Translations under genes and position numbers: made by a program
From: an uncultured Massilia sp.
Lineage (GTDB): Bacteria; Pseudomonadota; Gammaproteobacteria; Burkholderiales; Burkholderiaceae_D
DNA length: 64,000 nucleotides
NCBI RefSeq assembly: GCF_913773735.1
Contig: NZ_CAJYEB010000023.1
Coordinates: forward strand, 248,001 to 312,000
Reading direction: 5' to 3'
The notes under the pieces: generated by a model
The model's database searches: none
What the model saw: the letters and a program-made list of their open reading frames with translations, nothing else
Told to the model about the DNA's origin: nothing
Shown: in pieces, positions 1 to 64,000 of the stretch
Position numbering within the stretch: the stretch's first letter is position 1
Layout of the letters: each line of letters opens with the position of its first letter

Positions 1-1
1 G

Positions 2-1036
2 CGCGACTACGGCATGCAGAGCATCGTCAACCTGGTCGTGCGCCGCCCCTACGGCGCCGGCGGCCCGACGCTGGCGCTGAACGCCCACGGCGACGTGGTG
101 CCGCCGGGCGAAGGCTGGACCAGGCCGCCCTACGGCGGCGTCGTCGAGGACGGCTACATCTACGGCCGCGCGGCCGCCGTGTCCAAGAGCGACTTCGCCA
201 CCTACGTGTTCGCGGCGCGCGCGCTGGAGGCGCTGGGCGTGCCGCTGCGCGGCGCGCTGGAGCTGCATTTCACCTACGACGAGGAATTCGGCGGCCTGCT
301 GGGGCCCGGCTGGCTGCTCGAACAGGGCATCGTCAAGCCCGACTTCGCGATCGCCGCCGGCTTCGCCTACGACATCGTCACCGCCCACAACGCCTGCCTG
401 CAGCTGGAGATCACGGTGCACGGCAAGGCCGGCCACGGCGCGATGCCGGAGACGGCCGTCGACGCGCTGCAGGCGGCGACGAAGATCCTGAATGCGATCT
501 ACGGCCAGTTGCCGGAACTCAAGAAGATCAAGTCGGGCGTGCCCGGCATCGATTCGCCGACGATGCTGGTGGGGCGCATCGACGGCGGTACCAATACCAA
601 CGTCGTGCCGGGCAAGGTGGTCATGAAGATGGACCGGCGCATGATCCCGGAAGAAGACCCGGTCGCGGTCGAGGCGCAGGTGCGCGCGCTGGTCGAGGAC
701 GCGGTGCGCGGCCTGCCCGGCATCCGCCTCGACATCCGGCGCCTGCTGCTGTCGCAGGCGCTGCGCCCGTTGCCGGGCTCGGACGAGCTGGTGGCCAGCC
801 TGCAGCGCCACGGCGCGGCGATCCTGGGCGAAGTCCCGCAGGCCCGGGGCACGCCGCTGTACGCGGATGCGCGCCTGTACGGCGAACACGGCATCCCGGC
901 CGTGCTGTACGGCGCCGGGCCGCGCACGGTGCCGGAATCGAACGCCAAGAAGGCGGACGAGCGGCTGTTGCTGGAAGACCTGCGCAAGGCGACCAAGGTG
1001 GTGGCGCTGACGTTGCTGGATTTCCTGGGGAACTAG
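2..1036 (+). CDS. M20-family metallopeptidase-like protein, 5' truncated by the window edge
   Basis: The reading frame is open from base 2, so the N-terminus lies outside the window; 344 residues are visible and the first ATG (14) is probably internal. The fold is recognisable as M20 (ArgE/DapE/CPG2-like): an N-A-H-G-D motif near residue 29 of the visible part, D-E-E-F-G-G, and a dimerisation-domain motif H-G-K-A-G-H-G. Several usual metal ligands are not evident: the Asp of the G-R-G-x-x-D-x-K-G motif is replaced in GRAAAVSKSD, the usual G-E-P segment reads AAGFAYD, and the late His is absent (VPESNAKKADE). Family membership is fairly sure; zinc-dependent peptidase activity is not. It ends convergently with the next gene across a palindromic repeat. 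Confidence 0.75.
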   Translation, partial: RDYGMQSIVNLVVRRPYGAGGPTLALNAHGDVVPPGEGWTRPPYGGVVEDGYIYGRAAAVSKSDFATYVFAARALEALGVPLRGALELHFTYDEEFGGLLGPGWLLEQGIVKPDFAIAAGFAYDIVTAHNACLQLEITVHGKAGHGAMPETAVDALQAATKILNAIYGQLPELKKIKSGVPGIDSPTMLVGRIDGGTNTNVVPGKVVMKMDRRMIPEEDPVAVEAQVRALVEDAVRGLPGIRLDIRRLLLSQALRPLPGSDELVASLQRHGAAILGEVPQARGTPLYADARLYGEHGIPAVLYGAGPRTVPESNAKKADERLLLEDLRKATKVVALTLLDFLGN

Positions 1037-1053
1037 GATTGCTGGCTGCACGA

Positions 1054-1182
1054 CCGTCGCCCCGGCGCAGGCCGGGGCCTGATTTCGTAGCGCAGCCGGA
1101 ACGCGTGCACATTGGACCCCGGCCTTCGCCGGGGCGACGGCTCACTGGGCCGGGGCGACGGCTCACTGCGCCGGGGCGGCGG
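1054..1182. repeat. Palindromic intergenic repeat cluster (GTCGCCCCGG family)
   Basis: An element at 1054-1079 with core GTCGCCCCGGCGCAGGCCGG is followed by an inverted copy at 1114-1140. Two partial direct copies of CGGGGCGRCGG follow at 1151-1182, running into the 3' end of the next gene. The same element recurs at 36985-37054 and 55031-55060. It looks like a REP/BIME-type repeat and could act as a bidirectional terminator between the convergent genes here. Confidence 0.8.
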
Positions 1183-3388
1183 CGCGTTCGTCCTGTCCGG
1201 CCCCCACGCTGCGCGGCACGATCGCGAACTGCGGTGCGCCGCTGTAGTCCGGCAGGACGCTGCGCGCCATGAAGCGTTCCCAGGCCTTGCGTCCGGGCTC
1301 GCCCAGGGCGTCGGCGGCGTAGGCGAGCGCCGGCTGCATGTTCGACGGGAAGCCGATCGCCGAGCCGGAATAGTTGTTCATCTCGCCGGGGCGCAGCTTG
1401 AGCGCGGCCGCCATTTCCCCGCCGGCGCACGGCAGCGCCAGGAAGGACGGCTCGTGGCTGGCCGCATAGGCCTCGGCCATGCCGGACAGGAACGGGCCGT
1501 CGGCGCCGCGGCGCACCGTCAGCGCGTAGATCGCGCCGTCGATCCAGCAGGCGCCCGGGTCCATCATGCGCGCCACCGGGAAGCGCGCCTTCCAGGCCAG
1601 CAGCCGGTCGGCCTCCCGGAAACCCAGTTCGGCCAGGTGGCCGATGGCGGACGTGAAGAAATCGTCCTGCCAGGGCGCCAGCGCGGTGCCGTTGTTGTAC
1701 GACAGCGCATAGCCGTTGACGATGGCGTGCAGGCGGTTGGCGGCGGGGTTGTCGGTATAGCTGCGGTTGTACCAGTCCAGGTTGTTCGCGACGATGGCGG
1801 CGAACTGGCGCTTCATGGGGTGCGCGTCGGGCGCGATGTAGGCCGCCTCGCCCAGCGTGCGCAGGGCCCAGGCCTGGCCGCGCACCTGCTCGCCGTGCAT
1901 CAGCCCCTTGGCATGGTCGCGGTAGTTGGGGTTCAGGGCGACCACGTTGTAGCTGGCCCAGAACAGCAGCTCCTCGAGGTAGTACTGGTCCCCGGTCAGC
2001 AGGTAGGGCAGGTAGGCGAAGTTCGGCTGGTGCGCGATGTCGGGCGTGAACGGGTTGTCGCAGGCGCCCGGGGCGCACGGCGGGAACGCCTGCGACTTGC
2101 CGGTGGCCGGATCGACGGTGTCGCTCAGGTGCCCCATCAGCGTCACGTAGGGATGGTCGACGATGCTGACCGGGTCCCCGCTGCGGCGGTCGCGGAAGTG
2201 GATCGGCCAGCTGCCGGCCAGGTCGGCGGTGCCCAGCGTGACCTCGGCGGCGCGCGGGTCCATGCTCAGCAGGTACAGCGCGGCCCAGGCGGGCAGGATG
2301 CCGATGTCCACGCGTCCGCCCGTGGTCGGCATGTAGGCCAGCGCCAGGCCCAGTCCCATCGGCTCGGTCGCCGCGCCGGTCCAGCGCGCCTTCATGTCGG
2401 CCAGCGCGCTCTCGGCCGCGGGGAAGGACTGGTCGTAGTTGGGCAGGGCGCGCGAGGCGATCAGGTAGGGTGTGTCGTGGCGCAGGTGCACGGCCGGCGC
2501 CTGCCCCCACCAGACGACCTTGCGCCAGCGCGCATGGTGCACGTGCACCAGGCCCGGCTTCGCGTACACCTCGCGGCCGCCCACGTCGATGGCGGCGTCG
2601 TAGGTGAAGTTGCGCGGACCCGGTTCCCAGGCCCAGTCGTTCTCGACGGTGACGTCGACGCGCGCGCGCCGCGCCTGCGGATACCAGCGCACCGCGAAGC
2701 GCGCGGCCAGGTGCGGGTGGGGCGCGCCGGCGGCGTCGACCAGCGGCGCCGTCACCACCCACTCGTTGGCCAGCGGTCCCGCGAGCCAGGCCTGCGCGCC
2801 CCGGCCGGCCAGCAGGGACGCGGCCGCGGCGCGCCACTCGCGCCCGTCCAGGCGCACGCGCACGTCGGCCGCGAATCCCTGCGCCAGCAGGTCGGCGGGC
2901 GTCGCCGGCGCCGCGGCGGGCGCCGCCGCGGCGTCGGTCCTGGCCAGCGCCAGCATCAGCGACTGGTGCGCGGCCAGCTTCGGCACGATGGCCGAGACGA
3001 CCGCGTGGCGCAGCGAGCCGTCCGCATGGCGCGCCTTGGCGTCGACCTGCACCGGCAGCAGGGTGCCGTCGGCGAGCCGGCCGACCAGGCGGTCGCGCGG
3101 CCCGACGTCGCCCGGCGCGAACACCTGGCCGAAGGTCACGGGCACCGTGTCCTGTTCGGCGGCGTCGCGGCTTTCCACGAAGACCCCGGTGATGCCGCCC
3201 GCGATCCGGCGGGTGGTGGCCGCCTGCTCGCCGTAGCGCGCCGTCAGCACCTTGCGCGCATCCAGCGTGCCGCCGGCGGGCAGGCCGACGAAGCCGGGCT
3301 TGTCCTGGGCGAACGATGCGGGGGACGCCGCGGCCAGGGCGGCGAGCAGGAAAGCGAGCTGGAAGACGCGGAGCGGGCGGAAGATCAT
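1163..3388 (-). CDS. Large secreted protein of unknown function (741 aa)
   Basis: I do not recognise a characterised family with certainty. The protein starts with a clear signal peptide (residues 1-28, charged start, hydrophobic core LAFLLAALAAA, A-x-A-type cleavage before QDKPGF). The N-terminal half looks beta-rich (repeated V-R-x-D/W-Y-P-type segments). The C-terminal half has many Trp/Tyr/Asn-rich segments such as QAWALRTLGEAAYIAP and NLDWYNRSYTDNP, resembling alpha/alpha-toroid polysaccharide lyases or glycan-active enzymes. The order resembles RIFT-barrel plus toroid proteins of the rhamnogalacturonan-lyase type, but that is inference. The gene stands alone, transcribed away from the S9 peptidase, and ends inside a repeat cluster. 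Confidence 0.7.
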   Translation of the reverse strand: MIFRPLRVFQLAFLLAALAAASPASFAQDKPGFVGLPAGGTLDARKVLTARYGEQAATTRRIAGGITGVFVESRDAAEQDTVPVTFGQVFAPGDVGPRDRLVGRLADGTLLPVQVDAKARHADGSLRHAVVSAIVPKLAAHQSLMLALARTDAAAAPAAAPATPADLLAQGFAADVRVRLDGREWRAAAASLLAGRGAQAWLAGPLANEWVVTAPLVDAAGAPHPHLAARFAVRWYPQARRARVDVTVENDWAWEPGPRNFTYDAAIDVGGREVYAKPGLVHVHHARWRKVVWWGQAPAVHLRHDTPYLIASRALPNYDQSFPAAESALADMKARWTGAATEPMGLGLALAYMPTTGGRVDIGILPAWAALYLLSMDPRAAEVTLGTADLAGSWPIHFRDRRSGDPVSIVDHPYVTLMGHLSDTVDPATGKSQAFPPCAPGACDNPFTPDIAHQPNFAYLPYLLTGDQYYLEELLFWASYNVVALNPNYRDHAKGLMHGEQVRGQAWALRTLGEAAYIAPDAHPMKRQFAAIVANNLDWYNRSYTDNPAANRLHAIVNGYALSYNNGTALAPWQDDFFTSAIGHLAELGFREADRLLAWKARFPVARMMDPGACWIDGAIYALTVRRGADGPFLSGMAEAYAASHEPSFLALPCAGGEMAAALKLRPGEMNNYSGSAIGFPSNMQPALAYAADALGEPGRKAWERFMARSVLPDYSGAPQFAIVPRSVGAGQDERAAAPAQ

Positions 3389-3449
3389 GGCGCGGCATGC
3401 TGGACGAAAACGCCAGCATACCGCGCCGGGCGGGAAGGGTGCGCGGCGT

Positions 3450-5822
3450 TTACTTCAGGGTGCGCTCGAACAGCTGGTAGATGCGGCGGTACTCGTCGTA
3501 CCAGCTTTCCGGCTGCACGAAGGAATGGCGTTCGAGCGGATAGCCGGCCAGCTCCCAGTTGTCCTTCTTCAGCTCGATCAGGCGCTGGGCCATGCGCACC
3601 GAATCCTGGTAGAACACGTTGTCGTCGACCATGCCGTGCGCGATCAGCAGGTGGCCCTTGAGGTTCTGCGCATACTCGATCGGCGACGAGATCTTGTACG
3701 CTTCCGGGTCGAGTTCCGGCGTGTTCAGGATGTTGGCCGTGTACTCGTGGTTGTAGGTGCTCCAGTCGGTCACCGGACGCAGCGCGGCGCCGGCCTTGAA
3801 CACGTCCGGCGCGCGCAGCATGCCGATCAGGGACATGAAGCCGCCGTAGCTGCCGCCGTAGATGCCGACCTTGTCGCGGTCGCCCTGCTGGTTCGCCACC
3901 ATCCAGTCGACGCCGTCCAGGTAGTCTTCCAGTTCCGGATGGCCCATCTGGCGGTAGATCGCGCTGCGCCACTTGGCGCCGTAGCCCTTCGAGGCGCGGT
4001 AGTCCATGTCGAGCACGATGTAGCCCTTCTCGACCAGCAGGTTGTGGAACATCTGCTCGCGGAAGTAGGGCGTATAGCGGCGCGTCACGTTCTGCAGGTA
4101 GCCGGCGCCGTGCACGAACATCACGACCGGGTACTTCTTGCCCGGCTCGAGCCGGGCCGGGCGGTACAGCTTGGCCCAGACCGGATCGGCGCCGTGGGTC
4201 GACGGCACGGCGACGAACTGCGGCTGGATCCATTCGCGCGCCTTGTAGTCCGGGGTGCGGGTGTCGCTCAGCTTCGCGGCCTCGCCGCCGTGCGACGGCA
4301 GGGTGGCGATCTGCGGCGGCAGGTAGGGGCCGGAGTAGTGCACCAGCAGGCGGCGCTGGTCCGGCGACAGGCGGAAGTCCTCGACGCCGCCGTCCAGGCT
4401 GCTGACCTCGCGCGTGGCGCCGTCCCGGGCGGACACGGCGCAGACTTCGTAGGCGCCCGGCGTGTTGCGGTTGCACAGCACCCACGCGGTCTGGCCGTCG
4501 GCCGACCAGGCCACGTCCGACGCTTCCCACTTGCCCTGGGTGAGGGCGCGCGTCGTGCCCGCCGCGTCGCGCACGTACAGGTGCGAGTAGCCGCTTTCCT
4601 CGGACAGGTACCACAGCGTGCGGTTGTCCGGCAGCCAGCCGAACTCGTTGTTGTCGTAGTTGACCCAGGCCTGGTCGCTCAGGCGGTGCACCGGCGCCAG
4701 GGCGGCGCGCGGCAGGTCGACGGTGGCGATCCAGCGGTCCTTGTTGTCGACCGAGCGGAACATGACGGCGGCGTTGGCGCCGTCCTGGCTCCAGACGATG
4801 GCCTCGCCGCGGAAGCCGATCATGGCCAGGCGGTTGCCCTTGAGCGCGGGCAGCTTGCGCTCGGCGCGCATGGCCGCCAGCGGATCGACGGCGATGCCCG
4901 GCAGCGCATCCAGCGCCAGGTCCTTGACCTCGCGCTTGACCAGGTCGACCAGTTTCAGGCCGTGGCCCTGCGGGCCGTTGCGGCCGACGCGGGTGCGCTC
5001 GTCCGAGAATTCCTCGTAGCCGCTCTCGGTGACGTAGCGCGGCATCTTGCCGACGCGGCCCTTGTCGCCGTCCTTCGGCCCGGTGACGACCAGCAGCCAG
5101 CGGCCGTCCGGCGACAGCGCGCTGTTGACGATGGCCAGCTTGTCGCCCAGGTAGATCGGGGACGGCGCGCGGGTCGGATCGGCGCGGCGCTCTTCCTCCG
5201 CGCGCGCGCGGACGGCCTCGCGTTCGTCCTTCTGGCGCTTGAGCGTGGCGATCAGGCGCAGCTGCATGTCGCGCAGCGCGTCGGCGTCCTGCACGTTCGG
5301 GTCCTTGGCGGCGCGCACCACGGCCACCGGCGCGACGATGCGGTCCGCGCGGTTCCAGGCATACCAGTCGTCGCCGGAGCGGAACTGGATGCTGCGGCCG
5401 TCGGCCGAGTACTGCGGCGTGAAGATCGCGACGCCGTTGCTGCGCGTGACCTGCACCAGCGCGCCGGTCTTCAGGTCGCGCTCGAACAGGTCGCCGTTGC
5501 GGACCACGATGGCGCGCGTGCGCTCGCGGTTGTACAGCATGTCCGGGCTGTCCAGCGTCGACAGGTCGGCGTCCTTCACCTGCGCGGCCTTGCCGGCTCG
5601 GGTGGCGTCGACGCCGAACACGTCGCGCACCGGCGACCCGGTGCGTTTCTGCTTGTAGAACACCTGCTTGCCGTCCCAGTTCCACCAGGCCGCTTCCACG
5701 GGCGTGCCGATCCAGTCGGGGTGGGCCATGGCCTGGTCGAGGGTGACGGGCGTGGCGGCGTGGGCCTGCAGGGTCAGCAGCGCAGCAAGGGATACGGCGG
5801 TAAGGGCAAGTGGTCGCGTCAT
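3450..5822 (-). CDS. S9-family prolyl oligopeptidase / dipeptidyl peptidase IV-like, exported
   Basis: A 790-residue serine peptidase with an N-terminal beta-propeller and a C-terminal alpha/beta hydrolase domain. The reading frame is open further upstream, but the start at 5822 gives a proper signal peptide (MTRPLALTAVSLAALLTLQAHA) for export. The nucleophile elbow G-G-S-Y-G-G-F puts Ser at about residue 658; the acid is Asp733/734 (HGMVDDN) and the base His766 (ERHSF), all in the expected order. The propeller half has typical segments (VEDFRLSPDQRRLLVHYSG, SADGRSIQFRSGDDWYAW). It probably trims peptides in the periplasm. It is single-gene, with no obvious operon partner. Confidence 0.93.
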   Translation of the reverse strand: MTRPLALTAVSLAALLTLQAHAATPVTLDQAMAHPDWIGTPVEAAWWNWDGKQVFYKQKRTGSPVRDVFGVDATRAGKAAQVKDADLSTLDSPDMLYNRERTRAIVVRNGDLFERDLKTGALVQVTRSNGVAIFTPQYSADGRSIQFRSGDDWYAWNRADRIVAPVAVVRAAKDPNVQDADALRDMQLRLIATLKRQKDEREAVRARAEEERRADPTRAPSPIYLGDKLAIVNSALSPDGRWLLVVTGPKDGDKGRVGKMPRYVTESGYEEFSDERTRVGRNGPQGHGLKLVDLVKREVKDLALDALPGIAVDPLAAMRAERKLPALKGNRLAMIGFRGEAIVWSQDGANAAVMFRSVDNKDRWIATVDLPRAALAPVHRLSDQAWVNYDNNEFGWLPDNRTLWYLSEESGYSHLYVRDAAGTTRALTQGKWEASDVAWSADGQTAWVLCNRNTPGAYEVCAVSARDGATREVSSLDGGVEDFRLSPDQRRLLVHYSGPYLPPQIATLPSHGGEAAKLSDTRTPDYKAREWIQPQFVAVPSTHGADPVWAKLYRPARLEPGKKYPVVMFVHGAGYLQNVTRRYTPYFREQMFHNLLVEKGYIVLDMDYRASKGYGAKWRSAIYRQMGHPELEDYLDGVDWMVANQQGDRDKVGIYGGSYGGFMSLIGMLRAPDVFKAGAALRPVTDWSTYNHEYTANILNTPELDPEAYKISSPIEYAQNLKGHLLIAHGMVDDNVFYQDSVRMAQRLIELKKDNWELAGYPLERHSFVQPESWYDEYRRIYQLFERTLK

Positions 5823-5989
5823 CGGTCTGGTGGGTAGGGAGGAACGGGAATGCTTGATTACGTGGAAATTGCAAAAAGGCATTCTAGCGCAGCCGATGAT
5901 GCCGCTGGGGTGGGAATGTGGGAGAAAGCTGCCGGCGTGGCACGCTTGCGTAATGACGGGAGGACCGGCGTGCGCTGTTGCGGTGCACA

Positions 5990-6016
5990 AAAGACGACGC
6001 CCGGCCAGTGCCGGGC
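5990..6016 (-). terminator. Rho-independent terminator of the 47-aa gene
   Basis: Read on the minus strand, a 7-bp perfect stem GCCCGGC/GCCGGGC (6010-6016 with 5999-6005, 4-nt loop) is followed by TCGTCTTTTG. It lies about 50 bases past the stop of the gene ending at 6065. Confidence 0.6.
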
Positions 6017-6064
6017 GCGTGGAGACATGGAGCTGGCCTGCGGGCAGGCCGGTGGGCCAGGAGA

Positions 6065-6208
6065 TCAGCCCAGTTCTTTCAGCTGCGGGTACTCGGTGGT
6101 CCACTGTTCGCTGGGGCTGGTCACGGACGGGTTGCGCACGAACATGACGATGCGGGTGACGATGGCCAGGGCGGAGATGGCGACGGTGACGTATTCGACG
6201 TAGGTCAT
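6065..6208 (-). CDS. Small hypothetical membrane protein (47 aa)
   Basis: Unrecognised. ATG at 6208 is preceded by AAGGA with an 8-base spacing. The product has one predicted membrane helix (about residues 7-24, VTVAISALAIVTRIVMFV) and a polar tail rich in Ser, Pro and Thr ending QLKELG. It lies 26 bases after the 62-aa gene and shares its direction, so the two are probably co-transcribed; a terminator follows. No function can be assigned. Confidence 0.55.
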   Translation of the reverse strand: MTYVEYVTVAISALAIVTRIVMFVRNPSVTSPSEQWTTEYPQLKELG

Positions 6209-6234
6209 GATGGGTATCCTTTTCGCTGGTCTGT

Positions 6235-6423
6235 TTACTTGGAATCGGTGCGGTTCATTTCGACCGCCAGGGCGCCGCTCGCCGGCTGGGCGGCGTCGAC
6301 GACGAACCAGCCGCCGTGGGCGGTGTACATCTCGATCGCGAAGTCGCGGATGGTGGCGAACGCTTCGGCAAACTGGTGGCGCAGTCCCTTGTCCTGCGCC
6401 TGGGTGATCGTTGCGATGCTCAT
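6235..6423 (-). CDS. Small hypothetical protein (62 aa)
   Basis: Unrecognised soluble protein. ATG at 6423 follows a good ribosome site (CGGAGA, 5-6 bases spacing). The sequence is predicted helical in its first half (LRHQFAEAFATIRDFAIEMYTAHGGWFV) and has no signal peptide. It is the first gene of a two-gene unit with the 47-aa membrane protein, divergent from nasT. Codon use matches the neighbours, which supports it being real. Confidence 0.55.
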   Translation of the reverse strand: MSIATITQAQDKGLRHQFAEAFATIRDFAIEMYTAHGGWFVVDAAQPASGALAVEMNRTDSK

Positions 6424-6459
6424 GGTGTTCTCCGGTAAGAATCTGTCGTGTTGCGATGC

Positions 6460-6488
6460 AGTATAGGACGGGACGCGTCATAAATAAA
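6460..6488 (-). promoter_or_regulatory. Candidate sigma-70 promoter for the two small genes
   Basis: On the minus strand a TATACT -10 box (6460-6465) lies 17 bases downstream of a weak -35 (TTTATT). This would give a 5' UTR of about 30 bases before the 62-aa gene. The -10 is good and the -35 is poor. Confidence 0.35.
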
Positions 6489-6601
6489 CTTTTAGTTCGT
6501 GATGTATAGCATACGTTTCGTGAATGTTTACTTAGGTGAAACTATCATTCATCCTTGGTCTGCTTATGCGCCGCGCGAATATCTGTCCGGCGACGAGACG
6601 C

Positions 6602-6617
6602 TGGCCCGGAACTTGCA
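6602..6617 (+). promoter_or_regulatory. Sigma-54 (-24/-12) promoter-like element upstream of nasT
   Basis: TGGCCCG-GAAC-TTGCA matches the RpoN consensus TGGCACG-N4-TTGCA at all but one position, with GG and GC correctly spaced. The predicted start (about 6627-6628) falls 2-3 bases before the nasT ATG at 6630, so the transcript would be nearly leaderless, or the element is fortuitous. Confidence 0.5.
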
Positions 6618-6629
6618 TATCCGGTTGGC

Positions 6630-7271
6630 ATGAAATCGCCTCCGAAGGTTCCGCGCACCCTGCGCATCGTCGTCATCAATGCCACGCCGGTGTCCTGCGC
6701 CGGCGCGGACGCGGCGGTCATGCAGGCGCAACGCAACGCGCAGCTTCGCATCGGCCTGCTCGAATCCGGCTACGACATCGTCGCCTCGCTGCCGGCCGAC
6801 ATCTTCCTTCCCGAGCGCATCGCCCAGATCCAGCCCGACATGATCATCATCGACAGCGAGTCGGACGCGCGCGACGTGCTCGAGCACATCGTGATCGCCA
6901 CCCGCGACGAGCCGCGCCCGATCGTGCTGTTCACCGACGACGAGACCACCTCGAGCATGGACGCGGCAATGGAAGCCGGCGTCTCGGCGTACATCGTGGA
7001 CGGCCTGCAGGCCGAGCGCGTCAAGCCGGTGCTGGACGTGGCGCTGGCGCGCTTCCGGCACGACCGGCGCCTGCTGGAAGCACTGTCGGACACGCGCCGC
7101 CAGCTGGCCGACCGCAAGCTGGTCGAGCGCGCCAAGGGCATCCTGATGGCCAAGGGGGGCCTGAGCGAGGACCAGGCCTACCAGAAGCTGCGCGGGATGG
7201 CGATGAACAGGAAGCTCCGGCTGGCGGAGGTGGCGCAGCGGATCCTGGACGTCGAGGACCTGCTGGGCTGA
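6630..7271 (+). CDS. nasT: NasT-like ANTAR-domain antitermination regulator
   Basis: A 213-residue protein of the AmiR/NasT group. The N-terminal ~125 residues form a receiver-like domain (TLRIVVINATP, IIIDSESDARDVLEH, PIVLFTDDETTSSMDAAMEAGVSAYIVDGLQ). The C-terminal ~60 residues are an ANTAR RNA-binding domain (LVERAKGILMAKGGLSEDQAYQKLRGMAMNRKLRLAEVAQRIL). NasT proteins bind tandem hexaloop hairpins in nitrate-operon leaders and prevent termination; such a leader lies at 8669-8830. The ATG at 6630 was chosen because the receiver begins about 10 residues later; the Shine-Dalgarno is weak. The next gene, nasS, encodes the partner that holds NasT inactive without nitrate. Confidence 0.9.
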   Translation: MKSPPKVPRTLRIVVINATPVSCAGADAAVMQAQRNAQLRIGLLESGYDIVASLPADIFLPERIAQIQPDMIIIDSESDARDVLEHIVIATRDEPRPIVLFTDDETTSSMDAAMEAGVSAYIVDGLQAERVKPVLDVALARFRHDRRLLEALSDTRRQLADRKLVERAKGILMAKGGLSEDQAYQKLRGMAMNRKLRLAEVAQRILDVEDLLG

Positions 7272-7345
7272 CACCCGGCCCACCATGCATGGCGTCCCTG
7301 CGCGGGCAGGGGCGACGTTGATTGACTACCAAGCTAAGGAACACT

Positions 7346-8521
7346 ATGTCAGGCGCATTCGTAACCGGTTCCGACCGCCCCGAGAAGGGCACGATCCGCG
7401 TCGGGTTCATGCCGCTGACCGACTGCGCATCGCTGGTGATGGCATCGGTGCTGGGCCTGGACGAGAAGCACGGCATCAAGCTGGCGCTGCACCGCCAGCA
7501 TTCGTGGTCGGGCATGCGCGACCGCCTGCTGTCCGGGGAGCTCGACGCGGCGCATGCGCTGTACGGCATGCTGTACGGCGTCGAGAACGGCATCGGCGGC
7601 GCGGCCGCGCGCATGGCCGTGCTGATGAACCTGTCGCGCAACGGCCAGGCGATCACGCTGTCGCGCGCGCTCGCCGCCCAGGGCGCGACCGACCTCGCCA
7701 CGCTGGCCGCGCTGCTGCGCCGGGGCACGCGCCGCTTCACCTTCGCCCACACGTTCCCGACCGGGAACCACGCGATGTTCCTGTATTACTGGCTGGCGGC
7801 CGGCGGCATCGATCCGCTGCGCGACGTGCGCGTGGCCACCGTGCCGCCCAGCCAGATGGCCGTCAACCTGGCGGCCGGCCACATGGACGGCTTCTGCGCC
7901 GGCGAACCGTGGAGCGCGCGCGCCGTGCTGGACGGCAGCGGCTTCACCGCCGCGACCAGCCAGGACATCTGGCCCGACCATCCCGGCAAGGCGCTCGGCG
8001 CCACCGCCGCCTTCGTCGACGCCAATCCGCACGCCTGCCGCTCGCTGGTCGCCGCCGTGCTGGAAGCGGGACGCTGGATCGACGACGCGCCGTCCCACCG
8101 CGACGCGGCGGCCGAGGTACTGGCCAGCCCCGCCTACGTGGACGCCGACCGCCAGGCGATCGCCGCGCGCCTGCACGGCCACTACGACAACGGCCTCGGC
8201 AAGCGCTGGACCGACCCCGACCCGCTGCAGTTCCACGCCGGCGGCGAGGCCAACTTCCCGTGGCTGTCGGACGGCATGTGGTTCATGACCCAGCACCGGC
8301 GCTGGGGGCTCTTGCGCGAGGACGTCGACTACGCGGCGGTGGCCGCGCGCGTCAACCGCGTCGGCCTGTACCGCGAGGCGGCGCTGGTGGCCGGCGTGCC
8401 GGCGCCGTCCAGCCTGATGCGCACCTCGATGCTCATGGACGGCAAGGTCTGGACCGGCAAGGACCCCGCCGCCTATCTCTCGTCCTTCCCGATCGCCCGT
8501 CCGGCGCTGGCCGGCGCCTGA
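7346..8521 (+). CDS. nasS: NasS-like nitrate sensor (NrtA/CmpA-type binding protein)
   Basis: This 391-residue protein has the fold of nitrate/bicarbonate ABC-transporter binding proteins (GFMPLTDCASLVMA near the start; LPSG-type ligand region TNVVPPSQMAVNLAAGHMDGFCAGEPW further on) but no signal peptide, as expected for the cytoplasmic sensor NasS. ATG at 7346 is preceded by AAGGA with 5 bases spacing; an upstream TTG (7322) has none. No permease or ATPase genes are nearby, and it directly follows nasT, so a regulatory role is favoured: without nitrate or nitrite NasS would sequester NasT. A terminator follows before the structural operon. Confidence 0.85.
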   Translation: MSGAFVTGSDRPEKGTIRVGFMPLTDCASLVMASVLGLDEKHGIKLALHRQHSWSGMRDRLLSGELDAAHALYGMLYGVENGIGGAAARMAVLMNLSRNGQAITLSRALAAQGATDLATLAALLRRGTRRFTFAHTFPTGNHAMFLYYWLAAGGIDPLRDVRVATVPPSQMAVNLAAGHMDGFCAGEPWSARAVLDGSGFTAATSQDIWPDHPGKALGATAAFVDANPHACRSLVAAVLEAGRWIDDAPSHRDAAAEVLASPAYVDADRQAIAARLHGHYDNGLGKRWTDPDPLQFHAGGEANFPWLSDGMWFMTQHRRWGLLREDVDYAAVAARVNRVGLYREAALVAGVPAPSSLMRTSMLMDGKVWTGKDPAAYLSSFPIARPALAGA

Positions 8522-8550
8522 CCGGGGCCTGACCGGCGCGGGCATGGTGC

Positions 8551-8577
8551 GGGGCGCCGCCCGCGCGCCCCGTTTTT
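8551..8577 (+). terminator. Rho-independent terminator after nasS
   Basis: A 7-bp G/C stem (GGGGCGC at 8551-8557 with GCGCCCC at 8565-8571, 7-base loop) is followed by GTTTTT. It separates the nasTS regulators from the sigma-54-driven structural operon. Confidence 0.7.
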
Positions 8578-8643
8578 GCGCATGGTGCACTGCAATGAAG
8601 CGCGCCGCCCCGGCGGGCGCCCGGCGCGTGGGGCGGCGCCACG

Positions 8644-8659
8644 TGGCACGGCTCTTGCA
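8644..8659 (+). promoter_or_regulatory. Sigma-54 promoter of the nitrate assimilation operon
   Basis: TGGCACG-GCTC-TTGCA is an exact match to the core RpoN -24/-12 consensus. The predicted start is about 8669-8670, immediately before the first hairpin of the leader. Two ATGGTGC half-sites upstream (8544-8550 and 8582-8588) resemble NtrC half-sites. Together with ntrBC in this window this indicates NtrC activation under nitrogen limitation. Confidence 0.88.
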
Positions 8660-8668
8660 CATACCCTG

Positions 8669-8830
8669 GTCGAGGATCAACGGCGATCCCTTCATGAATA
8701 CAGGTGCCAGCCCAACGGCGGGTTGGCAGACAAGGACAACGGCGTCCGCTGCACCCGCCCGCGCATGCACCCGCATGCCGCCGCGCGGCCAGGCAGCGGG
8801 CGCCTTTTTCATTTTTAAAGGGTAAACAAG
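8669..8830 (+). ncRNA. NasT/ANTAR-type antitermination leader RNA with three hexaloop hairpins
   Basis: The untranslated leader holds three hairpins, each with the identical loop AACGGC (A at loop position 1, G at position 4, as in ANTAR targets). Hairpin 1: stem 8674-8678/8685-8689, 5 bp. Hairpin 2: stem 8705-8713/8720-8728, 9 bp including one G-U. Hairpin 3: stem 8734-8737/8744-8747, 4 bp. The 5' arm of the terminator (8741-8752) overlaps the loop and 3' arm of hairpin 3, so hairpin 3 and the terminator cannot form together. NasT binding to hairpins 2 and 3 would therefore allow read-through into the transporter gene at 8831. Confidence 0.85.
8741..8816 (+). terminator. Leader (attenuator) terminator of the nas operon
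   Basis: GGCGTCCGCTGC (8741-8752) pairs along 12 bases, with one G-U, with GCAGCGGGCGCC (8793-8804). The 40-base loop contains a smaller palindromic segment. The stem is followed by TTTTTCATTTTT (8805-8816). It lies between the sigma-54 promoter and the first structural gene, as expected for nitrate-regulated attenuation. Confidence 0.85.
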
Positions 8831-10126
8831 ATGGCCGGCAAAGCGAACAGCATCAAGCTCCTCTCCTTCGACACGCCGCAGATGCGTGCCTTCCACCTGA
8901 CCTGGGTGGCCTTCTTCGTCTGCTTCTTCGCCTGGTTCGCCTGCGCGCCGCTGATGCCAGTCATCAAGGGCGAATTCCACCTGTCGGTGGCGCAGATCGC
9001 CGACATCAACATCGCCGCGGTCGCCATCACGATCCTGGTGCGCCTGCTGGTCGGCCCGCTGTGCGACCGCTTCGGCCCGCGCAAGACCTATACCGGCCTG
9101 CTGGCGCTGGGCGCGCTCCCCGTGCTGGGCGTGGCGCTGGCGCAGAGCTACGAGAGCTTCCTGCTGTTCCGCCTGGGCATCGGCGCCGTCGGCGCCAGCT
9201 TCGTGATCACCCAGTACCATACCTCGGTGATGTTCGGCCCGAAGGTGGTCGGCACCGCCAACGCGGCGGCGGCCGGCTGGGGCAACAGTGGCGGCGGCGC
9301 GGCCCAGGCCCTGATGCCCCTGCTGATGGGCGCCGTCGTCATGGCCGGCGTGAGCGAGACGATGGGCTGGCGCGTGGCGCTGCTGGTGCCGGGCGTGCTG
9401 ATGCTCATCATGGCCGTGGTCTACTGGAAGTTCACCCAGGACTGCCCGGAAGGTAACTTCGCCGATCTGCGCGGCGCCGGCATCCCGTTCGAGGCGGGCG
9501 GCAAGGGCGGCTGGGCGAGCTTTCGCGAAGCCTGCCGCAACTACCGCGCCTGGCTGCTGTTCGTCACCTACGGCGCCTGCTTCGGCATCGAACTGTTCGT
9601 CCACAACATCGCCGCCACCTACTACGTCGACCACTTCAAGCTGTCGCTGGGCGCGGCCGGCATGGCGGCCGGCAGCTTCGGCCTGCTGGCGCTGTTCGCC
9701 CGCGCGCTGGGCGGCTGGCTGTCCGACCGCGCCGCCAACCGCGGCGACCTGAATTCGCGCGTCACCCTGCTGTTCGTGCTGATGGTGGGCGAGGGCCTGG
9801 GCCTGCTGTGGTTCTCCAGCACCACCAGCGCGGCGCTGGCGATCACCGCCATGCTGGCCTTCGGCCTGTGCACCCACATGGCCTGCGGCGCGACCTATGC
9901 GCTGGTGCCGTTCGTGAGCCGCAAGGCGCTGGGCGGCGTGGCCGGCATCGTCGGCGCGGGCGGCAACGTCGGCGCCGTGCTGGCCGGCTTCCTGATGAAG
10001 GGCAGCGGCGACGTGCGCCAGACCTTCATGATCCTGGGCGGCCTGGTGCTGGCGTCCGCCGTGTGCGCGATCGGCGTGCGCTTCAAGTCGGCCGTCGTCG
10101 AGACCCCGGCGCCGGCCGCCGCCTGA
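8831..10126 (+). CDS. NarK/NasA-type nitrate/nitrite MFS transporter
   Basis: A 431-residue inner-membrane major facilitator protein with about 12 helices. The nitrate signature G-W-G-N-S-G-G-G (AAAGWGNSGGGAAQALMPLL, around residue 145) and a second G-A-G-G-N-V-G-A motif near residue 378 identify the nitrate/nitrite porter family. AAAGGG lies 8 bases before the ATG. As first gene after the antitermination leader it imports nitrate for the reductases encoded downstream. It is of the short single-domain type, not a NarK1-NarK2 fusion. Confidence 0.93.
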   Translation: MAGKANSIKLLSFDTPQMRAFHLTWVAFFVCFFAWFACAPLMPVIKGEFHLSVAQIADINIAAVAITILVRLLVGPLCDRFGPRKTYTGLLALGALPVLGVALAQSYESFLLFRLGIGAVGASFVITQYHTSVMFGPKVVGTANAAAAGWGNSGGGAAQALMPLLMGAVVMAGVSETMGWRVALLVPGVLMLIMAVVYWKFTQDCPEGNFADLRGAGIPFEAGGKGGWASFREACRNYRAWLLFVTYGACFGIELFVHNIAATYYVDHFKLSLGAAGMAAGSFGLLALFARALGGWLSDRAANRGDLNSRVTLLFVLMVGEGLGLLWFSSTTSAALAITAMLAFGLCTHMACGATYALVPFVSRKALGGVAGIVGAGGNVGAVLAGFLMKGSGDVRQTFMILGGLVLASAVCAIGVRFKSAVVETPAPAAA

Positions 10127-10143
10127 GCAACGGGGACCACGCT

Positions 10144-12681
10144 ATGAAACTGATCGTCATCGGCCACGGCATGGTGGGCCACAAATTCCTCGAGACGCTG
10201 TTCGCCGACCCGGCCGCGGCCGCTCACCTCCACGTCACCGTCCTGTGCGAGGAGCCGCGCCCGGCCTACGACCGCGTGCACCTGTCGTCCTTCTTCTCGG
10301 GCACCACGGCGGACGCGCTGTCGCTGGTGGCGCCGGGCTTCTTCGAACGCCACGCCGGCCGCATCGACCTGCGCCTGGGCACCAGGGCCGCCGCCATCGA
10401 CCGCGCGGCCAGGACCGTGGCCCTGGCAGACGGCGACGTCCTGGCCTACGACAAGCTGGTGTTCGCCACCGGCTCGACGCCCTTCGTGCCGCCGGTCCCG
10501 GGCCGCGAGCGTGTCGACTGCTTCGTCTACCGCACCATCGAGGACCTGGAAGCGATGCTCGAATGCGGCGCGCGCGGCAAGTCCGGCGTGGTGGTCGGCG
10601 GCGGCCTGCTGGGCCTGGAGTGCGCCAAGGCGCTGCGCGACATGCGGCTCGACACCCACGTGGTCGAATTCGCGCCGCGCCTGATGGCGGTGCAGGTCGA
10701 CGACCCGGGCGGGCGCATGCTGCGCGCCAGGATCGAGGAACTGGGCGTCGCGGTGCACGTGCAGAAGAATACGCTGCGCATCGTCGACGGCGAATCCGCC
10801 ACCCATCGCATGGAGTTCGCCGACGGCAGCTTCCTGGAAACCGACATGATCGTGTTCTCGGCCGGCATCCGCCCGCGCGACGAGCTGGCGCGCGCCTGCG
10901 GCCTGGAGACGGGCCCGCGCGGCGGCATCGCCATCGGCGACGACTGCGTCACCTCGGACGCCGACGTCTACGCCATCGGCGAATGCGCGGCGTGGAACGG
11001 GCAGACCTTCGGCCTGGTCGCGCCGGGCTACGACATGGCGCGCACGGTGGCGCGCGCGCTGCTGGGCCAGGAAGGCACGTTCGACGGCGCCGACATGAGC
11101 ACCAAACTGAAACTGATGGGCGTGGACGTGGCCTCGATCGGCGACGCCCATGCGGCCGCGCCGGGCGCGCGCAGTTTCCAGTACACGGACGAGCGCAAGC
11201 GGGTCTACAAGAAGATCGTCGTCTCCGACTGCGGCAAGCGCCTGCTGGGCGCGGTGCTGGTCGGCGACGCCGCCGAATACGGCACGCTGCTGCAGATGAT
11301 GCTCAACGGGATGGCGCTGCCGGACGCGCCGGAATACCTGATCCTGCCGCAGGCCGCGGGCGGCGCGCGCCCGGCCATCGGCGTCGAGGCGCTGCCGGCC
11401 ACGGCCCAGGTCTGTTCCTGCAACGCCGTCACCAAGGGCGCCATCGCCGACGCGGTGGCCGCGGGCGCCTGCGACATCGGCGCGCTCAAGTCCTGCACCG
11501 GTGCCGGCACGTCCTGCGGCGGCTGCGTGCCGCTGGTCACGCAGATCATGAAGGCGGAAATGCAGAAGGCCGGCCTGGCCGTCAGCAACCACCTGTGCGA
11601 GCACTTCCCGTACTCGCGCCAGGAGCTGCACCACCTGGTGCGCGTGGGCGGCATCCAGGACTTCGCCACGCTGCTGCACAAGCACGGCAAGGGCCTGGGC
11701 TGCGACGTCTGCAAGCCCGTCGCGGCCAACATCCTGGCCTCGACCTGGAACGACTTTGTCCTGAAGCCCAGGCACGCCAGCCTGCAGGATTCGAACGACT
11801 ACTTCCTCGGCAACATCCAGAAGGACGGCACCTATTCCGTGGTGCCGCGCATGCCGGGCGGCGAGGTCACGCCGGACGGCCTGATCGCCGTCGGCCAGGT
11901 GGCCAGGAAATACGGCCTGTACACCAAGATCACCGGCGGCCAGCGCGTCGACCTGTTCGGCGCCAGGGTCGACCAGCTGCCGGCGATCTGGGAAGAGCTG
12001 ATCGCGGCCGGCTTCGAGTCCGGCCACGCCTACGGCAAGTCGCTGCGCACCGTGAAGTCCTGCGTCGGCTCGACCTGGTGCCGCTACGGCGTGGGCGACT
12101 CGGTCGGCTTCGCGATCGCGCTGGAAAACCGCTACAAGGGGCTGCGCGCGCCGCACAAGATCAAGTTCGGCGTGTCCGGCTGCACCCGCGAGTGCGCGGA
12201 GGCGCAGGGCAAGGACGTCGGCCTGATCGCCACCGACAAGGGCTGGAACCTGTACGTGTGCGGCAACGGCGGCATGAAGCCGCGCCACGCCGAACTGCTG
12301 GCGTCGAACCTGGACGAGGCGGCCGTCGTGAAGCTGGTCGACCGCTTCCTGATGTTCTACGTGCGCACCGGCGACCGCCTGCAGCGCACCAGCACCTGGC
12401 GCGAGAACCTGGAGGGCGGCCTGGACTACCTGAAACAGGTCGTCGTCGACGACAGGCTGGGCATCGCGGCCGAACTGGAAGCCGACATGCAGCGCGTGGT
12501 CGACACCTACGAGGACGAGTGGAAGAACGCGGTCGAGGACCCGGCCGTGCGCCAGCGCTTCCGCACCTTCGTCAACAGCGAGGCGGCCGACGCCAACGTC
12601 GTGTTCATGCCGGAGCGCGGCCAGATCCGTCCCGCGACCGTCGAGGAACGCCGCCGCACCATCCCCATCGCCGCAGCCTGA
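10144..12681 (+). CDS. nirB: Assimilatory NAD(P)H nitrite reductase, large subunit
   Basis: An 845-residue sirohaem enzyme reducing nitrite to ammonium in the cytoplasm. In order: FAD/NAD domain (IGHGMVGHKF at the start, VVGGGLLGLECAKALR near 155), a BFD-type [2Fe-2S] domain (C424, C426, then C-T-G-A-G-T-S-C-G-G-C), and the ferredoxin-like sirohaem domain with [4Fe-4S] ligands C640, C646, C680 and C684 (CVGSTWC, CTREC). Length and order match NirB. The frame is open upstream inside the transporter gene, but ATG 10144 begins exactly at the FAD-binding strand. nirD follows 16 bases later. Confidence 0.96.
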   Translation: MKLIVIGHGMVGHKFLETLFADPAAAAHLHVTVLCEEPRPAYDRVHLSSFFSGTTADALSLVAPGFFERHAGRIDLRLGTRAAAIDRAARTVALADGDVLAYDKLVFATGSTPFVPPVPGRERVDCFVYRTIEDLEAMLECGARGKSGVVVGGGLLGLECAKALRDMRLDTHVVEFAPRLMAVQVDDPGGRMLRARIEELGVAVHVQKNTLRIVDGESATHRMEFADGSFLETDMIVFSAGIRPRDELARACGLETGPRGGIAIGDDCVTSDADVYAIGECAAWNGQTFGLVAPGYDMARTVARALLGQEGTFDGADMSTKLKLMGVDVASIGDAHAAAPGARSFQYTDERKRVYKKIVVSDCGKRLLGAVLVGDAAEYGTLLQMMLNGMALPDAPEYLILPQAAGGARPAIGVEALPATAQVCSCNAVTKGAIADAVAAGACDIGALKSCTGAGTSCGGCVPLVTQIMKAEMQKAGLAVSNHLCEHFPYSRQELHHLVRVGGIQDFATLLHKHGKGLGCDVCKPVAANILASTWNDFVLKPRHASLQDSNDYFLGNIQKDGTYSVVPRMPGGEVTPDGLIAVGQVARKYGLYTKITGGQRVDLFGARVDQLPAIWEELIAAGFESGHAYGKSLRTVKSCVGSTWCRYGVGDSVGFAIALENRYKGLRAPHKIKFGVSGCTRECAEAQGKDVGLIATDKGWNLYVCGNGGMKPRHAELLASNLDEAAVVKLVDRFLMFYVRTGDRLQRTSTWRENLEGGLDYLKQVVVDDRLGIAAELEADMQRVVDTYEDEWKNAVEDPAVRQRFRTFVNSEAADANVVFMPERGQIRPATVEERRRTIPIAAA

Positions 12682-12697
12682 AGGAGGCATCGACATC

Positions 12698-13048
12698 ATG
12701 CATCGCGACATCGAGATCACCCGCGCATGGAACGCCGTCTGCGACCTGGAGCGCATCGTGCCGGACACCGGCGTGTGCGCCCTGCTCAACGGCCGCCAGG
12801 TGGCCGTGTTCCGCGTCGGCGCCGACGCGCCGCGCCTGTTCGCCATCGACAACTACGACCCGAACTCGGACGCCGCCGTGCTGTCGCGCGGCCTGGTCGG
12901 CAGCATCGGCGAGCGCATCGTCGTCGCCTCGCCGATCTACAAGCAGCACTTCGACCTGCAGACCGGCGAATGCCTGGAAGCGCCGCACAATTCGGTGGCC
13001 AGCTACCCGGTGCGCGTCGAGGACGGCAAGGTCTGGGTGGGGGCCTAG
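12698..13048 (+). CDS. nirD: Nitrite reductase small subunit
   Basis: A 116-residue Rieske-fold subunit that partners NirB. As usual for NirD, the C-x-H / C-x-x-H ligands of true Rieske proteins are missing, so it should carry no cluster. The conserved segment DNYDPNSDAAVLSRGLVG is present. AAGGAGG lies upstream of the ATG. The stop codon is one base before the start of the flavoprotein gene, implying tight co-expression. Confidence 0.93.
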   Translation: MHRDIEITRAWNAVCDLERIVPDTGVCALLNGRQVAVFRVGADAPRLFAIDNYDPNSDAAVLSRGLVGSIGERIVVASPIYKQHFDLQTGECLEAPHNSVASYPVRVEDGKVWVGA

Positions 13049-13049
13049 C

Positions 13050-14267
13050 ATGGAACGCCAGTCCCTCGTCGTCATCGGCAACGGCATGGCCGGCATGCGC
13101 ACGGTCGAGGAATTGCTCAGGCTCGCGCCCGACAGGTACCGCATCGCCGTGTTCGGGCTGGAACCCCACGGCAACTACAACCGCATCCTGCTGTCGCCCG
13201 TGCTGGCCGGCGACAAGAGCGTCGACGACATCATGCTCAACACCCGCGCCTGGTACGCGGACAACGGCGTCCAGCTGCACGCGGGCGACCCGGTGGTGCG
13301 CATCGACCGCAGGCGCCGCACGGTGCACGCGGCGTCCGGCCTGGCCGTGCGCTACGACCGCCTGCTGATCGCCACCGGCTCGAAGCCCTTCATCGTGCCG
13401 GTGCCGGGCCACGACCTGCCGGGCGTGGTCGGCTTTCGCGACCTGCACGACGTCGACACGATGCTGGCGGCGGCGCGCGCCGGCGGCAAGGCCGTCGTCA
13501 TCGGCGGCGGCCTGCTCGGCCTGGAGGCGGCCAACGGCCTGCTGCGCCGGGGCATGGACGTGACCGTGGTGCACGTCACCGCCAGCCTGATGAACCAGCA
13601 GCTCGACCCGCCCGCGGCCGACCTGCTGCGCGCCAGCCTGGAGCGGCGCGGCCTGCGCATCCTGCTGGAACGCCAGACCGCCGCCATCGCCGCCGGCGCC
13701 GCCGGCCGGGTACGCAAGGTGGTGTTCGAAGGCGGCGAGGAGATCGACGCCGACCTGGTCGTGATGGCCGCCGGCGTGCGGCCCAACGTCGAACTGGCCA
13801 GGGCCGCCGGCCTGCATTGCGAGCGCGCCATCATCGTCGACGACACGCTGCAGACCTACGACCCGCGCATCTATGCGGTCGGCGAGTGCGTCCAGCACCG
13901 CCGCGCCACCTTCGGCCTGGTGGCGCCGATCTGGGACCAGGCGCGCGTGTGCGCCGCCCACCTGGCCGGCAGCGGCCACCGCCGCTACGTGCAGCAGGCC
14001 ACCGCCACCAAGCTGAAGGTGACGGGCGTGGACCTGTACTCGGCCGGCGACATCGTCGGCGGCGCCGGCAGCGAAGACCTGGTGCTGCGCGACCGGCGCG
14101 GCGGCGTGTACAAGCGCCTGGTGGTGGCGGGCAACCGCCTGACCGGCGCGGTGCTGTACGGGGACGTGGCCGACGGCCCCTGGTATTTCGACCTGATCCG
14201 CAACGGCACCGACATCTCTTCCATCCGCGACCACCTGTTGTTCGGCCAGGCGCAAGCCGCCGCCTGA
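13050..14267 (+). CDS. NAD(P)H/FAD-dependent reductase, electron-transfer partner of the nitrate reductase
   Basis: A 405-residue pyridine-nucleotide disulphide oxidoreductase-class flavoprotein closely resembling the N-terminal domain of NirB. FAD motif VVIGNGMAGMRTVEELL at the start, NAD motif VVIGGGLLGLEAANGLL near residue 150, and AVGECVQHR near 275. It lacks redox-active Cys pairs and iron-sulphur domains. It lies one base after nirD and 13 bases before the nitrate reductase gene. By analogy with assimilatory systems that use a separate diaphorase, it most likely passes electrons from NAD(P)H to the BFD [2Fe-2S] domain of the reductase. Naming of this subunit differs between species, so no symbol is given. 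Confidence 0.88.
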   Translation: MERQSLVVIGNGMAGMRTVEELLRLAPDRYRIAVFGLEPHGNYNRILLSPVLAGDKSVDDIMLNTRAWYADNGVQLHAGDPVVRIDRRRRTVHAASGLAVRYDRLLIATGSKPFIVPVPGHDLPGVVGFRDLHDVDTMLAAARAGGKAVVIGGGLLGLEAANGLLRRGMDVTVVHVTASLMNQQLDPPAADLLRASLERRGLRILLERQTAAIAAGAAGRVRKVVFEGGEEIDADLVVMAAGVRPNVELARAAGLHCERAIIVDDTLQTYDPRIYAVGECVQHRRATFGLVAPIWDQARVCAAHLAGSGHRRYVQQATATKLKVTGVDLYSAGDIVGGAGSEDLVLRDRRGGVYKRLVVAGNRLTGAVLYGDVADGPWYFDLIRNGTDISSIRDHLLFGQAQAAA

Positions 14268-14280
14268 CGAGGAATCCCCC

Positions 14281-16977
14281 ATGACGCCTTCCATCCCGAT
14301 CCTGTCCTCCACCGTGCGCACCACCTGCCCGTACTGCGGCGTCGGCTGCGGCGTCGACGCCCGGGTCGGGGCGGACGGCGCGCTGTCGATCGCCGGCGAC
14401 GCCGCGCATCCCGCCAGCGGCGGGCGCCTGTGCGTGAAGGGGGCGGCGCTGGGCGAGACGGTGGGACTGGAAGGACGCCTGCTGGCGCCGATGCTGCGCA
14501 CCGGGACGGGCCTGCGCGCGGCATCCTGGGACGAGGCGCTGGACCGGGTGGCCGGCGAGTTCGCGCGCATCGTCGCGCAGCACGGTCCGGACGCGGTGGC
14601 GCTGTACGTGTCGGGCCAGCTGCTCACCGAGGACTACTACGTCGCCAACAAGTTCATGAAGGGCTACGTCGGCAGCGCGAACATCGACACCAATTCGCGC
14701 CTGTGCATGTCCTCGGCCGTGGCCGGGCACAAGCGCGCCTTCGGCGAGGACATCGTGCCCGGCTGCTACGAGGATTTCGAGCTGGCCGACCTGCTCGTGC
14801 TGGTCGGCTCGAACGCCGCCTGGTGCCATCCCACGCTGTACCAGCGCATCGCGCGCGCGAAACAGGAGCGCCCGCAGATGCAGGTGGTGGTGATCGACCC
14901 GCGCCGCACCGCCACCTGCGAGCTGGCCGACCTGCACCTGCCCGTCAAGCCCGGCGCCGACGTGTGGCTGTTCGACGGCCTGCTGGCCTACCTCGCGGCG
15001 CAGCGCGCCGTCGACCACGACTTCGTGGACGCCCACACCGAGGGCCTGGCCGACGCGCTGGAGGCGGCCGGCAGGGCCGGCACCCTCCTCGACGTGGCCA
15101 GGGCGTGCGGGCTCGATCCGCAGCAGCTGCTGCGCTTCTACGAGCTGTTCGCGCGCACCGGGAAGACCGTCACCGCCTTCACCATGGGCGTGAACCAGTC
15201 CACCAGCGGCGCCGACAAGGTCAATGCGATCATCAACTGCCACCTGGCGACGGGGCGCATCGGCCGTCCCGGCATGGGGCCATTCTCGCTGACCGGGCAG
15301 CCGAACGCCATGGGCGGGCGCGAGGTCGGCGGCCTGGCGAACATGCTGGCGGCGCACATGGACCTCGAGGACCCGGACCAGCGCACGTCCCTGCAGGCGT
15401 TCTGGGATGCGCCGCGCATGGCCGACAAGCCGGGCCTGAAGGCGGTCGACCTGTTCCGCGCGATCGAGGAGGGCAAGGTCAAGGCCGTCTGGATCATGGC
15501 GACCAATCCGCTGGTCAGCCTGCCGGACGCCGGCCAGGCGCGCCGCGCGCTGGAGCGGTGCGAGCTGGTGGTGGCGTCCGACATCGTCGCCGGCACCGAC
15601 ACCAACGCCTTGGCCCACGTGCTGCTGCCGGCGCTGGGCTGGGGCGAGAAGGACGGCACGGTCACCAATTCCGAGCGCTGCATCTCGCGCCAGCGCGCCT
15701 TCCTGGCCGCGCCGGGCCAGGCGCGCGCCGACTGGGACATCGTGTGCGACGTCGCGCGCCGCATGGGCTTCGCCGGATTCGACTTCGCCGGCGCGCACGA
15801 GATATTCGACGAGCACGCGCGCCTGTCGGCCTGGAACAACGGCACCGACGGCCAGCGCCGGCGCCTGTTCGACATCGGCGGCCTGGCGGGCATGGACCGC
15901 GCCGGCTACGACGCGCTGGCGCCGGTGCAGTGGCCCGTGCGCGCGCCGGGCGAGGCCAGCGCGCGCCTGTTCGGCGCCGGCGGCTTCGCGCACCGCGACG
16001 GGCGCGCGCGCTTCGTGCCGACCGCGCCGCGCCGGCCGGCCAACCTGCCGGACGGCGACTACCCGATGGTGCTGAACACCGGCCGCGTGCGCGACCAGTG
16101 GCACACGATGACCCGCACCGGCCGCGCGCCGACGCTGGCCGGACACGCGCCGGAGCCGTTCGTCGACATGCACCCGCAGGACGCGCTGCTGTGCGGCGTG
16201 AAGGCGGGCGAGCTGGCGCGCGTGACGAGCGCCTGGGGCGCGGTCGTCGCGCGCGTGCAGCACGGCGGCGGCATCGCGCGCGGCAGCGCCTTCATGCCGA
16301 TCCACTGGAGCGGCCGGACGGCGTCCGACGCGCTGGTCGGCGCCGTCGTCAATCCGGCCGTCGATCCGGTCTCGGGCGAGCCCGAGTTCAAGCACACGCC
16401 GGTGCGCATCGAACCGTTCGGCGTGGCCTGGTACGGCTTCATCCTCAGCCGCGGCGAGCTGCCGCTGCGCGAGGCGGCCCACTGGACCCGCATCCAGGGG
16501 CGCGGCTTCGTGCGCTATGAGCTGGCCGGCCGCGTGCCGTTCGCGCAGGCGCCCGCGTGGACCCGCGCGCTGCTGGGCCTGGGCGACGGGGACGACGACG
16601 CCGACTGGATCGAGGTCGAGGACAGGAGCGGCGGCATGGTGCGCGCCGCGCACCTGGTCGACGGCCGCATCGTGTCCTGCCTGTTCGTCTCGCGGCGCCA
16701 GGACCTGCCGGCGCGCGCCTGGCTGGCCGGCATGTTCGACAAGGAGCGGTTCACCCCGGCCGACCGCCTCGCCCTGCTGTCCGGCCGCGCGAAGGAGCCG
16801 GGCGCCGACCCGGGCCCGACCGTCTGCTCCTGCTTCGGCGTCGGCCGCAAGACCATCGAGGGCGCGATCCGGCGCCACGGGCTGGCCGACGCGGCGGCCG
16901 TCACGGCGTGCACGAAGGCGGGCGGCAACTGCGGGTCGTGCGTGCCGGAGATCCGCGCCCTGCTGGCGCAAGCGTGA
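14281..16977 (+). CDS. nasA: Assimilatory nitrate reductase catalytic subunit with C-terminal BFD domain
   Basis: An 898-residue molybdopterin enzyme reducing nitrate to nitrite in the cytoplasm. C16, C19, C23 and C51 (CPYCGVGC, LCVKG) bind the N-terminal [4Fe-4S] cluster. The Mo-bis-MGD domains follow, with IDTNSRLCMSSAVAGHKRAFG (Cys ligand region) and TGRVRDQWHTMTRTG toward the end. The last 50 residues are a BFD [2Fe-2S] domain (C849, C851, C884, C887) typical of the NADH-linked assimilatory type. No Tat signal is present. It closes the nas operon, ending 22 bases from the convergent fumC. Confidence 0.95.
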   Translation: MTPSIPILSSTVRTTCPYCGVGCGVDARVGADGALSIAGDAAHPASGGRLCVKGAALGETVGLEGRLLAPMLRTGTGLRAASWDEALDRVAGEFARIVAQHGPDAVALYVSGQLLTEDYYVANKFMKGYVGSANIDTNSRLCMSSAVAGHKRAFGEDIVPGCYEDFELADLLVLVGSNAAWCHPTLYQRIARAKQERPQMQVVVIDPRRTATCELADLHLPVKPGADVWLFDGLLAYLAAQRAVDHDFVDAHTEGLADALEAAGRAGTLLDVARACGLDPQQLLRFYELFARTGKTVTAFTMGVNQSTSGADKVNAIINCHLATGRIGRPGMGPFSLTGQPNAMGGREVGGLANMLAAHMDLEDPDQRTSLQAFWDAPRMADKPGLKAVDLFRAIEEGKVKAVWIMATNPLVSLPDAGQARRALERCELVVASDIVAGTDTNALAHVLLPALGWGEKDGTVTNSERCISRQRAFLAAPGQARADWDIVCDVARRMGFAGFDFAGAHEIFDEHARLSAWNNGTDGQRRRLFDIGGLAGMDRAGYDALAPVQWPVRAPGEASARLFGAGGFAHRDGRARFVPTAPRRPANLPDGDYPMVLNTGRVRDQWHTMTRTGRAPTLAGHAPEPFVDMHPQDALLCGVKAGELARVTSAWGAVVARVQHGGGIARGSAFMPIHWSGRTASDALVGAVVNPAVDPVSGEPEFKHTPVRIEPFGVAWYGFILSRGELPLREAAHWTRIQGRGFVRYELAGRVPFAQAPAWTRALLGLGDGDDDADWIEVEDRSGGMVRAAHLVDGRIVSCLFVSRRQDLPARAWLAGMFDKERFTPADRLALLSGRAKEPGADPGPTVCSCFGVGRKTIEGAIRRHGLADAAAVTACTKAGGNCGSCVPEIRALLAQA

Positions 16978-16999
16978 TGCCGCGCCCCGCGCGCGGCGG

Positions 17000-18451
17000 T
17001 CAGGCTCCCGCCACGCCGGTCCCGACCATGGCCGCGGGATCGACCAGGCGGTCGAACGTGGCCGCGTCCACGTGGCCCGAGCGTAGCGCCGCCTCGCGCA
17101 GGGTGGCGCCGCTGGCCTGGGCCTGTTCGGCGATCTGCGCCGCGCGCTGGTAGCCGATCGCCGGCGACAGCGCCGTCACCAGCATCAGGCTGCGCCCGAC
17201 GTGGGCGGCGATGCGTTCGCGGTCGAGGTCCGTGCCCTCGACCGAATAGGTACGGAATCTCGCGCAGCCGTCGGCCAGCAGCGTGGCCGAGTGCAGGAAG
17301 GCGTTGACGATCAGCGGGCGCATGGCGTTCAGCTCGAAGTTGCCCTGCGAGCCGGCGAACGCCACCGCGCCATCGTTGCCCAGCACCTGGATGGCGATCA
17401 TCACCATCGCCTCGCATTGCGTCGGATTGACCTTGCCGGGCATGATCGACGATCCCGGCTCGTTCGGCGGCAGCCGCAGCTCGCCCAGGCCGCAGCGCGG
17501 CCCGGACGCCAGCCAGCGCATGTCGTTGGCGATCTTCATCAGGGCCACCGCCAGGCCGCGCAGCGCCGCGTGCGCCGCCACCATCGCGTCGAGCGATCCC
17601 TGGGCCATGAACTTGTTGGGCGCGGTGACGAAGGGCTTGCCGGTCAGCGCGGCGATGCGCTGCGCCACCGCGGCCGAGAAGCCGGGCGGCGCGTTGATGC
17701 CGGTGCCGACCGCGGTGCCGCCCAGCGCCAGCTCGTACAGGCCGCGCCGGCCGTCGGCGATGGCGCGCGCGGCGGCGCGCAGCTGGGCGGCCCAGCCCGA
17801 CCATTCCTGGCCGACCGTCAGCGGCGTCGCGTCCTCCAGGTGGGTGCGGCCGATCTTGACGACGTCCATCCAGGCGGCGGCCTTGGCCTCGATCACGCCG
17901 GCCAGCCGGTCGACTTCGGGCAGCAGCCGGCGGTCCAGCAGGTCCAGCGCGGCGATGTGCATGGCGGTGGGGAAGCTGTCGTTCGAACTCTGGCCCATGT
18001 TGACGTCGTCGTTCGGCGCCACCGGCCGCTGGCTACCGAGCGTGCCGCCCAGCAGCTGGATCGCGCGGTTGGCCAGCACCTCGTTGACGTTCATGTTCGA
18101 TTGCGTGCCGGATCCGGTCTGCCACACGTACAGCGGGAAGTGGGCGTCGAGCAGGCCGGCCGCGGCCTCGTCGGCGGCGCGCACGATCGCCCGCGCCTTC
18201 CAGGCGGGCAGCCGGCCGGCGTCCAGGTTGACGAGCGCGCAGGCCTTCTTGACGATGCCGTAGGCATGGTAGACCGCCTTGGGCATGCGGTCGTCGCCGA
18301 TCGAGAAGTGCACCAGCGAGCGCGCGGTCTGCGCGCCGTAGTACTTGTCGGCCGGGACGTCGACGTCGCCCATCGAATCGAATTCGCGGCGCGTGCCGGT
18401 GGCGGCCAGGCCGATCGGGATGTCCAGCAGCTGAGGTTCCATGTCGGTCAT
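17000..18451 (-). CDS. fumC: Class II fumarate hydratase
   Basis: A 483-residue oxygen-stable homotetrameric fumarase interconverting fumarate and malate in the TCA cycle. The signature GSSIMPGKVNPTQ contains the catalytic loop; GQSSNDSFPTAMH and GRTHLEDATP are the other conserved substrate regions. AAGGAG is 6 bases before ATG 18451. The gene lies 10 bases downstream of mqo on the same strand. The two consecutive TCA steps (fumarate to malate to oxaloacetate) are therefore probably co-transcribed. Confidence 0.95.
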   Translation of the reverse strand: MTDMEPQLLDIPIGLAATGTRREFDSMGDVDVPADKYYGAQTARSLVHFSIGDDRMPKAVYHAYGIVKKACALVNLDAGRLPAWKARAIVRAADEAAAGLLDAHFPLYVWQTGSGTQSNMNVNEVLANRAIQLLGGTLGSQRPVAPNDDVNMGQSSNDSFPTAMHIAALDLLDRRLLPEVDRLAGVIEAKAAAWMDVVKIGRTHLEDATPLTVGQEWSGWAAQLRAAARAIADGRRGLYELALGGTAVGTGINAPPGFSAAVAQRIAALTGKPFVTAPNKFMAQGSLDAMVAAHAALRGLAVALMKIANDMRWLASGPRCGLGELRLPPNEPGSSIMPGKVNPTQCEAMVMIAIQVLGNDGAVAFAGSQGNFELNAMRPLIVNAFLHSATLLADGCARFRTYSVEGTDLDRERIAAHVGRSLMLVTALSPAIGYQRAAQIAEQAQASGATLREAALRSGHVDAATFDRLVDPAAMVGTGVAGA

Positions 18452-18461
18452 GCTTGCTCCT

Positions 18462-19985
18462 TCATACGTCGTCGATGCGCAGCAGCGCCGCCGTCTCGGC
18501 GCGGCTGCGGCGGCAGGCGTCGGCGTCCTGTTTCAGGTCGATGCCCCAGGTCGGGATCATCGCGCGCAGGCGCGGCAGCCAGCCGTCGGCGCCGAGCCGC
18601 TCGGGGAAGCAGCGTTGCAGCACCGCCATGGCGATGAACGCGGCGGTCGACGCGCCCGGCGAGGCGCCCAGCAGGGCCACCAGCGAGCGGTCGGCGGCGG
18701 CGACCAGCTCGGTGCCGAAGTGCAGCGACCCTTCCTCGTGCCGGAACCAGCCCGTGCTCTCGTGCGGCGCGATGGTCTGCACGCGCTGGCCGGCGACGGC
18801 CTTGCGCCAGTCCTGCCGCACCGCGCCCGGATAGAACGCCTGCAGCTGGGCGAACTGGTGCTCGGCGCTCTGCAGCACCTGGCCGATCAGGTATTCGGTC
18901 AGCGCGACGTTGTCGCGCGCCACGTCCAGCAGCGGGATGATGTTGCTGGGCGTGAGCGAGGCGAACAGGTCGGACAGGCCGCCGTGCTTGAGGAAGCGCG
19001 TCGAGAAGCCGGCGTAGGGGCCGAACAGCACCGAGCGCTTGCCGCCGACGATGCGCGTGTCCAGGTGCGGCACCGACATCGGCGGCGACCCGCTGGCGGC
19101 CTTGCCGTAGACCTTGGCGTGGTGGCGTTCGCTGACCGCGTCGACGTCGCAGCGCAGCCAGATGCCGCTGACCGGGAAGCCGCCGTAGCCGCGCGCTTCC
19201 GGGATGCCGGACTTCTGCAGCAGCGGCAGCGCGCCGCCGCCGGCGCCGATGAACACGAAGCGCGCGGACAGCGTGCGCGTGGGGCCGTGTTCCCCGTCGC
19301 GGGTGTCGCGCACGCCCACGCGCCAGCCGCCGGCGCTACGGTCGAGCGCCTCCACCCGGCTGTCGTACTGCACGGCGAAGCCGGGCTGCGCGGCCAGGTG
19401 GTCCACCAGCAGGTGCGTCAGCGCGCCGTAGTCGACGTCGGTGCCGGTGACCATGCGCGTGGCGGCGAGCGGCTGGCCGGGCGCGCGGTCTTCCATCAGC
19501 AGCGGCGCCCAGCGCGCGATCTGCGCGGGATCCTCGGTGTATTCCATGCCGCGGTAGCAGTGGTGCGCCGACATGGCCTGGTAGCGCGCGCGCAGGAAGG
19601 CGACGTTGTCCTTGCCCTGGACGAAGCTCATGTGCGGGCAGGGGTGCAGGAAGGCGCGCGGGTCGGGAATGGCGCCGCGCCGCACCAGGTGCGCCCACAG
19701 CTGGCGCGAGACGTCGAACTCGGTGTTCACCTCGAGCGCCTTGGCGATGTCGACGCTGCCGTCGGGCCGCTGCGGGGTGTAGTTCAGTTCGCAGTTCGCC
19801 GCGTGGCCGGTGCCGGCGTTGTTCCAGCCTTCCGAACTCTCGAGCGCGCAGTCGTGCAGCGCTTCCAGCATGACGATGGACAGCGACGGGTCGAGCTCCT
19901 TCAGCACCACGCCGAGCGTGGCGCTCATGATGCCGCCGCCCACCAGGACGACGTCGTGCATGGTGTCAGTGGTCTGCGCGGTCAA
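18462..19985 (-). CDS. mqo: Malate:quinone oxidoreductase
   Basis: A 507-residue FAD-dependent peripheral membrane enzyme oxidising malate to oxaloacetate with electrons to quinone. The FAD fingerprint DVVLVGGGIMSATLG sits at residues 10-24, followed by the Mqo-typical SSEGWNNAGTGHAANCELNYTP. The start is TTG at 19985, chosen because AAAGGAG lies 6 bases upstream; an in-frame ATG at 19961 has no such site. The start overlaps the last 20 bases of the cupin gene, suggesting translational coupling. fumC follows. Confidence 0.93.
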   Translation of the reverse strand: MTAQTTDTMHDVVLVGGGIMSATLGVVLKELDPSLSIVMLEALHDCALESSEGWNNAGTGHAANCELNYTPQRPDGSVDIAKALEVNTEFDVSRQLWAHLVRRGAIPDPRAFLHPCPHMSFVQGKDNVAFLRARYQAMSAHHCYRGMEYTEDPAQIARWAPLLMEDRAPGQPLAATRMVTGTDVDYGALTHLLVDHLAAQPGFAVQYDSRVEALDRSAGGWRVGVRDTRDGEHGPTRTLSARFVFIGAGGGALPLLQKSGIPEARGYGGFPVSGIWLRCDVDAVSERHHAKVYGKAASGSPPMSVPHLDTRIVGGKRSVLFGPYAGFSTRFLKHGGLSDLFASLTPSNIIPLLDVARDNVALTEYLIGQVLQSAEHQFAQLQAFYPGAVRQDWRKAVAGQRVQTIAPHESTGWFRHEEGSLHFGTELVAAADRSLVALLGASPGASTAAFIAMAVLQRCFPERLGADGWLPRLRAMIPTWGIDLKQDADACRRSRAETAALLRIDDV

Positions 19986-20373
19986 GATGGTCTCCTTTCG
20001 TGAACAGGTCGGCGACGTCGGGGCCGACGATGACGTAGGCGCGGCGCCATGGCTGGTCGTCGACCAGGCGCCAGCTGTGGCCGCTGCCGCGCGTGTCGTC
20101 GGCCAGCAGGACGTCGCCGGGGCGGATCAGGAAGGTGGCTCCGGCGGCGGTGCGGAATTCGAGCGTGCCGCTCAGCGTCAGCACGAGCTGGCGCGCGGGG
20201 GCGTCGTGCGCGCCGAAGGCGCCGCCCGGGCCGGTCTCGCGGAACGAGATGCTGGCGGCGCCGAGCACGTGGCTCAACGCGTCGCCGCGCTCGCCGCGGG
20301 GCAGGGCGATATGGCCTTCCTCGAAGGTGGAATTGCCGTCGGAACCGGTCCAGATGCGTACGCAGCGGATCAT
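19966..20373 (-). CDS. Cupin-domain protein (135 aa)
   Basis: A small single-domain cupin of unknown substrate: GGAFGAHDAPARQLVLTLSGTLEFRTAAGATFLIRPGDVLLADDTRGSGHSW covers both cupin motifs, with the metal-type His at GAHD and in SGHSW. There is no signal peptide. AAGGAG lies upstream of ATG 20373. Its 3' end overlaps the TTG start of mqo, so it leads a cupin-mqo-fumC unit. Similar stand-alone cupins can be enzymes or small-molecule sensors; which applies here cannot be told from the sequence. Confidence 0.8.
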   Translation of the reverse strand: MIRCVRIWTGSDGNSTFEEGHIALPRGERGDALSHVLGAASISFRETGPGGAFGAHDAPARQLVLTLSGTLEFRTAAGATFLIRPGDVLLADDTRGSGHSWRLVDDQPWRRAYVIVGPDVADLFTKGDHLDRADH

Positions 20374-20507
20374 GGGTGGTGCTCCTTGCTTTGGTGGCTG
20401 GCGGCACCAATGTAGCGTGCCCGGCCGCGCACGCGCTCGGCCGTTCGTAGGATGCGATGATGATCGAAATATGATCCGCCGGCGCCGCCGGCGCGGGATC
20501 GGCGCGC

Positions 20508-21479
20508 CTACCGCGGCGGCGGCGGGATCCCGTCGGCGTCCACCGGGGCGATCCCGAACGCCTGCGGCACCGCCACCCGCATGATCTCGATGAAGCGGCG
20601 CAGCCGGGCAGGGTAGAACCTTGCCGGCGGGTAGATCAGCCAGATCGGCAGCGGCGTCGCCTGCCATTGCGGCACCAGCTGCACCAGGCGGCCGGTATCG
20701 AGCTCGTCGTGCAGCGCCCAGTGCGAGCCGAGCGCGACGCCCACGCCCAGCAGCGCGGCATTGCGCAGCGTGTACAGGTTGTCGGTGTACAGGCGCGGGC
20801 GGATCGCCAGGCGCACGGTGGCGCCGCTGGCGGCATGGCTGAGCACGACCTCGTCGCGGTAGAAGTTGCTGGCGGCGATCCAGGGCAGGGCCGGCAGGGC
20901 GTCGGGATGCGCCGGCATCCCGCGGCCGTCGAGCAGCGACGACGCGGCCACCACGATGCGCGGCACTTCTCCCAGGCGGATCGCGACCATGTCCGGCGGC
21001 GGGTCGTCGCCGACGCGGATCACGCAGTCGATGCCGGCGCCGATCAGGTCGGGCGTGCGGTCGTGCAGCGTCCATTCCACCGTCATGCGCGGGTAGCGCT
21101 TCAGGTATTCCGCCAGCGGCGCGACCAGCTGCTGCTGGCCGAAGGCATGCGGGGCGATCACGCGCAGCAGGCCGACCGGCTCGTCGCCGGCGCCGCGGAT
21201 CTCGCTCTCGAACGCCTGCCAGCCGGCGATCAGTTCGCGCGCGCGCTGGTAGCAGCGCATGCCGTCGTCGGTCAGCGTCATCGCGTGCGTGGAGCGCTGC
21301 AGCAGGCGCACGCCCAGCGATGTTTCCAGCGCCTTCAGGCGCCGGCTGACGGTGGGCTGCGTGGTGCCGAGCAGGCGCGCCGCCGCCGACAGGCTGCCGG
21401 CATCGACGATGCGCACGAAGGTTTCCACCAGCATCATACGGTTGGTGGAGGTATCGTCACTGAATTTTTCAAGGTTCAT
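20508..21479 (-). CDS. LysR-family transcriptional regulator
   Basis: A 323-residue LTTR. The N-terminal winged helix-turn-helix (residues ~16-75: LVETFVRIVDAGSLSAAARLLGTTQPTVSRRLKALETSLGVRLLQRSTHAMTLTD) is followed by a periplasmic-binding-protein-like effector domain. ATG 21479 was chosen; the frame is open further upstream into the divergent promoter. It is divergent from an MFS exporter gene 92 bases away and probably regulates it. A T-N11-A palindrome overlaps its own start codon. Confidence 0.9.
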   Translation of the reverse strand: MNLEKFSDDTSTNRMMLVETFVRIVDAGSLSAAARLLGTTQPTVSRRLKALETSLGVRLLQRSTHAMTLTDDGMRCYQRARELIAGWQAFESEIRGAGDEPVGLLRVIAPHAFGQQQLVAPLAEYLKRYPRMTVEWTLHDRTPDLIGAGIDCVIRVGDDPPPDMVAIRLGEVPRIVVAASSLLDGRGMPAHPDALPALPWIAASNFYRDEVVLSHAASGATVRLAIRPRLYTDNLYTLRNAALLGVGVALGSHWALHDELDTGRLVQLVPQWQATPLPIWLIYPPARFYPARLRRFIEIMRVAVPQAFGIAPVDADGIPPPPR

Positions 21480-21492
21480 ACGTTCATCGTAT
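21478..21492. promoter_or_regulatory. Candidate LysR-type operator (ATACG-N5-CGTAT)
   Basis: A perfect 5-bp inverted repeat with a 5-base spacer, containing the T-N11-A pattern of LTTR boxes, lies in the LysR/MFS intergenic region. It overlaps the LysR start codon, a position suited to autorepression. Confidence 0.5.
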
Positions 21493-21571
21493 AACAGTTC
21501 TACCGGCGGCGCGTCTACCGTCACGGGTGGGCGCCCCGCATAATCCGACCATCGCATCCTCCAGGCTCACC

Positions 21572-22786
21572 ATGAACACCTCGCACCCCACCATGACGGT
21601 ATCCCCGCAGGCGACGCGCCTGTCGACGCCGTTGATCTTCCTGCTGGCCGGCGGCACCGGCCTGTCGGTCGCCTCGCTCTACTACAGCCAGCCGACGCTG
21701 GGCATCCTGGCCACCGAACTGCACGCCGATGGCCGCACCATCGGCTGGATCCCCACGCTGACCCAGTTCGGCTACGCCCTCGGCCTGCTGTTGCTGGCGC
21801 CGCTCGGCGACCGCTTCGACCGCCGCAACATCATCCTGGTCAAGGCCGCGATCCTGTGCGCGGCGCTGCTGCTGACGGGCTTCGCGCCGTCGCTGGGCGT
21901 GCTGCTGGGCGCCAGCCTGCTGGTGGGCCTGTTCGCCACCGTCGCCCAGGACATCGTCCCGGCCGCCGCCACGCTGGCGCCGCCCGCGCACCGCGGCAAG
22001 GCGGTCGGCACCGTGATGACCGGCCTGCTGCTGGGCATCCTGCTGTCGCGCGTGGCGAGCGGCTTCGTGGCCGAGCAGTACGGCTGGCGCACGGTGTTCG
22101 TCTTGGCCGCCGCCAGCATCGCGCTGATGGCGCTGGTGATGGCGCGCGGCCTGCCGCGCTTCGCGCCGACCAGCAACGTGTCGTATCCGGCCCTGCTGCG
22201 CTCGCTGGCCACGCTGTGGGGCCAGCACCGCACGCTGCGCCAGGCCGCGCTGTCCCAGGGCCTGCTGTCGCTGGGCTTCTCGGCCTTCTGGTCGACGCTG
22301 GCCGTGATGCTGCACGGCGCCCCGTTCCACCTCGGCGCGGCCGCCGCCGGTTCCTTCGGCCTGGCCGGCGCCGTGGGCGCGCTGGCCGCGCCGTTCGCCG
22401 GCCGCATGGCCGACCGCCGCGGCGCGGCCTGGGTGGCGCGCCTGGCGGCGGCCATCTCCCTGGCCTCGTTCGCCACGATGTTCGCGATGCCGCTGCTGCC
22501 GGTCCCGGGCCAGCTGGTGCTGCTGGCGCTGGCCACGATCGGCTTCGACCTGGGCGTGCAGGCCAGCCTGATCTCGCACCAGACCATCGTCTACGGCATC
22601 GCCCCGGAGGCGCGCAGCCGCCTGAACGCCATCCTGATGACCAGCGTGTTCGTGGGCATGGCGACCGGCGGCCTGCTCGGCGCCCAGGCGCTGGCGGCGT
22701 GGGGCTGGAACGGCGTGGTGCTGCTGGCGGTGGCCGCGTCGACGGCGGCGCTGCTGGTGCGGACGCTGGCCGCCGCCGGCAAGTGA
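21572..22786 (+). CDS. MFS transporter (drug/metabolite exporter type)
   Basis: A 404-residue inner-membrane protein with about 12 predicted helices and the MFS loop motif LLLAPLGDRFDRRNII after helix 2. The repeat FAGRMADRRGAAWVARL appears after helix 8. The N-terminal YYSQPTLGILATEL is typical of a large proteobacterial efflux subfamily of the DHA1 type. ATG 21572 precedes a short hydrophilic leader; ATG 21593 is an alternative. Divergent from the LysR gene, suggesting inducible export; the substrate is unknown. Confidence 0.88.
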   Translation: MNTSHPTMTVSPQATRLSTPLIFLLAGGTGLSVASLYYSQPTLGILATELHADGRTIGWIPTLTQFGYALGLLLLAPLGDRFDRRNIILVKAAILCAALLLTGFAPSLGVLLGASLLVGLFATVAQDIVPAAATLAPPAHRGKAVGTVMTGLLLGILLSRVASGFVAEQYGWRTVFVLAAASIALMALVMARGLPRFAPTSNVSYPALLRSLATLWGQHRTLRQAALSQGLLSLGFSAFWSTLAVMLHGAPFHLGAAAAGSFGLAGAVGALAAPFAGRMADRRGAAWVARLAAAISLASFATMFAMPLLPVPGQLVLLALATIGFDLGVQASLISHQTIVYGIAPEARSRLNAILMTSVFVGMATGGLLGAQALAAWGWNGVVLLAVAASTAALLVRTLAAAGK

Positions 22787-22787
22787 G

Positions 22788-23165
22788 TCAGGAGGGCAGC
22801 GGGTTCCTGGTGACGGCCACCGCGACGATGTAGGCGAACACCGCCAGCGCCGCGCAGAACGCCGCCGCGCGCTGCCCGCGCGTGCGCCCGCGCTTGAGGG
22901 CGATCGTGCCGAGCGCGATGTAGGCGACCAGGGCCACCACCTTGGCCGTGAGCCAGGGCTGCTGGCCGGGCCGCATGCCGCTCCATGCGGACAGGCCGAT
23001 GGCGCTGGCCAGCAGCAGGGTGTCGATGACGTGCGGCGCGATCCGCACCCACCGTTGCCGCAGCAGCGGCGAGGCGCGCAGCATCCAGATGCCGCGCAGC
23101 GCGAACAGGAAGCCGGACAGGCCGGCGCAGGTCATGTGGAAGTGCTTGAGGCTGAGGTACTCCAT
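22788..23165 (-). CDS. SirB2-family small membrane protein
   Basis: A 125-residue protein with four predicted transmembrane helices, starting YLSLKHFHMTCAGLSGFLFALRGIWML and containing the His- and Pro-bearing segment RIAPHVIDTLLLASAIGL, both hallmarks of the SirB family. The biochemical role of this family is not established. It converges with the MFS gene with one base between the stops and is 58 bases downstream of the terC-like gene on the same strand. Confidence 0.85.
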   Translation of the reverse strand: MEYLSLKHFHMTCAGLSGFLFALRGIWMLRASPLLRQRWVRIAPHVIDTLLLASAIGLSAWSGMRPGQQPWLTAKVVALVAYIALGTIALKRGRTRGQRAAAFCAALAVFAYIVAVAVTRNPLPS

Positions 23166-23223
23166 GGCAGCGATCCAGGTGGAAACACGGCAGCGTAGCC
23201 CGTTTCCATCCGGATACGCAAGC

Positions 23224-24183
23224 TCAGGCCTTCGGCGCGCCCTTCGAATGCATCAGGCTGGCGATCACCGACACCGCCAGGATCAGCCCCACCACGCCCA
23301 GCGCGATCGGCGTCGGGATCTTGTAAACGTCCAGCAGCAGCATCTTGGCGCCGATGAAGATCAGGATCGCCGCCAGTCCGTACTTGAGCAGGTGGAAGCG
23401 CTGGGCCATGTCGGCCAGCAGGAAGTACATGGCGCGCAGGCCCAGGATGGCGAAGATGTTCGAGGTGAACACGATGAACGGGTCGCCCGTCACGGCGAAG
23501 ATGGCGGGAATCGAGTCCACCGCGAAGATCACGTCGGTGACCTCGACCAGCACCAGCACGACGAACAGCGGGGTGGCGTAGCGCACGCCCTGCTTGACGA
23601 CGAAGAAGCTGTGGCCGTGGTACTCGTCGGTGATCTTCATGTGGCCGCGCATCCAGCGCAGCACCCGGTTGTCGGCCAGGTCCGATTCCTTCTCGGCGAC
23701 CAGCAGCATCTGGATGCCGGTGTACAGGAGGAACAGGCCGAACAGATAGAGGATCCAGTGGAACTGGGCCAGCAGCAGGGCGCCCACGTAGATCAGGATG
23801 GCGCGCAGCACGATCGCGCCCAGCACGCCGTACAGCAGCACGCGTTTCTGGAACATCGGCGGCACGGAAAAGAAGCCGAACAGCGTGATCCAGACGAACA
23901 CATTGTCCACCGCCAGCGACTTCTCGATCAGGTAGCCGGTCAGGTATTCCAGCGACTTCGCCTTCGCGACCTCCGGCCCCAGCGTGCCCTCCAGGTACCA
24001 CCACAGCCAGGCGCCGAAGGCCAGCGCGATCGAGATCCAGATCAGCGTCCAGATCGCCGCCTCGCGCGTGCTGACCTGGTGCTCGCCCTCGTGCTTGAGG
24101 ACGAAGAAGTCGACGGCGAGCATCACGGCCACCAGGGCCGTGAACGCCATGTACAGGGTGGGCGTGCCGATCGAGTCGATCAT
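23224..24183 (-). CDS. TerC/Alx-family integral membrane protein
   Basis: A 319-residue protein with 8-9 hydrophobic helices. Conserved acidic positions inside helices, as in SLAVDNVFVWITLFGFF and VTDVIFAVDSIPAIFAVTGDPFIVFTSNIFAILGLRAMYF, define the TerC/Alx family, linked to manganese export and tellurite resistance. ATG 24183 follows GGGAGA; the open frame upstream is not needed. No tellurite-resistance genes and no recognisable yybP-ykoY element precede it, so a metal-homeostasis role is the best guess. Confidence 0.92.
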   Translation of the reverse strand: MIDSIGTPTLYMAFTALVAVMLAVDFFVLKHEGEHQVSTREAAIWTLIWISIALAFGAWLWWYLEGTLGPEVAKAKSLEYLTGYLIEKSLAVDNVFVWITLFGFFSVPPMFQKRVLLYGVLGAIVLRAILIYVGALLLAQFHWILYLFGLFLLYTGIQMLLVAEKESDLADNRVLRWMRGHMKITDEYHGHSFFVVKQGVRYATPLFVVLVLVEVTDVIFAVDSIPAIFAVTGDPFIVFTSNIFAILGLRAMYFLLADMAQRFHLLKYGLAAILIFIGAKMLLLDVYKIPTPIALGVVGLILAVSVIASLMHSKGAPKA

Positions 24184-24347
24184 GGTGTCTCCCGGAATGG
24201 TCGGTAACTGGACGGTTACCGTCGATTCTAGGGCCGGCGCGGGCATCGCGGCGCGCGAACGGCCAGCCGATCCCGGCCATGCGTGGCATGATGTCGCCGA
24301 ACCCGCCAATGCGCCGCCGCCGGCGCCATCGATGAAAGGATCCGACC

Positions 24348-25481
24348 ATGCACCTGCGCGCCCTCGCGCTCCTCGCGCCAGCCCTGGCGCTTGCCGTACC
24401 GGCCCGCGCCGCGCCGGTGGCGTTGACCGCGCCGGGTGCGAACACGGTCCTCTCCCAGGTCGTGGAGATCGCCGGCGGCAGGGTGTGCATGGCCGGCGTG
24501 ACCGTCGGCAGCCCGCGCGAGCCGGAGCGCGGCACGCTCATCGTGTTCGACCTGGCCGCCAACCGCGTCGCCTGGCAAAAGACGATCGATCCGCCCGCCG
24601 GCAGCGGCAGGCTGGCGTTCCGGGCCTGCCAGGCGGGCGGCGGCGGCGTCCACGCCGGCGCCGAAGCGGTAGCGGCCGCGGGCAAGGACGGCAGGCTGTC
24701 GGCGCCCTGGGTCTACCGCTTCGACGACCAGGGCAGGTTGCTGGCGTCGAAGGAAGTGGAGACGGGATCGTCCGAGGCCCGCGTCTACGCCATCGAGGCC
24801 GACGCGGACGGCGTGACGCTGGCCGGCGCCACCGGCGATGCGTCGGCGGCGGTGACGTCGAACGGGATGTTTGTCGCGCGCCTGGATTCGTTGCTGCACG
24901 GTGCCACCGTCACGAGGCTGCCGACCGGCGCCTTCGCCCACGGCGCGGTCGCCAGGTTGGCCGGCAATGCGTTGTACGTCGGCGGGAACTTCCTGCCGGC
25001 CGCGCAGCCGGGCGGCGCGAAGCCGGATGACTACGCGATGTCGCGCATCGTCGGCGGCAAGTACCGCTTCAGCGCCAGGCCCGTGAAGCGCAGGTCGAAC
25101 GGCGTCGTCACCGCCATCGCGCCCGCCAGCGACATCGTGGCGCTGGGCAACGACGGCAGGACGACGCAACTGGTGGCGGTCGGCGCGGACGGCAAGCCCC
25201 GGGAAGACCTGCAGGTGGCGAGCGCGTTCTGCTGGACCAGCGCCATCAGCGCGGATGCGACCACCGTGTATGCGATCCGCACCGAGTGCCGCGACCCGGA
25301 CACCCCGGCCGTGCTCACGGCCATCGATCGCCGCAGCGGCGCCGAAGTCGTCGTCAGCGGGATCGTCGGCGAGCCGGAGTACGTGCTGGCGACCGGCGCG
25401 AAGCTCGTCGTGATCGCGAAGAAGCGCGATGGGACATTGATGCTGCAGGCGCTGGCGAAGGGCGCGGACCGGGAAGAGTGA
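24348..25481 (+). CDS. Secreted protein of unknown function (377 aa)
   Basis: Signal peptide MHLRALALLAPALALAVPARA, then a beta-rich sequence of repeating V-x-L/A-G-x and D-x-x-x-G-x-x motifs (GGRVCMAGVTVGS, ADGVTLAGATGDASAAVTSNGMFVARLDS, GNALYVGGNFLPA, DIVALGNDGRTTQLVAVGADG) suggestive of a beta-propeller. Family not recognised. Monocistronic, divergent from the TerC-family gene and ended by a strong terminator. Confidence 0.7.
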   Translation: MHLRALALLAPALALAVPARAAPVALTAPGANTVLSQVVEIAGGRVCMAGVTVGSPREPERGTLIVFDLAANRVAWQKTIDPPAGSGRLAFRACQAGGGGVHAGAEAVAAAGKDGRLSAPWVYRFDDQGRLLASKEVETGSSEARVYAIEADADGVTLAGATGDASAAVTSNGMFVARLDSLLHGATVTRLPTGAFAHGAVARLAGNALYVGGNFLPAAQPGGAKPDDYAMSRIVGGKYRFSARPVKRRSNGVVTAIAPASDIVALGNDGRTTQLVAVGADGKPREDLQVASAFCWTSAISADATTVYAIRTECRDPDTPAVLTAIDRRSGAEVVVSGIVGEPEYVLATGAKLVVIAKKRDGTLMLQALAKGADREE

Positions 25482-25500
25482 GGCAGTGGCAGCGCCAACG

Positions 25501-25530
25501 AAAAAGCCCCGGCTCGCGCCAGGGCTTTTT
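25501..25530. terminator. Bidirectional rho-independent terminator
   Basis: AAAAAGCCC (25501-25509) pairs perfectly with GGGCTTTTT (25522-25530) over a 12-base loop. The A-run and T-run make it functional in both directions: for the secreted-protein gene on the plus strand and for the tRNA-Pro genes on the minus strand. Confidence 0.9.
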
Positions 25531-25540
25531 CTAGAATTCT

Positions 25541-25617
25541 TGGTCGGGGTGAGAGGATTCGAACCTCCGGCCTCTACGTCCCGAACGTAGCGCTCTACCG
25601 GGCTAAGCTACACCCCG
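25541..25617 (-). tRNA. tRNA-Pro (anticodon CGG), copy 1
   Basis: A 77-base cloverleaf on the minus strand. Acceptor CGGGGTG/CACCCCG, A discriminator and encoded CCA; anticodon stem CTACG/CGTAG with loop TTCGGGA (anticodon CGG, decoding CCG); T arm with TTCGAAT. The sequence is identical to the copy at 25690-25766. Confidence 0.97.
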
Positions 25618-25687
25618 ACGGTAGGTAGTACTTTGAAGCGGCGGCGCGATCCGGGAAGATCGGCGGTGGATGCCGCAAACAAGAAAG

Positions 25688-25766
<79 letters not shown>

Positions 25767-25818
25767 ACTGTTCGAGATGCCGTTACCGGAATCTCGGGAA
25801 GGCATTACTATAGTTGCC

Positions 25819-26808
25819 TCAATGGTTCCTGTCAACAGCGAAGCTGCACAGCTGCAGCAGCGCGGCCTTGTACGCGTTCTCCGGCAGGTCGGCGATCGAC
25901 GCGGCGGCGCGGCGGGCGGCCGCTTCGGCTTCGCGGCGCGTGAAGTCCAGCGCGCCGCTCGACGAGACGGCGGCCAGCACGGCGTCGAAATGGGTTTCGT
26001 CGCCCTGTTCGATGCAGGTGCGGATCAGTTCGCGCTGTTCCGGCGTGCCGTTTTCCATCACGTAGATCAGCGGCAGCGTCGGCTTGCCTTCGCGCAGGTC
26101 GTCGCCGACGTTCTTGCCGATCTCGGCGGCGTCGCCCGCATAGTCGAGTACGTCGTCGATGAGCTGGAACGCGGTGCCCAGCGAACGGCCGTATTCGCCG
26201 GCCGCCTCGATCTGGGCGTCGTTCGCGCCGGCCACCAGCGCGCCGAGCTGGGCGGCGGCTTCGAACAGCTTGGCGGTCTTGGAGCGGATCACGCGCAGGT
26301 AGCTTTCCTGGGTGACGTCGGGGTCGTGCATGTTCAGCAGCTGCAGCACCTCGCCCTCGGCGATGACGGTGGTGGCGCGCGACAGGATCCGCATCACGCG
26401 CATGTCGTCCAGGCTCGTCATCATCTCGAACGCGCGCGAGTACAGGTAGTCGCCCACCAGCACCGAGGCCGCGTTGCCGAACATCGCATTCGCGGTCTGG
26501 CGGCCGCGGCGCATCGCCGACTCGTCCACGACGTCGTCGTGCAGCAGCGTCGCCGTGTGGATGAACTCGACGACGGCGGCCAGCTCGTGGTGTCCGGCGC
26601 CGCGGTAGCCGTAGGCGTTCGCCAGCAGCAGCACCAGCACGGGACGGATCCGCTTGCCGCCGGCGCTGATGATGTATTCGGCGATCTGGTTCACCAGGGC
26701 GACTTCCGATTGCAGGCGCTGGCGGATCACGCCGTTGACGGCCTCCATGTCGGCTGCGATCGTGGTGGTGATGGAATGTTGTTGTGCGGTTTGGGTGGCG
26801 GCGGACAA
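25819..26808 (-). CDS. ispB: Octaprenyl (polyprenyl) diphosphate synthase
   Basis: A trans-isoprenyl diphosphate synthase making the ubiquinone side chain. The first Asp-rich motif is LLHDDVVDESAMRRG and the second LIDDVLDYAG; GGKRIRP near the N-terminus binds the homoallylic substrate. I chose the TTG at 26808 (329 aa, SAATQTAQQHS) because family members carry about 15-20 residues before the conserved D-M-x-x-V-N. An in-frame ATG at 26748 would remove them, and the longer ATG at 26943 gives an atypical extension. The Shine-Dalgarno is weak either way. It is divergent from rplU, as commonly seen in proteobacteria. Confidence 0.93.
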   Translation of the reverse strand: MSAATQTAQQHSITTTIAADMEAVNGVIRQRLQSEVALVNQIAEYIISAGGKRIRPVLVLLLANAYGYRGAGHHELAAVVEFIHTATLLHDDVVDESAMRRGRQTANAMFGNAASVLVGDYLYSRAFEMMTSLDDMRVMRILSRATTVIAEGEVLQLLNMHDPDVTQESYLRVIRSKTAKLFEAAAQLGALVAGANDAQIEAAGEYGRSLGTAFQLIDDVLDYAGDAAEIGKNVGDDLREGKPTLPLIYVMENGTPEQRELIRTCIEQGDETHFDAVLAAVSSSGALDFTRREAEAAARRAAASIADLPENAYKAALLQLCSFAVDRNH

Positions 26809-26976
26809 GGCGAACCTGCTGACGTTGAAGGCGGAGGATGGATGTTGTTGAGCCGCGATTATACGACATGCAAGCGCAACCCGCCCCTTTCCCCATGGGC
26901 GGGCCCCGGGCACGGCCATGGGCAAACGGGCGATGTTGCACATGCGTCACCCACCCATCGCGCCAGCGCGACCATT

Positions 26977-27005
26977 TTGACGCAACGCACCAGTTTATGT
27001 ATAAT
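26977..27005 (+). promoter_or_regulatory. Sigma-70 promoter of rplU-rpmA
   Basis: TTGACG (26977-26982) and a perfect TATAAT (27000-27005) are separated by 17 bases. The predicted start is about 27012, giving a 73-base leader before rplU. It is one of the best vegetative promoters in the window, in keeping with ribosomal protein genes. Confidence 0.88.
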
Positions 27006-27084
27006 CGTCTGTTCCCCGAACTCATGGCTGTGTTTCTCGCCGGATTCGCGGGGATTTTATTAACAATCAATGAGGTTTCAAATC

Positions 27085-27396
27085 ATGTACGCGGTCATAA
27101 AAACCGGTGGCAAGCAATACAAAGTTGTCGCTGGCGAAAAACTCAAAGTAGAACAGATACCGGCAGACATTGGTTCCGAACTCACTATCGATCAGGTTCT
27201 CGCCGTCGGCGAGGGCGAGAGCATCAAGTTTGGTGCTCCGCTGGTGGAAGGTGCTTCGGTTCGCGTGACTGTTGTTTCGCATGGTCGTCACGACAAAGTG
27301 CGTATCTTCAAGATGCGTCGTCGTAAGCACTACCAGAAGCGCCAGGGCCACCGCCAGAACTACACCGAAATCCAAGTGGTTGCGATCAACGGCTAA
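27085..27396 (+). CDS. rplU: 50S ribosomal protein L21
   Basis: A 103-residue L21 protein of the large subunit. [14 protein letters not shown] at the N-terminus and [21 protein letters not shown] at the C-terminus are diagnostic. ATG 27085 was chosen over the in-frame upstream start because it begins exactly at the family N-terminus and follows GAGG. First gene of the rplU-rpmA-obgE cluster. Codon use here is less GC-biased (GTT, CGT, AAA), as expected for highly expressed genes. Confidence 0.98.
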
Positions 27397-27438
27397 GCGC
27401 CGCGCGTCCCTTCTTCAGCTAATCAAGGAGCATTTGAA

Positions 27439-27711
27439 ATGGCACACAAAAAAGGCGGCGGCACTACGCGAAACGGCCGTGACTCAGAAAGCAAACGCCT
27501 CGGCGTGAAAGTCTACGGCGGCCAGTCGATCAACGCAGGCGGCATCATCATGCGCCAGCGCGGCACCACCATCCGTCCGGGCACCAACGTCGGCCTGGGC
27601 AAGGACCACACCCTGTTCGCCCTGGTGAACGGTACCGTCAAGTTCGTCAAGCAAGGCGTCGGCTCGAAGCAGTACGTGACCGTCGTCGCTGCAGAAGCAG
27701 TCGCTGCTTAA
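27439..27711 (+). CDS. rpmA: 50S ribosomal protein L27
   Basis: A 90-residue L27 protein whose N-terminal tail reaches the peptidyl-transferase centre. The sequence [24 protein letters not shown] is the unprocessed proteobacterial form, with no leader requiring cleavage. AAGGAG lies before the ATG. It is 42 bases after rplU and co-transcribed with it. Confidence 0.98.
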
Positions 27712-27725
27712 TTGAATTAGGCAAT

Positions 27726-27751
27726 GCGCCGTCCCGGACGGCGCTCTCTTT
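27726..27751 (+). terminator. Hairpin between rpmA and obgE, partial terminator
   Basis: A 9-bp perfect stem, GCGCCGTCC with GGACGGCGC (27726-27744) around a single base, so effectively a palindrome, is followed by TCTCTTTG. The T-tract is imperfect, so some read-through into obgE is likely. A second small hairpin (GGGCG/CGCCC, 27808-27823, then ATTTTT) sits just before obgE. Confidence 0.55.
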
Positions 27752-27802
27752 GCAAGGCGCAAGCCTTCATCGAAAGGCTCTGCCATCGGTAGGGCCTTTT
27801 AA

Positions 27803-28957
<1,155 letters not shown>

Positions 28958-28959
28958 TC

Positions 28960-29370
28960 TTGGCAGTCCGTCCCGCGACACGTTACCGCCTGCGCGCGCA
29001 ACTGCTGCAGGCGACGGCCACGGTCAGCTCGCTGGCCGCGTTGTCGGCCCTGCTCGATCCGGACCGGATCGCCGAGCGGTTCGGACTGTTCCTCGTCGGC
29101 GTGAACGGCTACAGCCAGTTCTACGCCATCTATGTCGGAGTGCGCCTCGCCACCGCGGGGCTGGCTCTGTTGGCTGCGAGGCGGGGCGACCAGCCCATCC
29201 TCGGCGACCTCACTGCACTGTTCATCCTCGCGCAGCCGCTCGGCCGCTTCGTCGCGGCTTTCGCGATCGGCCTGCCGCAGGGGGTTTTGTTAGCCATTTG
29301 CGGGATCGAACTGCTGGTCGGCCTGGCGCTGCTGGCATTGCGACCGCACGGACGCCTGCTTTCGCCATGA
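28960..29370 (+). CDS. DUF4345-like small membrane protein
   Basis: A 136-residue hydrophobic protein with about four predicted helices (including [20 protein letters not shown] and [21 protein letters not shown]). It resembles small DUF4345-type membrane proteins; no function is known. The start is a TTG two bases after the obgE stop. Its stop overlaps the proB ATG (ATGA), so it is embedded between obgE and proB and translationally linked to both. Confidence 0.65.
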
Positions 29371-30512
29371 CCGCCAACCACGCCACCACCACTCCCGCTT
29401 CCGTCATCCAGGCCGCCGGCCGCATCATCGTCAAGGTCGGTTCCTCGCTCGTCACCAACGAAGGCCGCGGCCTCGACCACGCCGCCATCGCCCGCTGGGC
29501 CGCCCAGATCGCCGCGCTGCGCCTGCTCGGCAAGGAGGTCGTGCTGGTCTCGAGCGGCGCCATCGCCGAAGGCATGCTGCGCCTCGGCTTCGGCGCGCGC
29601 CCGACCGACATCCACGAACTCCAGGCCTGCGCCGCCTGCGGCCAGATGGGCCTGGCGCAGATCTACGAGACGAGTTTCCGTACCCACGGCATCAAGACCG
29701 CCCAGGTGCTGCTGACGCATGCCGACCTGGCCGACCGCGAGCGCTACCTGAACGCCCGCTCCACGCTCACGACGCTGCTGCGCCTGGGCGTGGTCCCGAT
29801 CATCAACGAGAACGACACCGTCGTCACCGACGAGATCAAGTTCGGCGACAACGACACGCTCGGCGCCCTGGTCGCCAACCTGATCGAGGCCGATGCCCTC
29901 GTGATCCTGACCGACCAGAAGGGCCTGTATTCGGCCGATCCGCGCAAGGATCCGTCCGCACACCTGATCCAGCAGGCGCAGGCCGGCGACGCGTCGCTGG
30001 AAGCGATGGCCGGCGGCGCCGGCAGCAGCATCGGCAGCGGTGGCATGCTGACCAAGGTGCTGGCCGCGAAACGCGCCGCGCGCTCGGGTGCGCACACCGT
30101 GATCGCCTGGGGCCGCGAAGACAATGCGCTGGTACGCCTGGCGCAGGGCGAGGCGATCGGCACCCAGCTGCTGGCCGCCACCGCGCGCATGACGGCGCGG
30201 CGCCAGTGGATGCACGACCACTTGCACACGGCGGGCATGCTGGTGCTCGACGCCGGCGCCGTGCACAAGCTGCAAAGGGAAGGCAAGTCGCTGCTGCCGA
30301 TCGGCGTGACCGCCGTGCGCGGCGAGTTCGGACGCGGCGCGCTGGTCGCCTGCGTGGACGAGGCCGGCCGGGAAATCGCGCGTGGCCTGGCCAACTACAC
30401 CAGCAGCGAAACCCGCCGCATCATGCGCCATGCCTCCAGCGAGATCGAAGGCATCCTCGGCTACGTCGAGGCGCCGGAGCTGGTGCATCGGGATAACCTG
30501 GTGCTGCTGTAA
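29367..30512 (+). CDS. proB: Glutamate 5-kinase
   Basis: A 381-residue enzyme phosphorylating glutamate in the first step of proline synthesis. The amino-acid-kinase domain begins [19 protein letters not shown] and includes [14 protein letters not shown] and [29 protein letters not shown]-terminal PUA domain ([25 protein letters not shown] onward) gives the full-length form. ATG 29367 overlaps the stop of the preceding membrane gene. proA is not next to it here. Confidence 0.96.
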
Positions 30513-30573
30513 GCCTGGCGTGACCCCTCCTGGCTGACATGGCGGGTCCGGCTCGCCCGGTCGAACACCCCGG

Positions 30574-30990
30574 TCATGGCGATGGCGACCCGGCATCCGG
30601 CGGCGCGTCGTGGCACACCACGCACAGCTTGTTCCCGTCCGGGTCGCGGAAGTAGGCGCCGTAGTAATGCGCGTGATAGTCGGGCCGCAGGCCGGGCGCG
30701 CCTTCGTCGCTGCCGCCGTGGGCCAGCGCGAGCGCATGGGCGCGCGCCACCGTGGCGCGGTCGGCGGCCAGGAATGCCGCCATCTGGCCGTTGCCCGGCG
30801 CGTGGCCGTGGCCGTCCCAGGGCCTGCCGACCACGAACAGCGGGCGCGCCTGGCCCGGCACCTGCCAGCCGGCCCAGGCGCGGGCGGCATCGCAGAAGCG
30901 CTCGGCGATGCCGAGGGACGCCATCAACGGCCGGTAGAACGCCAGCGCGCGTTCGAAATCGCTCACACCCACGAATACATGGGAAAACAT
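30574..30990 (-). CDS. VOC-family (glyoxalase/dioxygenase superfamily) protein
   Basis: A 138-residue vicinal-oxygen-chelate protein: MFSHVFVGVSDFERALAFYRPLMASLG at the start and HYYGAYFRDPDGNKLCVVCHD at the end are the paired beta-alpha-beta modules, with the usual His and Glu/Asp metal positions only partly kept (H5; D-P-D-G-N-K-L in place of D-P-x-G-x-x-x-E). ATG 30990 follows GGGAGG. Single gene, convergent with proB; substrate unknown. Confidence 0.85.
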   Translation of the reverse strand: MFSHVFVGVSDFERALAFYRPLMASLGIAERFCDAARAWAGWQVPGQARPLFVVGRPWDGHGHAPGNGQMAAFLAADRATVARAHALALAHGGSDEGAPGLRPDYHAHYYGAYFRDPDGNKLCVVCHDAPPDAGSPSP

Positions 30991-31261
30991 CGCCGCCTCC
31001 CTGTCTTGTCGATGGGGCAGGATAACACGCGGCGGCAGCTCGATTCCATCCGGCAAGACGATGGCTGGACAGCCGATTCATGCCGTCCGTCGCCGGCAGG
31101 CCGTGGCCCTGCGCAGCTTGCATGATTGCGCACGTGCCCGGCGCTGGAGTCCATTTTTCCTTCGTGTGGAAGTAAAAAATTCCATTATATGGCAAATAGG
31201 ATGCGATTCGGAAGATATCCTGTGCTACATTGTCTAGCCATACCAATACGAAAGGCTCGCA

Positions 31262-31993
31262 ATGTCGCGCTCGTTCCGCTCGCTCGTCCCTTGCATCCTG
31301 TGCCTGCCGGCGTTGCCCGTGCGGGCGCAGGACCTGACCATCGCGTCCCAGCTCGCCAACGGCGGCACGGGCATCGTCGTGACCGGCCTGTTGTCGGTAC
31401 TGGCGCTGGCCGTGGTGTTCGAGCGGCTGGCGAACCTGCGCGCCGCCAGGCTCGCGCCGCAGGACCTCGCCGACGACGCGCGCGGCCTGTGGCAGGCCGG
31501 CCGCTTCGCCGAGCTGCGCGAGCGGGTGGCCGATGGCCGCAGCGTGCTGGCGCGCATCCTGGGCGAGCTGGCCGGGCGTCCCGGCCTGCCGCAGCCGGTG
31601 CTGGCGGCGCGCGCGGCCGAGATGGCGTCGCTGGAGCTGCGCCTGCAGCAGCAGAAGGCGTACGCGCTGAACGTGGTCGCCACCATCGCGCCGATCGTCG
31701 GCCTGCTCGGCACGGTGATCGGGATGATTGAATCCTTCCACGTGATCGCCGCGAGCGGCATGGGCGACCCCACCCAGCTGGCGGGCGGCATCTCGAAGGC
31801 GCTGGTGAACACGGCGGCCGGCCTGTCGGTGGCGCTGCCGGCGCTGGCCGCCCACCACATCTTCCGCCACCGCCTGGTCGGCATCGGCATCCTGCTCGAA
31901 CGCCAGCTCAATGCCGTGCTGGACGCGGCGCCGGCCGCCACGGCATCGCTGCGCGCCGACCCGGCCGCGACGGAGGCCGTCCATGCGCATTGA
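31262..31993 (+). CDS. exbB: ExbB/TolQ/MotA-family proton channel protein
   Basis: A 243-residue inner-membrane protein with an N-terminal signal-like segment (SLVPCILCLPALPVRAQ) and three channel helices. The typical motif VVATIAPIVGLLGTVIGMIESFHVIAASGMGDPTQLAGGISKALVNTAAGLSVALPALAAHH covers helices 2-3, with the conserved Thr and Gly positions. It harnesses the proton gradient with ExbD. It heads a four-gene operon. The ATG follows a weak AAAGG. An AT-rich stretch with alternating TTCC/GGAA blocks (31158-31183) precedes it. Confidence 0.93.
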   Translation: MSRSFRSLVPCILCLPALPVRAQDLTIASQLANGGTGIVVTGLLSVLALAVVFERLANLRAARLAPQDLADDARGLWQAGRFAELRERVADGRSVLARILGELAGRPGLPQPVLAARAAEMASLELRLQQQKAYALNVVATIAPIVGLLGTVIGMIESFHVIAASGMGDPTQLAGGISKALVNTAAGLSVALPALAAHHIFRHRLVGIGILLERQLNAVLDAAPAATASLRADPAATEAVHAH

Positions 31994-32405
31994 CATCGAC
32001 GACGACGAGCAGCCCGAGATCGGCCTGATCGCGCTGATCGACTGCATCTTCTTCCTGCTGATGTTCTTCATGGTCGCCACCTCGTTCAAGCAGAAGGAGG
32101 ACAAGCAGCGCGAGAAGCAGATGCCGATCACGCTGCCGCGCTCCAGCGCCTCGCTCGACATGGCGAAGGCCGCGCCCGATCCGCTGGTGATCGTGGTCGA
32201 CAAGCGCGGCAACGTCGCCATCGGCAAGGACACCCTGTCCAGCGAAGGCCTGCACGAACGCCTGCGCGACGAGGCGGCGCGCAGCCCGGGCCGGCCGGTG
32301 CGCATCGACGGCGACGGCGGCGCCTCCTACCAGTCCATCGTGCACGTGCTGGACCTGTGCCAGTTCGAGGGACTGACGACCATCTCGATGCACACGCGGC
32401 GCTAG
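31983..32405 (+). CDS. exbD: ExbD/TolR-family protein
   Basis: A 140-residue single-helix partner of ExbB. The N-terminal cytoplasmic stretch MRIDIDDDEQPEIGL is followed by the membrane helix LIALIDCIFFLLMFFMVATSF, whose Asp is the proton-carrying residue. The periplasmic part ends with SYQSIVHVLDLCQFEGLTTISMHT, a standard ExbD C-domain. Its start overlaps exbB by 11 bases, so translation is coupled. Confidence 0.93.
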   Translation: MRIDIDDDEQPEIGLIALIDCIFFLLMFFMVATSFKQKEDKQREKQMPITLPRSSASLDMAKAAPDPLVIVVDKRGNVAIGKDTLSSEGLHERLRDEAARSPGRPVRIDGDGGASYQSIVHVLDLCQFEGLTTISMHTRR

Positions 32406-32407
32406 CG

Positions 32408-33781
32408 ATGGCCGCCGCCGCATCGACGCTGGACCGTTCGGCGCTGTACGCACTGCCGCGCCGCCATCCCTGGCTCGCCGCCTCGGTGGGGGCGCACCTG
32501 CTGCTGGCGGCCAGCCTGTACCGGGCCGGGCCGGTCCATGTCGAACGCCAGCGCACGCAGGGCGTGCAGGCGCGGGTCGAACGCTCGCTCGCCGCCACCG
32601 ACAAGCGCCAGATGCGGCGCGAGCTGCGCGCGATGGAGGAGATCAGGGATGCGCTGGAACAGAGCACGGGCATGGCGCCGAGGCCGCGCGCCCGCCGCGG
32701 CGGCGCGGACGATCCCGAACAGCAAGCGCGCGAACTGGCGCGCGCCATCGAGAAGGTGGAGCAGCAGGTGCGCGCGGCCGAGCTGGCGCGCCTGCTGGAG
32801 ATCCCCGAGGCGCAGGCGCGCAAGCGCGTGCAGCAGGAAGCGGCGCGCCGGCCCAAGCCGGTGCCGCCCAAGGGCCTGCCGCCGCAGGCGGTGGTCGCGC
32901 AGCTGGCGCGCCAGGCGCGCGACGCGCTGGCCCGGCGCCGCGTGCAACTGGCGCAGCAGCGGCAGGGCATCGCCGTCAACCAGCCCGGCACGGGGCTGGG
33001 CGACGGCCGCATGAGCGGCGTCGCCGGTGGACGCGGCAGCGGCGGCGTGCAGTCCGGGCAGCCGTCGGCATCGGTCGGCGGCCGGCTCGACGCGCTGGCC
33101 AAGGGCCTGGGCATGGAGCCGCCCGGCACCCTGATGGGCAGCAGCCTGGACATGTCGAGCACGGCGTTCTCGGACCAGCGCAGCTATGCCGGCTACCTGG
33201 CGCCGCCGCCGGTCGACGCCGGCCGCGTGCGCGCCGGCGGCGGGCGCACCATCGGCGCCGGCGGCGCATACGCGAACCGCATCCACCTCGACACCTGGTA
33301 CGTGATCGGCCCGTTCGAAGGGCAGGGCGGCGCCAGCCGCGACGCCGTCTATCCGCCCGAGCGCGGGGTCGACCTGGACGCCGTCTACTACGGCAAGAAC
33401 GACCTGCCGGTACGCTGGACCTGGCAGCAGGACCCGTCCTATCCGACGATCCCGCGCCCGCGCGCCGAGCACGCCGTCTACTACGCCTGGACCGAGGTGA
33501 ACGTCGAGGAGGACGTCGACCTGTGGGTGTCGATCGGCGCCGACGACGATTCGAAGATGTGGTTCAACGACCGCCTCGTGTGGATCAGCGCCGACGGCGA
33601 CAAGCCGTGGTATCGCCAGGCCTTCACGGCGATGGACGCGGAGATCGGCGCGCGCAACCTGGCCGAGGGCCAGCGCAAGCTGCACTTCACCAAGGGGCGC
33701 AACACCATCCTGTTCAAGCTGTACAACGGCGTCGACCTGATGTTCTTCTCGGTCGTGCTGGCGCCGGCCGAAGGAACCTGA
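32408..33781 (+). CDS. ExbBD-associated single-pass protein with coiled coil and beta-rich C-terminal domain
   Basis: This 457-residue protein is in the place where tonB or tolA would be expected and has a similar overall plan. A short cytoplasmic head and one membrane helix (about residues 22-38, AASVGAHLLLAASLYRA) are followed by a highly charged Arg/Glu/Gln/Ala coiled-coil region (~45-200). A Gly-rich linker comes next (~205-300), then a beta-rich domain of ~160 residues (NRIHLDTWYVIGPFEGQGG, WTEVNVEEDVDLWVSIGADDDSKMWFNDRLVW) that resembles PA14-like sugar-binding domains. It has neither the Pro-Lys stretch nor the C-terminal motif of TonB. Starts two bases after the exbD stop. Confidence 0.8.
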   Translation: MAAAASTLDRSALYALPRRHPWLAASVGAHLLLAASLYRAGPVHVERQRTQGVQARVERSLAATDKRQMRRELRAMEEIRDALEQSTGMAPRPRARRGGADDPEQQARELARAIEKVEQQVRAAELARLLEIPEAQARKRVQQEAARRPKPVPPKGLPPQAVVAQLARQARDALARRRVQLAQQRQGIAVNQPGTGLGDGRMSGVAGGRGSGGVQSGQPSASVGGRLDALAKGLGMEPPGTLMGSSLDMSSTAFSDQRSYAGYLAPPPVDAGRVRAGGGRTIGAGGAYANRIHLDTWYVIGPFEGQGGASRDAVYPPERGVDLDAVYYGKNDLPVRWTWQQDPSYPTIPRPRAEHAVYYAWTEVNVEEDVDLWVSIGADDDSKMWFNDRLVWISADGDKPWYRQAFTAMDAEIGARNLAEGQRKLHFTKGRNTILFKLYNGVDLMFFSVVLAPAEGT

Positions 33782-33801
33782 ATCCCAACGGAGCACCATC
33801 C

Positions 33802-34818
33802 ATGCCGATTTCCCGCCCCGGCGCCGCCTTCCTGGCCGCCTGCCTGCTGTCGTGCGCCGCCCGGGCCGATCCCGTGGACGGCGCCACCCGCGCCCAGGTC
33901 GTGGAGCTGCTGGCCGCGCGCATGGCGCAGCACTACGTGTCGGCCGACACCGGCGCGCGCGTCGCCGCGGCGCTGCGCGCCGACCTGGCGCAGCGCCGCT
34001 ACGAAGGCGTCGACGACGCCGAAGCCTTCGCGCAGCGGCTGACCGAACGCGTGGTCGCGTTGAGCGGCGACGAGCATGCCGGCGTGCTGTACGCGGCGCA
34101 GGCGCTCGCACCCGACAATCCGCCGGGCTTCGTGCCGGATCCCGGCCGGACCGACCTCGAAGGCTGGCTGCGGCGCCACGAACGGCAGCTGCGCGCGGCG
34201 CAGGCCCGATCCTTCGGCTTTCCCGACAGCCGCCGCCTGGACGGCAACCTCGCCTACGTGCGCATCGACGCATTCCCGGAGCCGGCGCTGGCCGGGCCGA
34301 CGCTCAAGGCCGAGATGGCGCGGGTGGCCGATGCGGCGGCGCTGATCCTCGACCTGCGCGAGAACGGCGGCGGCAGCGCCGACACCGTGGCGCTGTTGTG
34401 CGCCTGGCTGTTCGACGACGTGCCGGTCCACCTGGGCGACCAGGTCGCGCGCGGCATCGGCAGGGTGCAGCCGATGTGGACCCAGCCGGTCGCCAGCGAC
34501 CTGCGCTTCGGCAGCCGCAAGCCGGTGTACGTGCTGGTTGGCCCGGAGACGTTCTCGGCGGCCGAGAACCTGGCCTACACGCTGCAGGCCCTCGGGCGCG
34601 CGGTGGTGGTGGGCGCGCGCACGCGCGGCGGCGCCCACGGCGCCAACGGTTTCCGGCTGGCCGAGCATTTCCTCGGCAGTATCCCGAGCCGCCGGACCGT
34701 GAACGCGGTGACGGGCACGGACTGGGAGCGCACCGGCGTGCGGCCCGACGTGGCGACGGCGCCGGCGGCGGCGCTGCAGGCGGCCGTGGCGCTGGCGCGC
34801 GGCGCCACGGCGCCATAG
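33802..34818 (+). CDS. S41-family (tail-specific) peptidase-like secreted protein
   Basis: A 338-residue protein with signal peptide MPISRPGAAFLAACLLSCAARA. A helical N-terminal region (residues ~25-65) is followed by the S41 core: ALILDLRENGGGSADTVALLCAWLFDD and VYVLVGPETFSAAENLAYTLQALGRAVVVGARTRGGAHGAN. The Ser in T-F-S-A-A-E is the predicted nucleophile. No PDZ domain is seen, as in the IRBP-like branch. It lies 20 bases after the ExbBD-associated gene and is the last of this operon, suggesting the complex and the protease work together in the envelope. Confidence 0.88.
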   Translation: MPISRPGAAFLAACLLSCAARADPVDGATRAQVVELLAARMAQHYVSADTGARVAAALRADLAQRRYEGVDDAEAFAQRLTERVVALSGDEHAGVLYAAQALAPDNPPGFVPDPGRTDLEGWLRRHERQLRAAQARSFGFPDSRRLDGNLAYVRIDAFPEPALAGPTLKAEMARVADAAALILDLRENGGGSADTVALLCAWLFDDVPVHLGDQVARGIGRVQPMWTQPVASDLRFGSRKPVYVLVGPETFSAAENLAYTLQALGRAVVVGARTRGGAHGANGFRLAEHFLGSIPSRRTVNAVTGTDWERTGVRPDVATAPAAALQAAVALARGATAP

Positions 34819-34872
34819 GGCGCCGCGCGTCAGGGGGCGAACGGCAGGGGCCGAACGTCAGTGAGCCGAGCG

Positions 34873-35520
34873 TCAGGCGTCGGCCGGCACCGGCGTCTTG
34901 CCCTTGAACTCGCACAGGTCGGCGATCAGGCAGTTCCAGCATTTGGGCTTGCGCGCCACGCAGGTGTAGCGGCCGTGCAGGATCAGCCAGTGGTGGGCGT
35001 CTTGCAGGAAGTCCTTGGGCACGAACTTCAGCAGCTTGCGCTCGACCTCGTCGACGTTCTTGCCGGGCGCGATCCCGGTGCGGTTGGACACGCGGAAGAT
35101 GTGGGTGTCGACCGCCATCGTCGGCTCGCCGAAGGCCGTGTTGAGCACCACGTTGGCGGTCTTGCGGCCGACGCCCGGCAGCGCCTCCAGCGCCTCGCGC
35201 TGGCGCGGCACCTCGCCGCCGTACTGCTTGACCAGGATTTCGCAGGTGGCGATCACGTTCTTGGCCTTGTTGTTGTACAGGCCGATCGTCGAGATATAGG
35301 TCTTCAGTTCGTCCAGGCCCATGTCGAGGATCGCCTGCGGCGTGTTGGCGACCGGGTACAGCTTGCGCGTGGCCTTGTTGACGCCGACGTCGGTCGATTG
35401 CGCCGACAGCAGCACGGCGATCAGCAGTTCGAACGGCGTCGTGTATTCGAGTTCGGTGGTCGGGTGGGGATTGGCGTCGCGAAAGCGCGTGAAGATCGCG
35501 AGGCGTTTGGCGGCATTCAT
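34873..35520 (-). CDS. nth: Endonuclease III (DNA glycosylase/AP lyase)
   Basis: A 215-residue base-excision-repair enzyme for oxidised pyrimidines. The helix-hairpin-helix LEALPGVGRKTANVVLNTAFG carries the catalytic Lys, and VDTHIFRVSNR the catalytic Asp. The C-terminal [4Fe-4S] loop C-x6-C-x2-C-x5-C is present (CVARKPKCWNCLIADLC). It starts 4 bases after the rsxB stop, an association seen in many proteobacteria. Confidence 0.97.
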   Translation of the reverse strand: MNAAKRLAIFTRFRDANPHPTTELEYTTPFELLIAVLLSAQSTDVGVNKATRKLYPVANTPQAILDMGLDELKTYISTIGLYNNKAKNVIATCEILVKQYGGEVPRQREALEALPGVGRKTANVVLNTAFGEPTMAVDTHIFRVSNRTGIAPGKNVDEVERKLLKFVPKDFLQDAHHWLILHGRYTCVARKPKCWNCLIADLCEFKGKTPVPADA

Positions 35521-35524
35521 CGGC

Positions 35525-36259
35525 TTACTGGTCTTTCTTGCTGGCCTCGGCCTTCAGGCGCGCGCGTTCCATGGCGGCCGCGATGACGGCGCGCTTGCGT
35601 TCCTTTTCCGCCAGCTCTTCCGGCGTATTGGTTTCCTCGGCCGTCACGGCGCGCAGCTTTTCCACCGCCTTGGCGGCCAGGCGCGCATCGTTCTCCTCCT
35701 TCTCGCGGCGCAGGCGCGCGGTGCGGAAGTCGTGGCGCGCGCGCGCGGCATCGGCCTGTTCCTGCGACCAGGCGGCCCAGCCGGTCGGTTCGGTTTCCGG
35801 ATGCGCGCTGCGCGGAACCATGGCGATGCAGTCGACCGGGCAGGGCGCCACGCACAGGTCGCAGCCGGTGCACAGGCTCGGCAGGATCGTGTGCATCTGC
35901 TTGGCCGCGCCGAGGATGGCGTCGACCGGGCAGGCCTGGATGCACAGCGTGCAGCCGATGCACAGGCTTTCGTCGATGAAGGCGAGCGGGCGCGGGCGCT
36001 CGAGGCCGTTGGCCGGGTTGATCGGGATGACCGGCCGCCCGGTCACGGCCGCCAGGCGTGCCACGCCCTCGATGCCGCCCGGCGGGCACTGGTTGATCTG
36101 GGCCTCGCCGCGCGCGATCGCTTCCGCGTAGGGGCGGCAGGCGGGATAACCGCATTTCGTGCACTGGGTCTGGGGCAGCAGGTCTTCGATCTGGTCGGCG
36201 AGCGTCTTGGTCACGGCGTGGGGGACGGTAAAACTGGACAGACCGTCATTATCCGCCAA
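35525..36259 (-). CDS. rsxB: RsxB/RnfB-like iron-sulphur electron transport protein
   Basis: A 244-residue ferredoxin-type protein. The N-terminal Fe-S domain ([32 protein letters not shown]) binds one cluster, and two [4Fe-4S] motifs follow ([14 protein letters not shown] and [14 protein letters not shown]). The ~80-residue C-terminal tail is highly charged and helical. The usual N-terminal membrane helix of RnfB is absent and no other rsx/rnf genes are next to it. In this lineage it probably acts as a soluble electron carrier. nth follows 4 bases later. Confidence 0.9.
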
Positions 36260-36411
36260 AAGTCCGGCCGCGTCGAAGGCGGCGGAACGTGGGCTGGTTC
36301 ACGTTCGCGCAATATTTCCCTGCGTTTCGCTACCATGCGTGAATCAGCTAACGGAGGCAGCGCCGTGTCCGGTGGTTTACTGGGGCCGGACACGCAATCA
36401 CGGAGGATCCC

Positions 36412-36846
36412 ATGAACAAGAAGAACATCGTCGTCTCCGCGCTGATGGCCGCCCTGCTGGCCCCTGGCGCATCGGTATTCGCCCAGGACCGCTACCACGG
36501 CGACCGCGGCCCGGACCGCCACGACATGCGCGACCGCCGCGACGACCATCGTCGCGACGACCGCCGCGACGACCGCCGCGATGCCTACCATGACGGCCGC
36601 CGCGACGACCGTTGGCAGGGCCGCGACAACCATCGCTGGGACGGCGCGGGCCCGAACCACGACTTCCGCCGCGGCCAGCGCCTGCCGGACCGCTATCGCC
36701 ACAACCAGTACGTCGTGAACGACTGGCGCGGCCACCACCTGCGCCAGCCGCCGCGCGGCTACCACTGGGTGCAGACGGGCGGGGACTACGTGCTGGCGGC
36801 CATCGCCACCGGCGTCATCGCCGACCTGATCATCAACAGTCGCTGA
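36412..36846 (+). CDS. RcnB-family periplasmic protein
   Basis: A 144-residue protein with signal peptide MNKKNIVVSALMAALLAPGASVFA and an extreme Asp/Arg/His repeat zone (residues ~27-75, units of R-R-D-D-R). The C-terminal RcnB-like domain follows: GQRLPDRYRHNQYVVNDWRGHHLRQPPRGYHWVQTGGDYVLAAIATGVI. RcnB is linked to nickel/cobalt homeostasis in enterobacteria, but the low-complexity relatives common in this lineage have unknown roles. Monocistronic. The repeats at DNA level (GCGACGACCG units, 36530-36610) could vary in length. Confidence 0.85.
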   Translation: MNKKNIVVSALMAALLAPGASVFAQDRYHGDRGPDRHDMRDRRDDHRRDDRRDDRRDAYHDGRRDDRWQGRDNHRWDGAGPNHDFRRGQRLPDRYRHNQYVVNDWRGHHLRQPPRGYHWVQTGGDYVLAAIATGVIADLIINSR

Positions 36847-36984
36847 GTCCGAGGGCTGCCCGCAAGGGGCGGCCCCGGTAGGCGAACGTACCGGTCATCG
36901 CTTCCGCGGAGGAGGCGGCGTCGACGGCCTGCTTCGGTGACACGAGGCGGGCCGTTTGCGCTTGATGGGAGGGGAAAAAAATTA

Positions 36985-37054
36985 GGCCCCGGCCTGCGCC
37001 GGGGCGACGTGCTGGGATGATCCATGAACGTCGCCCCGGCGCGAGGCCGGGGCC
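36985..37054. repeat. Palindromic intergenic repeat pair (GTCGCCCCGG family)
   Basis: One element at 36985-37009 and an inverted copy at 37029-37054 are separated by 19 bases. The core matches the repeats at 1054-1140 and 55031-55060. It fills the gap between the convergent RcnB-like gene and phaZ and can form a long stem-loop. Confidence 0.8.
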
Positions 37055-37071
37055 CAATGTCGTACTGAAGC

Positions 37072-38307
37072 TTACGCCTGCTTGCGAATGAACTCGCCGA
37101 TCATCGGGCAGATGATCTCGCGCCAGCGGCGGCCCGAGAAGATGCCGTAGTGGCCGCACTTGGGCGCCGTGAACTGCTGGTGCTTGTCGGCCGGGATGCT
37201 GCTGCACAGCTCGTGCGCGGCATGGGTCTGGCCCAGGCCGGAGATGTCGTCCAGCTCGCCCTCGATGGTGAACAGGGCGACGTTCTCGATGTCCTGCGGA
37301 CGCACCAGCTGGCCGCCCACTTCCCAGGTGCCCTTGGGCAGGCGGGTTTCCTGGAACACGGTCTTGATGGTCTCGAGGTAGTACTCGGCCGGCATGTCGA
37401 GCACGGCGTTGTATTCGTCGTAGAACTTGCGGTGCGCCTCGGCCGAGTCGTCGTCGCCGCGCACCAGGTGCTGGTAGAACTCGCGGTGCGACTGGGCGTG
37501 GCGGCCCGGGTTCATGGCGATGAAGCCGGCGTGCTGCAGGAAGCCCGGATAGACCTTGCGGCCGAAGCCCGGGTAGTTGCCCGGCACGGCATAGATGACG
37601 GTGTTCTCGAACCACGAGAACGGCTTCTCGGTGGCCAGGTCGTTGACGGCGGTCGGCGACTTGCGCGGGTCGATCGGGCCGCCCATCATGACCATCGACT
37701 TCGGCAGCTTGGGATCCTTGTTGGTGGCCATCAGCGAGATGGCGGCCAGCACCGGCACGGTCGGCTGGCATACCGAGATCACGTGCACATCCGGGCCCAG
37801 GTGGCGGATGAAGTCCTGGACGTAGAAGATGTAGTCGTCGAGGTGGAACGGACCGTCCGACAGCGGCACCATGCGCGCGTCGATCCAGTCGGTGATGTAG
37901 ACGTCCTGGTCCGGCAGCAGGGCACGCACGGTATCGCGCAGCAGCGTGGCGTGGTGGCCCGACAGCGGGGCGACGACCAGCACGGTCGGCTGCCCGAGCG
38001 CGGCGAAGTCGGCGTCCGGCAGGTCTTTCTTGAAGTGGATCAGGTTACAGAACGGCTTGCTGACGACGGTGCGTTCCATGATGCCGACGTCCTGTCCATT
38101 GATCGTGGTCGAGGCGAGGCCGAAAGCAGGTTTCTCGTAGTCCTTGCCGAGGCGGTACATCAACTCGTAGCCGGCAGCGATACGCTGCGAGAACGGGGTG
38201 TGCGCGAACGGCGAAACTGGATTCGAAAACAGTTTGGCAGAGGCATCGGCCCACTGCATCAGTGGGTTCAGGAAGGAGCGTTGCATCTCGTGCAGTTGAT
38301 AAAGCAT
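37072..38307 (-). CDS. phaZ: Intracellular polyhydroxybutyrate depolymerase
   Basis: A 411-residue enzyme mobilising intracellular PHB granules. It has an alpha/beta hydrolase fold without a signal peptide. The nucleophile sits in HVISVCQPTVPVL, where Cys180 replaces Ser of the lipase box, exactly as in the PhaZ1-type depolymerases of Ralstonia. The final His is in APKCGHYGIFSGRRW. ATG 38307 is preceded by AAGGA 9 bases upstream. A TATAAT promoter and a LacI-type palindrome lie upstream. Other PHA-related genes occur at 42.5 kb. Confidence 0.93.
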   Translation of the reverse strand: MLYQLHEMQRSFLNPLMQWADASAKLFSNPVSPFAHTPFSQRIAAGYELMYRLGKDYEKPAFGLASTTINGQDVGIMERTVVSKPFCNLIHFKKDLPDADFAALGQPTVLVVAPLSGHHATLLRDTVRALLPDQDVYITDWIDARMVPLSDGPFHLDDYIFYVQDFIRHLGPDVHVISVCQPTVPVLAAISLMATNKDPKLPKSMVMMGGPIDPRKSPTAVNDLATEKPFSWFENTVIYAVPGNYPGFGRKVYPGFLQHAGFIAMNPGRHAQSHREFYQHLVRGDDDSAEAHRKFYDEYNAVLDMPAEYYLETIKTVFQETRLPKGTWEVGGQLVRPQDIENVALFTIEGELDDISGLGQTHAAHELCSSIPADKHQQFTAPKCGHYGIFSGRRWREIICPMIGEFIRKQA

Positions 38308-38339
38308 AATTTTTTTCCTTCTTGACTCTGTGCGCAATT

Positions 38340-38351
38340 GCAAACGTTTGC
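38340..38351. promoter_or_regulatory. LacI/GalR-type operator palindrome upstream of phaZ
   Basis: GCAAACGTTTGC is a perfect 12-bp palindrome with the central ACGT typical of LacI/PurR/CcpA-family operators. It lies between the phaZ -10 box (38367-38372 on the minus strand, TATAAT) and the start codon, at about +9 to +20 of the predicted transcript: a repressor roadblock position. Confidence 0.6.
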
Positions 38352-38366
38352 GCAACGTGGTAAGGC

Positions 38367-38372
38367 ATTATA
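38367..38372 (-). promoter_or_regulatory. Candidate -10 box of phaZ
   Basis: A perfect TATAAT on the minus strand 59 bases upstream of the phaZ ATG. No good -35 hexamer is found at 16-18 bases (TTGCCC lies at 20), so an activator or extended spacing is possible. Confidence 0.5.
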
Positions 38373-38486
38373 GGCGTAATTGGCTTGGCGTGGGGCAACA
38401 GGAAGATGGCGTCGCAATGGGCCAATAGTGCAATGCAACATTAGTATCACAGTTCCCCGGGGCCGGTTCGTTAAGTGCACTACATA

Positions 38487-38514
38487 AGAAAAATGCCCCG
38501 CGCGGGCGGGGCAT
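38487..38514 (-). terminator. Rho-independent terminator of the ferredoxin-NADP reductase gene
   Basis: ATGCCCC (38493-38499) pairs with GGGGCAT (38508-38514) over an 8-base loop. Read on the minus strand the stem is followed by TTTTCTTA, about 45 bases past the stop at 38560. Confidence 0.75.
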
Positions 38515-38559
38515 GTTCGTGGGTTCGCCGTTACGGAACGGCAAGCTCAGCTGTCCGGA

Positions 38560-39657
38560 TCAGTCGAACTGCGGCGTCTCGACGCCCAGGATCTTGTGCA
38601 GTTTCGGCGAGGTCGTCGTGTACTGCATGTGGATCTTCTTGTCCGGGAAGATGTACGGCGCGGCGCCGAAGGCGGCCAGCGCGGCTTCGTGGAAGCCCGA
38701 CAGGATCAGCTTCTTCTTGCCCGGGTAGGTGTTGATGTCGCCCACGGCGAAGATGCCCGGCACGTTGGTCTCGAACTTCTCGGTGTCCATCACCTTGAGC
38801 TGCTTGCGCTCGATGTCCAGGCCCCATTCGGCGATCGGACCCAGCTTCGGCGACAGGCCGAAGAAGACCATCAGCATGTCCAGCGGCACGCGGCGGGTGA
38901 CGCCGTCGGCGCCGGTCACCTTGACTTCGGACAGCTTGCCGTCCTTCTCGTCGTAGCCGGTGACCTGGCCGGTAATCAGCTGCATCTCGTACTCGTCGCA
39001 CAGTTGCTTCATCTTGGCGACCGAGGCCGGGGCGGCGCGGAATTCGTCGCGACGGTGCACCAGCACCACCGATTCGGCCTTGCCGACGAAGTTCAGGGCC
39101 CAGTCCAGCGCGGAGTCGCCGCCGCCGCAGATGACCAGGTTCTTGCCGTCGAACAGGCTCGGATCCTTGACGCGGTAGAACAGCTGCGCGTTCTCGAACT
39201 TCTCGATGCCTTCGACCTTGATCGGGCGCGCCTGGAAGGAGCCCACGCCGGCGGCGATGAAGATGGTCTTGGTGACGAAGCGGGTGCCGGTCGAGGTCTC
39301 GACGTTGAAGCGCTGGTCTTCGCGGCGCTGCACGGTGGTCACTTCCTGGCCCAGGTGGAAGGTCGGGTCGAACGGCTCGATCTGCTTGAGCAGGTTGTCG
39401 GTCAGTTCCTGGCCGGTGCAGACGGGCACGGCCGGGATGTCGTAGATCGGCTTGTCCGGATACAGTTCCACGCACTGGCCGCCGACGGCAGGCAGCGAAT
39501 CGATCACGTGGGCCTTGATTTCCAGCAGGCCCAGTTCGAACACCTGGAACAGGCCGACCGGGCCCGCGCCGATGATCACGGCATCGGCTTCGATGGCGCC
39601 GGCAAAGGAGCTGTTGGGCGCGATGGTGCCCGCTTCGGGGGTGGCACTGATTGTCAT
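38560..39657 (-). CDS. Ferredoxin-NADP(+) reductase, thioredoxin-reductase type
   Basis: A 365-residue FAD/NAD(P)-dependent reductase. FAD motif [21 protein letters not shown] near residue 25, NADPH motif [17 protein letters not shown] near 165, and the C-terminal FAD contact [29 protein letters not shown]. There is no C-x-x-C redox pair, which separates it from thioredoxin reductase. It belongs to the group shared by Bacillus YumC and beta-proteobacteria. The neighbouring ferredoxin gene upstream on the same strand is the likely redox partner. Confidence 0.92.
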
Positions 39658-39833
39658 GCTTGACTTCCTGTATGAGGGGATCGCCTGAAACCGACCGCGC
39701 GTTGCGGCAGCGGACCCGCGCGGCGCGCCGCACAGGGGTACGGCTGCGCTTTCCGGCCACTGCCGCCGCCGCTCGCTACGGTGTCATGCGAACCCGGGAC
39801 TGTGTAGGATCGGTTGATTCGATCAAAGATTGT

Positions 39834-40157
39834 TCAGCGGGCCAGTTGGTCCAGCTTGTCCTTGACGTCTTTCCACGCTTCCGCGTCGGGCAGCGCCGGC
39901 TTGGTTTTCGTGATCGACGGCCAGTGGCGCGCCAGGTCGGCGTTGAGCTTGATGAACTGCTGCTGGTCCGACGGCACGTCCTCTTCCGCGTAGATCGCGT
40001 TCACCGGGCACTCGGCCACGCAGACGGCGCAGTCGATGCACTCGTCCGGGTCGATGGCGAGGAAGTTCGGGCCTTCCCGGAAACAATCTACCGGGCATAC
40101 ATCCACGCAATCGGTATAGCGACAACGGATGCACGATTCGGTGACAACGTGGGTCAT
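39834..40157 (-). CDS. fdxA: 7Fe/8Fe ferredoxin (FdxA type)
   Basis: A 107-residue cytoplasmic ferredoxin. The first cluster region is [17 protein letters not shown] and the second [16 protein letters not shown], a pattern typical of [3Fe-4S][4Fe-4S] FdxA proteins. The C-terminal ~45 residues form the usual extension ([32 protein letters not shown]). ATG 40157 gives the canonical [11 protein letters not shown] start; longer in-frame starts are unlikely. A good sigma-70 promoter lies upstream. The reductase gene follows 176 bases downstream. Confidence 0.95.
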
Positions 40158-40232
40158 AACAGTCCTATCAATCAGAGTGGGAGCGGCGGCGTGTGCGCGC
40201 AGGAAGGCTCGCCGGACGCGGCAAAGCACTGT

Positions 40233-40261
40233 ATTTTAGGGCAATTCGGCTTCTACGACAA
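40233..40261 (-). promoter_or_regulatory. Sigma-70 promoter of the ferredoxin gene
   Basis: Read on the minus strand: TTGTCG (40256-40261), a 17-base spacer and TAAAAT (40233-40238). The predicted start is about 40226, giving a leader of roughly 70 bases. The region upstream is AT-rich against a GC-rich background. Confidence 0.6.
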
Positions 40262-40355
40262 ATCCGACTTATACACAATACACATAAGCAAATTTGTCCA
40301 GGCAGGCAGGGGCTGCCGCAAAATCGGGCAGCGGCGGGGCGCGCGCGCCGGCCGT

Positions 40356-40643
40356 TCAGGCGTCGCGCAGGTGCGCGAGCAGCGCTTGCCAGCCGGCGCC
40401 GCGAACGGCATCCGGCAAGCCGTCCTCCGTCAATATGACGGTATGACAACGCCGGCCGTCGTCGGCCGTGATCTCCCAGCGCCGCAGGTCGGCGCCGACG
40501 GCGCAGGCCGGCGCCGCCGCGAAGAAGTCGAGTTCGTCCAGCAGCGCCTCGATCGCCCGGCCGTCGGGGCGGCGGGCGGTATCGAGTTCGACGCGCCGGC
40601 TGGCGCCGGCGAAGCCGCCACCGGACCGGGCCGTGATCTTCAT
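40356..40643 (-). CDS. Emfourin-like inhibitor of the M4 protease
   Basis: A 95-residue protein beginning MKITARSGGGFAGASRRVELDTARRPDG, the hallmark of protealysin inhibitors (emfourins), with LLDELDFF and RRWEITADDGRR further on. It follows the M4 protease gene on the same strand, as in the protealysin operon of Serratia. I chose ATG 40643 because GAGGAG lies 5-7 bases upstream. An earlier in-frame ATG (40691) would overlap the protease stop as ATGA and add 16 residues. It should bind and silence the protease inside the cell. Confidence 0.8.
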   Translation of the reverse strand: MKITARSGGGFAGASRRVELDTARRPDGRAIEALLDELDFFAAAPACAVGADLRRWEITADDGRRCHTVILTEDGLPDAVRGAGWQALLAHLRDA

Positions 40644-40687
40644 CGGGGTCTCCTCGGCGCGCTCGTCGTCGCGCGCATCGTACAGGG

Positions 40688-42358
40688 TCATCGTATGCCG
40701 CCATCCGTCGCGACGGCGGCGCCGTCCACGGTGGTGACGTCCGCGGTGGTGGCGTCCACGGCAACGGTGCCGTCGCGCGCGGCCGCCAGCGCCACGCTGG
40801 CCAGCGCGGCCACGGCGGCGCCGGCAGCCTGCGCGCCGGCCGGCCCCAGGCGGCCGTGCTGCGCGCACCACGCGGCCAGCGCCCGGGCTTCGCGGTCCAG
40901 CAGCCGTTCGACAGCGTAGTACTCGGCCAGGTTCATCGTGCCGCAGCAGGCGCGCCGGTCCTGGCGCGCGCCGGGGGCGTCGCAGACCAGCGGCGCCAGG
41001 CGCACGGCGGCCGGGTTGCCGGCCGGCGCGGCGGAGGGCGCGCCGGCCGCCGCACCGCTGGCGGGATCGAGCACCTCGCGCTGGACGAAGCGCTCGCGGA
41101 TGAAGCCGGCATATGCGGGCGGCTTGCCGTCCTCCACGGCGATGCGCAGCATGCCGTTGGCGACGTCGGCGTAGCTGGCGGCCGTGTCCGGCGCGGCGAT
41201 CAGCGCGCGCAGCACCAGGCCGCGCAGCCAGGCCGCCACCCGGTGCAGCACGCCGGCGCAATCCTCGCGCTCGGGCCGGCGCTCGAAGGCGAACACGTCG
41301 GCCAGGATGTCGTAGACGGCGCCGGTGAACACCTGCGAGATCGCGTGCACCTCGGTGCCGGCCTGGGACAGCGTCAGGTCGTTGTCGGCATTGCGCAGGC
41401 CGGTGGTGCTGCCCAGGGCCAGGCCGAACTGCTCGGCGATGTCGGAGAGAAAAGTCTTGTCGTGCAGGCGCGCCTTGGTCTGGGCGACCACGGCCTCGCA
41501 CTGGTCGAGCTGGGACAGCGCCAGGAAGATCGCGGTGAGGTCGCCGAACGCCTCGTGCAGGCCGCCGGTCTGGGGGGGCTGGTCGGCCATCAGCCATTGC
41601 GGCTTGAGGCCGTCCAGCACCGCATGGCCGGTCTCGTGGGCCACGATGTCGAACGAGCGGCAGGTGTACACCCGCGCGCTCTCGCCGGACGGGACGAAGT
41701 CGCCGAACTTCAGGCACGCCTGCGTGCGGCTGTAGAAGGCGTTCATCACGTTCGGCAGGCCGTAGGGCCAGACCTGCAGCGTCGTCGTGTCGGTGCTGCT
41801 GTTCCACTGCCAGGGCAGCGGCATGGCGGCGTCGGCCGAGGACAGGGCGCGCTGGTACATGGTGAGCGTCTGGCGCACCACGGCGAAGGTGTGCACGGCG
41901 TCGAACTGCGGGGTGTCGGGCATGGTCACGAAGTCGCCGAAGGCGTTCGGCTCGACCGGCGGCAGGCCGGCGTCGCCCGCGACGGCGATGCGGGCGTCGC
42001 GCGGCCCGGCCAGCACGACGCCGGGCAGGAAGGCGCGGCGCGTGCCGATCTCGGTCACCGACGGGTCCTGCTTCCACATCAGCACGCGCGCGCCGAAGGC
42101 ATACGGCAGGGGCACGTCGGCGTCCGTTCCCGCCCCGCCCTGGTCGGCCTGCTCGGCCGGGGAGGCGGCGGGGCCGGCAGACCGGCCCGGGCCGGCGTCG
42201 CCGGCGGGACGCGGCCGGCCGGGCTGGTCGAGGAGTTGCGCGGCCTTGCGGTGCTGGCGGTAGGGCGCGCTGGGCGTGGGCACGAAGCCGACCGGCGGCC
42301 GGGGGCGCGAGAGGGGAACGGATGCCGGCGTGTCCGGCGGGATGGCAGGGGATTCCAT
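40688..42358 (-). CDS. Protealysin-like M4 metalloprotease without signal peptide
   Basis: A 556-residue thermolysin-family protease. DIVAHETGHAVLDGLKP holds the HExxH zinc site, GGLHEAFGDLTAIF the third ligand Glu, and GTEVHAISQVFTGAVYDI the transition-state His. The short N-terminal region rich in Pro (RPRPPVGFVPTPSAPYRQHRKAAQLLD) is the protealysin-type propeptide. No signal peptide is present, so it is likely intracellular or released unconventionally. ATG 42358 follows GAGGAG. The C-terminal ~120 residues are Ala/Thr-rich and low in complexity, which is unusual. The inhibitor gene follows. Confidence 0.9.
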   Translation of the reverse strand: MESPAIPPDTPASVPLSRPRPPVGFVPTPSAPYRQHRKAAQLLDQPGRPRPAGDAGPGRSAGPAASPAEQADQGGAGTDADVPLPYAFGARVLMWKQDPSVTEIGTRRAFLPGVVLAGPRDARIAVAGDAGLPPVEPNAFGDFVTMPDTPQFDAVHTFAVVRQTLTMYQRALSSADAAMPLPWQWNSSTDTTTLQVWPYGLPNVMNAFYSRTQACLKFGDFVPSGESARVYTCRSFDIVAHETGHAVLDGLKPQWLMADQPPQTGGLHEAFGDLTAIFLALSQLDQCEAVVAQTKARLHDKTFLSDIAEQFGLALGSTTGLRNADNDLTLSQAGTEVHAISQVFTGAVYDILADVFAFERRPEREDCAGVLHRVAAWLRGLVLRALIAAPDTAASYADVANGMLRIAVEDGKPPAYAGFIRERFVQREVLDPASGAAAGAPSAAPAGNPAAVRLAPLVCDAPGARQDRRACCGTMNLAEYYAVERLLDREARALAAWCAQHGRLGPAGAQAAGAAVAALASVALAAARDGTVAVDATTADVTTVDGAAVATDGGIR

Positions 42359-42494
42359 GGGCTTCTCCTCGGGGGGACAAGGCATGGTCGCCGCTTGCCG
42401 GGGTTGGGCATTGACTTGAGTCAATTGCTTGGCATCAAGGCGCCCGAACTGGCATCATGGCGGGCTTTTCAATTCGATTCGGAAGGACACCGGG

Positions 42495-42773
42495 ATGGCG
42501 GACATCAGCATCACCCAGCAGCATGGCCTGGACCAGCCGGCGGCGCGCGCCGCGGCGCAGCGGGTCGCCGACAAGCTGGCCGGGGAGTACGGCCTGCAGT
42601 GCAGGTGGGACGGGGACGTGCTGCGCTTCGAGCGCAGCGGCGTGGAAGGCATGCTCATGCTGGGCGAGCGGCAGGCCGCGGTGCACATCAAGCTCGGCTT
42701 CATGATGCAGGCCTTCGCGCCGATGATCGAGCAGAAGGTCGCGGACAGCATGCGCAAGACGTTCGCGGCCTGA
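42495..42773 (+). CDS. Polyhydroxyalkanoic acid system family protein
   Basis: A 92-residue protein: MADISITQQHGLDQPAARAAAQRVADKLAGEYGLQCRWDGDVLRFERSGVEGMLML with the conserved hydrophobic C-terminal half QAAVHIKLGFMMQAFAPMIEQKVADSMRKTF. This matches small PHA-granule-region proteins of beta- and gammaproteobacteria, whose exact role is uncertain. ATG 42495 follows GGAAGG. It lies between the divergent protease operon and the convergent acyl-CoA-binding gene. Confidence 0.85.
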   Translation: MADISITQQHGLDQPAARAAAQRVADKLAGEYGLQCRWDGDVLRFERSGVEGMLMLGERQAAVHIKLGFMMQAFAPMIEQKVADSMRKTFAA

Positions 42774-42856
42774 GGGGGCCGTCGCGACAAGCGCATGGCG
42801 GCGTTGCGGCGCCGCGCCTTCCCGCACGTTCCGCGGCGGCCTCCGGCGGGCGGGGA

Positions 42857-43114
42857 TTACTGGTTCTTCAGGTCGTCGATCAGGTCGACGTACTGCTGCA
42901 TCGCGTCTTCCTGCGACGTGCCCTGCAGCGCGGCCCAGGCGTCGTACTTGGCGCGGCCGACCATGTCGGTGAAGCCGGGACGCTCGCCGCCGACGTCGCC
43001 GTTGGCGCCCTGCTTGTACAGCGCATAGATCTTCAGCAGCGTCATGTTGTCCGGACGCTCCTGCAGGTTCTTCGAATCGATCTGGGCCTGGGCGAACTGG
43101 TCTTGCAAACTCAT
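42857..43114 (-). CDS. Acyl-CoA-binding protein
   Basis: An 85-residue four-helix ACBP: MSLQDQFAQAQIDSKNLQERPDNMTLLKIYALYKQGANGDVGGERPGFTDMVGRAKYDAWAALQGTSQEDAMQQYVDLIDDL. The LKIYALYKQ and KYDAWAALQG segments carry the Tyr and Lys residues that bind acyl-CoA. It buffers long-chain acyl-CoA in the cytoplasm. Prokaryotic ACBPs are found in few lineages, including this one. Monocistronic, near the PHA gene. Confidence 0.95.
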   Translation of the reverse strand: MSLQDQFAQAQIDSKNLQERPDNMTLLKIYALYKQGANGDVGGERPGFTDMVGRAKYDAWAALQGTSQEDAMQQYVDLIDDLKNQ

Positions 43115-43236
43115 GGTGACTCCTTCGGTGCGTGTAAAAATGCCTGGATGGCAATACTTCGCGCATCTTAGCGCATCGTGCCGCGAATCACGCCCGATTC
43201 GGGGGGATTTTAGAGGGATCGCTCAGGTGGCGGGAC

Positions 43237-43286
43237 GGGAGGGTCAGAGGCCGGTGTTGCTTTTCGAGGGGCTCTGACCCCGGTGT
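43237..43286. repeat. Intergenic inverted repeat (GGGTCAGAG family), copy 1
   Basis: A 50-bp element nearly identical to the one at 60698-60748 (three differences, one of them a missing G). Its arms, starting GGGTCAGAGG and ending CTCTGACCCC, flank GGTGTTGCTTTTCGA. It lies between the FKBP and acyl-CoA-binding genes, both on the minus strand. Confidence 0.8.
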
Positions 43287-43298
43287 GGAACGAAGCCG

Positions 43299-43314
43299 CG
43301 GGGTGCGCACCCCG
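43299..43314 (-). terminator. Palindromic hairpin after the FKBP gene
   Basis: CGGGGTGCGCACCCCG is a perfect palindrome 9 bases past the FKBP stop. No T-run follows, so it could stabilise the transcript end or act together with the adjacent repeat rather than terminate alone. Confidence 0.4.
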
Positions 43315-43322
43315 TGAAACGC

Positions 43323-43679
43323 TTAGACGTCCAGCAGTTCGACGTCGAAAATGAGGGTCGCGTTCGGCGGAATCACGCCGCCGGCGCCGCGCGCGCCGTA
43401 GCCCAGGCTGGCCGGGATGACCAGGCGGCGCGCGCCGCCGACCTTCATGCCCTGCACGCCTTCGTCCCAGCCGCGGATCACGTGGCCGGCGCCCAGCGGG
43501 AACTGGAACGGATCGTTGCGGTCTTTGCTCGAATCGAACTTGGCGCCGGCGCTGCCGTCGTCGTTCTGCAGCCAGCCCGTGTAGTGCACGGTCACGTAGC
43601 TGCCGGCCTTGGCTTCGGCGCCGCTGCCGACGACGGTGTCTTCGTATTGCAGGCCGGAATTCGTGGTGGTGATGGACAT
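43323..43679 (-). CDS. FKBP-type peptidyl-prolyl cis-trans isomerase
   Basis: A 118-residue single-domain cytoplasmic FKBP. VTVHYTGWLQNDDGSAGAKFDSS, FPLGAGHVIRGWDEGVQGMKVGGARRLVIPASLGYG and IPPNATLIFDVELLDV contain the Tyr, Asp, Phe, Val-Ile and Trp residues lining the active site. ATG 43679 follows AAGGAACC; the longer in-frame start adds an unrelated tail. It catalyses prolyl isomerisation during folding. Confidence 0.95.
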   Translation of the reverse strand: MSITTTNSGLQYEDTVVGSGAEAKAGSYVTVHYTGWLQNDDGSAGAKFDSSKDRNDPFQFPLGAGHVIRGWDEGVQGMKVGGARRLVIPASLGYGARGAGGVIPPNATLIFDVELLDV

Positions 43680-43863
43680 GGTGGTTCCTTCTTGATCTGA
43701 GTGAAGGGCGATTGTAGTGCATGGCCTGTCAATCTGCCATTGACGTCCTGTCCACTGTGTTGCGGGCGTGCGCCGAAACCCCCGCATTCCTGTCGGTTAC
43801 CCTGCGGCGGCGGCGGGTTTCCCCGTAGAATAAGGTTTTCTTCCTTCCGGATCGTGTCCCGCC

Positions 43864-44835
43864 ATGCTGCGCCGTCTCAGTAAGTCCGTCCTCACCGGTT
43901 TCTGCCTCCTGTCCGCCGTCCAGGCCGCCCATGCGAACGTGGTCGTGGTGCTGAATTCGCGCGACGCCACCGTCCAGCTGATCGACCAGGCCACCGGCGC
44001 CGATGCCGGCACCTTCGCGGTCGGCAAGGAACCGCACCACCTGATGGCCACGCCGGACAACAAGTCGGTGATCGTGGCCAGCTCGATGGGCAACGAGCTG
44101 ATCTTCCTCGACGCCAGGACCGGCAAGGTCCAGCGCCGCCTGACCGACGTGCTCGACCCGTACCAGATCGGCTTCACGCCCGACCAGAAGTGGTTCGTCT
44201 CGGCCTCGCTGCGCCTGGACCGCGTCGACATCTACAAGTACGACGGCGCCAACCTGCTGCTCAGCAAGCGCCTGCCGCTGGCGCGCATGCCCAGCCACAT
44301 CGCCTTCGACGCCAACAGCACGATGGCCTTCGTGACCCAGCAGGGCAGCGACCAGGTCAGCGGCATCGACCTCAAGACCCAGACCGTCAAGTGGACGATC
44401 CCGGTCGGCAAGCTTCCGGCCGGCATCGCCATGACCCCGGACGACAAGTACCTGCTGGTCGGCATCATGGGCAGCAACTACGTCGAGGTGATCGACTGGC
44501 GCACGCAAAAGACCGTCAAGCGCATCAAGACCGGCGACGGCGCCCACAACTTCCGCGCGCTCGGCGACGGCCGCCGCATCTTCGTGTCGAACCGCGTGCA
44601 GAACTCGATCAACATCATCGACCAGGTCACGCTGGAAAACGTCGGCATGATCCCGGTGCCCGGCGGCCCGGACTGCATGGAGCTGTCGGCCGACGGCAAG
44701 ACCCTGTGGGTGACCCAGCGCTGGATCAAGAAGGTGGCGGTGGTCGACGTCGCCAGCCGCAAGGTCATCAAGCAGATCCCGGTGGGCCGCTCGCCGCACG
44801 GCGTGTTCTTCGCCAACGCGGCGCCGCGCATGTGA
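43864..44835 (+). CDS. Periplasmic YncE-like beta-propeller protein
   Basis: A 323-residue protein with signal peptide MLRRLSKSVLTGFCLLSAVQAAHA followed by about seven YVTN-type propeller repeats, for example VVVLNSRDATVQLIDQATG, KSVIVASSMGNELIFLDARTGKV, KYLLVGIMGSNYVEVIDWRTQKT and KTLWVTQRWIKKVAVVDVASRKV. Family members bind varied ligands, and its function here is unknown. Its TGA shares a base with the ATG of the deacetylase gene (TGATG), so the two are translationally coupled. Confidence 0.9.
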   Translation: MLRRLSKSVLTGFCLLSAVQAAHANVVVVLNSRDATVQLIDQATGADAGTFAVGKEPHHLMATPDNKSVIVASSMGNELIFLDARTGKVQRRLTDVLDPYQIGFTPDQKWFVSASLRLDRVDIYKYDGANLLLSKRLPLARMPSHIAFDANSTMAFVTQQGSDQVSGIDLKTQTVKWTIPVGKLPAGIAMTPDDKYLLVGIMGSNYVEVIDWRTQKTVKRIKTGDGAHNFRALGDGRRIFVSNRVQNSINIIDQVTLENVGMIPVPGGPDCMELSADGKTLWVTQRWIKKVAVVDVASRKVIKQIPVGRSPHGVFFANAAPRM

Positions 44836-45629
44836 TGGGCGCGCGGCCCGCCCGGGCCGCGGCGGCGCTGCTGCTGGCGGCCTCGATCGTCCCTGCGCAG
44901 GCTGCCGACGCCTGCAAGGGAACGGTCTACCTCACCTTCGACACCGGCAGCCAGTCGCAGGCCGGGCTGATCGCCGACACGCTGCGCCGCCACCACATCA
45001 AGGCCACCTTCTTCCTCGCCAACGAGAAGACGGTGCGCGGCGACTGGTCGCTCGACCCGTCCTGGGCGGATTTCTGGAAGGCGCGCGTGGCCGAGGGCCA
45101 TGCCTTCGGCAGCCATACCTTCGACCACGTGTACTGGCGCGCCGACGACAAGGGCGGGCGCATGCGCGTCAAGCCGCAGTTCGGCAAGGACGCCGGCAAG
45201 GTGGAAAGCTGGAGCGCGCAGGACTACTGCGCCGAGTTGCGCCGCGTCGACGCGCGCTTCCGCGAACTGACCGGCCGCGGCCTCGACCCCTGGTTCCGCG
45301 CGCCCGGCGGCCATACCTCGCCGAACGTGCTGGCGGCGGCGGCCAGTTGCGGCTACCGCCACGTGGGCTGGTCGCCGGCCGGCTTCTCGGGCGACGAGAC
45401 CGCGAGCGAGGCCCATCCGAACGCCGTGCTGCTGCGGCGCATGCTGGCCGGGCTGAAGGACGGCGACATCGTCATGGCCCACATGGGCATCTGGTCGCGC
45501 AAGGATCCATGGATGCCGGCCAACCTCGAGCCGCTGATCGCGGGACTCGAGCAGAAAGGCTTCTGTTTCGCTACACTGCGCGAGCACCCGGCCTACCGCG
45601 CGGGCCAGCCCCGGCCACCCGAACCTTAA
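44835..45629 (+). CDS. Polysaccharide deacetylase family protein, secreted
   Basis: A 264-residue NodB-fold protein with signal peptide (AAAALLLAASIVPAQA). Motif 1 is YLTFDTGSQSQ, where the usual second Asp (metal ligand of T-F-D-D-G) is Thr; motif 2 GSHTFDH keeps both His ligands; motif 3 WFRAPGGHTS is intact. It may remove acetyl groups from peptidoglycan or another envelope glycan, but the altered first motif leaves this open. Coupled to the upstream propeller gene and 18 bases ahead of the fatty acid hydroxylase gene. Confidence 0.88.
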   Translation: MGARPARAAAALLLAASIVPAQAADACKGTVYLTFDTGSQSQAGLIADTLRRHHIKATFFLANEKTVRGDWSLDPSWADFWKARVAEGHAFGSHTFDHVYWRADDKGGRMRVKPQFGKDAGKVESWSAQDYCAELRRVDARFRELTGRGLDPWFRAPGGHTSPNVLAAAASCGYRHVGWSPAGFSGDETASEAHPNAVLLRRMLAGLKDGDIVMAHMGIWSRKDPWMPANLEPLIAGLEQKGFCFATLREHPAYRAGQPRPPEP

Positions 45630-45647
45630 TTTTCCGTCAGCAGCGCC

Positions 45648-46640
45648 ATGATCCAGCACTTTCTCGATTGGTTTTCCTTCCTGCAGGGATGGCTGTTCGA
45701 AGCCGTCGTCGAACCCTTCCTGTTCTTCACCGGCCTGGGCGAGTATGCCGAGGATGCCTTCGAGGGCGTCGAGTGGTTCCTCGCCGGCGCCGTCGAGGTG
45801 GTCGTCCTGTACCTGGTGCTGCGCCCGCTGGAGGCCGCGCTGCCGGCCCAGCCGATCGCCGACCGGCGCGCGCGCTGGAACGACTTCGTCTACACGCTGA
45901 TCCACCGCCTGGGCTTCTTCACGATGGCGGTGTTCTTCACGCTCGACCCCATCATGGACCACGTCGCCGGCGCGCTGCGCATGGAGGGCGTGCACCCGTT
46001 CAACCTGGAGTCGCTGGCGTCCGGCATGCCGCCGTTGGCCAGCTTCCTGCTGTACCTGGTCGTGCTCGACTTCTTCGATTACTGGTTCCACCGCGGCCAG
46101 CACAGGTTCCGCTGGTGGTGGGGACTGCACAGCCTGCACCACAGCCAGCAGGACATGAACCTGTGGAGCGACGACCGCAACCACCTGCTGGACGACGTGC
46201 TGCGCGACGTCTACCTGGCGATCATCGCGCTGGCGATCGGCGTGGCGCCGGGCCAGTACGTGCTGCTGGTGTCGGTCTCGCGCGCGCTGCAGAGCCTGCA
46301 GCACGCGAACGTGCGCATCCACTTCGGCCGGCTCGGCGAGCGCCTGCTGGTCTCGCCGCGCTTCCACCGCACCCACCACGCGGTGGGGATCGGCCACGAG
46401 TCGCGGGGGCGCGACGTCGGCGGCTGCAATTTCGGCGTGCTGCTGCCGGTCTGGGACCTGGTGTTCCGCACCGCGAACTTCGACACGACGTTCCACCGCA
46501 CCGGCGTGCGCGACCAGTTCGAGAAGGTCGATGCCGACGGCAGCGTGCGCCCGGGCCGCGACTACGGCCGCGGCTTCTGGCGCCAGCAGTGGCTGGGCCT
46601 CGTGCGCATGGTCGAATTCAGCCGGCGCCGCGCCTCATGA
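45648..46640 (+). CDS. Sterol desaturase / fatty acid hydroxylase family membrane protein
   Basis: A 330-residue integral membrane di-iron enzyme. Three His boxes are present in the expected order: DYWFHRGQHR (HxxxH), LHSLHHSQQ (HxxHH) and HRTHHAVGIGHE (HxxHH). About five hydrophobic helices occur in the N-terminal two thirds. It would hydroxylate or desaturate a membrane lipid; the substrate is unknown. Its stop overlaps the start of the next gene by four bases (ATGA). Confidence 0.92.
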   Translation: MIQHFLDWFSFLQGWLFEAVVEPFLFFTGLGEYAEDAFEGVEWFLAGAVEVVVLYLVLRPLEAALPAQPIADRRARWNDFVYTLIHRLGFFTMAVFFTLDPIMDHVAGALRMEGVHPFNLESLASGMPPLASFLLYLVVLDFFDYWFHRGQHRFRWWWGLHSLHHSQQDMNLWSDDRNHLLDDVLRDVYLAIIALAIGVAPGQYVLLVSVSRALQSLQHANVRIHFGRLGERLLVSPRFHRTHHAVGIGHESRGRDVGGCNFGVLLPVWDLVFRTANFDTTFHRTGVRDQFEKVDADGSVRPGRDYGRGFWRQQWLGLVRMVEFSRRRAS

Positions 46641-47464
46641 TGCGCCCGGTCGCCATCGCCTACGGGCGCGCGTTGCGCTCGCAGTTCTCCAGCCGCATGC
46701 TGCTGCTGTCGATCGTGCCGCTGCTGCTGTCGCTGGCCCTGTGGGGCAGCCTGCTGTACGCCGGCTTCCAGCCGCTGCTGGACTGGCTGCAGGGCCTGTT
46801 CTTCGAGCACGACCTGTACCGGACCAGCGGCGGCATCCTGGCCACGCTGGGACTGGGGTTCCTGAAGACGCTGGTCGTGCCGCTGGTGGCGATGCTGGCG
46901 CTGCTGCCGCTGATGATCGTCACCTCGCTGCTGTTCATCGGCGTGGGCGCGATGCCGGCCATCGCGCGCCACGTCAGCCGCGTGCAGTTCCCGCAGCTGG
47001 AGCGCAGGGAGGGCGGCAGCTTCCTGGGCAGCCTGGGCGTGAACCTGTCGGGCATCCTGGTGTTCGCGCTGCTGTGGATCGTGACGCTGCCGCTGTACGC
47101 GCTGGCGCCGCTGGCGCTGGTGGTGCAGGCGGCGATCTGGGGCTGGCTGACGGCGCGCGTGATGAGCTACGACGCGCTGTCGATCCACGCCAGCCTGGAG
47201 GAGCGGCGCGCCATCGTGCGATCGCGCCGCCGCGAACTGCTCTTGATCGGCACCGTCTCCGGCCTGCTCGGCGCGCTGCCGGGCGTGGTGTGGATCGGCG
47301 GCGCGCTGCTGTCGGTGGTGCTGTTCCCGGTGCTGGCGGTGCTGTCGATCTGGCTGTACCTGCTGATCTTCATCTTCACCGGGCTGTGGTTCCAGTACTT
47401 CTGCCTGCAGGCCCTGGCCGACCTGCGGGCCGGCGCCGACGTCGACGCCGTGCCCGCGCCGTGA
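46637..47464 (+). CDS. EI24/CysZ-like integral membrane protein
   Basis: A 275-residue protein with about six predicted helices. The opening RPVAIAYGRALRSQFSSRMLLLSIVPLLLSLALWG and the central LERREGGSFLGSLGVNLSGILVFALLWIVTLPLYAL are typical of EI24-domain proteins, which include the sulphate permease CysZ. Transport of a small anion is possible but unproven. Two consecutive ATG codons (46637, 46640) are possible starts. Last gene of the propeller-deacetylase-hydroxylase unit; convergent with the lipoprotein gene 3 bases away. Confidence 0.8.
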   Translation: MMRPVAIAYGRALRSQFSSRMLLLSIVPLLLSLALWGSLLYAGFQPLLDWLQGLFFEHDLYRTSGGILATLGLGFLKTLVVPLVAMLALLPLMIVTSLLFIGVGAMPAIARHVSRVQFPQLERREGGSFLGSLGVNLSGILVFALLWIVTLPLYALAPLALVVQAAIWGWLTARVMSYDALSIHASLEERRAIVRSRRRELLLIGTVSGLLGALPGVVWIGGALLSVVLFPVLAVLSIWLYLLIFIFTGLWFQYFCLQALADLRAGADVDAVPAP

Positions 47465-47467
47465 CGG

Positions 47468-48703
47468 TTACTGTCCCGGCGTGCCGAGGGTGACCAGCAC
47501 CACGCGGCCCTGGGCGCCTTCCTGCTCGTTGACGGTGGCGACGATGCGGCCCTGCGCGTCTTCCACGATCGACGTCACCATCGCGGCCGAGGTGGCGTCC
47601 AGGTCGCGCGCATAGCCCGGCAGCAGGGACGAGATGTCGGTCCACTTGGTGCCGCCGTCGGCCGACCACGCCATGTAGGGCTTGCCGGTGCCCTTGTCGA
47701 AGCCGGCCACGACGATGGTGTCGGGCTGCTTGGCCAGCGCCAGCACGTGGCGGATGTACGGGTAGTTGCCGGTGCCGCCCTCGATCGGGTTCTCGATCAC
47801 GAACTTGAACGAGCGGCCGCCGTCCTCGCTGCGCAGCAGGCCGCCTTCGACGCCGGCGAACACGCGCTTGGCGCCCAGCGCCTTGATGAACTGGACGTTG
47901 CGGTTGCCCAGGTTCGGCACGGTGAGCGCGGTGGGGGCCGGCGAGGCCAGCGATATGCCGTCGGCGCCGAGCTGGTAGGACTCCATGTAGGCCATGTCGA
48001 GCGGGCACTCGCCGCCGATGATGAGGCGGCCGTCGACCACCTCGAAGGTGCCCTGGTAGCAGAACATCTCGTCGAATTCGCCGGTCAGCACGTGCCAGGT
48101 GGCGCCCTTGTCGTTCGAGGCGAACACGTTCTTGCCGCCGCCGGCGCTGGTGTACAGGACGTTGCCGACCTGCTTCAGTTCGCCCGGGGACAGCGTCGAG
48201 CAGAATTCGCCGTGGCAGACCTTCAGGCCGGCGTCGCGCGGGACGAAGCCGCTGCCGTCGGCGGCCAGGGAGCACAGCGCGTGCTCGGGGCGCGCATCGG
48301 GACCCTTGTCGGCCCAGGTCTGGAACAGCCACAGTCCGGAGTCGAGGGCGCGCAGGCCCGGCGTGCGCGACGGCATGCCGCCTTCCTCGCGGGCCAGGCC
48401 GCAATCGCCCATCAGCACGCCCGACCAGGTCGAGGTGGCCTGCAGGGGCAGGGTGGTCTTGAACACGCCGCTGTCGGCGACGCTGGAGTTCGACACCGAC
48501 AGCCAGGCGCCGGTACCGGTCAGCGCCACGCCGCCGATGCCGCCGGCGGTGCGGGCCACCACGTCGGCCTTGGTGGCCACGACGGGTTGCGGCACCGTGG
48601 CCGCCGGCGGCGTCACCGGATCGTCCGAACCGCCGCAACCGGCGACCAGCGCCGCGATGGCGAAGGCGGCGACGGCCGCCCGGCCTGCTCTTGCTTGCAT
48701 CAT
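47468..48703 (-). CDS. Lipoprotein with sialidase/BNR-like propeller repeats
   Basis: A 411-residue predicted lipoprotein: AAFAIAALVAGCGGSDD gives a lipobox with Cys about 22 residues from the start. The rest has BNR-type Asp-box-like repeats (FASNDKGATWHV, LRSEDGGRSFKFV, AWSADGGTKWTDI), typical of photosystem-II-assembly/sialidase-type propellers. Enzymatic residues are not evident, so a binding role is likely. ATG 48703 follows GAGGGA; the next codon is also ATG. Single gene, divergent from the CinA-like gene. Confidence 0.85.
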   Translation of the reverse strand: MMQARAGRAAVAAFAIAALVAGCGGSDDPVTPPAATVPQPVVATKADVVARTAGGIGGVALTGTGAWLSVSNSSVADSGVFKTTLPLQATSTWSGVLMGDCGLAREEGGMPSRTPGLRALDSGLWLFQTWADKGPDARPEHALCSLAADGSGFVPRDAGLKVCHGEFCSTLSPGELKQVGNVLYTSAGGGKNVFASNDKGATWHVLTGEFDEMFCYQGTFEVVDGRLIIGGECPLDMAYMESYQLGADGISLASPAPTALTVPNLGNRNVQFIKALGAKRVFAGVEGGLLRSEDGGRSFKFVIENPIEGGTGNYPYIRHVLALAKQPDTIVVAGFDKGTGKPYMAWSADGGTKWTDISSLLPGYARDLDATSAAMVTSIVEDAQGRIVATVNEQEGAQGRVVLVTLGTPGQ

Positions 48704-48928
48704 GAATTCCCTCTCTCTGTTCGTTTCGTTCGTCTTGTTCGATCGCCGCGCCGGGCGCGGCGTGCGCCCGCAATGGGCCCGCCCGATTCTAGGAGCGGGC
48801 ACCTGTCGCGGTCTTGCGCGCATTTGTCGGCGCTTTGTCGCCAGTTGTGGCGGGATGTAGCGGTGCGGCGGGGCGGGGCGCTTCGTGTCACACTGCATCG
48901 TCCACATCATCGCGGGAAGGGAAGCAGC

Positions 48929-49747
48929 ATGGAGAGCACGGCATTCGGCCTCGTCATCGTCGGCGACGAGATCCTGTCCGGCAAGCGCAGCGACAAGCAC
49001 CTGCCCAAGGTCATCGCGCTGCTGCGCGAACGCGGCCTGCGCCTGTCCTGGGCCGAGGTGGTCGGCGACGAGCCGGCGCGCATCACGGCGCTGCTGAAGC
49101 GCACGTTCGCATCGCGCGACGTCGTGTTCTGCTGCGGCGGCATCGGCGCCACGCCGGACGACCACACGCGCCAGTGCGCGGCGGCGGCGCTCGGCGTGCC
49201 GCTGGCGCTGCATCCGCAGGGACGGCTGCTGGTCGAGGAGCGCATCCGCGACACGGCGCGCGAGGCCGGCGTCGAGGCCGACCTGGCGGCGCCGGACAAC
49301 CTGCAGCGCCTGAAGATGGCCGAATTCCCCGCGGGCGCCAGCCTGATCCCGAACCCGTACAACAAGATCCCGGGCTTTTCCGTCGCGCGCCACCACTTCG
49401 TGCCGGGCTTTCCCGTGATGGCCTGGCCGATGATCGCCTGGGTGCTCGACACCCTGTACGCCGACCGCTTCCACCGGGAGGCGCACGCCGAACGGGCCGT
49501 GCTGGTGTATGGCCAGGCCGAGTCGGTGCTGACGCCGCTGATGGAGGCGCTGGAGGCGCGCCATCCGGGCGTACGCGTGTTCAGCCTGCCCAGCGTCGGC
49601 GACGCCGTCACCCGGCGCCACATCGAACTCGGCGTCAAGGGCGCGCCCGCGCCGGTGGAGGCGGCCTACGCCGACATGCGGGCCGGACTGGAGGCGCTCG
49701 GCGCCGAGGTGGCGCCGTTGCGGGACGTGGACAGCGGGGCAAACTGA
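48929..49747 (+). CDS. CinA N-terminal/molybdopterin-binding domain protein
   Basis: A 272-residue protein of the MoCF/CinA-N family: FGLVIVGDEILSGKRSDKHLPKVIALLRERG and CCGGIGATPDDHTRQCAAAALG are the nucleotide-binding motifs. The C-terminal nicotinamide-nucleotide amidohydrolase domain of full CinA is absent, so this is the short form common in beta-proteobacteria. GGAAGGGAAG lies before ATG 48929. Possible pyrophosphatase or pterin-related activity; not established. Confidence 0.88.
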   Translation: MESTAFGLVIVGDEILSGKRSDKHLPKVIALLRERGLRLSWAEVVGDEPARITALLKRTFASRDVVFCCGGIGATPDDHTRQCAAAALGVPLALHPQGRLLVEERIRDTAREAGVEADLAAPDNLQRLKMAEFPAGASLIPNPYNKIPGFSVARHHFVPGFPVMAWPMIAWVLDTLYADRFHREAHAERAVLVYGQAESVLTPLMEALEARHPGVRVFSLPSVGDAVTRRHIELGVKGAPAPVEAAYADMRAGLEALGAEVAPLRDVDSGAN

Positions 49748-49978
49748 GCCGTTGTTTTTTTGCGAAAAACCACGAACGACGTCAAAAAAGTTCACATGCG
49801 AGACCCCCATGACACATTGATGTGGTGGAATGATGAGTATGGAAAGTGGCGATCCTGAGTGAGATCGTCCTTCGTTTTTGTGAACTTTTGCAGACCTGAT
49901 CACTCGAACCGACCGCACCAGGATGGCGAGCAGGTTGACGGGAATTGCAGGACAGTGTTTCAAACCGGTTGAACCATC
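49748..49978. promoter_or_regulatory. AT-rich intergenic region upstream of the penicillin-binding protein
   Basis: A 231-base gap, AT-rich relative to its surroundings. It holds an inverted pair, CAAAAAAGTTCAC (49783-49795) and GTGAACTTTTG (49880-49890), that could close a 95-base loop. No clear promoter hexamers or Shine-Dalgarno were found for the following gene. Confidence 0.35.
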
Positions 49979-52900
49979 ATGGAAAGTAATCGCCGTCTCC
50001 GACGGCCCCGCCTCGTTCCCCGCGCCGTGCGCCGCCTCCTCGACCTGGCCGTGCCGGGCCGGGCCGCAGAACCCGTCCTCGCCGGCGTGCCCATGGCCGC
50101 GGTCCAGGATCTCTCCGCGCAGGCCAGGCCGGCGCGCATCGAGCCCGGCTTCGGCTCGGTGCTCGAACCCGTCGAGGAGGCCGAGGCCGCCGATCCCGAC
50201 CATCCCGGCGGCGCCGATGCCGGGCCGCCGCCGCGCAGGCCGCGGCGCGCCTGGCGCATGGTCAAGCGCGCGATGCTGGTGCTGCTGCTGGTCGCCGTGG
50301 CCGCCGGCGCCGCGTTCGCCGTCTACGAGAGCCGCACCTCGGCGATGCAGGCGAAGTTCTTCGCCGGCCTGGCCAAGAAGACCGGCTACCGCATGGAGAA
50401 GGGCGCGAGCGACGCGATCCGCTTCCCCCAGTCGAGCCCCTACGACGACCGCCTCGGCTATGCGAACCTGCCCGACTACCTGGCCAAGCTCAAGACGCGC
50501 GACTACCTGGTCGAGGCGCAGGCGCGCATGTCGCCCAAGATGATCGAGCTGGCCGACCTGGGCCTGTATCCGCCCTACCACGAGAAGACCCGCGCCGGCC
50601 TCGACATCCTCGACTACGCCGGCCAGCCGCTGTTCTCGGCGCGCTTCCCGGAGCGCCTGTACGACAAATTCGAGCAGGCCCCCGCGCTGCTGGTGCAGAG
50701 CCTGCTGTTCATCGAGAACCGCGAACTGCTCGACACGACCTACCCGAAGCGCAACCCGGCCGTCGAATGGGACCGCTTCTCGAAGGCGGTGTTCGACAAG
50801 ACCCTGCATTCGGTCGGCCTGGGCAGCGGCTCGCGCGTGGCCGGCGGCAGCACGCTGGCCACCCAGATCGAGAAGTACCGCCACTCGCCCGAGGGCCGCA
50901 CCGCGTCGACCACGGACAAGCTGCGCCAGATGGCCTCGGCCATGCTGCGCGCCTACCAGGACGGCGAGGACACCACCGGCGCGCGGCGCCGCATCGTGCT
51001 CGAATACCTGAACACGGTGCCGCTGTCGGCCAAGCTCGGCTACGGCGAAGTCAACGGCATCGGCGACGGCATGTGGGTCTGGTACGGACGCGACTTCGCC
51101 GACATGAACCGCATCCTGGCCGGCAAGACGGTCACGCCGGAATACGCGCTGGTGTACAAGGAAGCGCTGTCGCTGACGATCGCCCAGCGCCGCCCGGCCT
51201 ACTACCTGGGCGCCGGCGAGAAGGACCTGGAAACTTTGACCAACAGCCACCTGCGCGTGCTGGCCCAGGCCGGCGTGATCTCCCCAGCGCTGCGCGACGC
51301 CGCGCTGGGCGTGACCCTGCATCCGTCGCAGGCCTCCGGCGTGGCGCCGCCGCCGGCGAATGCCTTCGTCACGCGCAAGGCCGCCAACGCCGTGCGCAAC
51401 CACCTGGCCAACCTGCTGGGCGACGCGCGCATGTACAACATCGACCGCCTCGACCTGTCGGTGGTCACCACCCTGAACGGCGAGGCCCAGAAGGCCGTCA
51501 CGGCGGCGCTGCGCAGGCTGTCCGACAACGAGGCCGCGGCGGCCGCCGGCCTGACCGGCAAGGGCATGCTCGGCAACGGCGACCCGTCCAAGGTGGTCTA
51601 CAGCTTCACGCTGATGGAGCGCGGCGACAAGGTCAACTACCTGCGCGTCCAGACCGACAACTACGACCAGCCGCTCGACATCAACGAGGGCGCCAAGCTG
51701 GACCTGGGTTCCACCGCCAAGCTGCGCACGCTGGTGACCTACCTCGACATCGTCGACCAGCTGCACGCCCGCTACGAGCCGATGTCGAAGCAGGAACTGG
51801 GCGCCGTCAACGTCGATCCGAAGGACCGCCTGACGCGCTGGGCCGTCGACTACTTCCTGATGCTGCCGGCCGGCGCCGACCGCGGCCTCAAGCCGATGCT
51901 GGCGGCCGCGATGGAGCGCAAGTACTCGGGCAGCCCCGGCGAAGCCTTCTTCACCGGCGGTGGCCTGCACACCTTCGGCAACTTCAGCAGGCTGGACGAC
52001 TCGCGCATCCTGACCGTGCAGCAGGCCCTGCAGAACTCGACGAACCTGGTGTTCGTGCGCCTGATGCGCGACGTGGTGCGCTATTACATGTTCCAGCTGC
52101 CGGGTTCCTCGGCCCAGCTGCTGGCCGACGCCGACGACCCGCGCCGCGCCGACTACCTGTCGCGCTTCGCCGACCGCGAGGGCAAGGACTTCCTGGCGCG
52201 CTTCTGGAACAAGTACCGCGGCAAGGCCCCGGACGAGGTCGAAGGCATCCTGATGCAGAGCGTGCGCCCGAAGGCCGGCAAGCTGGCCGCCGTGTACCGC
52301 ACGATCCACCCGGAAGGGTCGCTGGCCCAGTTCAGCGCCTTCCTGCATGCCAACCTGCCGTCCGAGAACGAGGTCGAGGAAGACAAGGTCGGCAAGATGT
52401 ACGCGCTGTACGACCCGGCCAGCATGTCGCTCGCCGACCGCGGCTACGTGGCCTCGATCCACCCGCTCGAATTGTGGCTGGTCGGTTACCTGCGCACCCA
52501 TCCGAAGGCGACCTGGGACGAGGTCACCGGCGCCTCGGTGAAGGAGCGCCAGGAAGTGTATGCGTGGCTGTTCAAGACGCACCGCAAGCACGCCCAGGAC
52601 AAGCGCATCGCCGGCCTGCTCGAGGTCGAGGCCTTCCTCAAGATCCACGCCCAGTGGAAGAAGATGGGCTATCCGTTCGACTCGCTGGTGCCGTCCTACG
52701 CGACGACGCTGGGCGCCTCGGCCGACCGGCCGATCGCGCTGGCCGAGTTGATGGGCATCATCGTCAACGGCGGCGTGCGCAAGCCGACCGAGCGCGTCGA
52801 CTCGCTGCACTTCGCCAAGGACACGCCCTACGAGACGCTGGTCAGGCACCGCAACGAGAAGGGCGAGCAGGTGCTCGATCCGGACGTGGCGCGCGCCGTC

Positions 52901-53650
52901 GCCGACGCCATCCACGGCGTGGCCCAGGAAGGCACCGCCAAGCGCGTCAAGTCGGCCTTCGTCAAGGAGGACGGCAGCGTGATCGCGATGGGCGGCAAGA
53001 CCGGCACCGGCGACCAGCGCTTCGACGTCTACGGCGCCGGCGGGCGCCTGATCGAGTCGCGCTACGTGAACCGCTCGGCCACGTTCGTGTTCAACATCGG
53101 CGAGCGCTTCTTCGGCAGCATGACCGCCTACGTGCACGGCCCGCAGTCGGCCCATTACGACTTCACCAGCGCGCTGCCGGTGCAGCTCCTGGTGACGCTG
53201 GCGCCGAGCCTGATGCCGATGATCGAGCCGACCGACACCGTGATGGTGCCGGGCGTGCACGTGGCGCGGCCGGGCGTGCCGGCGCCCGCCGGCCCGGCCG
53301 ATGCCGTGGCCACGGACACCGAGCATGCGGCGGGCGACGCGGCCGTCGAAGCGGCCGACGATGCGCCGGCGGCCGAGCCGGCGGCCACGGTCCCGGCCGC
53401 GCCGAAGCCGGTCGTCAAGCCCGTCGTGGAAGCGCCGAAGCCGGCCGTGAAGCCGACCGCGGACGCGCCGAAGCCGGTCGCCAAGCCGGCCGCCAAGCCG
53501 GCCGCCAAAGCGAGCGACGCCGCGCATCCGAAAGCCGTGGAGCCGGTCCGCCCGAAAGCCCCGCCGGCCCCGCGCAAGCCGGCCGACGCCGACGCGCCGC
53601 CCAAGGCGCCGCGCCACAAGCCGGCGGCAGTGGAGGAAGTGCTGCAGTGA
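49979..53650 (+). CDS. Large divergent bifunctional penicillin-binding protein (transglycosylase/transpeptidase)
   Basis: A 1223-residue inner-membrane protein with a long cytoplasmic head and one membrane helix (residues ~98-115). The GT51-like domain has the catalytic Glu at E246 (LLFIENRELLD) and GGSTLATQ at 289-296, but lacks the standard third and fifth motifs. The transpeptidase-like domain has S578-T-A-K, S687-T-N and K1007-T-G-T-G in the correct order. The ~120-residue tail is a Pro/Lys/Ala repeat (PKPVVKP-like units). It is much longer and more divergent than PBP1a. Forms a unit with the TAXI gene. Confidence 0.85.
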   Translation: MESNRRLRRPRLVPRAVRRLLDLAVPGRAAEPVLAGVPMAAVQDLSAQARPARIEPGFGSVLEPVEEAEAADPDHPGGADAGPPPRRPRRAWRMVKRAMLVLLLVAVAAGAAFAVYESRTSAMQAKFFAGLAKKTGYRMEKGASDAIRFPQSSPYDDRLGYANLPDYLAKLKTRDYLVEAQARMSPKMIELADLGLYPPYHEKTRAGLDILDYAGQPLFSARFPERLYDKFEQAPALLVQSLLFIENRELLDTTYPKRNPAVEWDRFSKAVFDKTLHSVGLGSGSRVAGGSTLATQIEKYRHSPEGRTASTTDKLRQMASAMLRAYQDGEDTTGARRRIVLEYLNTVPLSAKLGYGEVNGIGDGMWVWYGRDFADMNRILAGKTVTPEYALVYKEALSLTIAQRRPAYYLGAGEKDLETLTNSHLRVLAQAGVISPALRDAALGVTLHPSQASGVAPPPANAFVTRKAANAVRNHLANLLGDARMYNIDRLDLSVVTTLNGEAQKAVTAALRRLSDNEAAAAAGLTGKGMLGNGDPSKVVYSFTLMERGDKVNYLRVQTDNYDQPLDINEGAKLDLGSTAKLRTLVTYLDIVDQLHARYEPMSKQELGAVNVDPKDRLTRWAVDYFLMLPAGADRGLKPMLAAAMERKYSGSPGEAFFTGGGLHTFGNFSRLDDSRILTVQQALQNSTNLVFVRLMRDVVRYYMFQLPGSSAQLLADADDPRRADYLSRFADREGKDFLARFWNKYRGKAPDEVEGILMQSVRPKAGKLAAVYRTIHPEGSLAQFSAFLHANLPSENEVEEDKVGKMYALYDPASMSLADRGYVASIHPLELWLVGYLRTHPKATWDEVTGASVKERQEVYAWLFKTHRKHAQDKRIAGLLEVEAFLKIHAQWKKMGYPFDSLVPSYATTLGASADRPIALAELMGIIVNGGVRKPTERVDSLHFAKDTPYETLVRHRNEKGEQVLDPDVARAVADAIHGVAQEGTAKRVKSAFVKEDGSVIAMGGKTGTGDQRFDVYGAGGRLIESRYVNRSATFVFNIGERFFGSMTAYVHGPQSAHYDFTSALPVQLLVTLAPSLMPMIEPTDTVMVPGVHVARPGVPAPAGPADAVATDTEHAAGDAAVEAADDAPAAEPAATVPAAPKPVVKPVVEAPKPAVKPTADAPKPVAKPAAKPAAKASDAAHPKAVEPVRPKAPPAPRKPADADAPPKAPRHKPAAVEEVLQ

Positions 53651-53660
53651 CGTGCGTGGC

Positions 53661-55031
53661 ATGCGCGCACGCGGCGGCATGAAGCGCCCGCGCCTGCGCG
53701 ATTTCAGCCTGGTCTCGCTGCGCGACCTCGTGGTCGCGTCGGCGCCGACCATCGTGCTGGTGCTGGCCGCCTGCGCGGTGGCCTACGTCGTCGTCGACCC
53801 GGCCCCGCCGCGCGCGGTGGTGCTGTCGACCGGCCAGGAAAACGGCGCCTACGAGGAGTTCGGACGCAAGTACGCGACGATCCTGCAGCGGGAGGATATC
53901 CGCGTCGGCCTGGAACGCTCGCTCGGCTCGCAGCAGAACCTGCAGCGCCTCGTGGACGGCGACGTCGACCTGGCGTTCGTGCAGAGCGGCTCGACCGCCG
54001 GGGACGAGGCCGAGCGCCGCGGCCTGGTGTCGCTGGGCAGCCTGTTCACCGAGCCGGTCTGGCTCTTCCTGCGCGCGCCCGCCGCGGGCCAGCCCGAGGT
54101 GCGCAGCCTGACCCAGTTGAAGGGCAAGCGCATCAACCTGGGACCGGAGGGCACCGGCGTGCCGAAGCTGCTGCGCCAGGTACTGGCGGCCAACGGCATC
54201 GAGCCGGCCCAGCTGACGATATCGGCGCTGGAAGACACCCCGGCCACGGTGGAACTGCTGGCCGGCCGCATCGACGGCCTGGTGTTCAGTTCCGCGCCCG
54301 AGGCGCCGCTGGTGCAGATGCTGCTGCAGACGCCGGGCATCCGCCTGTTCGACTTCAGCCAGGCCGAGGCCTACACGCGCCGCCTGCCGTTCCTGACCCA
54401 CGTGGTGCTGCCGCGCGGGATCGTCGACCTGGGGCGCGACATCCCGGCGCGCGACGTGCACCTGATCGCGCCGACCGCCACCCTGGTGGCGCGCGAGGAC
54501 CTGCATCCCGCGCTGGTCGACCTGTTCGTGAAGGCGGCGATCGAGACGCACGGCGGCGCCGGCTGGTTCCAGCAGCAGGGCCAGTTCCCGTCGCCGAAGT
54601 TCACCGAGATCCCGGTGGCGCGCGAAGCCGCCAAGTACTACCGCGACGGGCCGCCGTTCCTGCAGCGCTACCTGTCGTTCTGGCTGGCCAACCTGTTCGA
54701 CCGGCTGTGGGTGGTGACGGTGGCGCTGGCGGCGTTGATCATCCCGCTGTCGAAGATCGTGCCGCCGCTGTACGTGTGGCGCATCCGCTCGCGCGTGTAC
54801 CGCTGGTACGGGCAGCTGAGGGCGGTGGAGCAGGCCTGGGAAAAGACGGCGGACGAGCGCCGCGCGCAGGCGCGCGAAGAACTGCTGCGGCGCCTGGACG
54901 ACATCGAGGGGCGCGTCAACCACATCGTGATCCCGCTGGCCTACGCCGATGCGCTGTACGGACTGCGCAGCCACATCAATTTCGTGCGCCAGCGGGTGCT
55001 GGGCGCGGTGGAAGGCGAAGGCGCATCATGA
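53661..55031 (+). CDS. TAXI-family TRAP-type solute-binding protein, membrane-anchored
   Basis: About 456 residues. An N-terminal membrane helix (IVLVLAACAVAYVVVDP) precedes a TAXI solute-binding domain (STGQENGAYEEFGRKYATIL, GDVDLAFVQSGS, INLGPEGTGVPKLLRQVLAANG). A second helix (LWVVTVALAALIIPLSKIVPPLYV) leads to a charged C-terminal cytoplasmic helix bundle of ~90 residues. No TRAP permease gene is nearby, so it may sense rather than transport. ATG 53661 and 53679 are both possible starts and neither has a clear Shine-Dalgarno. The stop overlaps a palindromic repeat. Confidence 0.85.
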   Translation: MRARGGMKRPRLRDFSLVSLRDLVVASAPTIVLVLAACAVAYVVVDPAPPRAVVLSTGQENGAYEEFGRKYATILQREDIRVGLERSLGSQQNLQRLVDGDVDLAFVQSGSTAGDEAERRGLVSLGSLFTEPVWLFLRAPAAGQPEVRSLTQLKGKRINLGPEGTGVPKLLRQVLAANGIEPAQLTISALEDTPATVELLAGRIDGLVFSSAPEAPLVQMLLQTPGIRLFDFSQAEAYTRRLPFLTHVVLPRGIVDLGRDIPARDVHLIAPTATLVAREDLHPALVDLFVKAAIETHGGAGWFQQQGQFPSPKFTEIPVAREAAKYYRDGPPFLQRYLSFWLANLFDRLWVVTVALAALIIPLSKIVPPLYVWRIRSRVYRWYGQLRAVEQAWEKTADERRAQAREELLRRLDDIEGRVNHIVIPLAYADALYGLRSHINFVRQRVLGAVEGEGAS

Positions 55032-55060
55032 ACGTCGCCCCGGCGCAGGCCGGGGCGACG
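55031..55060. repeat. Palindromic intergenic repeat (GTCGCCCCGG family), single copy
   Basis: CGTCGCCCCGG and CCGGGGCGACG form near-perfect arms around CGCAGG, matching the elements at 1054-1140 and 36985-37054. It begins at the stop of the TAXI gene and lies between that gene and the convergent rhodanese gene. Confidence 0.8.
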
Positions 55061-55100
55061 GTTTCACGACCGGGGGCCACGGTTTGCTGCAGCTATGGTA

Positions 55101-55559
55101 TCAAGCCCCCACCCACGGCAACCCCGCCTTGCACCACCCCCCCACCGTCTTGCGATGCCCGTCGGCGTCGCGGTCGCCCTCGAAGCCTTCGAGGATGTCG
55201 AAGGCGTTCGCGTAACCCAGCTGGGTGGCCACGCGCGCCGCGTGGCGCGAGCGCACGCCCGAGCGGCACAGGAACAGCACCACGTCGTCCTTGTCGGCCG
55301 CGCCCTGCAGCTGCTGCGCGAAGTCCGGGTTCGGGGCGCCGCCCGGGTACAGGCTCCACTGCACCGCGCCGTGCTGGGCCGCGGGAATGGCCGGGCGGCC
55401 GATCCAGTCGCGCTCCGCGTTCGTGCGCACGTCGACCAGCTTGACCTTCGGGTCGGCCTGCACCAGTGCGAACGCTTCCTGCGGCGTGACGGCGCCGGCA
55501 TAGCCCTGGTCCGGTGCGCGCTGGCGGGCGCCAGCGAGGATTGCTTCGGTCGTGCTCAT
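55101..55559 (-). CDS. Rhodanese-like domain protein
   Basis: A 152-residue single rhodanese domain. KVKLVDVRTNAERDWIGRPAIPAAQH is the first conserved block and Cys98 in VLFLCRSGVRSRHAA is the persulphide-bearing active-site residue. No signal peptide. ATG 55559 is preceded by GGAAAAGACC. It is divergent from glnA and its promoter region faces the NtrC sites. Likely sulphur transfer; the partner is unknown. Confidence 0.92.
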   Translation of the reverse strand: MSTTEAILAGARQRAPDQGYAGAVTPQEAFALVQADPKVKLVDVRTNAERDWIGRPAIPAAQHGAVQWSLYPGGAPNPDFAQQLQGAADKDDVVLFLCRSGVRSRHAARVATQLGYANAFDILEGFEGDRDADGHRKTVGGWCKAGLPWVGA

Positions 55560-55627
55560 GGTCTTTTCCTTTCCCTTGTTTCGGTTTGGCGCAACGTCGC
55601 CATCCTGTGCTCGCATTTGGTGCGCAC

Positions 55628-55702
55628 GGCATCAACTTGGTGCATACTGCCTCGTCCGCACCAAGGGAGTGCATTCGCCGTCGGTTGCATCAAATTTGTG
55701 CA
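55628..55702 (+). promoter_or_regulatory. Two NtrC-like enhancer sites upstream of glnA
   Basis: Site A (55628-55644, GGCATCAACTTGGTGCA) and site B (55686-55702, TGCATCAAATTTGTGCA) each match the palindromic NtrC consensus TGCACCA-N3-TGGTGCA at all but two fixed positions. Their centres lie about 173 and 115 bases before the predicted glnA start, normal enhancer distances. GCACCA/TGGTGC half-sites lie around and between them. Confidence 0.7.
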
Positions 55703-55782
55703 GTGATGCTGGCGCTTTGATTTTAATGGGCAAATTTGAGGCGTAACAAGGATTCATTAATTATTTGCTCATAGACAAATGC

Positions 55783-55798
55783 TGGCATAATTTCTGCT
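55783..55798 (+). promoter_or_regulatory. Sigma-54 promoter of glnA
   Basis: TGGCATAATTTCTGCT has GG and GC with the exact -24/-12 spacing; the start would be about 55808, giving a 59-base leader. With the upstream NtrC-like sites this is the standard nitrogen-limitation control of glutamine synthetase. Together with the enhancer sites it accounts for most of the 308-base gap 55560-55867. Confidence 0.75.
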
Positions 55799-55867
55799 TA
55801 ATAGCTTGTGCGTCCGTCGCACGCCCCGTTGGCGTCGTCGACACCCTTTTTTACTCAGGAGATACGA

Positions 55868-57283
55868 ATGGCAAGGACCGCCGCAGATGTAATGCAGATG
55901 CTGAAGGACAACGAAGTCAAGTTCGTTGATTTGCGTTTCGCCGATACCCGCGGCAAGGAACAGCACGTGACCGTTCCTATCTCGCACTTTGACGAAGACA
56001 AGTTCGAATCCGGCCATGCCTTCGACGGCTCGTCGATCGCCGGCTGGAAAGGCATCGAGGCATCGGACATGCTGCTGCTCCCGGATCCGAACACCGCCAA
56101 CCTCGACCCGTTCATGGAAGAGACCACCGTGTTCATGCAGTGCGACGTGATCGAACCGTCGGACGGCAAGGGCTACGACCGCGACCCGCGCTCGATCGCC
56201 AAGCGCGCCGAAGCCTACCTGAAGTCGACCGGCCTGGGCGACACCGCCTTCTTCGGCCCGGAACCGGAATTCTTCATCTTCGACTCCGTGAAGTGGAAGG
56301 TCGAGATGGCCGGTTCGATGGTCAAGATCGATTCGGAAGAGGCTTCCTGGTCGACCGACAAGGACTTCGAGGGCGGCAACAGCGGCCACCGTCCGACCGT
56401 CAAGGGCGGCTACTTCCCGGTCCCGCCGGTCGACAGCTTCCAGGACATGCGCTCGGAAATGTGCCTGATCCTCGAATCGCTGGGCATCCCGGTCGAAGTG
56501 CACCACCACGAAGTGGCCGGCGCCGGCCAGAACGAAATCGGCACCAAGTTTTCGACCCTGGTCGAGCGCGCCGACTGGACCCAGAACCTGAAGTACGTTG
56601 TCTGGAACGTCGCCCACAGCTACGGCAAGACCGCCACCTTCATGCCGAAGCCGATGGCCGGCGACAACGGCTCGGGCATGCACGTGCACCAGTCGATCTG
56701 GAAGGACGGCAAGAACCTGTTCGCAGGCGACGGCTATGCCGGCCTGTCGGAAACCGCCCTGTACTACATCGGCGGCATCATCAAGCACGCCAAGGCCCTG
56801 AACGCGATCACCAACCCGGGCACCAACTCGTACAAGCGCCTGGTGCCGGGCTTCGAAGCCCCGGTCAAGCTGGCCTACTCGGCCCGCAACCGTTCGGCCT
56901 CGATCCGCATCCCGCACGTGGCGAACCCGAAAGGCCGCCGCATCGAGACCCGCTTCCCGGATCCGCTGGCCAACGTCTACCTGTGCTTCGCCGCGCTGCT
57001 GATGGCCGGCCTGGACGGCATCCAGAACAAGATCCACCCGGGCGAAGCCGCGACCAAGGACCTGTACCACCTGCCGCCGGAAGAAGACAAGCTGATCCCG
57101 ACCGTGTGCTCCTCGCTGGAAGAAGCGCTGGAAGCCCTGGACAAGGACCGCGAGTTCCTGACCCGCGGCGGTGTGTTCAGCGACAGCATGATCGACGCCT
57201 ACCTCGACCTGAAGATGCAGGAAGTCCAGCGCATGCGCATGACCCCGCACCCGGCCGAGTTCGACATGTACTACTCGTCGTAA
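55868..57283 (+). CDS. glnA: Glutamine synthetase type I
   Basis: A 471-residue dodecameric enzyme condensing ammonium with glutamate. [17 protein letters not shown] near residue 50, [34 protein letters not shown] and [10 protein letters not shown] are the active-site blocks. Tyr400 in [10 protein letters not shown] is the adenylylation site. ATG 55868 follows CAGGAGATACGA. It receives the ammonium made by the nitrate system of this window. ntrB and ntrC lie downstream, separated by a terminator and a DUF4124 gene. Confidence 0.98.
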
Positions 57284-57350
57284 TCCCTTGCCAACGGCCG
57301 ATGCCGGACCGTCAACGGACCGGCATCGGATGTAGCCGCAAGGTAACAGA

Positions 57351-57387
57351 AACGCGGGGAAAGCCGGCCGGCTGCCCCGCGTTTTTC
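57351..57387 (+). terminator. Rho-independent terminator after glnA
   Basis: AACGCGGGG (57351-57359) pairs perfectly with CCCCGCGTT (57375-57383) and is followed by TTTC. The loop contains a second small palindrome, GCCGGCCGGC. Partial read-through would allow glnA-linked expression of ntrBC. Confidence 0.85.
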
Positions 57388-57449
57388 ATTGGATGCGTTA
57401 TAGTCGGGGCATCCCCAACCGGGCGCCCGACGCGGCGCCGACCGACCCG

Positions 57450-58004
57450 ATGCGAATGACAAGCAGCTCCTTCCCGTGCTCCGCCGGCCTGGCCGCGCTG
57501 CTGGCCGCACTGGCAGTGCATCCCGGCGCGCGCGCCGATGCCGTCGTCTACAAGTGCGTCGACAAGCAGGGCCGCGTGGAATTCACCGACATCCACCGGG
57601 CCGGCTGCAAGCCGCTCGACCTGCCGGGCTACATCCCGGCGCCGGCCTCGGCCCCGCGCCCGGCCGCGGCACCGGCCACGACCGCGACCACGGCGGCCAC
57701 CCGTCCGGAAGGCGCGCCGAAGCCGCCCCCGAACGCCGGCCCGGCCGGTTTCCCGCGCGTGGACAGCGCCGCCCAGCGCGCCCGCGACGACGACCGCCGC
57801 GACATCCTCAACGAGGAATTGCGCGCCGAGGAAAAGAAGCTGGCCGACCTGAAACTGGAATACAAGAACGGCGAACCCGACCGCCTGGGCAACGAGCGCA
57901 ACTACGCCAAGTACCAGGAGCGCGTGGCGCGGCTGCGCGACGACATCGGCCGCGCCGAGAAGAACGTCGAGGCCCTGCGGCGCGAGATCGCCAACATCCG
58001 ATAA
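57450..58004 (+). CDS. DUF4124-domain secreted protein
   Basis: A 184-residue protein with signal peptide (MRMTSSSFPCSAGLAALLAALAVHPGARA) and the DUF4124 motif VVYKCVDKQGRVEFTDIHRAGCKPLDLPGY. A Pro/Ala linker and a charged coiled coil (RRDILNEELRAEEKKLADLKLEYKNGEPDRL and ERVARLRDDIGRAEKNVEALRREIANI) follow. Genes of this family commonly sit between glnA and ntrB in beta-proteobacteria; function is unknown. ATG 57456 is an alternative start. ntrB begins 6 bases after its stop. Confidence 0.85.
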   Translation: MRMTSSSFPCSAGLAALLAALAVHPGARADAVVYKCVDKQGRVEFTDIHRAGCKPLDLPGYIPAPASAPRPAAAPATTATTAATRPEGAPKPPPNAGPAGFPRVDSAAQRARDDDRRDILNEELRAEEKKLADLKLEYKNGEPDRLGNERNYAKYQERVARLRDDIGRAEKNVEALRREIANIR

Positions 58005-58010
58005 GGCACC

Positions 58011-59087
58011 ATGAACGACATCCCTACCGCCAACGAGCGCTTCGCCGGGCTGGACCTGCTGGCATCCGCCGTGCTGGTGATCGACGCCTGCGGCCTGGTG
58101 CGCTACGCCAATCCGGCCGCCGAGCACCTGCTCGACATCTCGCTCAAGTCGCTGTCGCGCCAGAAGCTGGTCGGCCTGTTCGTCAACGGCGAGGAACTGG
58201 GCGCGCTGTGCGAGCAGGCGCTGGCCCACAAGTACGCCGACCTGCGCCAGGACCTGACCCTGCAGCGCGCCGCGCGCGAGCCGCTGCACGTGCACAGCAT
58301 CGTCAGCGCGGCCGGCGAGGCCGAGGTCGTGGTCGAGCTGCGCGAGAACGTCCAGCAGCTGAAGCTCGACCGCGAGGAGCGCATCCTCGACCAGAGCCAG
58401 GCCAACAAGGAGCTGATCCGCAACCTGGCGCACGAGATCAAGAACCCGCTGGGCGGCATCCGCGGCGCCGCGCAACTGCTGGAGCTGGAACTGCCCGACG
58501 CGCACCTGAATGCGCTGCGCGAATACACCCAGGTCATCATCAAGGAGGCCGACCGCCTGCAGACGCTGGTCGACCGCCTGCTGGCGCCGCACCGCCGCCC
58601 GCACATCGTCGGCGACGTCAACATCCACGAGGTGTGCGAGCGCGTGCGCAGCCTGGTGCTGGCCGAGTTCCCGTCGGGCCTGGCGATCCGGCGCGACTAC
58701 GACGCCTCGATCCCCGAGTTCCGCGGCGACAAGGAGCAGCTGATCCAGGCGGTGCTGAACATCGTCCACAACGCCGCCCAGGCGCTGCGCGCGCGCATCG
58801 CGGCGGGCGAGGCCGAGATCGTGCTGCGCACCCGCGTCGCGCGCCAGATCACGCTGGCGAAGGTCCGTTACGGGCTGGCATTAGACTTGCATATCATCGA
58901 TAACGGACCGGGCATCGCCCCCGACATCCGCGACCGCATCTTCTACCCGCTCGTCTCCGGGCGCGAAGGCGGCAGCGGCCTCGGGCTGACGCTGGCGCAG
59001 ACCTTCGTGCAGCAGCACATGGGACTGATCGAGTGCGAAAGCCGGCCTGGACTGACGGATTTCCGCATCCTGATTCCGCTGCCATGA
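58011..59087 (+). CDS. ntrB: Nitrogen regulation sensor kinase NtrB
   Basis: A 358-residue cytoplasmic histidine kinase. A PAS domain (residues ~10-115) precedes the H box NLAHEIKNPLGGIRGAAQLL with phospho-accepting His141. VLNIVHNAAQAL is the N box and DNGPGIAPDIRDRIF with GGSGLGLTLAQTFVQQHMG the G boxes. It phosphorylates NtrC when nitrogen is low and dephosphorylates it with PII when nitrogen is plentiful. No membrane helices, as expected. The response regulator follows 63 bases later. Confidence 0.96.
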   Translation: MNDIPTANERFAGLDLLASAVLVIDACGLVRYANPAAEHLLDISLKSLSRQKLVGLFVNGEELGALCEQALAHKYADLRQDLTLQRAAREPLHVHSIVSAAGEAEVVVELRENVQQLKLDREERILDQSQANKELIRNLAHEIKNPLGGIRGAAQLLELELPDAHLNALREYTQVIIKEADRLQTLVDRLLAPHRRPHIVGDVNIHEVCERVRSLVLAEFPSGLAIRRDYDASIPEFRGDKEQLIQAVLNIVHNAAQALRARIAAGEAEIVLRTRVARQITLAKVRYGLALDLHIIDNGPGIAPDIRDRIFYPLVSGREGGSGLGLTLAQTFVQQHMGLIECESRPGLTDFRILIPLP

Positions 59088-59150
59088 GCGGTGGAAGGAG
59101 AGGGCGGTCGCCGTAGTCCCCCTTGAACCATCGCGGGAAGCACGAAACAC

Positions 59151-60698
59151 ATGAAACCAATCTGGATTGTCGACGACGATGCATCGATCCGCTGGGTCCT
59201 CGAAAAGGCCCTGGCGCGCGAAAACCTCGCAACCCGGAGCTTTGCCAGCGGGCGCGAAGCGCTGGCCGCCTTCGAGACCGAGTCGCCGCAGGTGCTGGTG
59301 TCGGACATCCGCATGCCGGGCGAATCCGGCCTGGACCTGCTGGCCGCCGTCAAGGAAAGCCATCCCGGCCTGCCGGTGATCGTCATCACGGCGTTCTCCG
59401 ACCTCGATTCCGCGGTGGCCTCGTTCCAGGGCGGGGCCTTCGAATACCTGGCCAAGCCCTTCGACATCGACAAGGCAGTGGCGCTGATCCGGCGCGCGCT
59501 GGAGGAAAGCCTGCGCGAGGCCAGCGTCGAGATCGCCCCGGCGGAGACGCCCGAGATCCTGGGCCAGGCGCCGGCGATGCAGGAAGTGTTCCGCGCCATC
59601 GGCCGCCTGTCGCAGTCGAACGTGACCGTCCTGATCACCGGCGAGTCCGGCACCGGCAAGGAATTGGTGGCGCGCGCCCTGCACAAGCACAGTCCGCGCG
59701 CCCAGCAGCCGTTCATCGCGCTGAACACGGCGGCGATCCCGAAGGACCTGCTGGAATCGGAACTGTTCGGCCACGAGCGCGGCGCCTTCACCGGCGCCCA
59801 GGCGATGCGGCGCGGCCGCTTCGAGCAGGCCGAGAACGGCACGCTGTTCCTCGACGAGATCGGCGACATGCCGTTCGACCTGCAGACGCGCCTGCTGCGC
59901 GTACTGTCGGATGGCCACTTCTACCGCGTGGGCGGGCACCAGCCGGTGCGCGCCAACGTGCGCGTGATCGCGGCGACGCACCAGAACCTCGAGCAGCGCG
60001 TGCGCGACGGCCTGTTCCGCGAAGACCTGTACCACCGCCTGAACGTGATCCGCCTGCGCCTGCCGTCCCTGCGCGAGCGGCGCGAGGACATCCCCATCCT
60101 GGTGCGCCACTTTTTGGTGCAGAGTGCACGCCAACTGGGCGTCGAGACCAAGCGCATGAGCGAGGAGGCGCTGCGCTTCCTGTCCGGCCTGGAGCTGCCG
60201 GGCAACGTGCGCCAGCTGGAAAACCTGTGCAACTGGATCACCGTGATGGCGCCGGGCCAGACCGTCGAGGTCAAGGACCTGCCGCGCGACCTGACCCAGG
60301 CCCAGCCGGGCGCCGCCGTCAACAGCCTGTCGGCGCTGCCGGGGCCGGGCAGCGCCGCCGCGGTGGCGATGCCGGCGCCGTCGGCCGGCCCGCTGCACAA
60401 CGGTGCCGACGGCGTGGCCCTGCAGGGCGTGATGCCCGGCCTGATGTCGGCGCTGGCGCCGGCCGGCGCCGACGGCTGGATCGGCCTGCTCGAACTGCAG
60501 GCCGCGCGCATGCTGTCCGAGGGCCAGGTCGAGGTGATGGACGTGCTCGGCCGCCAGTTCGAATCGGCGCTGATCCGCACGGCGCTGAAGCACACGCACG
60601 GGCGCAAGAACGACGCCGCGATCCGCCTCGGCATCGGGCGCAACACCATCACGCGCAAGATCGCCGAGCTCGGCATCGACGGCGCCAAGGACGAATAG
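59151..60698 (+). CDS. ntrC: Nitrogen regulation response regulator NtrC
   Basis: A 515-residue sigma-54 activator. The receiver holds phospho-acceptor Asp52 (VLVSDIRMPGESG). The AAA+ domain has Walker A GESGTGKE (164-171) and the sigma-54 contact loop GAFTGA (211-216). The C-terminal Fis-type helix-turn-helix is KNDAAIRLGIGRNTITRKIAELGI. A Pro/Ala/Gly-rich linker (~385-435) is longer than in enterobacteria. Predicted targets in this window are the sigma-54 promoters of glnA, the nas operon and perhaps nasT. A repeat begins right at its stop. Confidence 0.97.
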   Translation: MKPIWIVDDDASIRWVLEKALARENLATRSFASGREALAAFETESPQVLVSDIRMPGESGLDLLAAVKESHPGLPVIVITAFSDLDSAVASFQGGAFEYLAKPFDIDKAVALIRRALEESLREASVEIAPAETPEILGQAPAMQEVFRAIGRLSQSNVTVLITGESGTGKELVARALHKHSPRAQQPFIALNTAAIPKDLLESELFGHERGAFTGAQAMRRGRFEQAENGTLFLDEIGDMPFDLQTRLLRVLSDGHFYRVGGHQPVRANVRVIAATHQNLEQRVRDGLFREDLYHRLNVIRLRLPSLRERREDIPILVRHFLVQSARQLGVETKRMSEEALRFLSGLELPGNVRQLENLCNWITVMAPGQTVEVKDLPRDLTQAQPGAAVNSLSALPGPGSAAAVAMPAPSAGPLHNGADGVALQGVMPGLMSALAPAGADGWIGLLELQAARMLSEGQVEVMDVLGRQFESALIRTALKHTHGRKNDAAIRLGIGRNTITRKIAELGIDGAKDE

Positions 60699-60748
60699 GG
60701 AGGGGTCAGAGCCCGGTGTTGCTTTTCAAGGGGCTCTGACCCCGGTGT
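60698..60748. repeat. Intergenic inverted repeat (GGGTCAGAG family), copy 2
   Basis: A 51-bp element starting at the last base of the ntrC stop. Perfect 13-bp arms GGGGTCAGAGCCC (60702-60714) and GGGCTCTGACCCC (60731-60743) enclose a 16-base loop. Nearly identical to 43237-43286. It may terminate ntrC transcripts. Confidence 0.85.
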
Positions 60749-60767
60749 TCAGCCGCGCGGCCAGTCA

Positions 60768-60790
60768 TGGTGGGCACCCCGTGCCCACCA
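60768..60790. repeat. 10-bp perfect inverted repeat (TGGTGGGCAC)
   Basis: TGGTGGGCAC (60768-60777) and GTGCCCACCA (60781-60790) are separated by three bases. It forms a very stable hairpin between ntrC and corA, possibly another small repeat element or a transcript-end stabiliser. Confidence 0.6.
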
Positions 60791-60858
60791 CACGCGTGTA
60801 AGCCCCACGATGGTGTAAGCTCTGTCACCCGAGCAACAACACCATGTGAAGACCCGCA

Positions 60859-61824
60859 ATGCTGATCAACTGCGTCGCCTACCAGGAAGGCAAGAAGCTC
60901 TGCGACATCCCCGTCGAGGACATCAGCGACTACCTCGACCGGTCCGGCTGCTTCGTCTGGGTGGCGCTGCGCGACGCCACCGACGCCGAGATGGCGCAGA
61001 TGAAGGATGAATTCAACCTGCACGAGCTGGCCGTCGAGGATGCCGCGCGCGGCCACCAGCGTCCCAAGATCGAGGAATACGGCGACAGCCTGTTCGCGGT
61101 CGTGCACACCGTCGACCTCGAGGGCGACGGCCTCGCGACCGGCGAGCTGGCGATCTTCGCCGGCGCCAACTACGTGCTGTCGGTGCGGCGCGACGCCGCC
61201 AAGGGCTTCCTCGGCGTGCGCGCCCGCGCCGAGCGCGAGCCGCACCTGCTGGCGATGGGATCGTCGTTCGTGCTGTACGCGCTGATGGACGCCGTGGTCG
61301 ACCGCTACTTCCCCGTGGTCGACATGCTCGAGTCGGAGCTCGAGACCATCGAAGACCGCATCTTCATGGACGGCGCCCAGCGCGAGAACGTCGAGCGCCT
61401 GTACCAGTTGAAGCGCAAGGGCCTGGTGCTGCGCCATGCCGTGTTCCCGCTGCTGGAAGCGCTCGGGCGCCTGCAGGGCGGGCGCGTGCCGGTGCTGGTG
61501 ACGAATACCGAGGATTATTTCCGCGACGTGCACGACCACCTGATCCGCATCGCCGGCCGCCTGGACGCGATCCGCGACACCATCAGCACCGCGATCCAGG
61601 TGAACCTGTCGATGGTCTCGATCGACGAGAGCGAAGTCAACAAGAAGCTGGCCGCCTGGGCCGCGATCTTCGCGGTGTTCACCGCCTTCGCCGGCATCTG
61701 GGGCATGAACTTCAAGGTCATGCCCGAGCTGGACTGGAAGTGGGGCTACCCGTTCGCGCTCGGCGCCATGGTCGGGGTGGCGCTGTACATGTACCGGCGC
61801 TTCCGCCGCGCCGGCTGGCTGTAG
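60859..61824 (+). CDS. corA: CorA-family magnesium/cobalt transporter
   Basis: A 321-residue pentameric inner-membrane channel. A long cytoplasmic N-terminal domain (FVWVALRDATDAEMAQMKDEFNLHELAVEDA) is followed by the stalk helix. Two C-terminal membrane helices carry the selectivity motif G-M-N (FTAFAGIWGMNFKVMPELDWKWGYPF). The basic cytoplasmic end (YRRFRRAGWL) fits the family. Single gene, convergent with the EamA gene. Confidence 0.95.
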   Translation: MLINCVAYQEGKKLCDIPVEDISDYLDRSGCFVWVALRDATDAEMAQMKDEFNLHELAVEDAARGHQRPKIEEYGDSLFAVVHTVDLEGDGLATGELAIFAGANYVLSVRRDAAKGFLGVRARAEREPHLLAMGSSFVLYALMDAVVDRYFPVVDMLESELETIEDRIFMDGAQRENVERLYQLKRKGLVLRHAVFPLLEALGRLQGGRVPVLVTNTEDYFRDVHDHLIRIAGRLDAIRDTISTAIQVNLSMVSIDESEVNKKLAAWAAIFAVFTAFAGIWGMNFKVMPELDWKWGYPFALGAMVGVALYMYRRFRRAGWL

Positions 61825-61881
61825 GGCGGACGGGTTCCGCGCCCGCGCGTTCGGCGTCGCGTCGCGCGCAGGCGAGGCGGC

Positions 61882-62760
61882 TCAGTCGGCCCGGGCGCTA
61901 CCGGCGGTACCGGCGCTGCCGGCCGACGCCGCGACCACCAGCGCGATCGCCAGCCATTGCAGCGCGCCCAGCCGTTCGCCCAGCACCAGGAAGCCGGCCA
62001 GCGCCGCCACCGCCGGCGCCGAGCTGACCAGGATGCCGAACACGCGCCGCGGCAGGCGCTTCAGGGCCATCATCTCGAGCGTGTAGGGCAGGGCGGAAGA
62101 CAGCAGCGCCACCGCCAGGCCCAGGCCCAGCACGTCGGGCGCCAGCAGCGCGCCGCCGGCGTGCGCGGCACCGAACGGCACCGTGAACAGGGCCGCCGCC
62201 AGCATGCCCCAGGCCACCGCGTGGCCGCCTTGCAGCACGGAGGCGCGCTTGCCGAACACGATGTACAGCGCCCAGCACAGCGCGGCGCCGAGGGCGAACG
62301 CGACGCCGCGCGGGTCGAGCCGGGCGGCGCCCTCCAGCGGCAGCAGCAGCCACAGTCCCAGCGCCGCGCAGGCGACCCAGGCCAGGTCGCGCGGCCGGCG
62401 CGAGGACAGCACCACCACGGCCAGCGGGCCGGTGACTTCGATGGCGACCGCGATCCCGATCGGGATGCGCGCGAACGCGTGGTAGATCAGCAAATTCATG
62501 CAGCCCAGCGTGACGCCGTAGATCGCGATGTCGGGGATGTCGGCGCGCGCCGGCGGCATGCGCCACGGGCGCATGGCCAGCATCAGCAGCAGCGCCGACA
62601 GGCCGACGCGCAGGGCCGTCACGCCGTCGCTGCCGACCTGCGGGAACAGGTGCTTGGCGAAGGCCGCGCCGACGTTCTGCGATACCAGCGCGCCGAGGAT
62701 GGCCAGCGCCGCCGGTGCGGTGCCGGGAGCGCGCTGCGCGGCGGCGCCGGCCAGGTCCAT
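61882..62760 (-). CDS. EamA/RhtA-type transporter
   Basis: A 292-residue inner-membrane protein with ten predicted helices in two EamA repeats. It resembles the threonine/homoserine exporter RhtA: GALVSQNVGAAFAKHLFPQVGSDGVTALRVGLSALLL and LLIYHAFARIPIGIAVAIEVTGPLAVVVLSSRRPRD. The C-terminal half includes SSALPYTLEMMALKRLPRRVFGILVSSAPAVAALAGFLVLGE. Amino-acid export is likely but the substrate is not certain. Its ATG shares one base with the stop of the upstream FAD dehydrogenase (TGATG), so the pair is translationally coupled. Confidence 0.9.
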   Translation of the reverse strand: MDLAGAAAQRAPGTAPAALAILGALVSQNVGAAFAKHLFPQVGSDGVTALRVGLSALLLMLAMRPWRMPPARADIPDIAIYGVTLGCMNLLIYHAFARIPIGIAVAIEVTGPLAVVVLSSRRPRDLAWVACAALGLWLLLPLEGAARLDPRGVAFALGAALCWALYIVFGKRASVLQGGHAVAWGMLAAALFTVPFGAAHAGGALLAPDVLGLGLAVALLSSALPYTLEMMALKRLPRRVFGILVSSAPAVAALAGFLVLGERLGALQWLAIALVVAASAGSAGTAGSARAD

Positions 62761-64000
62761 CAGCCGGCCATCGCCAGGGCGACGGCTTCGGCGACGCGGA
62801 TGCCGTCCACCGCGGCCGACATGATGCCGCCCGCGTAGCCCGCGCCCTCGCCGGCCGGGTACAGGCCGCGCGTGTTCAGGCTCTGCAGGCTGTCGTCGTG
62901 GCGCTTGATGCGGATCGGCGACGAGGTGCGCGTCTCGACCCCGGTCAGCACGGCGTCGTGCTTGTAGTAGCCCTTGATCTGCTTGTCGAAGGCGACGAAG
63001 GCTTCGCGCAGCGCCACGGTGGCGTAGTCGGGCAATGCCGGCGCCAGGTCGGTCAGGTGCACGGCCGGCTTGAACGAGGGGACCACGGCGCCGAACTCGG
63101 TCGAGGCCACGCCGCGCACGAAGTCGCCCATCAGCTGGCCCGGCGCGTCGTAGTTGCTGCCGCCCAGCACGAAGGCGCGCGATTCCAGCTCGCGCTGGAA
63201 GGCGATGCCGGCCAGCGGGTGGCCCGGGTAGTCGCTCGGCGTGATGCCGACCACGATGGCGCTGTTGGCGTTGCGTTCGTTGCGCGAGTACTGGCTCATG
63301 CCGTTGGTGACGACGCGGCCTTCCTCGGACGAGGCGGCGACCACGGTGCCGCCCGGGCACATGCAGAAGCTGTACACGCTGCGGCCGTTCGAGGCGTGGT
63401 GCACGATCTTGTAGTCGGCCGCGCCGAGGATCTCGTTGCCGGCGTTCGGGCCGAAGCGGCACACGTCGATCAGCGACTGCGGGTGCTCGACGCGAAAGCC
63501 GATCGAGAACGGTTTCGCTTCGACGTAGACGCCGCGGTCGTACAGCATCTGGAAGGTGTCGCGCGCGCTGTGGCCGACCGCCATCACGAGGTGGCGCGTG
63601 GGGATCGTCTCGCCCGAGGCCAGCCGCACGCCGACCACCTGGCGCGCGTTGCCTTCGCCCTCGAGCAGCACGTCGTCGACCCGCTGCTCGAAGCGGATCT
63701 CTCCGCCCAGCGACTCGATCTCGGCGCGCATCTGCTCGACCATCTTGACCAGCCGGAACGTGCCGATGTGCGGCTTGCTGACGTACAGGATCTCTTCCGG
63801 CGCGCCCGACTTGACGAACTCCGACAGCACCTTGCGCCCGTAGTGCTTCGGGTCCTTGATCTGGCTGTACAGCTTGCCGTCCGAGAAGGTGCCGGCGCCG
63901 CCCTCGCCGAACTGCACGTTCGACTCGGTGTTGAGCTTGCGCTTGCGCCAGAAGCCGAAGGTGTCGACGGTGCGCTCGCGGACCTTCTTGCCGCGTTCCA
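62760..64000 (-). CDS. FAD-dependent dehydrogenase (NAD(FAD)-utilising type), N-terminus cut by the window edge
   Basis: The frame runs open to base 64000, so the N-terminal FAD fingerprint lies outside; about 413 residues are visible. NVQFGEGGAGTFSDGKLYSQIKDPKHYGRKVL, LVMAVGHSARDTFQMLYDRG, FCMCPGGTVVAASSEEG and GLYPAGEGAGYAGGIMSAAVDGIRVAEAVA define a widespread family of uncharacterised FAD-dependent dehydrogenases. An internal GTG at 63917 is not the real start. Coupled to the downstream transporter gene. Confidence 0.92.
   Translation of the reverse strand, partial: ERGKKVRERTVDTFGFWRKRKLNTESNVQFGEGGAGTFSDGKLYSQIKDPKHYGRKVLSEFVKSGAPEEILYVSKPHIGTFRLVKMVEQMRAEIESLGGEIRFEQRVDDVLLEGEGNARQVVGVRLASGETIPTRHLVMAVGHSARDTFQMLYDRGVYVEAKPFSIGFRVEHPQSLIDVCRFGPNAGNEILGAADYKIVHHASNGRSVYSFCMCPGGTVVAASSEEGRVVTNGMSQYSRNERNANSAIVVGITPSDYPGHPLAGIAFQRELESRAFVLGGSNYDAPGQLMGDFVRGVASTEFGAVVPSFKPAVHLTDLAPALPDYATVALREAFVAFDKQIKGYYKHDAVLTGVETRTSSPIRIKRHDDSLQSLNTRGLYPAGEGAGYAGGIMSAAVDGIRVAEAVALAMAG

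Follow-up and report, generated by a model that had tools for sequence, protein, structure and literature searches.

The untranslated leader of narK, at positions 8669-8830 of the window (the whole 64-kb stretch of DNA that was analysed), holds three hairpins at 8674-8747, each with a six-base loop that carries A at position 1 and G at position 4 (A1/G4), and the last of these excludes an intrinsic terminator with which it shares bases. Judged from its sequence, the leader is probably a nitrate-controlled transcription attenuator of the ANTAR (NasT) type, built as the series HP1 to HP2 to HP3. Among the matches listed from the order, the first hexaloop has a nearly constant place behind the predicted transcript start, and the middle one varies. 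The features concerned, all on the + strand, are the following:

6555..7271, +, nasT, putative ANTAR antiterminator with a receiver-like N-terminus (Pfam ANTAR, 71.1 bits; cut-off 27.3)
7322..8521, +, nasS, putative nitrate-binding-type sensor protein (Pfam NMT1_2, 301 bits)
8644..8659, +, predicted sigma-54-type promoter TGGCACG-N4-TTGCA (sequence; predicted +1 at 8670)
8674..8689, +, HP1, promoter-proximal ANTAR-type hexaloop hairpin GGATC-AACGGC-GATCC, loop 8679-8684 (sequence, fold, alignment)
8705..8728, +, HP2, middle ANTAR-type hexaloop hairpin TGCCAGCCC-AACGGC-GGGTTGGCA, loop 8714-8719 (sequence, fold, alignment)
8734..8747, +, HP3, antitermination hairpin GGAC-AACGGC-GTCC, loop 8738-8743 (cannot form together with the terminator)
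8741..8809, +, intrinsic terminator, 12-bp stem 8741-8752/8793-8804 followed by TTTTT at 8805-8809
8831..10126, +, narK, predicted nitrate/nitrite MFS transporter, first gene of the controlled operon (MFS_1; TIGR00886)
14281..16977, +, predicted assimilatory nitrate reductase type protein (molybdopterin domains and Fer2_BFD)

Anatomy of the narK leader

The sequence-only reading of this DNA had described hairpins at 8674-8689, 8705-8728 and 8734-8747 with the same AACGGC loop, the last of them exclusive with a 12-bp terminator whose 5' arm is 8741-8752, and both the sequence and the predicted folds confirm this. All three loops are closed by C:G pairs (C8678-G8685, C8713-G8720, and C8737-G8744). 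The 5' arm of the terminator, GGCGTCCGCTGC at 8741-8752, starts at G4 of the HP3 loop and pairs with the 3' arm at 8793-8804; positions 8741-8747 are common to HP3 and the 5' arm. The leader therefore has several of the traits by which the ANTAR dual-hexaloop element is recognised, namely tandem A1/G4 hexaloops (one hairpin beyond the described unit), C:G loop-closing pairs and a last hairpin overlapping the 5' arm of the terminator. In the predicted fold of 8669-8790, which stops short of the terminator 3' arm, all three hairpins form, and the stability of this fold is not above that of shuffled sequences (z -0.96; 32/200). Upon addition of the 3' arm, the terminator replaces HP3, HP1 and HP2 persist, and none of 200 shuffles is equally stable (z -3.94).

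A chance origin of the three hairpins was ruled out using dinucleotide shuffles of 8669-8830, in which three or more A..G.. hexaloop hairpins with a stem of at least 4 appeared in 3/5000 cases, and three or more AA.G.. or AACGGC hairpins with such a stem in 0/5000. Within the 64-kb window, AACGGC on a stem of at least 4 is found five times on the + strand, three of these in the leader, and not at all on the - strand. The exact sequence GGACAACGGCGTCC is also present at 13259-13272, apparently inside a coding region (Asp-Asn-Gly-Val codons, by eye).

The element at 8644..8659 is a good match to the sigma-54 promoter consensus. Based on TGGC at 8644 and the C of the -12 GC at 8658, transcription is predicted to start at 8670, and HP1 begins at about +5 from that base, which agrees with the earlier remark that HP1 starts within about five bases of the predicted transcript start. 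A promoter scan of 8400-8900 returned no sigma-70-like site. A simple terminator scan returned no terminator either, since it admits only smaller loops than that of the leader terminator. After nasS, at about 8551-8577 and just before the sigma-54 promoter, a G+C-rich inverted repeat with GTTTTT behind it resembles by eye the end of a nasTS transcript; it is absent from the output of the same scan.

Putative NasT and NasS and the genes of the operon

The product of the nasT locus matches EutV (PDB: 6wsh; E value 9.1e-20), as well as Rv1626, NasR, and AmiR. Four of the five EutV residues that contact RNA (numbering as given in PMC8934654) are identical in an alignment read by eye, R142, K143, Y164, and M172 corresponding to R187, K188, Y209, and M217 of the nasT product, while K147 aligns to R192, a Lys to Arg replacement. 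No NCBIfam model for nasT exceeded its cut-off with the product of 6555..7271, and the name was assigned from context. The NMT1_2 protein is presumably NasS, a name taken from its position beside nasT. A receiver-like ANTAR protein adjoining an NMT1-type protein is the arrangement expected of a NasS-NasT pair, and binding of nitrate is predicted for it. The location of both genes just upstream of narK supports the identification as a NasT/ANTAR leader that had been suggested from the sequence. Two findings count against the attenuator reading: the genome encodes three ANTAR proteins, two of them besides nasT, any of which may act here, and nasT was inside the fetched upstream flank (up to 4 kb) in 36/80 named loci. 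The two further ANTAR-domain proteins are encoded at G000:C5:9005-9163 and G000:C23:24037-24192.

The narK product scores 297.1 bits with TIGR00886, under the cut-off of 311.7. With the product of 14281..16977, the NasC and NasA models remain below cut-off, and the model for formate dehydrogenase alpha scores higher, also below its cut-off. This gene presumably lies within the narK operon, as we infer its extent.

Conservation in the Oxalobacteraceae

The best 80 narK loci, nearly all of them from genomes that bear the name of an Oxalobacteraceae genus, were combined with the window to give 81 leaders, 79 of them informative (L025 and L051 are cut by a contig end). HP1 and HP3 could be anchored in 78 of the 79, the exception being L070, which has no HP1. 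Three hairpins with unbroken stems of at least 4 are present in 68/79 leaders, and seven more have a single mismatch in the HP2 stem (75/79). The remaining four are L070, L066, in which HP3 is broken, and L075 and L078, both without a hexaloop HP2; by eye, L075 has a middle hairpin with another loop and L078 has no visible middle hairpin. L070 is the reverse of these two, with HP2 and HP3 kept and HP1 absent. The sequence-only reading had proposed a search for this pattern upstream of narK in relatives and had made conservation of the first hairpin there its own test; the pattern recurs, and HP1 is absent from one informative leader only.

An alignment (termed A1) comprises 65 of the 78 leaders in which both HP1 and HP3 are present. 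Leaders judged by eye to be close copies (L006, L012, L030, L034, L035, L044, L058, L072, and L081) were left out, as were L005 and L021, which have long linkers, and L075 and L078; L066 was kept despite its broken HP3 and the fact that no terminator was found in it. Loop positions A1 and G4 are constant in all three hairpins of the 65 aligned leaders, and positions 3, 5, and 6 of the HP2 loop vary. The anchors demanded the constant loop letters in HP1 and HP3, not in HP2, and L070 was the only one of 79 leaders to fail the HP1 anchor. All three loops are identical in only 5/65 leaders; the shared AACGGC, to which the sequence-only reading had given weight, is thus incidental and was discarded as the key feature, what is constant being A1 and G4.

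Among these Oxalobacteraceae leaders, two-sided changes affect three of the five core pairs of HP1 (five cells in total) and five of the nine pairs of HP2; two outer HP1 pairs also vary and are mostly unpaired. The covariation score and the percentage paired were each reached by 0/500 shuffles, and the number of two-sided pairs by 9/500. The five core pairs of HP1 across 65 leaders comprise 312 Watson-Crick pairs, 13 G-U, no A-C and no other combination. The anchor already demanded the two inner pairs; the remaining three, taken separately, give 182 Watson-Crick, 13 G-U and no A-C. The G-U cells are spread over 13 leaders, some of them related, and their occurrence together with zero A-C is the mark of an RNA stem on the + strand.

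A terminator overlapping HP3 was found in 79 of the 80 leaders with HP3 sequence (the exception is L066), and its arm starts at G4 of the HP3 loop in 59/79 relatives and at loop position 1 in 20/79. The HP2-HP3 linker measures 1-6 nt in 59/65 leaders and 1-9 nt across all 65. TGGC precedes the HP1 loop by 33-38 nt in 77 of the 78 leaders that have HP1; L061 was missed by the pattern. In L015, L036, L045, and L049, at about 12 bases before narK, a short A/T hairpin carries a likely ribosome-binding GGGA in its loop.

Distribution and position of the hexaloops

A covariance model of the triple (R1) matched 67/349 genomes of the order, 35/370 of the class and 23/397 of the phylum, the phylum-level matches all falling inside the class. 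Because R1 was trained on triples, these counts lean to triples, and so does the architecture of the class-level matches outside the order, where 28 examined of 37 have two upstream hexaloops in twelve cases, one in twelve, none in three and no HP3 in one; some of these loops are doubtful by eye, and some of these leaders are likely triples just under threshold. This bias is avoided by a pattern for HP3 alone, fixed as GGACAANGGCGTCC, which is present in at least 117/349 genomes of the order. The loci fetched amount to 148 distinct sites among the matches listed, 106 of them with a terminator, although some were first fetched through R1. Among these 106 leaders from the matches listed, upstream A..G.. 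hexaloops with a stem of at least 5 number none in 27, one in 57, and two in 22, compared with 97.4, 2.6, and 0 percent of shuffles, respectively; with a stem of at least 4, the figures are 22, 59, and 25. Leaders with two upstream hexaloops (stem of at least 4) span 10 families among the matches listed, and all six leaders from the window's family in that set have two. A triple restricted to the Oxalobacteraceae was accordingly rejected, as three-hexaloop leaders occur in other families.

A diverse alignment (A2) consists of 36 rows hand-picked as likely triples, one of them a weak second match in L118, and its percentage paired is inflated by that choice of sources. Two-sided changes are found at four of five HP1 pairs and seven of eight HP2 pairs; the covariation was reached in 0/500 shuffles and the number of two-sided pairs in 1/500.

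Of the 106 leaders, 28 in which no sigma-54 site was recognised and two of insufficient length were dropped before the position of the first hexaloop was counted. Eight of the resulting 76, all from the matches listed, are without an upstream hexaloop, which leaves 68. In 62 of these 68 leaders, and in 17/20 families, the first hexaloop has its loop beginning at +7 to +18 relative to the sigma-54 start (among the matches listed, with A..G.. as the search condition); uniform placement gives an expectation of 18.1 and a maximum of 34 in 10,000 placements, a comparison that ignores kinship. Among the same matches, the interval accommodates 31/31 leaders whose sole hexaloop is 37-78 nt from HP3, 12/16 with a nearer sole hexaloop and 19/21 with two. 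In L070, which has no HP1, the HP2 loop starts at +14. The first hexaloop, at +7 to +18, thus follows the 5' end of the RNA, and the last one, through their overlap, follows the terminator.

Elsewhere in the order (among the matches listed), leaders occur whose single distal hexaloop is 37-78 nt away from HP3, and where the first and last hexaloops are far apart, the gap has a second hexaloop or often another fold. Among the matches listed, 23 leaders, all outside the window's family, have a single hexaloop at least 44 nt from HP3, and 14 of these gap segments outfold their shuffles (z below -1.5). By eye, several of the folds show other loop sizes, and at least two gaps (L097 and L210) contain a weak hexaloop below threshold. 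Terminators have a median of -35.2 kcal/mol where two upstream hexaloops are present (21 leaders) and of -30.0 where there is one (47 leaders; among the matches listed; Mann-Whitney p 0.0005, ignoring G+C content and kinship). Two loci have two such leaders back to back on opposite strands, L101 (G142) about 350 and L188 (G278) about 444 bases apart. In L140, the promoter-proximal hairpin seems by eye to carry AAAAGC, without G4, on a long stem, and this leader is a natural test of G4.

Proposed mechanism and alternative explanations

In the proposed mechanism, NasS would hold NasT when nitrate is lacking, and RNA polymerase would stop at the terminator. When nitrate is present, the freed NasT would bind the hexaloops and hold HP3, and the polymerase would then pass the terminator and transcribe narK and the genes for nitrate and nitrite reductase. 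HP1, fixed about 10 nt past the start, would capture NasT as soon as the RNA emerges, HP2 would serve as a second capture or stepping site that bridges the roughly 50-60 nt between HP1 and HP3, and HP3 would be the decision site. For EutV, it has been reported that the dimer cannot hold both loops of one RNA, and a model in which it binds first a recruitment and then an antitermination hairpin, at tight spacing, has been proposed; in the EutV structure, G4 of the hexaloop stacks on an ANTAR tyrosine, and a linker longer by 20 nt abolished antitermination (PMC8934654). The anatomy of the narK leader fits this relay with one more step. The order HP1 to HP2 to HP3 is the least certain step of the mechanism, and we would put its chances slightly below even.

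The sequence-only reading had treated the added hairpin as an extra copy at the 5' end. The three hexaloops stand, but that role for HP1 does not: among the matches listed from the order, the promoter-proximal hexaloop is constant whereas the middle one is variable, most leaders with one upstream hexaloop keep it near +10, and L075 and L078 retain HP1 with HP3. Because of this constancy near the start, HP1 looks like a fixed 5' recruitment site and HP2 like a variable addition, and the place of HP1 at the very start of the RNA hints at the mode of NasT loading. Tentatively, NasT leaders might be built outward from the promoter. The first hexaloop would then have to be transcribed before anything else, NasT would load at about +10 with the polymerase still close to the promoter, and successive hexaloops would hand it on until it reached the terminator hairpin; in a long leader, a middle stepping-stone hexaloop would be needed, which would be why three-hexaloop leaders exist. 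We regard this wider reading as possible rather than probable. A single upstream hexaloop is commoner in the order than two (59 versus 25 of 106, with none in 22, among the matches listed), so that a third hairpin is not needed in general, and long single-hexaloop leaders are at odds with the spacing found for EutV, unless they are compacted by folding.

The strongest rival holds that HP1 and HP3 are an ordinary dual-hexaloop unit and that HP2 is a structural spacer which shortens the gap, its hexaloop being dispensable. The absence of an HP2 hexaloop from L075 and L078 is as expected from such a role, and so are the long gap segments that fold better than shuffles, several with other loop sizes, although the weak hexaloops in at least two of the 23 mean that not all 14 are free of ANTAR-type loops. 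A pure spacer needs no loop sequence, however, and A1 and G4 of HP2, letters that no anchor demanded, are kept in 65/65 leaders while positions 3, 5, and 6 drift; this holds the spacer down, and we consider it unlikely, if the most serious of the alternatives. The same drifting middle hairpin might instead form the working unit with HP3, in which case HP1 would be a 5'-end stem-loop that protects the mRNA, or a leftover. The tandem-like linkers of 1-6 nt between HP2 and HP3, the loss of HP1 from L070, and an Rfam narK match that spans HP2-HP3 only are what this would predict, but it leaves unexplained the A1, A2, and G4 of the HP1 loop in 65/65 leaders (letters demanded by an anchor that L070 alone of 79 failed), the recurrence of an A..G.. 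loop at +7 to +18 over 17/20 families (A..G.. being the search condition, among the matches listed), and the two leaders that retain HP1 and lose the HP2 hexaloop. We give it little credence.

A bolder alternative is that one NasT oligomer holds all three hairpins at once, a multivalent clamp of three dimers instead of a relay. The mass of released Paracoccus NasT was about 130 kDa by gel filtration, described as "broadly consistent with a hexamer" (PMC3795266), and three hairpins would correspond to three dimers; this is, however, one gel-filtration value from another class of bacteria, and in the order more leaders have a total of two hexaloops than of three (among the matches listed), which leaves the clamp improbable. 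That HP1 is no RNA hairpin at all, and that GGATC-N6-GATCC, palindromic and just past the promoter, is a DNA palindrome for a DNA-binding regulator, was rejected and has a negligible chance of being correct: a palindrome would tolerate G-T and A-C alike, whereas the HP1 core has G-U without A-C, and the HP1 loop is conserved and is not palindromic. At stake is the way in which a dimeric ANTAR protein works with two hexaloops when it cannot bind both simultaneously (PMC8934654), and natural leaders with none, one or two upstream hexaloops, the first mostly near +10, offer templates for distinguishing relay, clamp and spacer.

Comparison with known systems

The narK RNA of Rfam (RF03032) resembles the leader in its AACGGC hexaloop hairpin, in a downstream A..G.. 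hexaloop and in a name that points to narK. Its match to the window reaches 25.4 bits, where the gathering score is 43.2, and covers only positions 31-70, and no match over the gathering score was obtained in 41 genomes (the window's own and 40 relatives) under stricter filters. The RF03032 model pairs one hairpin only; a second A..G.. hexaloop is seen at its 3' end, unpaired in the model. Its consensus positions 1-15 (GGCaCAgcucUUGC) look like a sigma-54 -24/-12 promoter, and for that reason the first part of the model is probably untranscribed DNA. The loop of the sole annotated hairpin would then lie at about +13, so that RF03032 seems to obey the positional rule described above. Being sub-threshold and without HP1, it was rejected as the full answer, and the most fitting description of it may be a sigma-54 promoter joined to a portion of an ANTAR site. 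Two-hairpin motif searches alone capture only part of the element.

In the Paracoccus NasS-NasT system, nitrate releases NasT from NasS and NasT binds the nasA leader (PMC3795266, PMC5424462), the released protein shifting nasA leader RNA (PMC3795266). Two leader hairpins, HI and HII, have been mutated there; in P. denitrificans, changing HI abolished induction and changing HII did not (PMC5424462). That one of two hairpins was dispensable there counts against the proposed mechanism, though HII may belong to the terminator. The nasA leader is also said to contain "a series of regulatory hairpins", with data not shown (PMC3795266). The narK leader of B. diazoefficiens has a predicted NasT hairpin, yet narK-bjgb-flp rose in a nasT mutant (PMC6759348), and a NasT hairpin thus need not mean activation by NasT.

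The sole extra hexaloop found in the open-access ANTAR literature is that of the EutX RNA (Rli55), which like the narK leader combines a dual hexaloop with an additional single G4 hexaloop; in contrast to the leader, it is a small RNA thought to sequester EutV and is without a fixed 5' hexaloop (PMC8934654). No three-hexaloop leader was found in the open-access ANTAR/NasT leader literature, in which four papers (PMC3369931, PMC8934654, PMC7496416, and PMC3369936) treat a pair of hairpins as the unit. The closest relative is the ANTAR dual-hexaloop antiterminator of eut, nasF, and amiE (Ramesh 2012, PMC3369931; Walshe 2022, PMC8934654), which has the same A1/G4 hexaloops and C:G closing pairs, the terminal C:G pair being a SELEX result (PMC7496416), together with a last hairpin that overlaps an intrinsic terminator and an ANTAR protein. 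Unlike that element, the narK leader has three tandem hexaloops instead of two, and its first is fixed near the 5' end of a sigma-54-type transcript.
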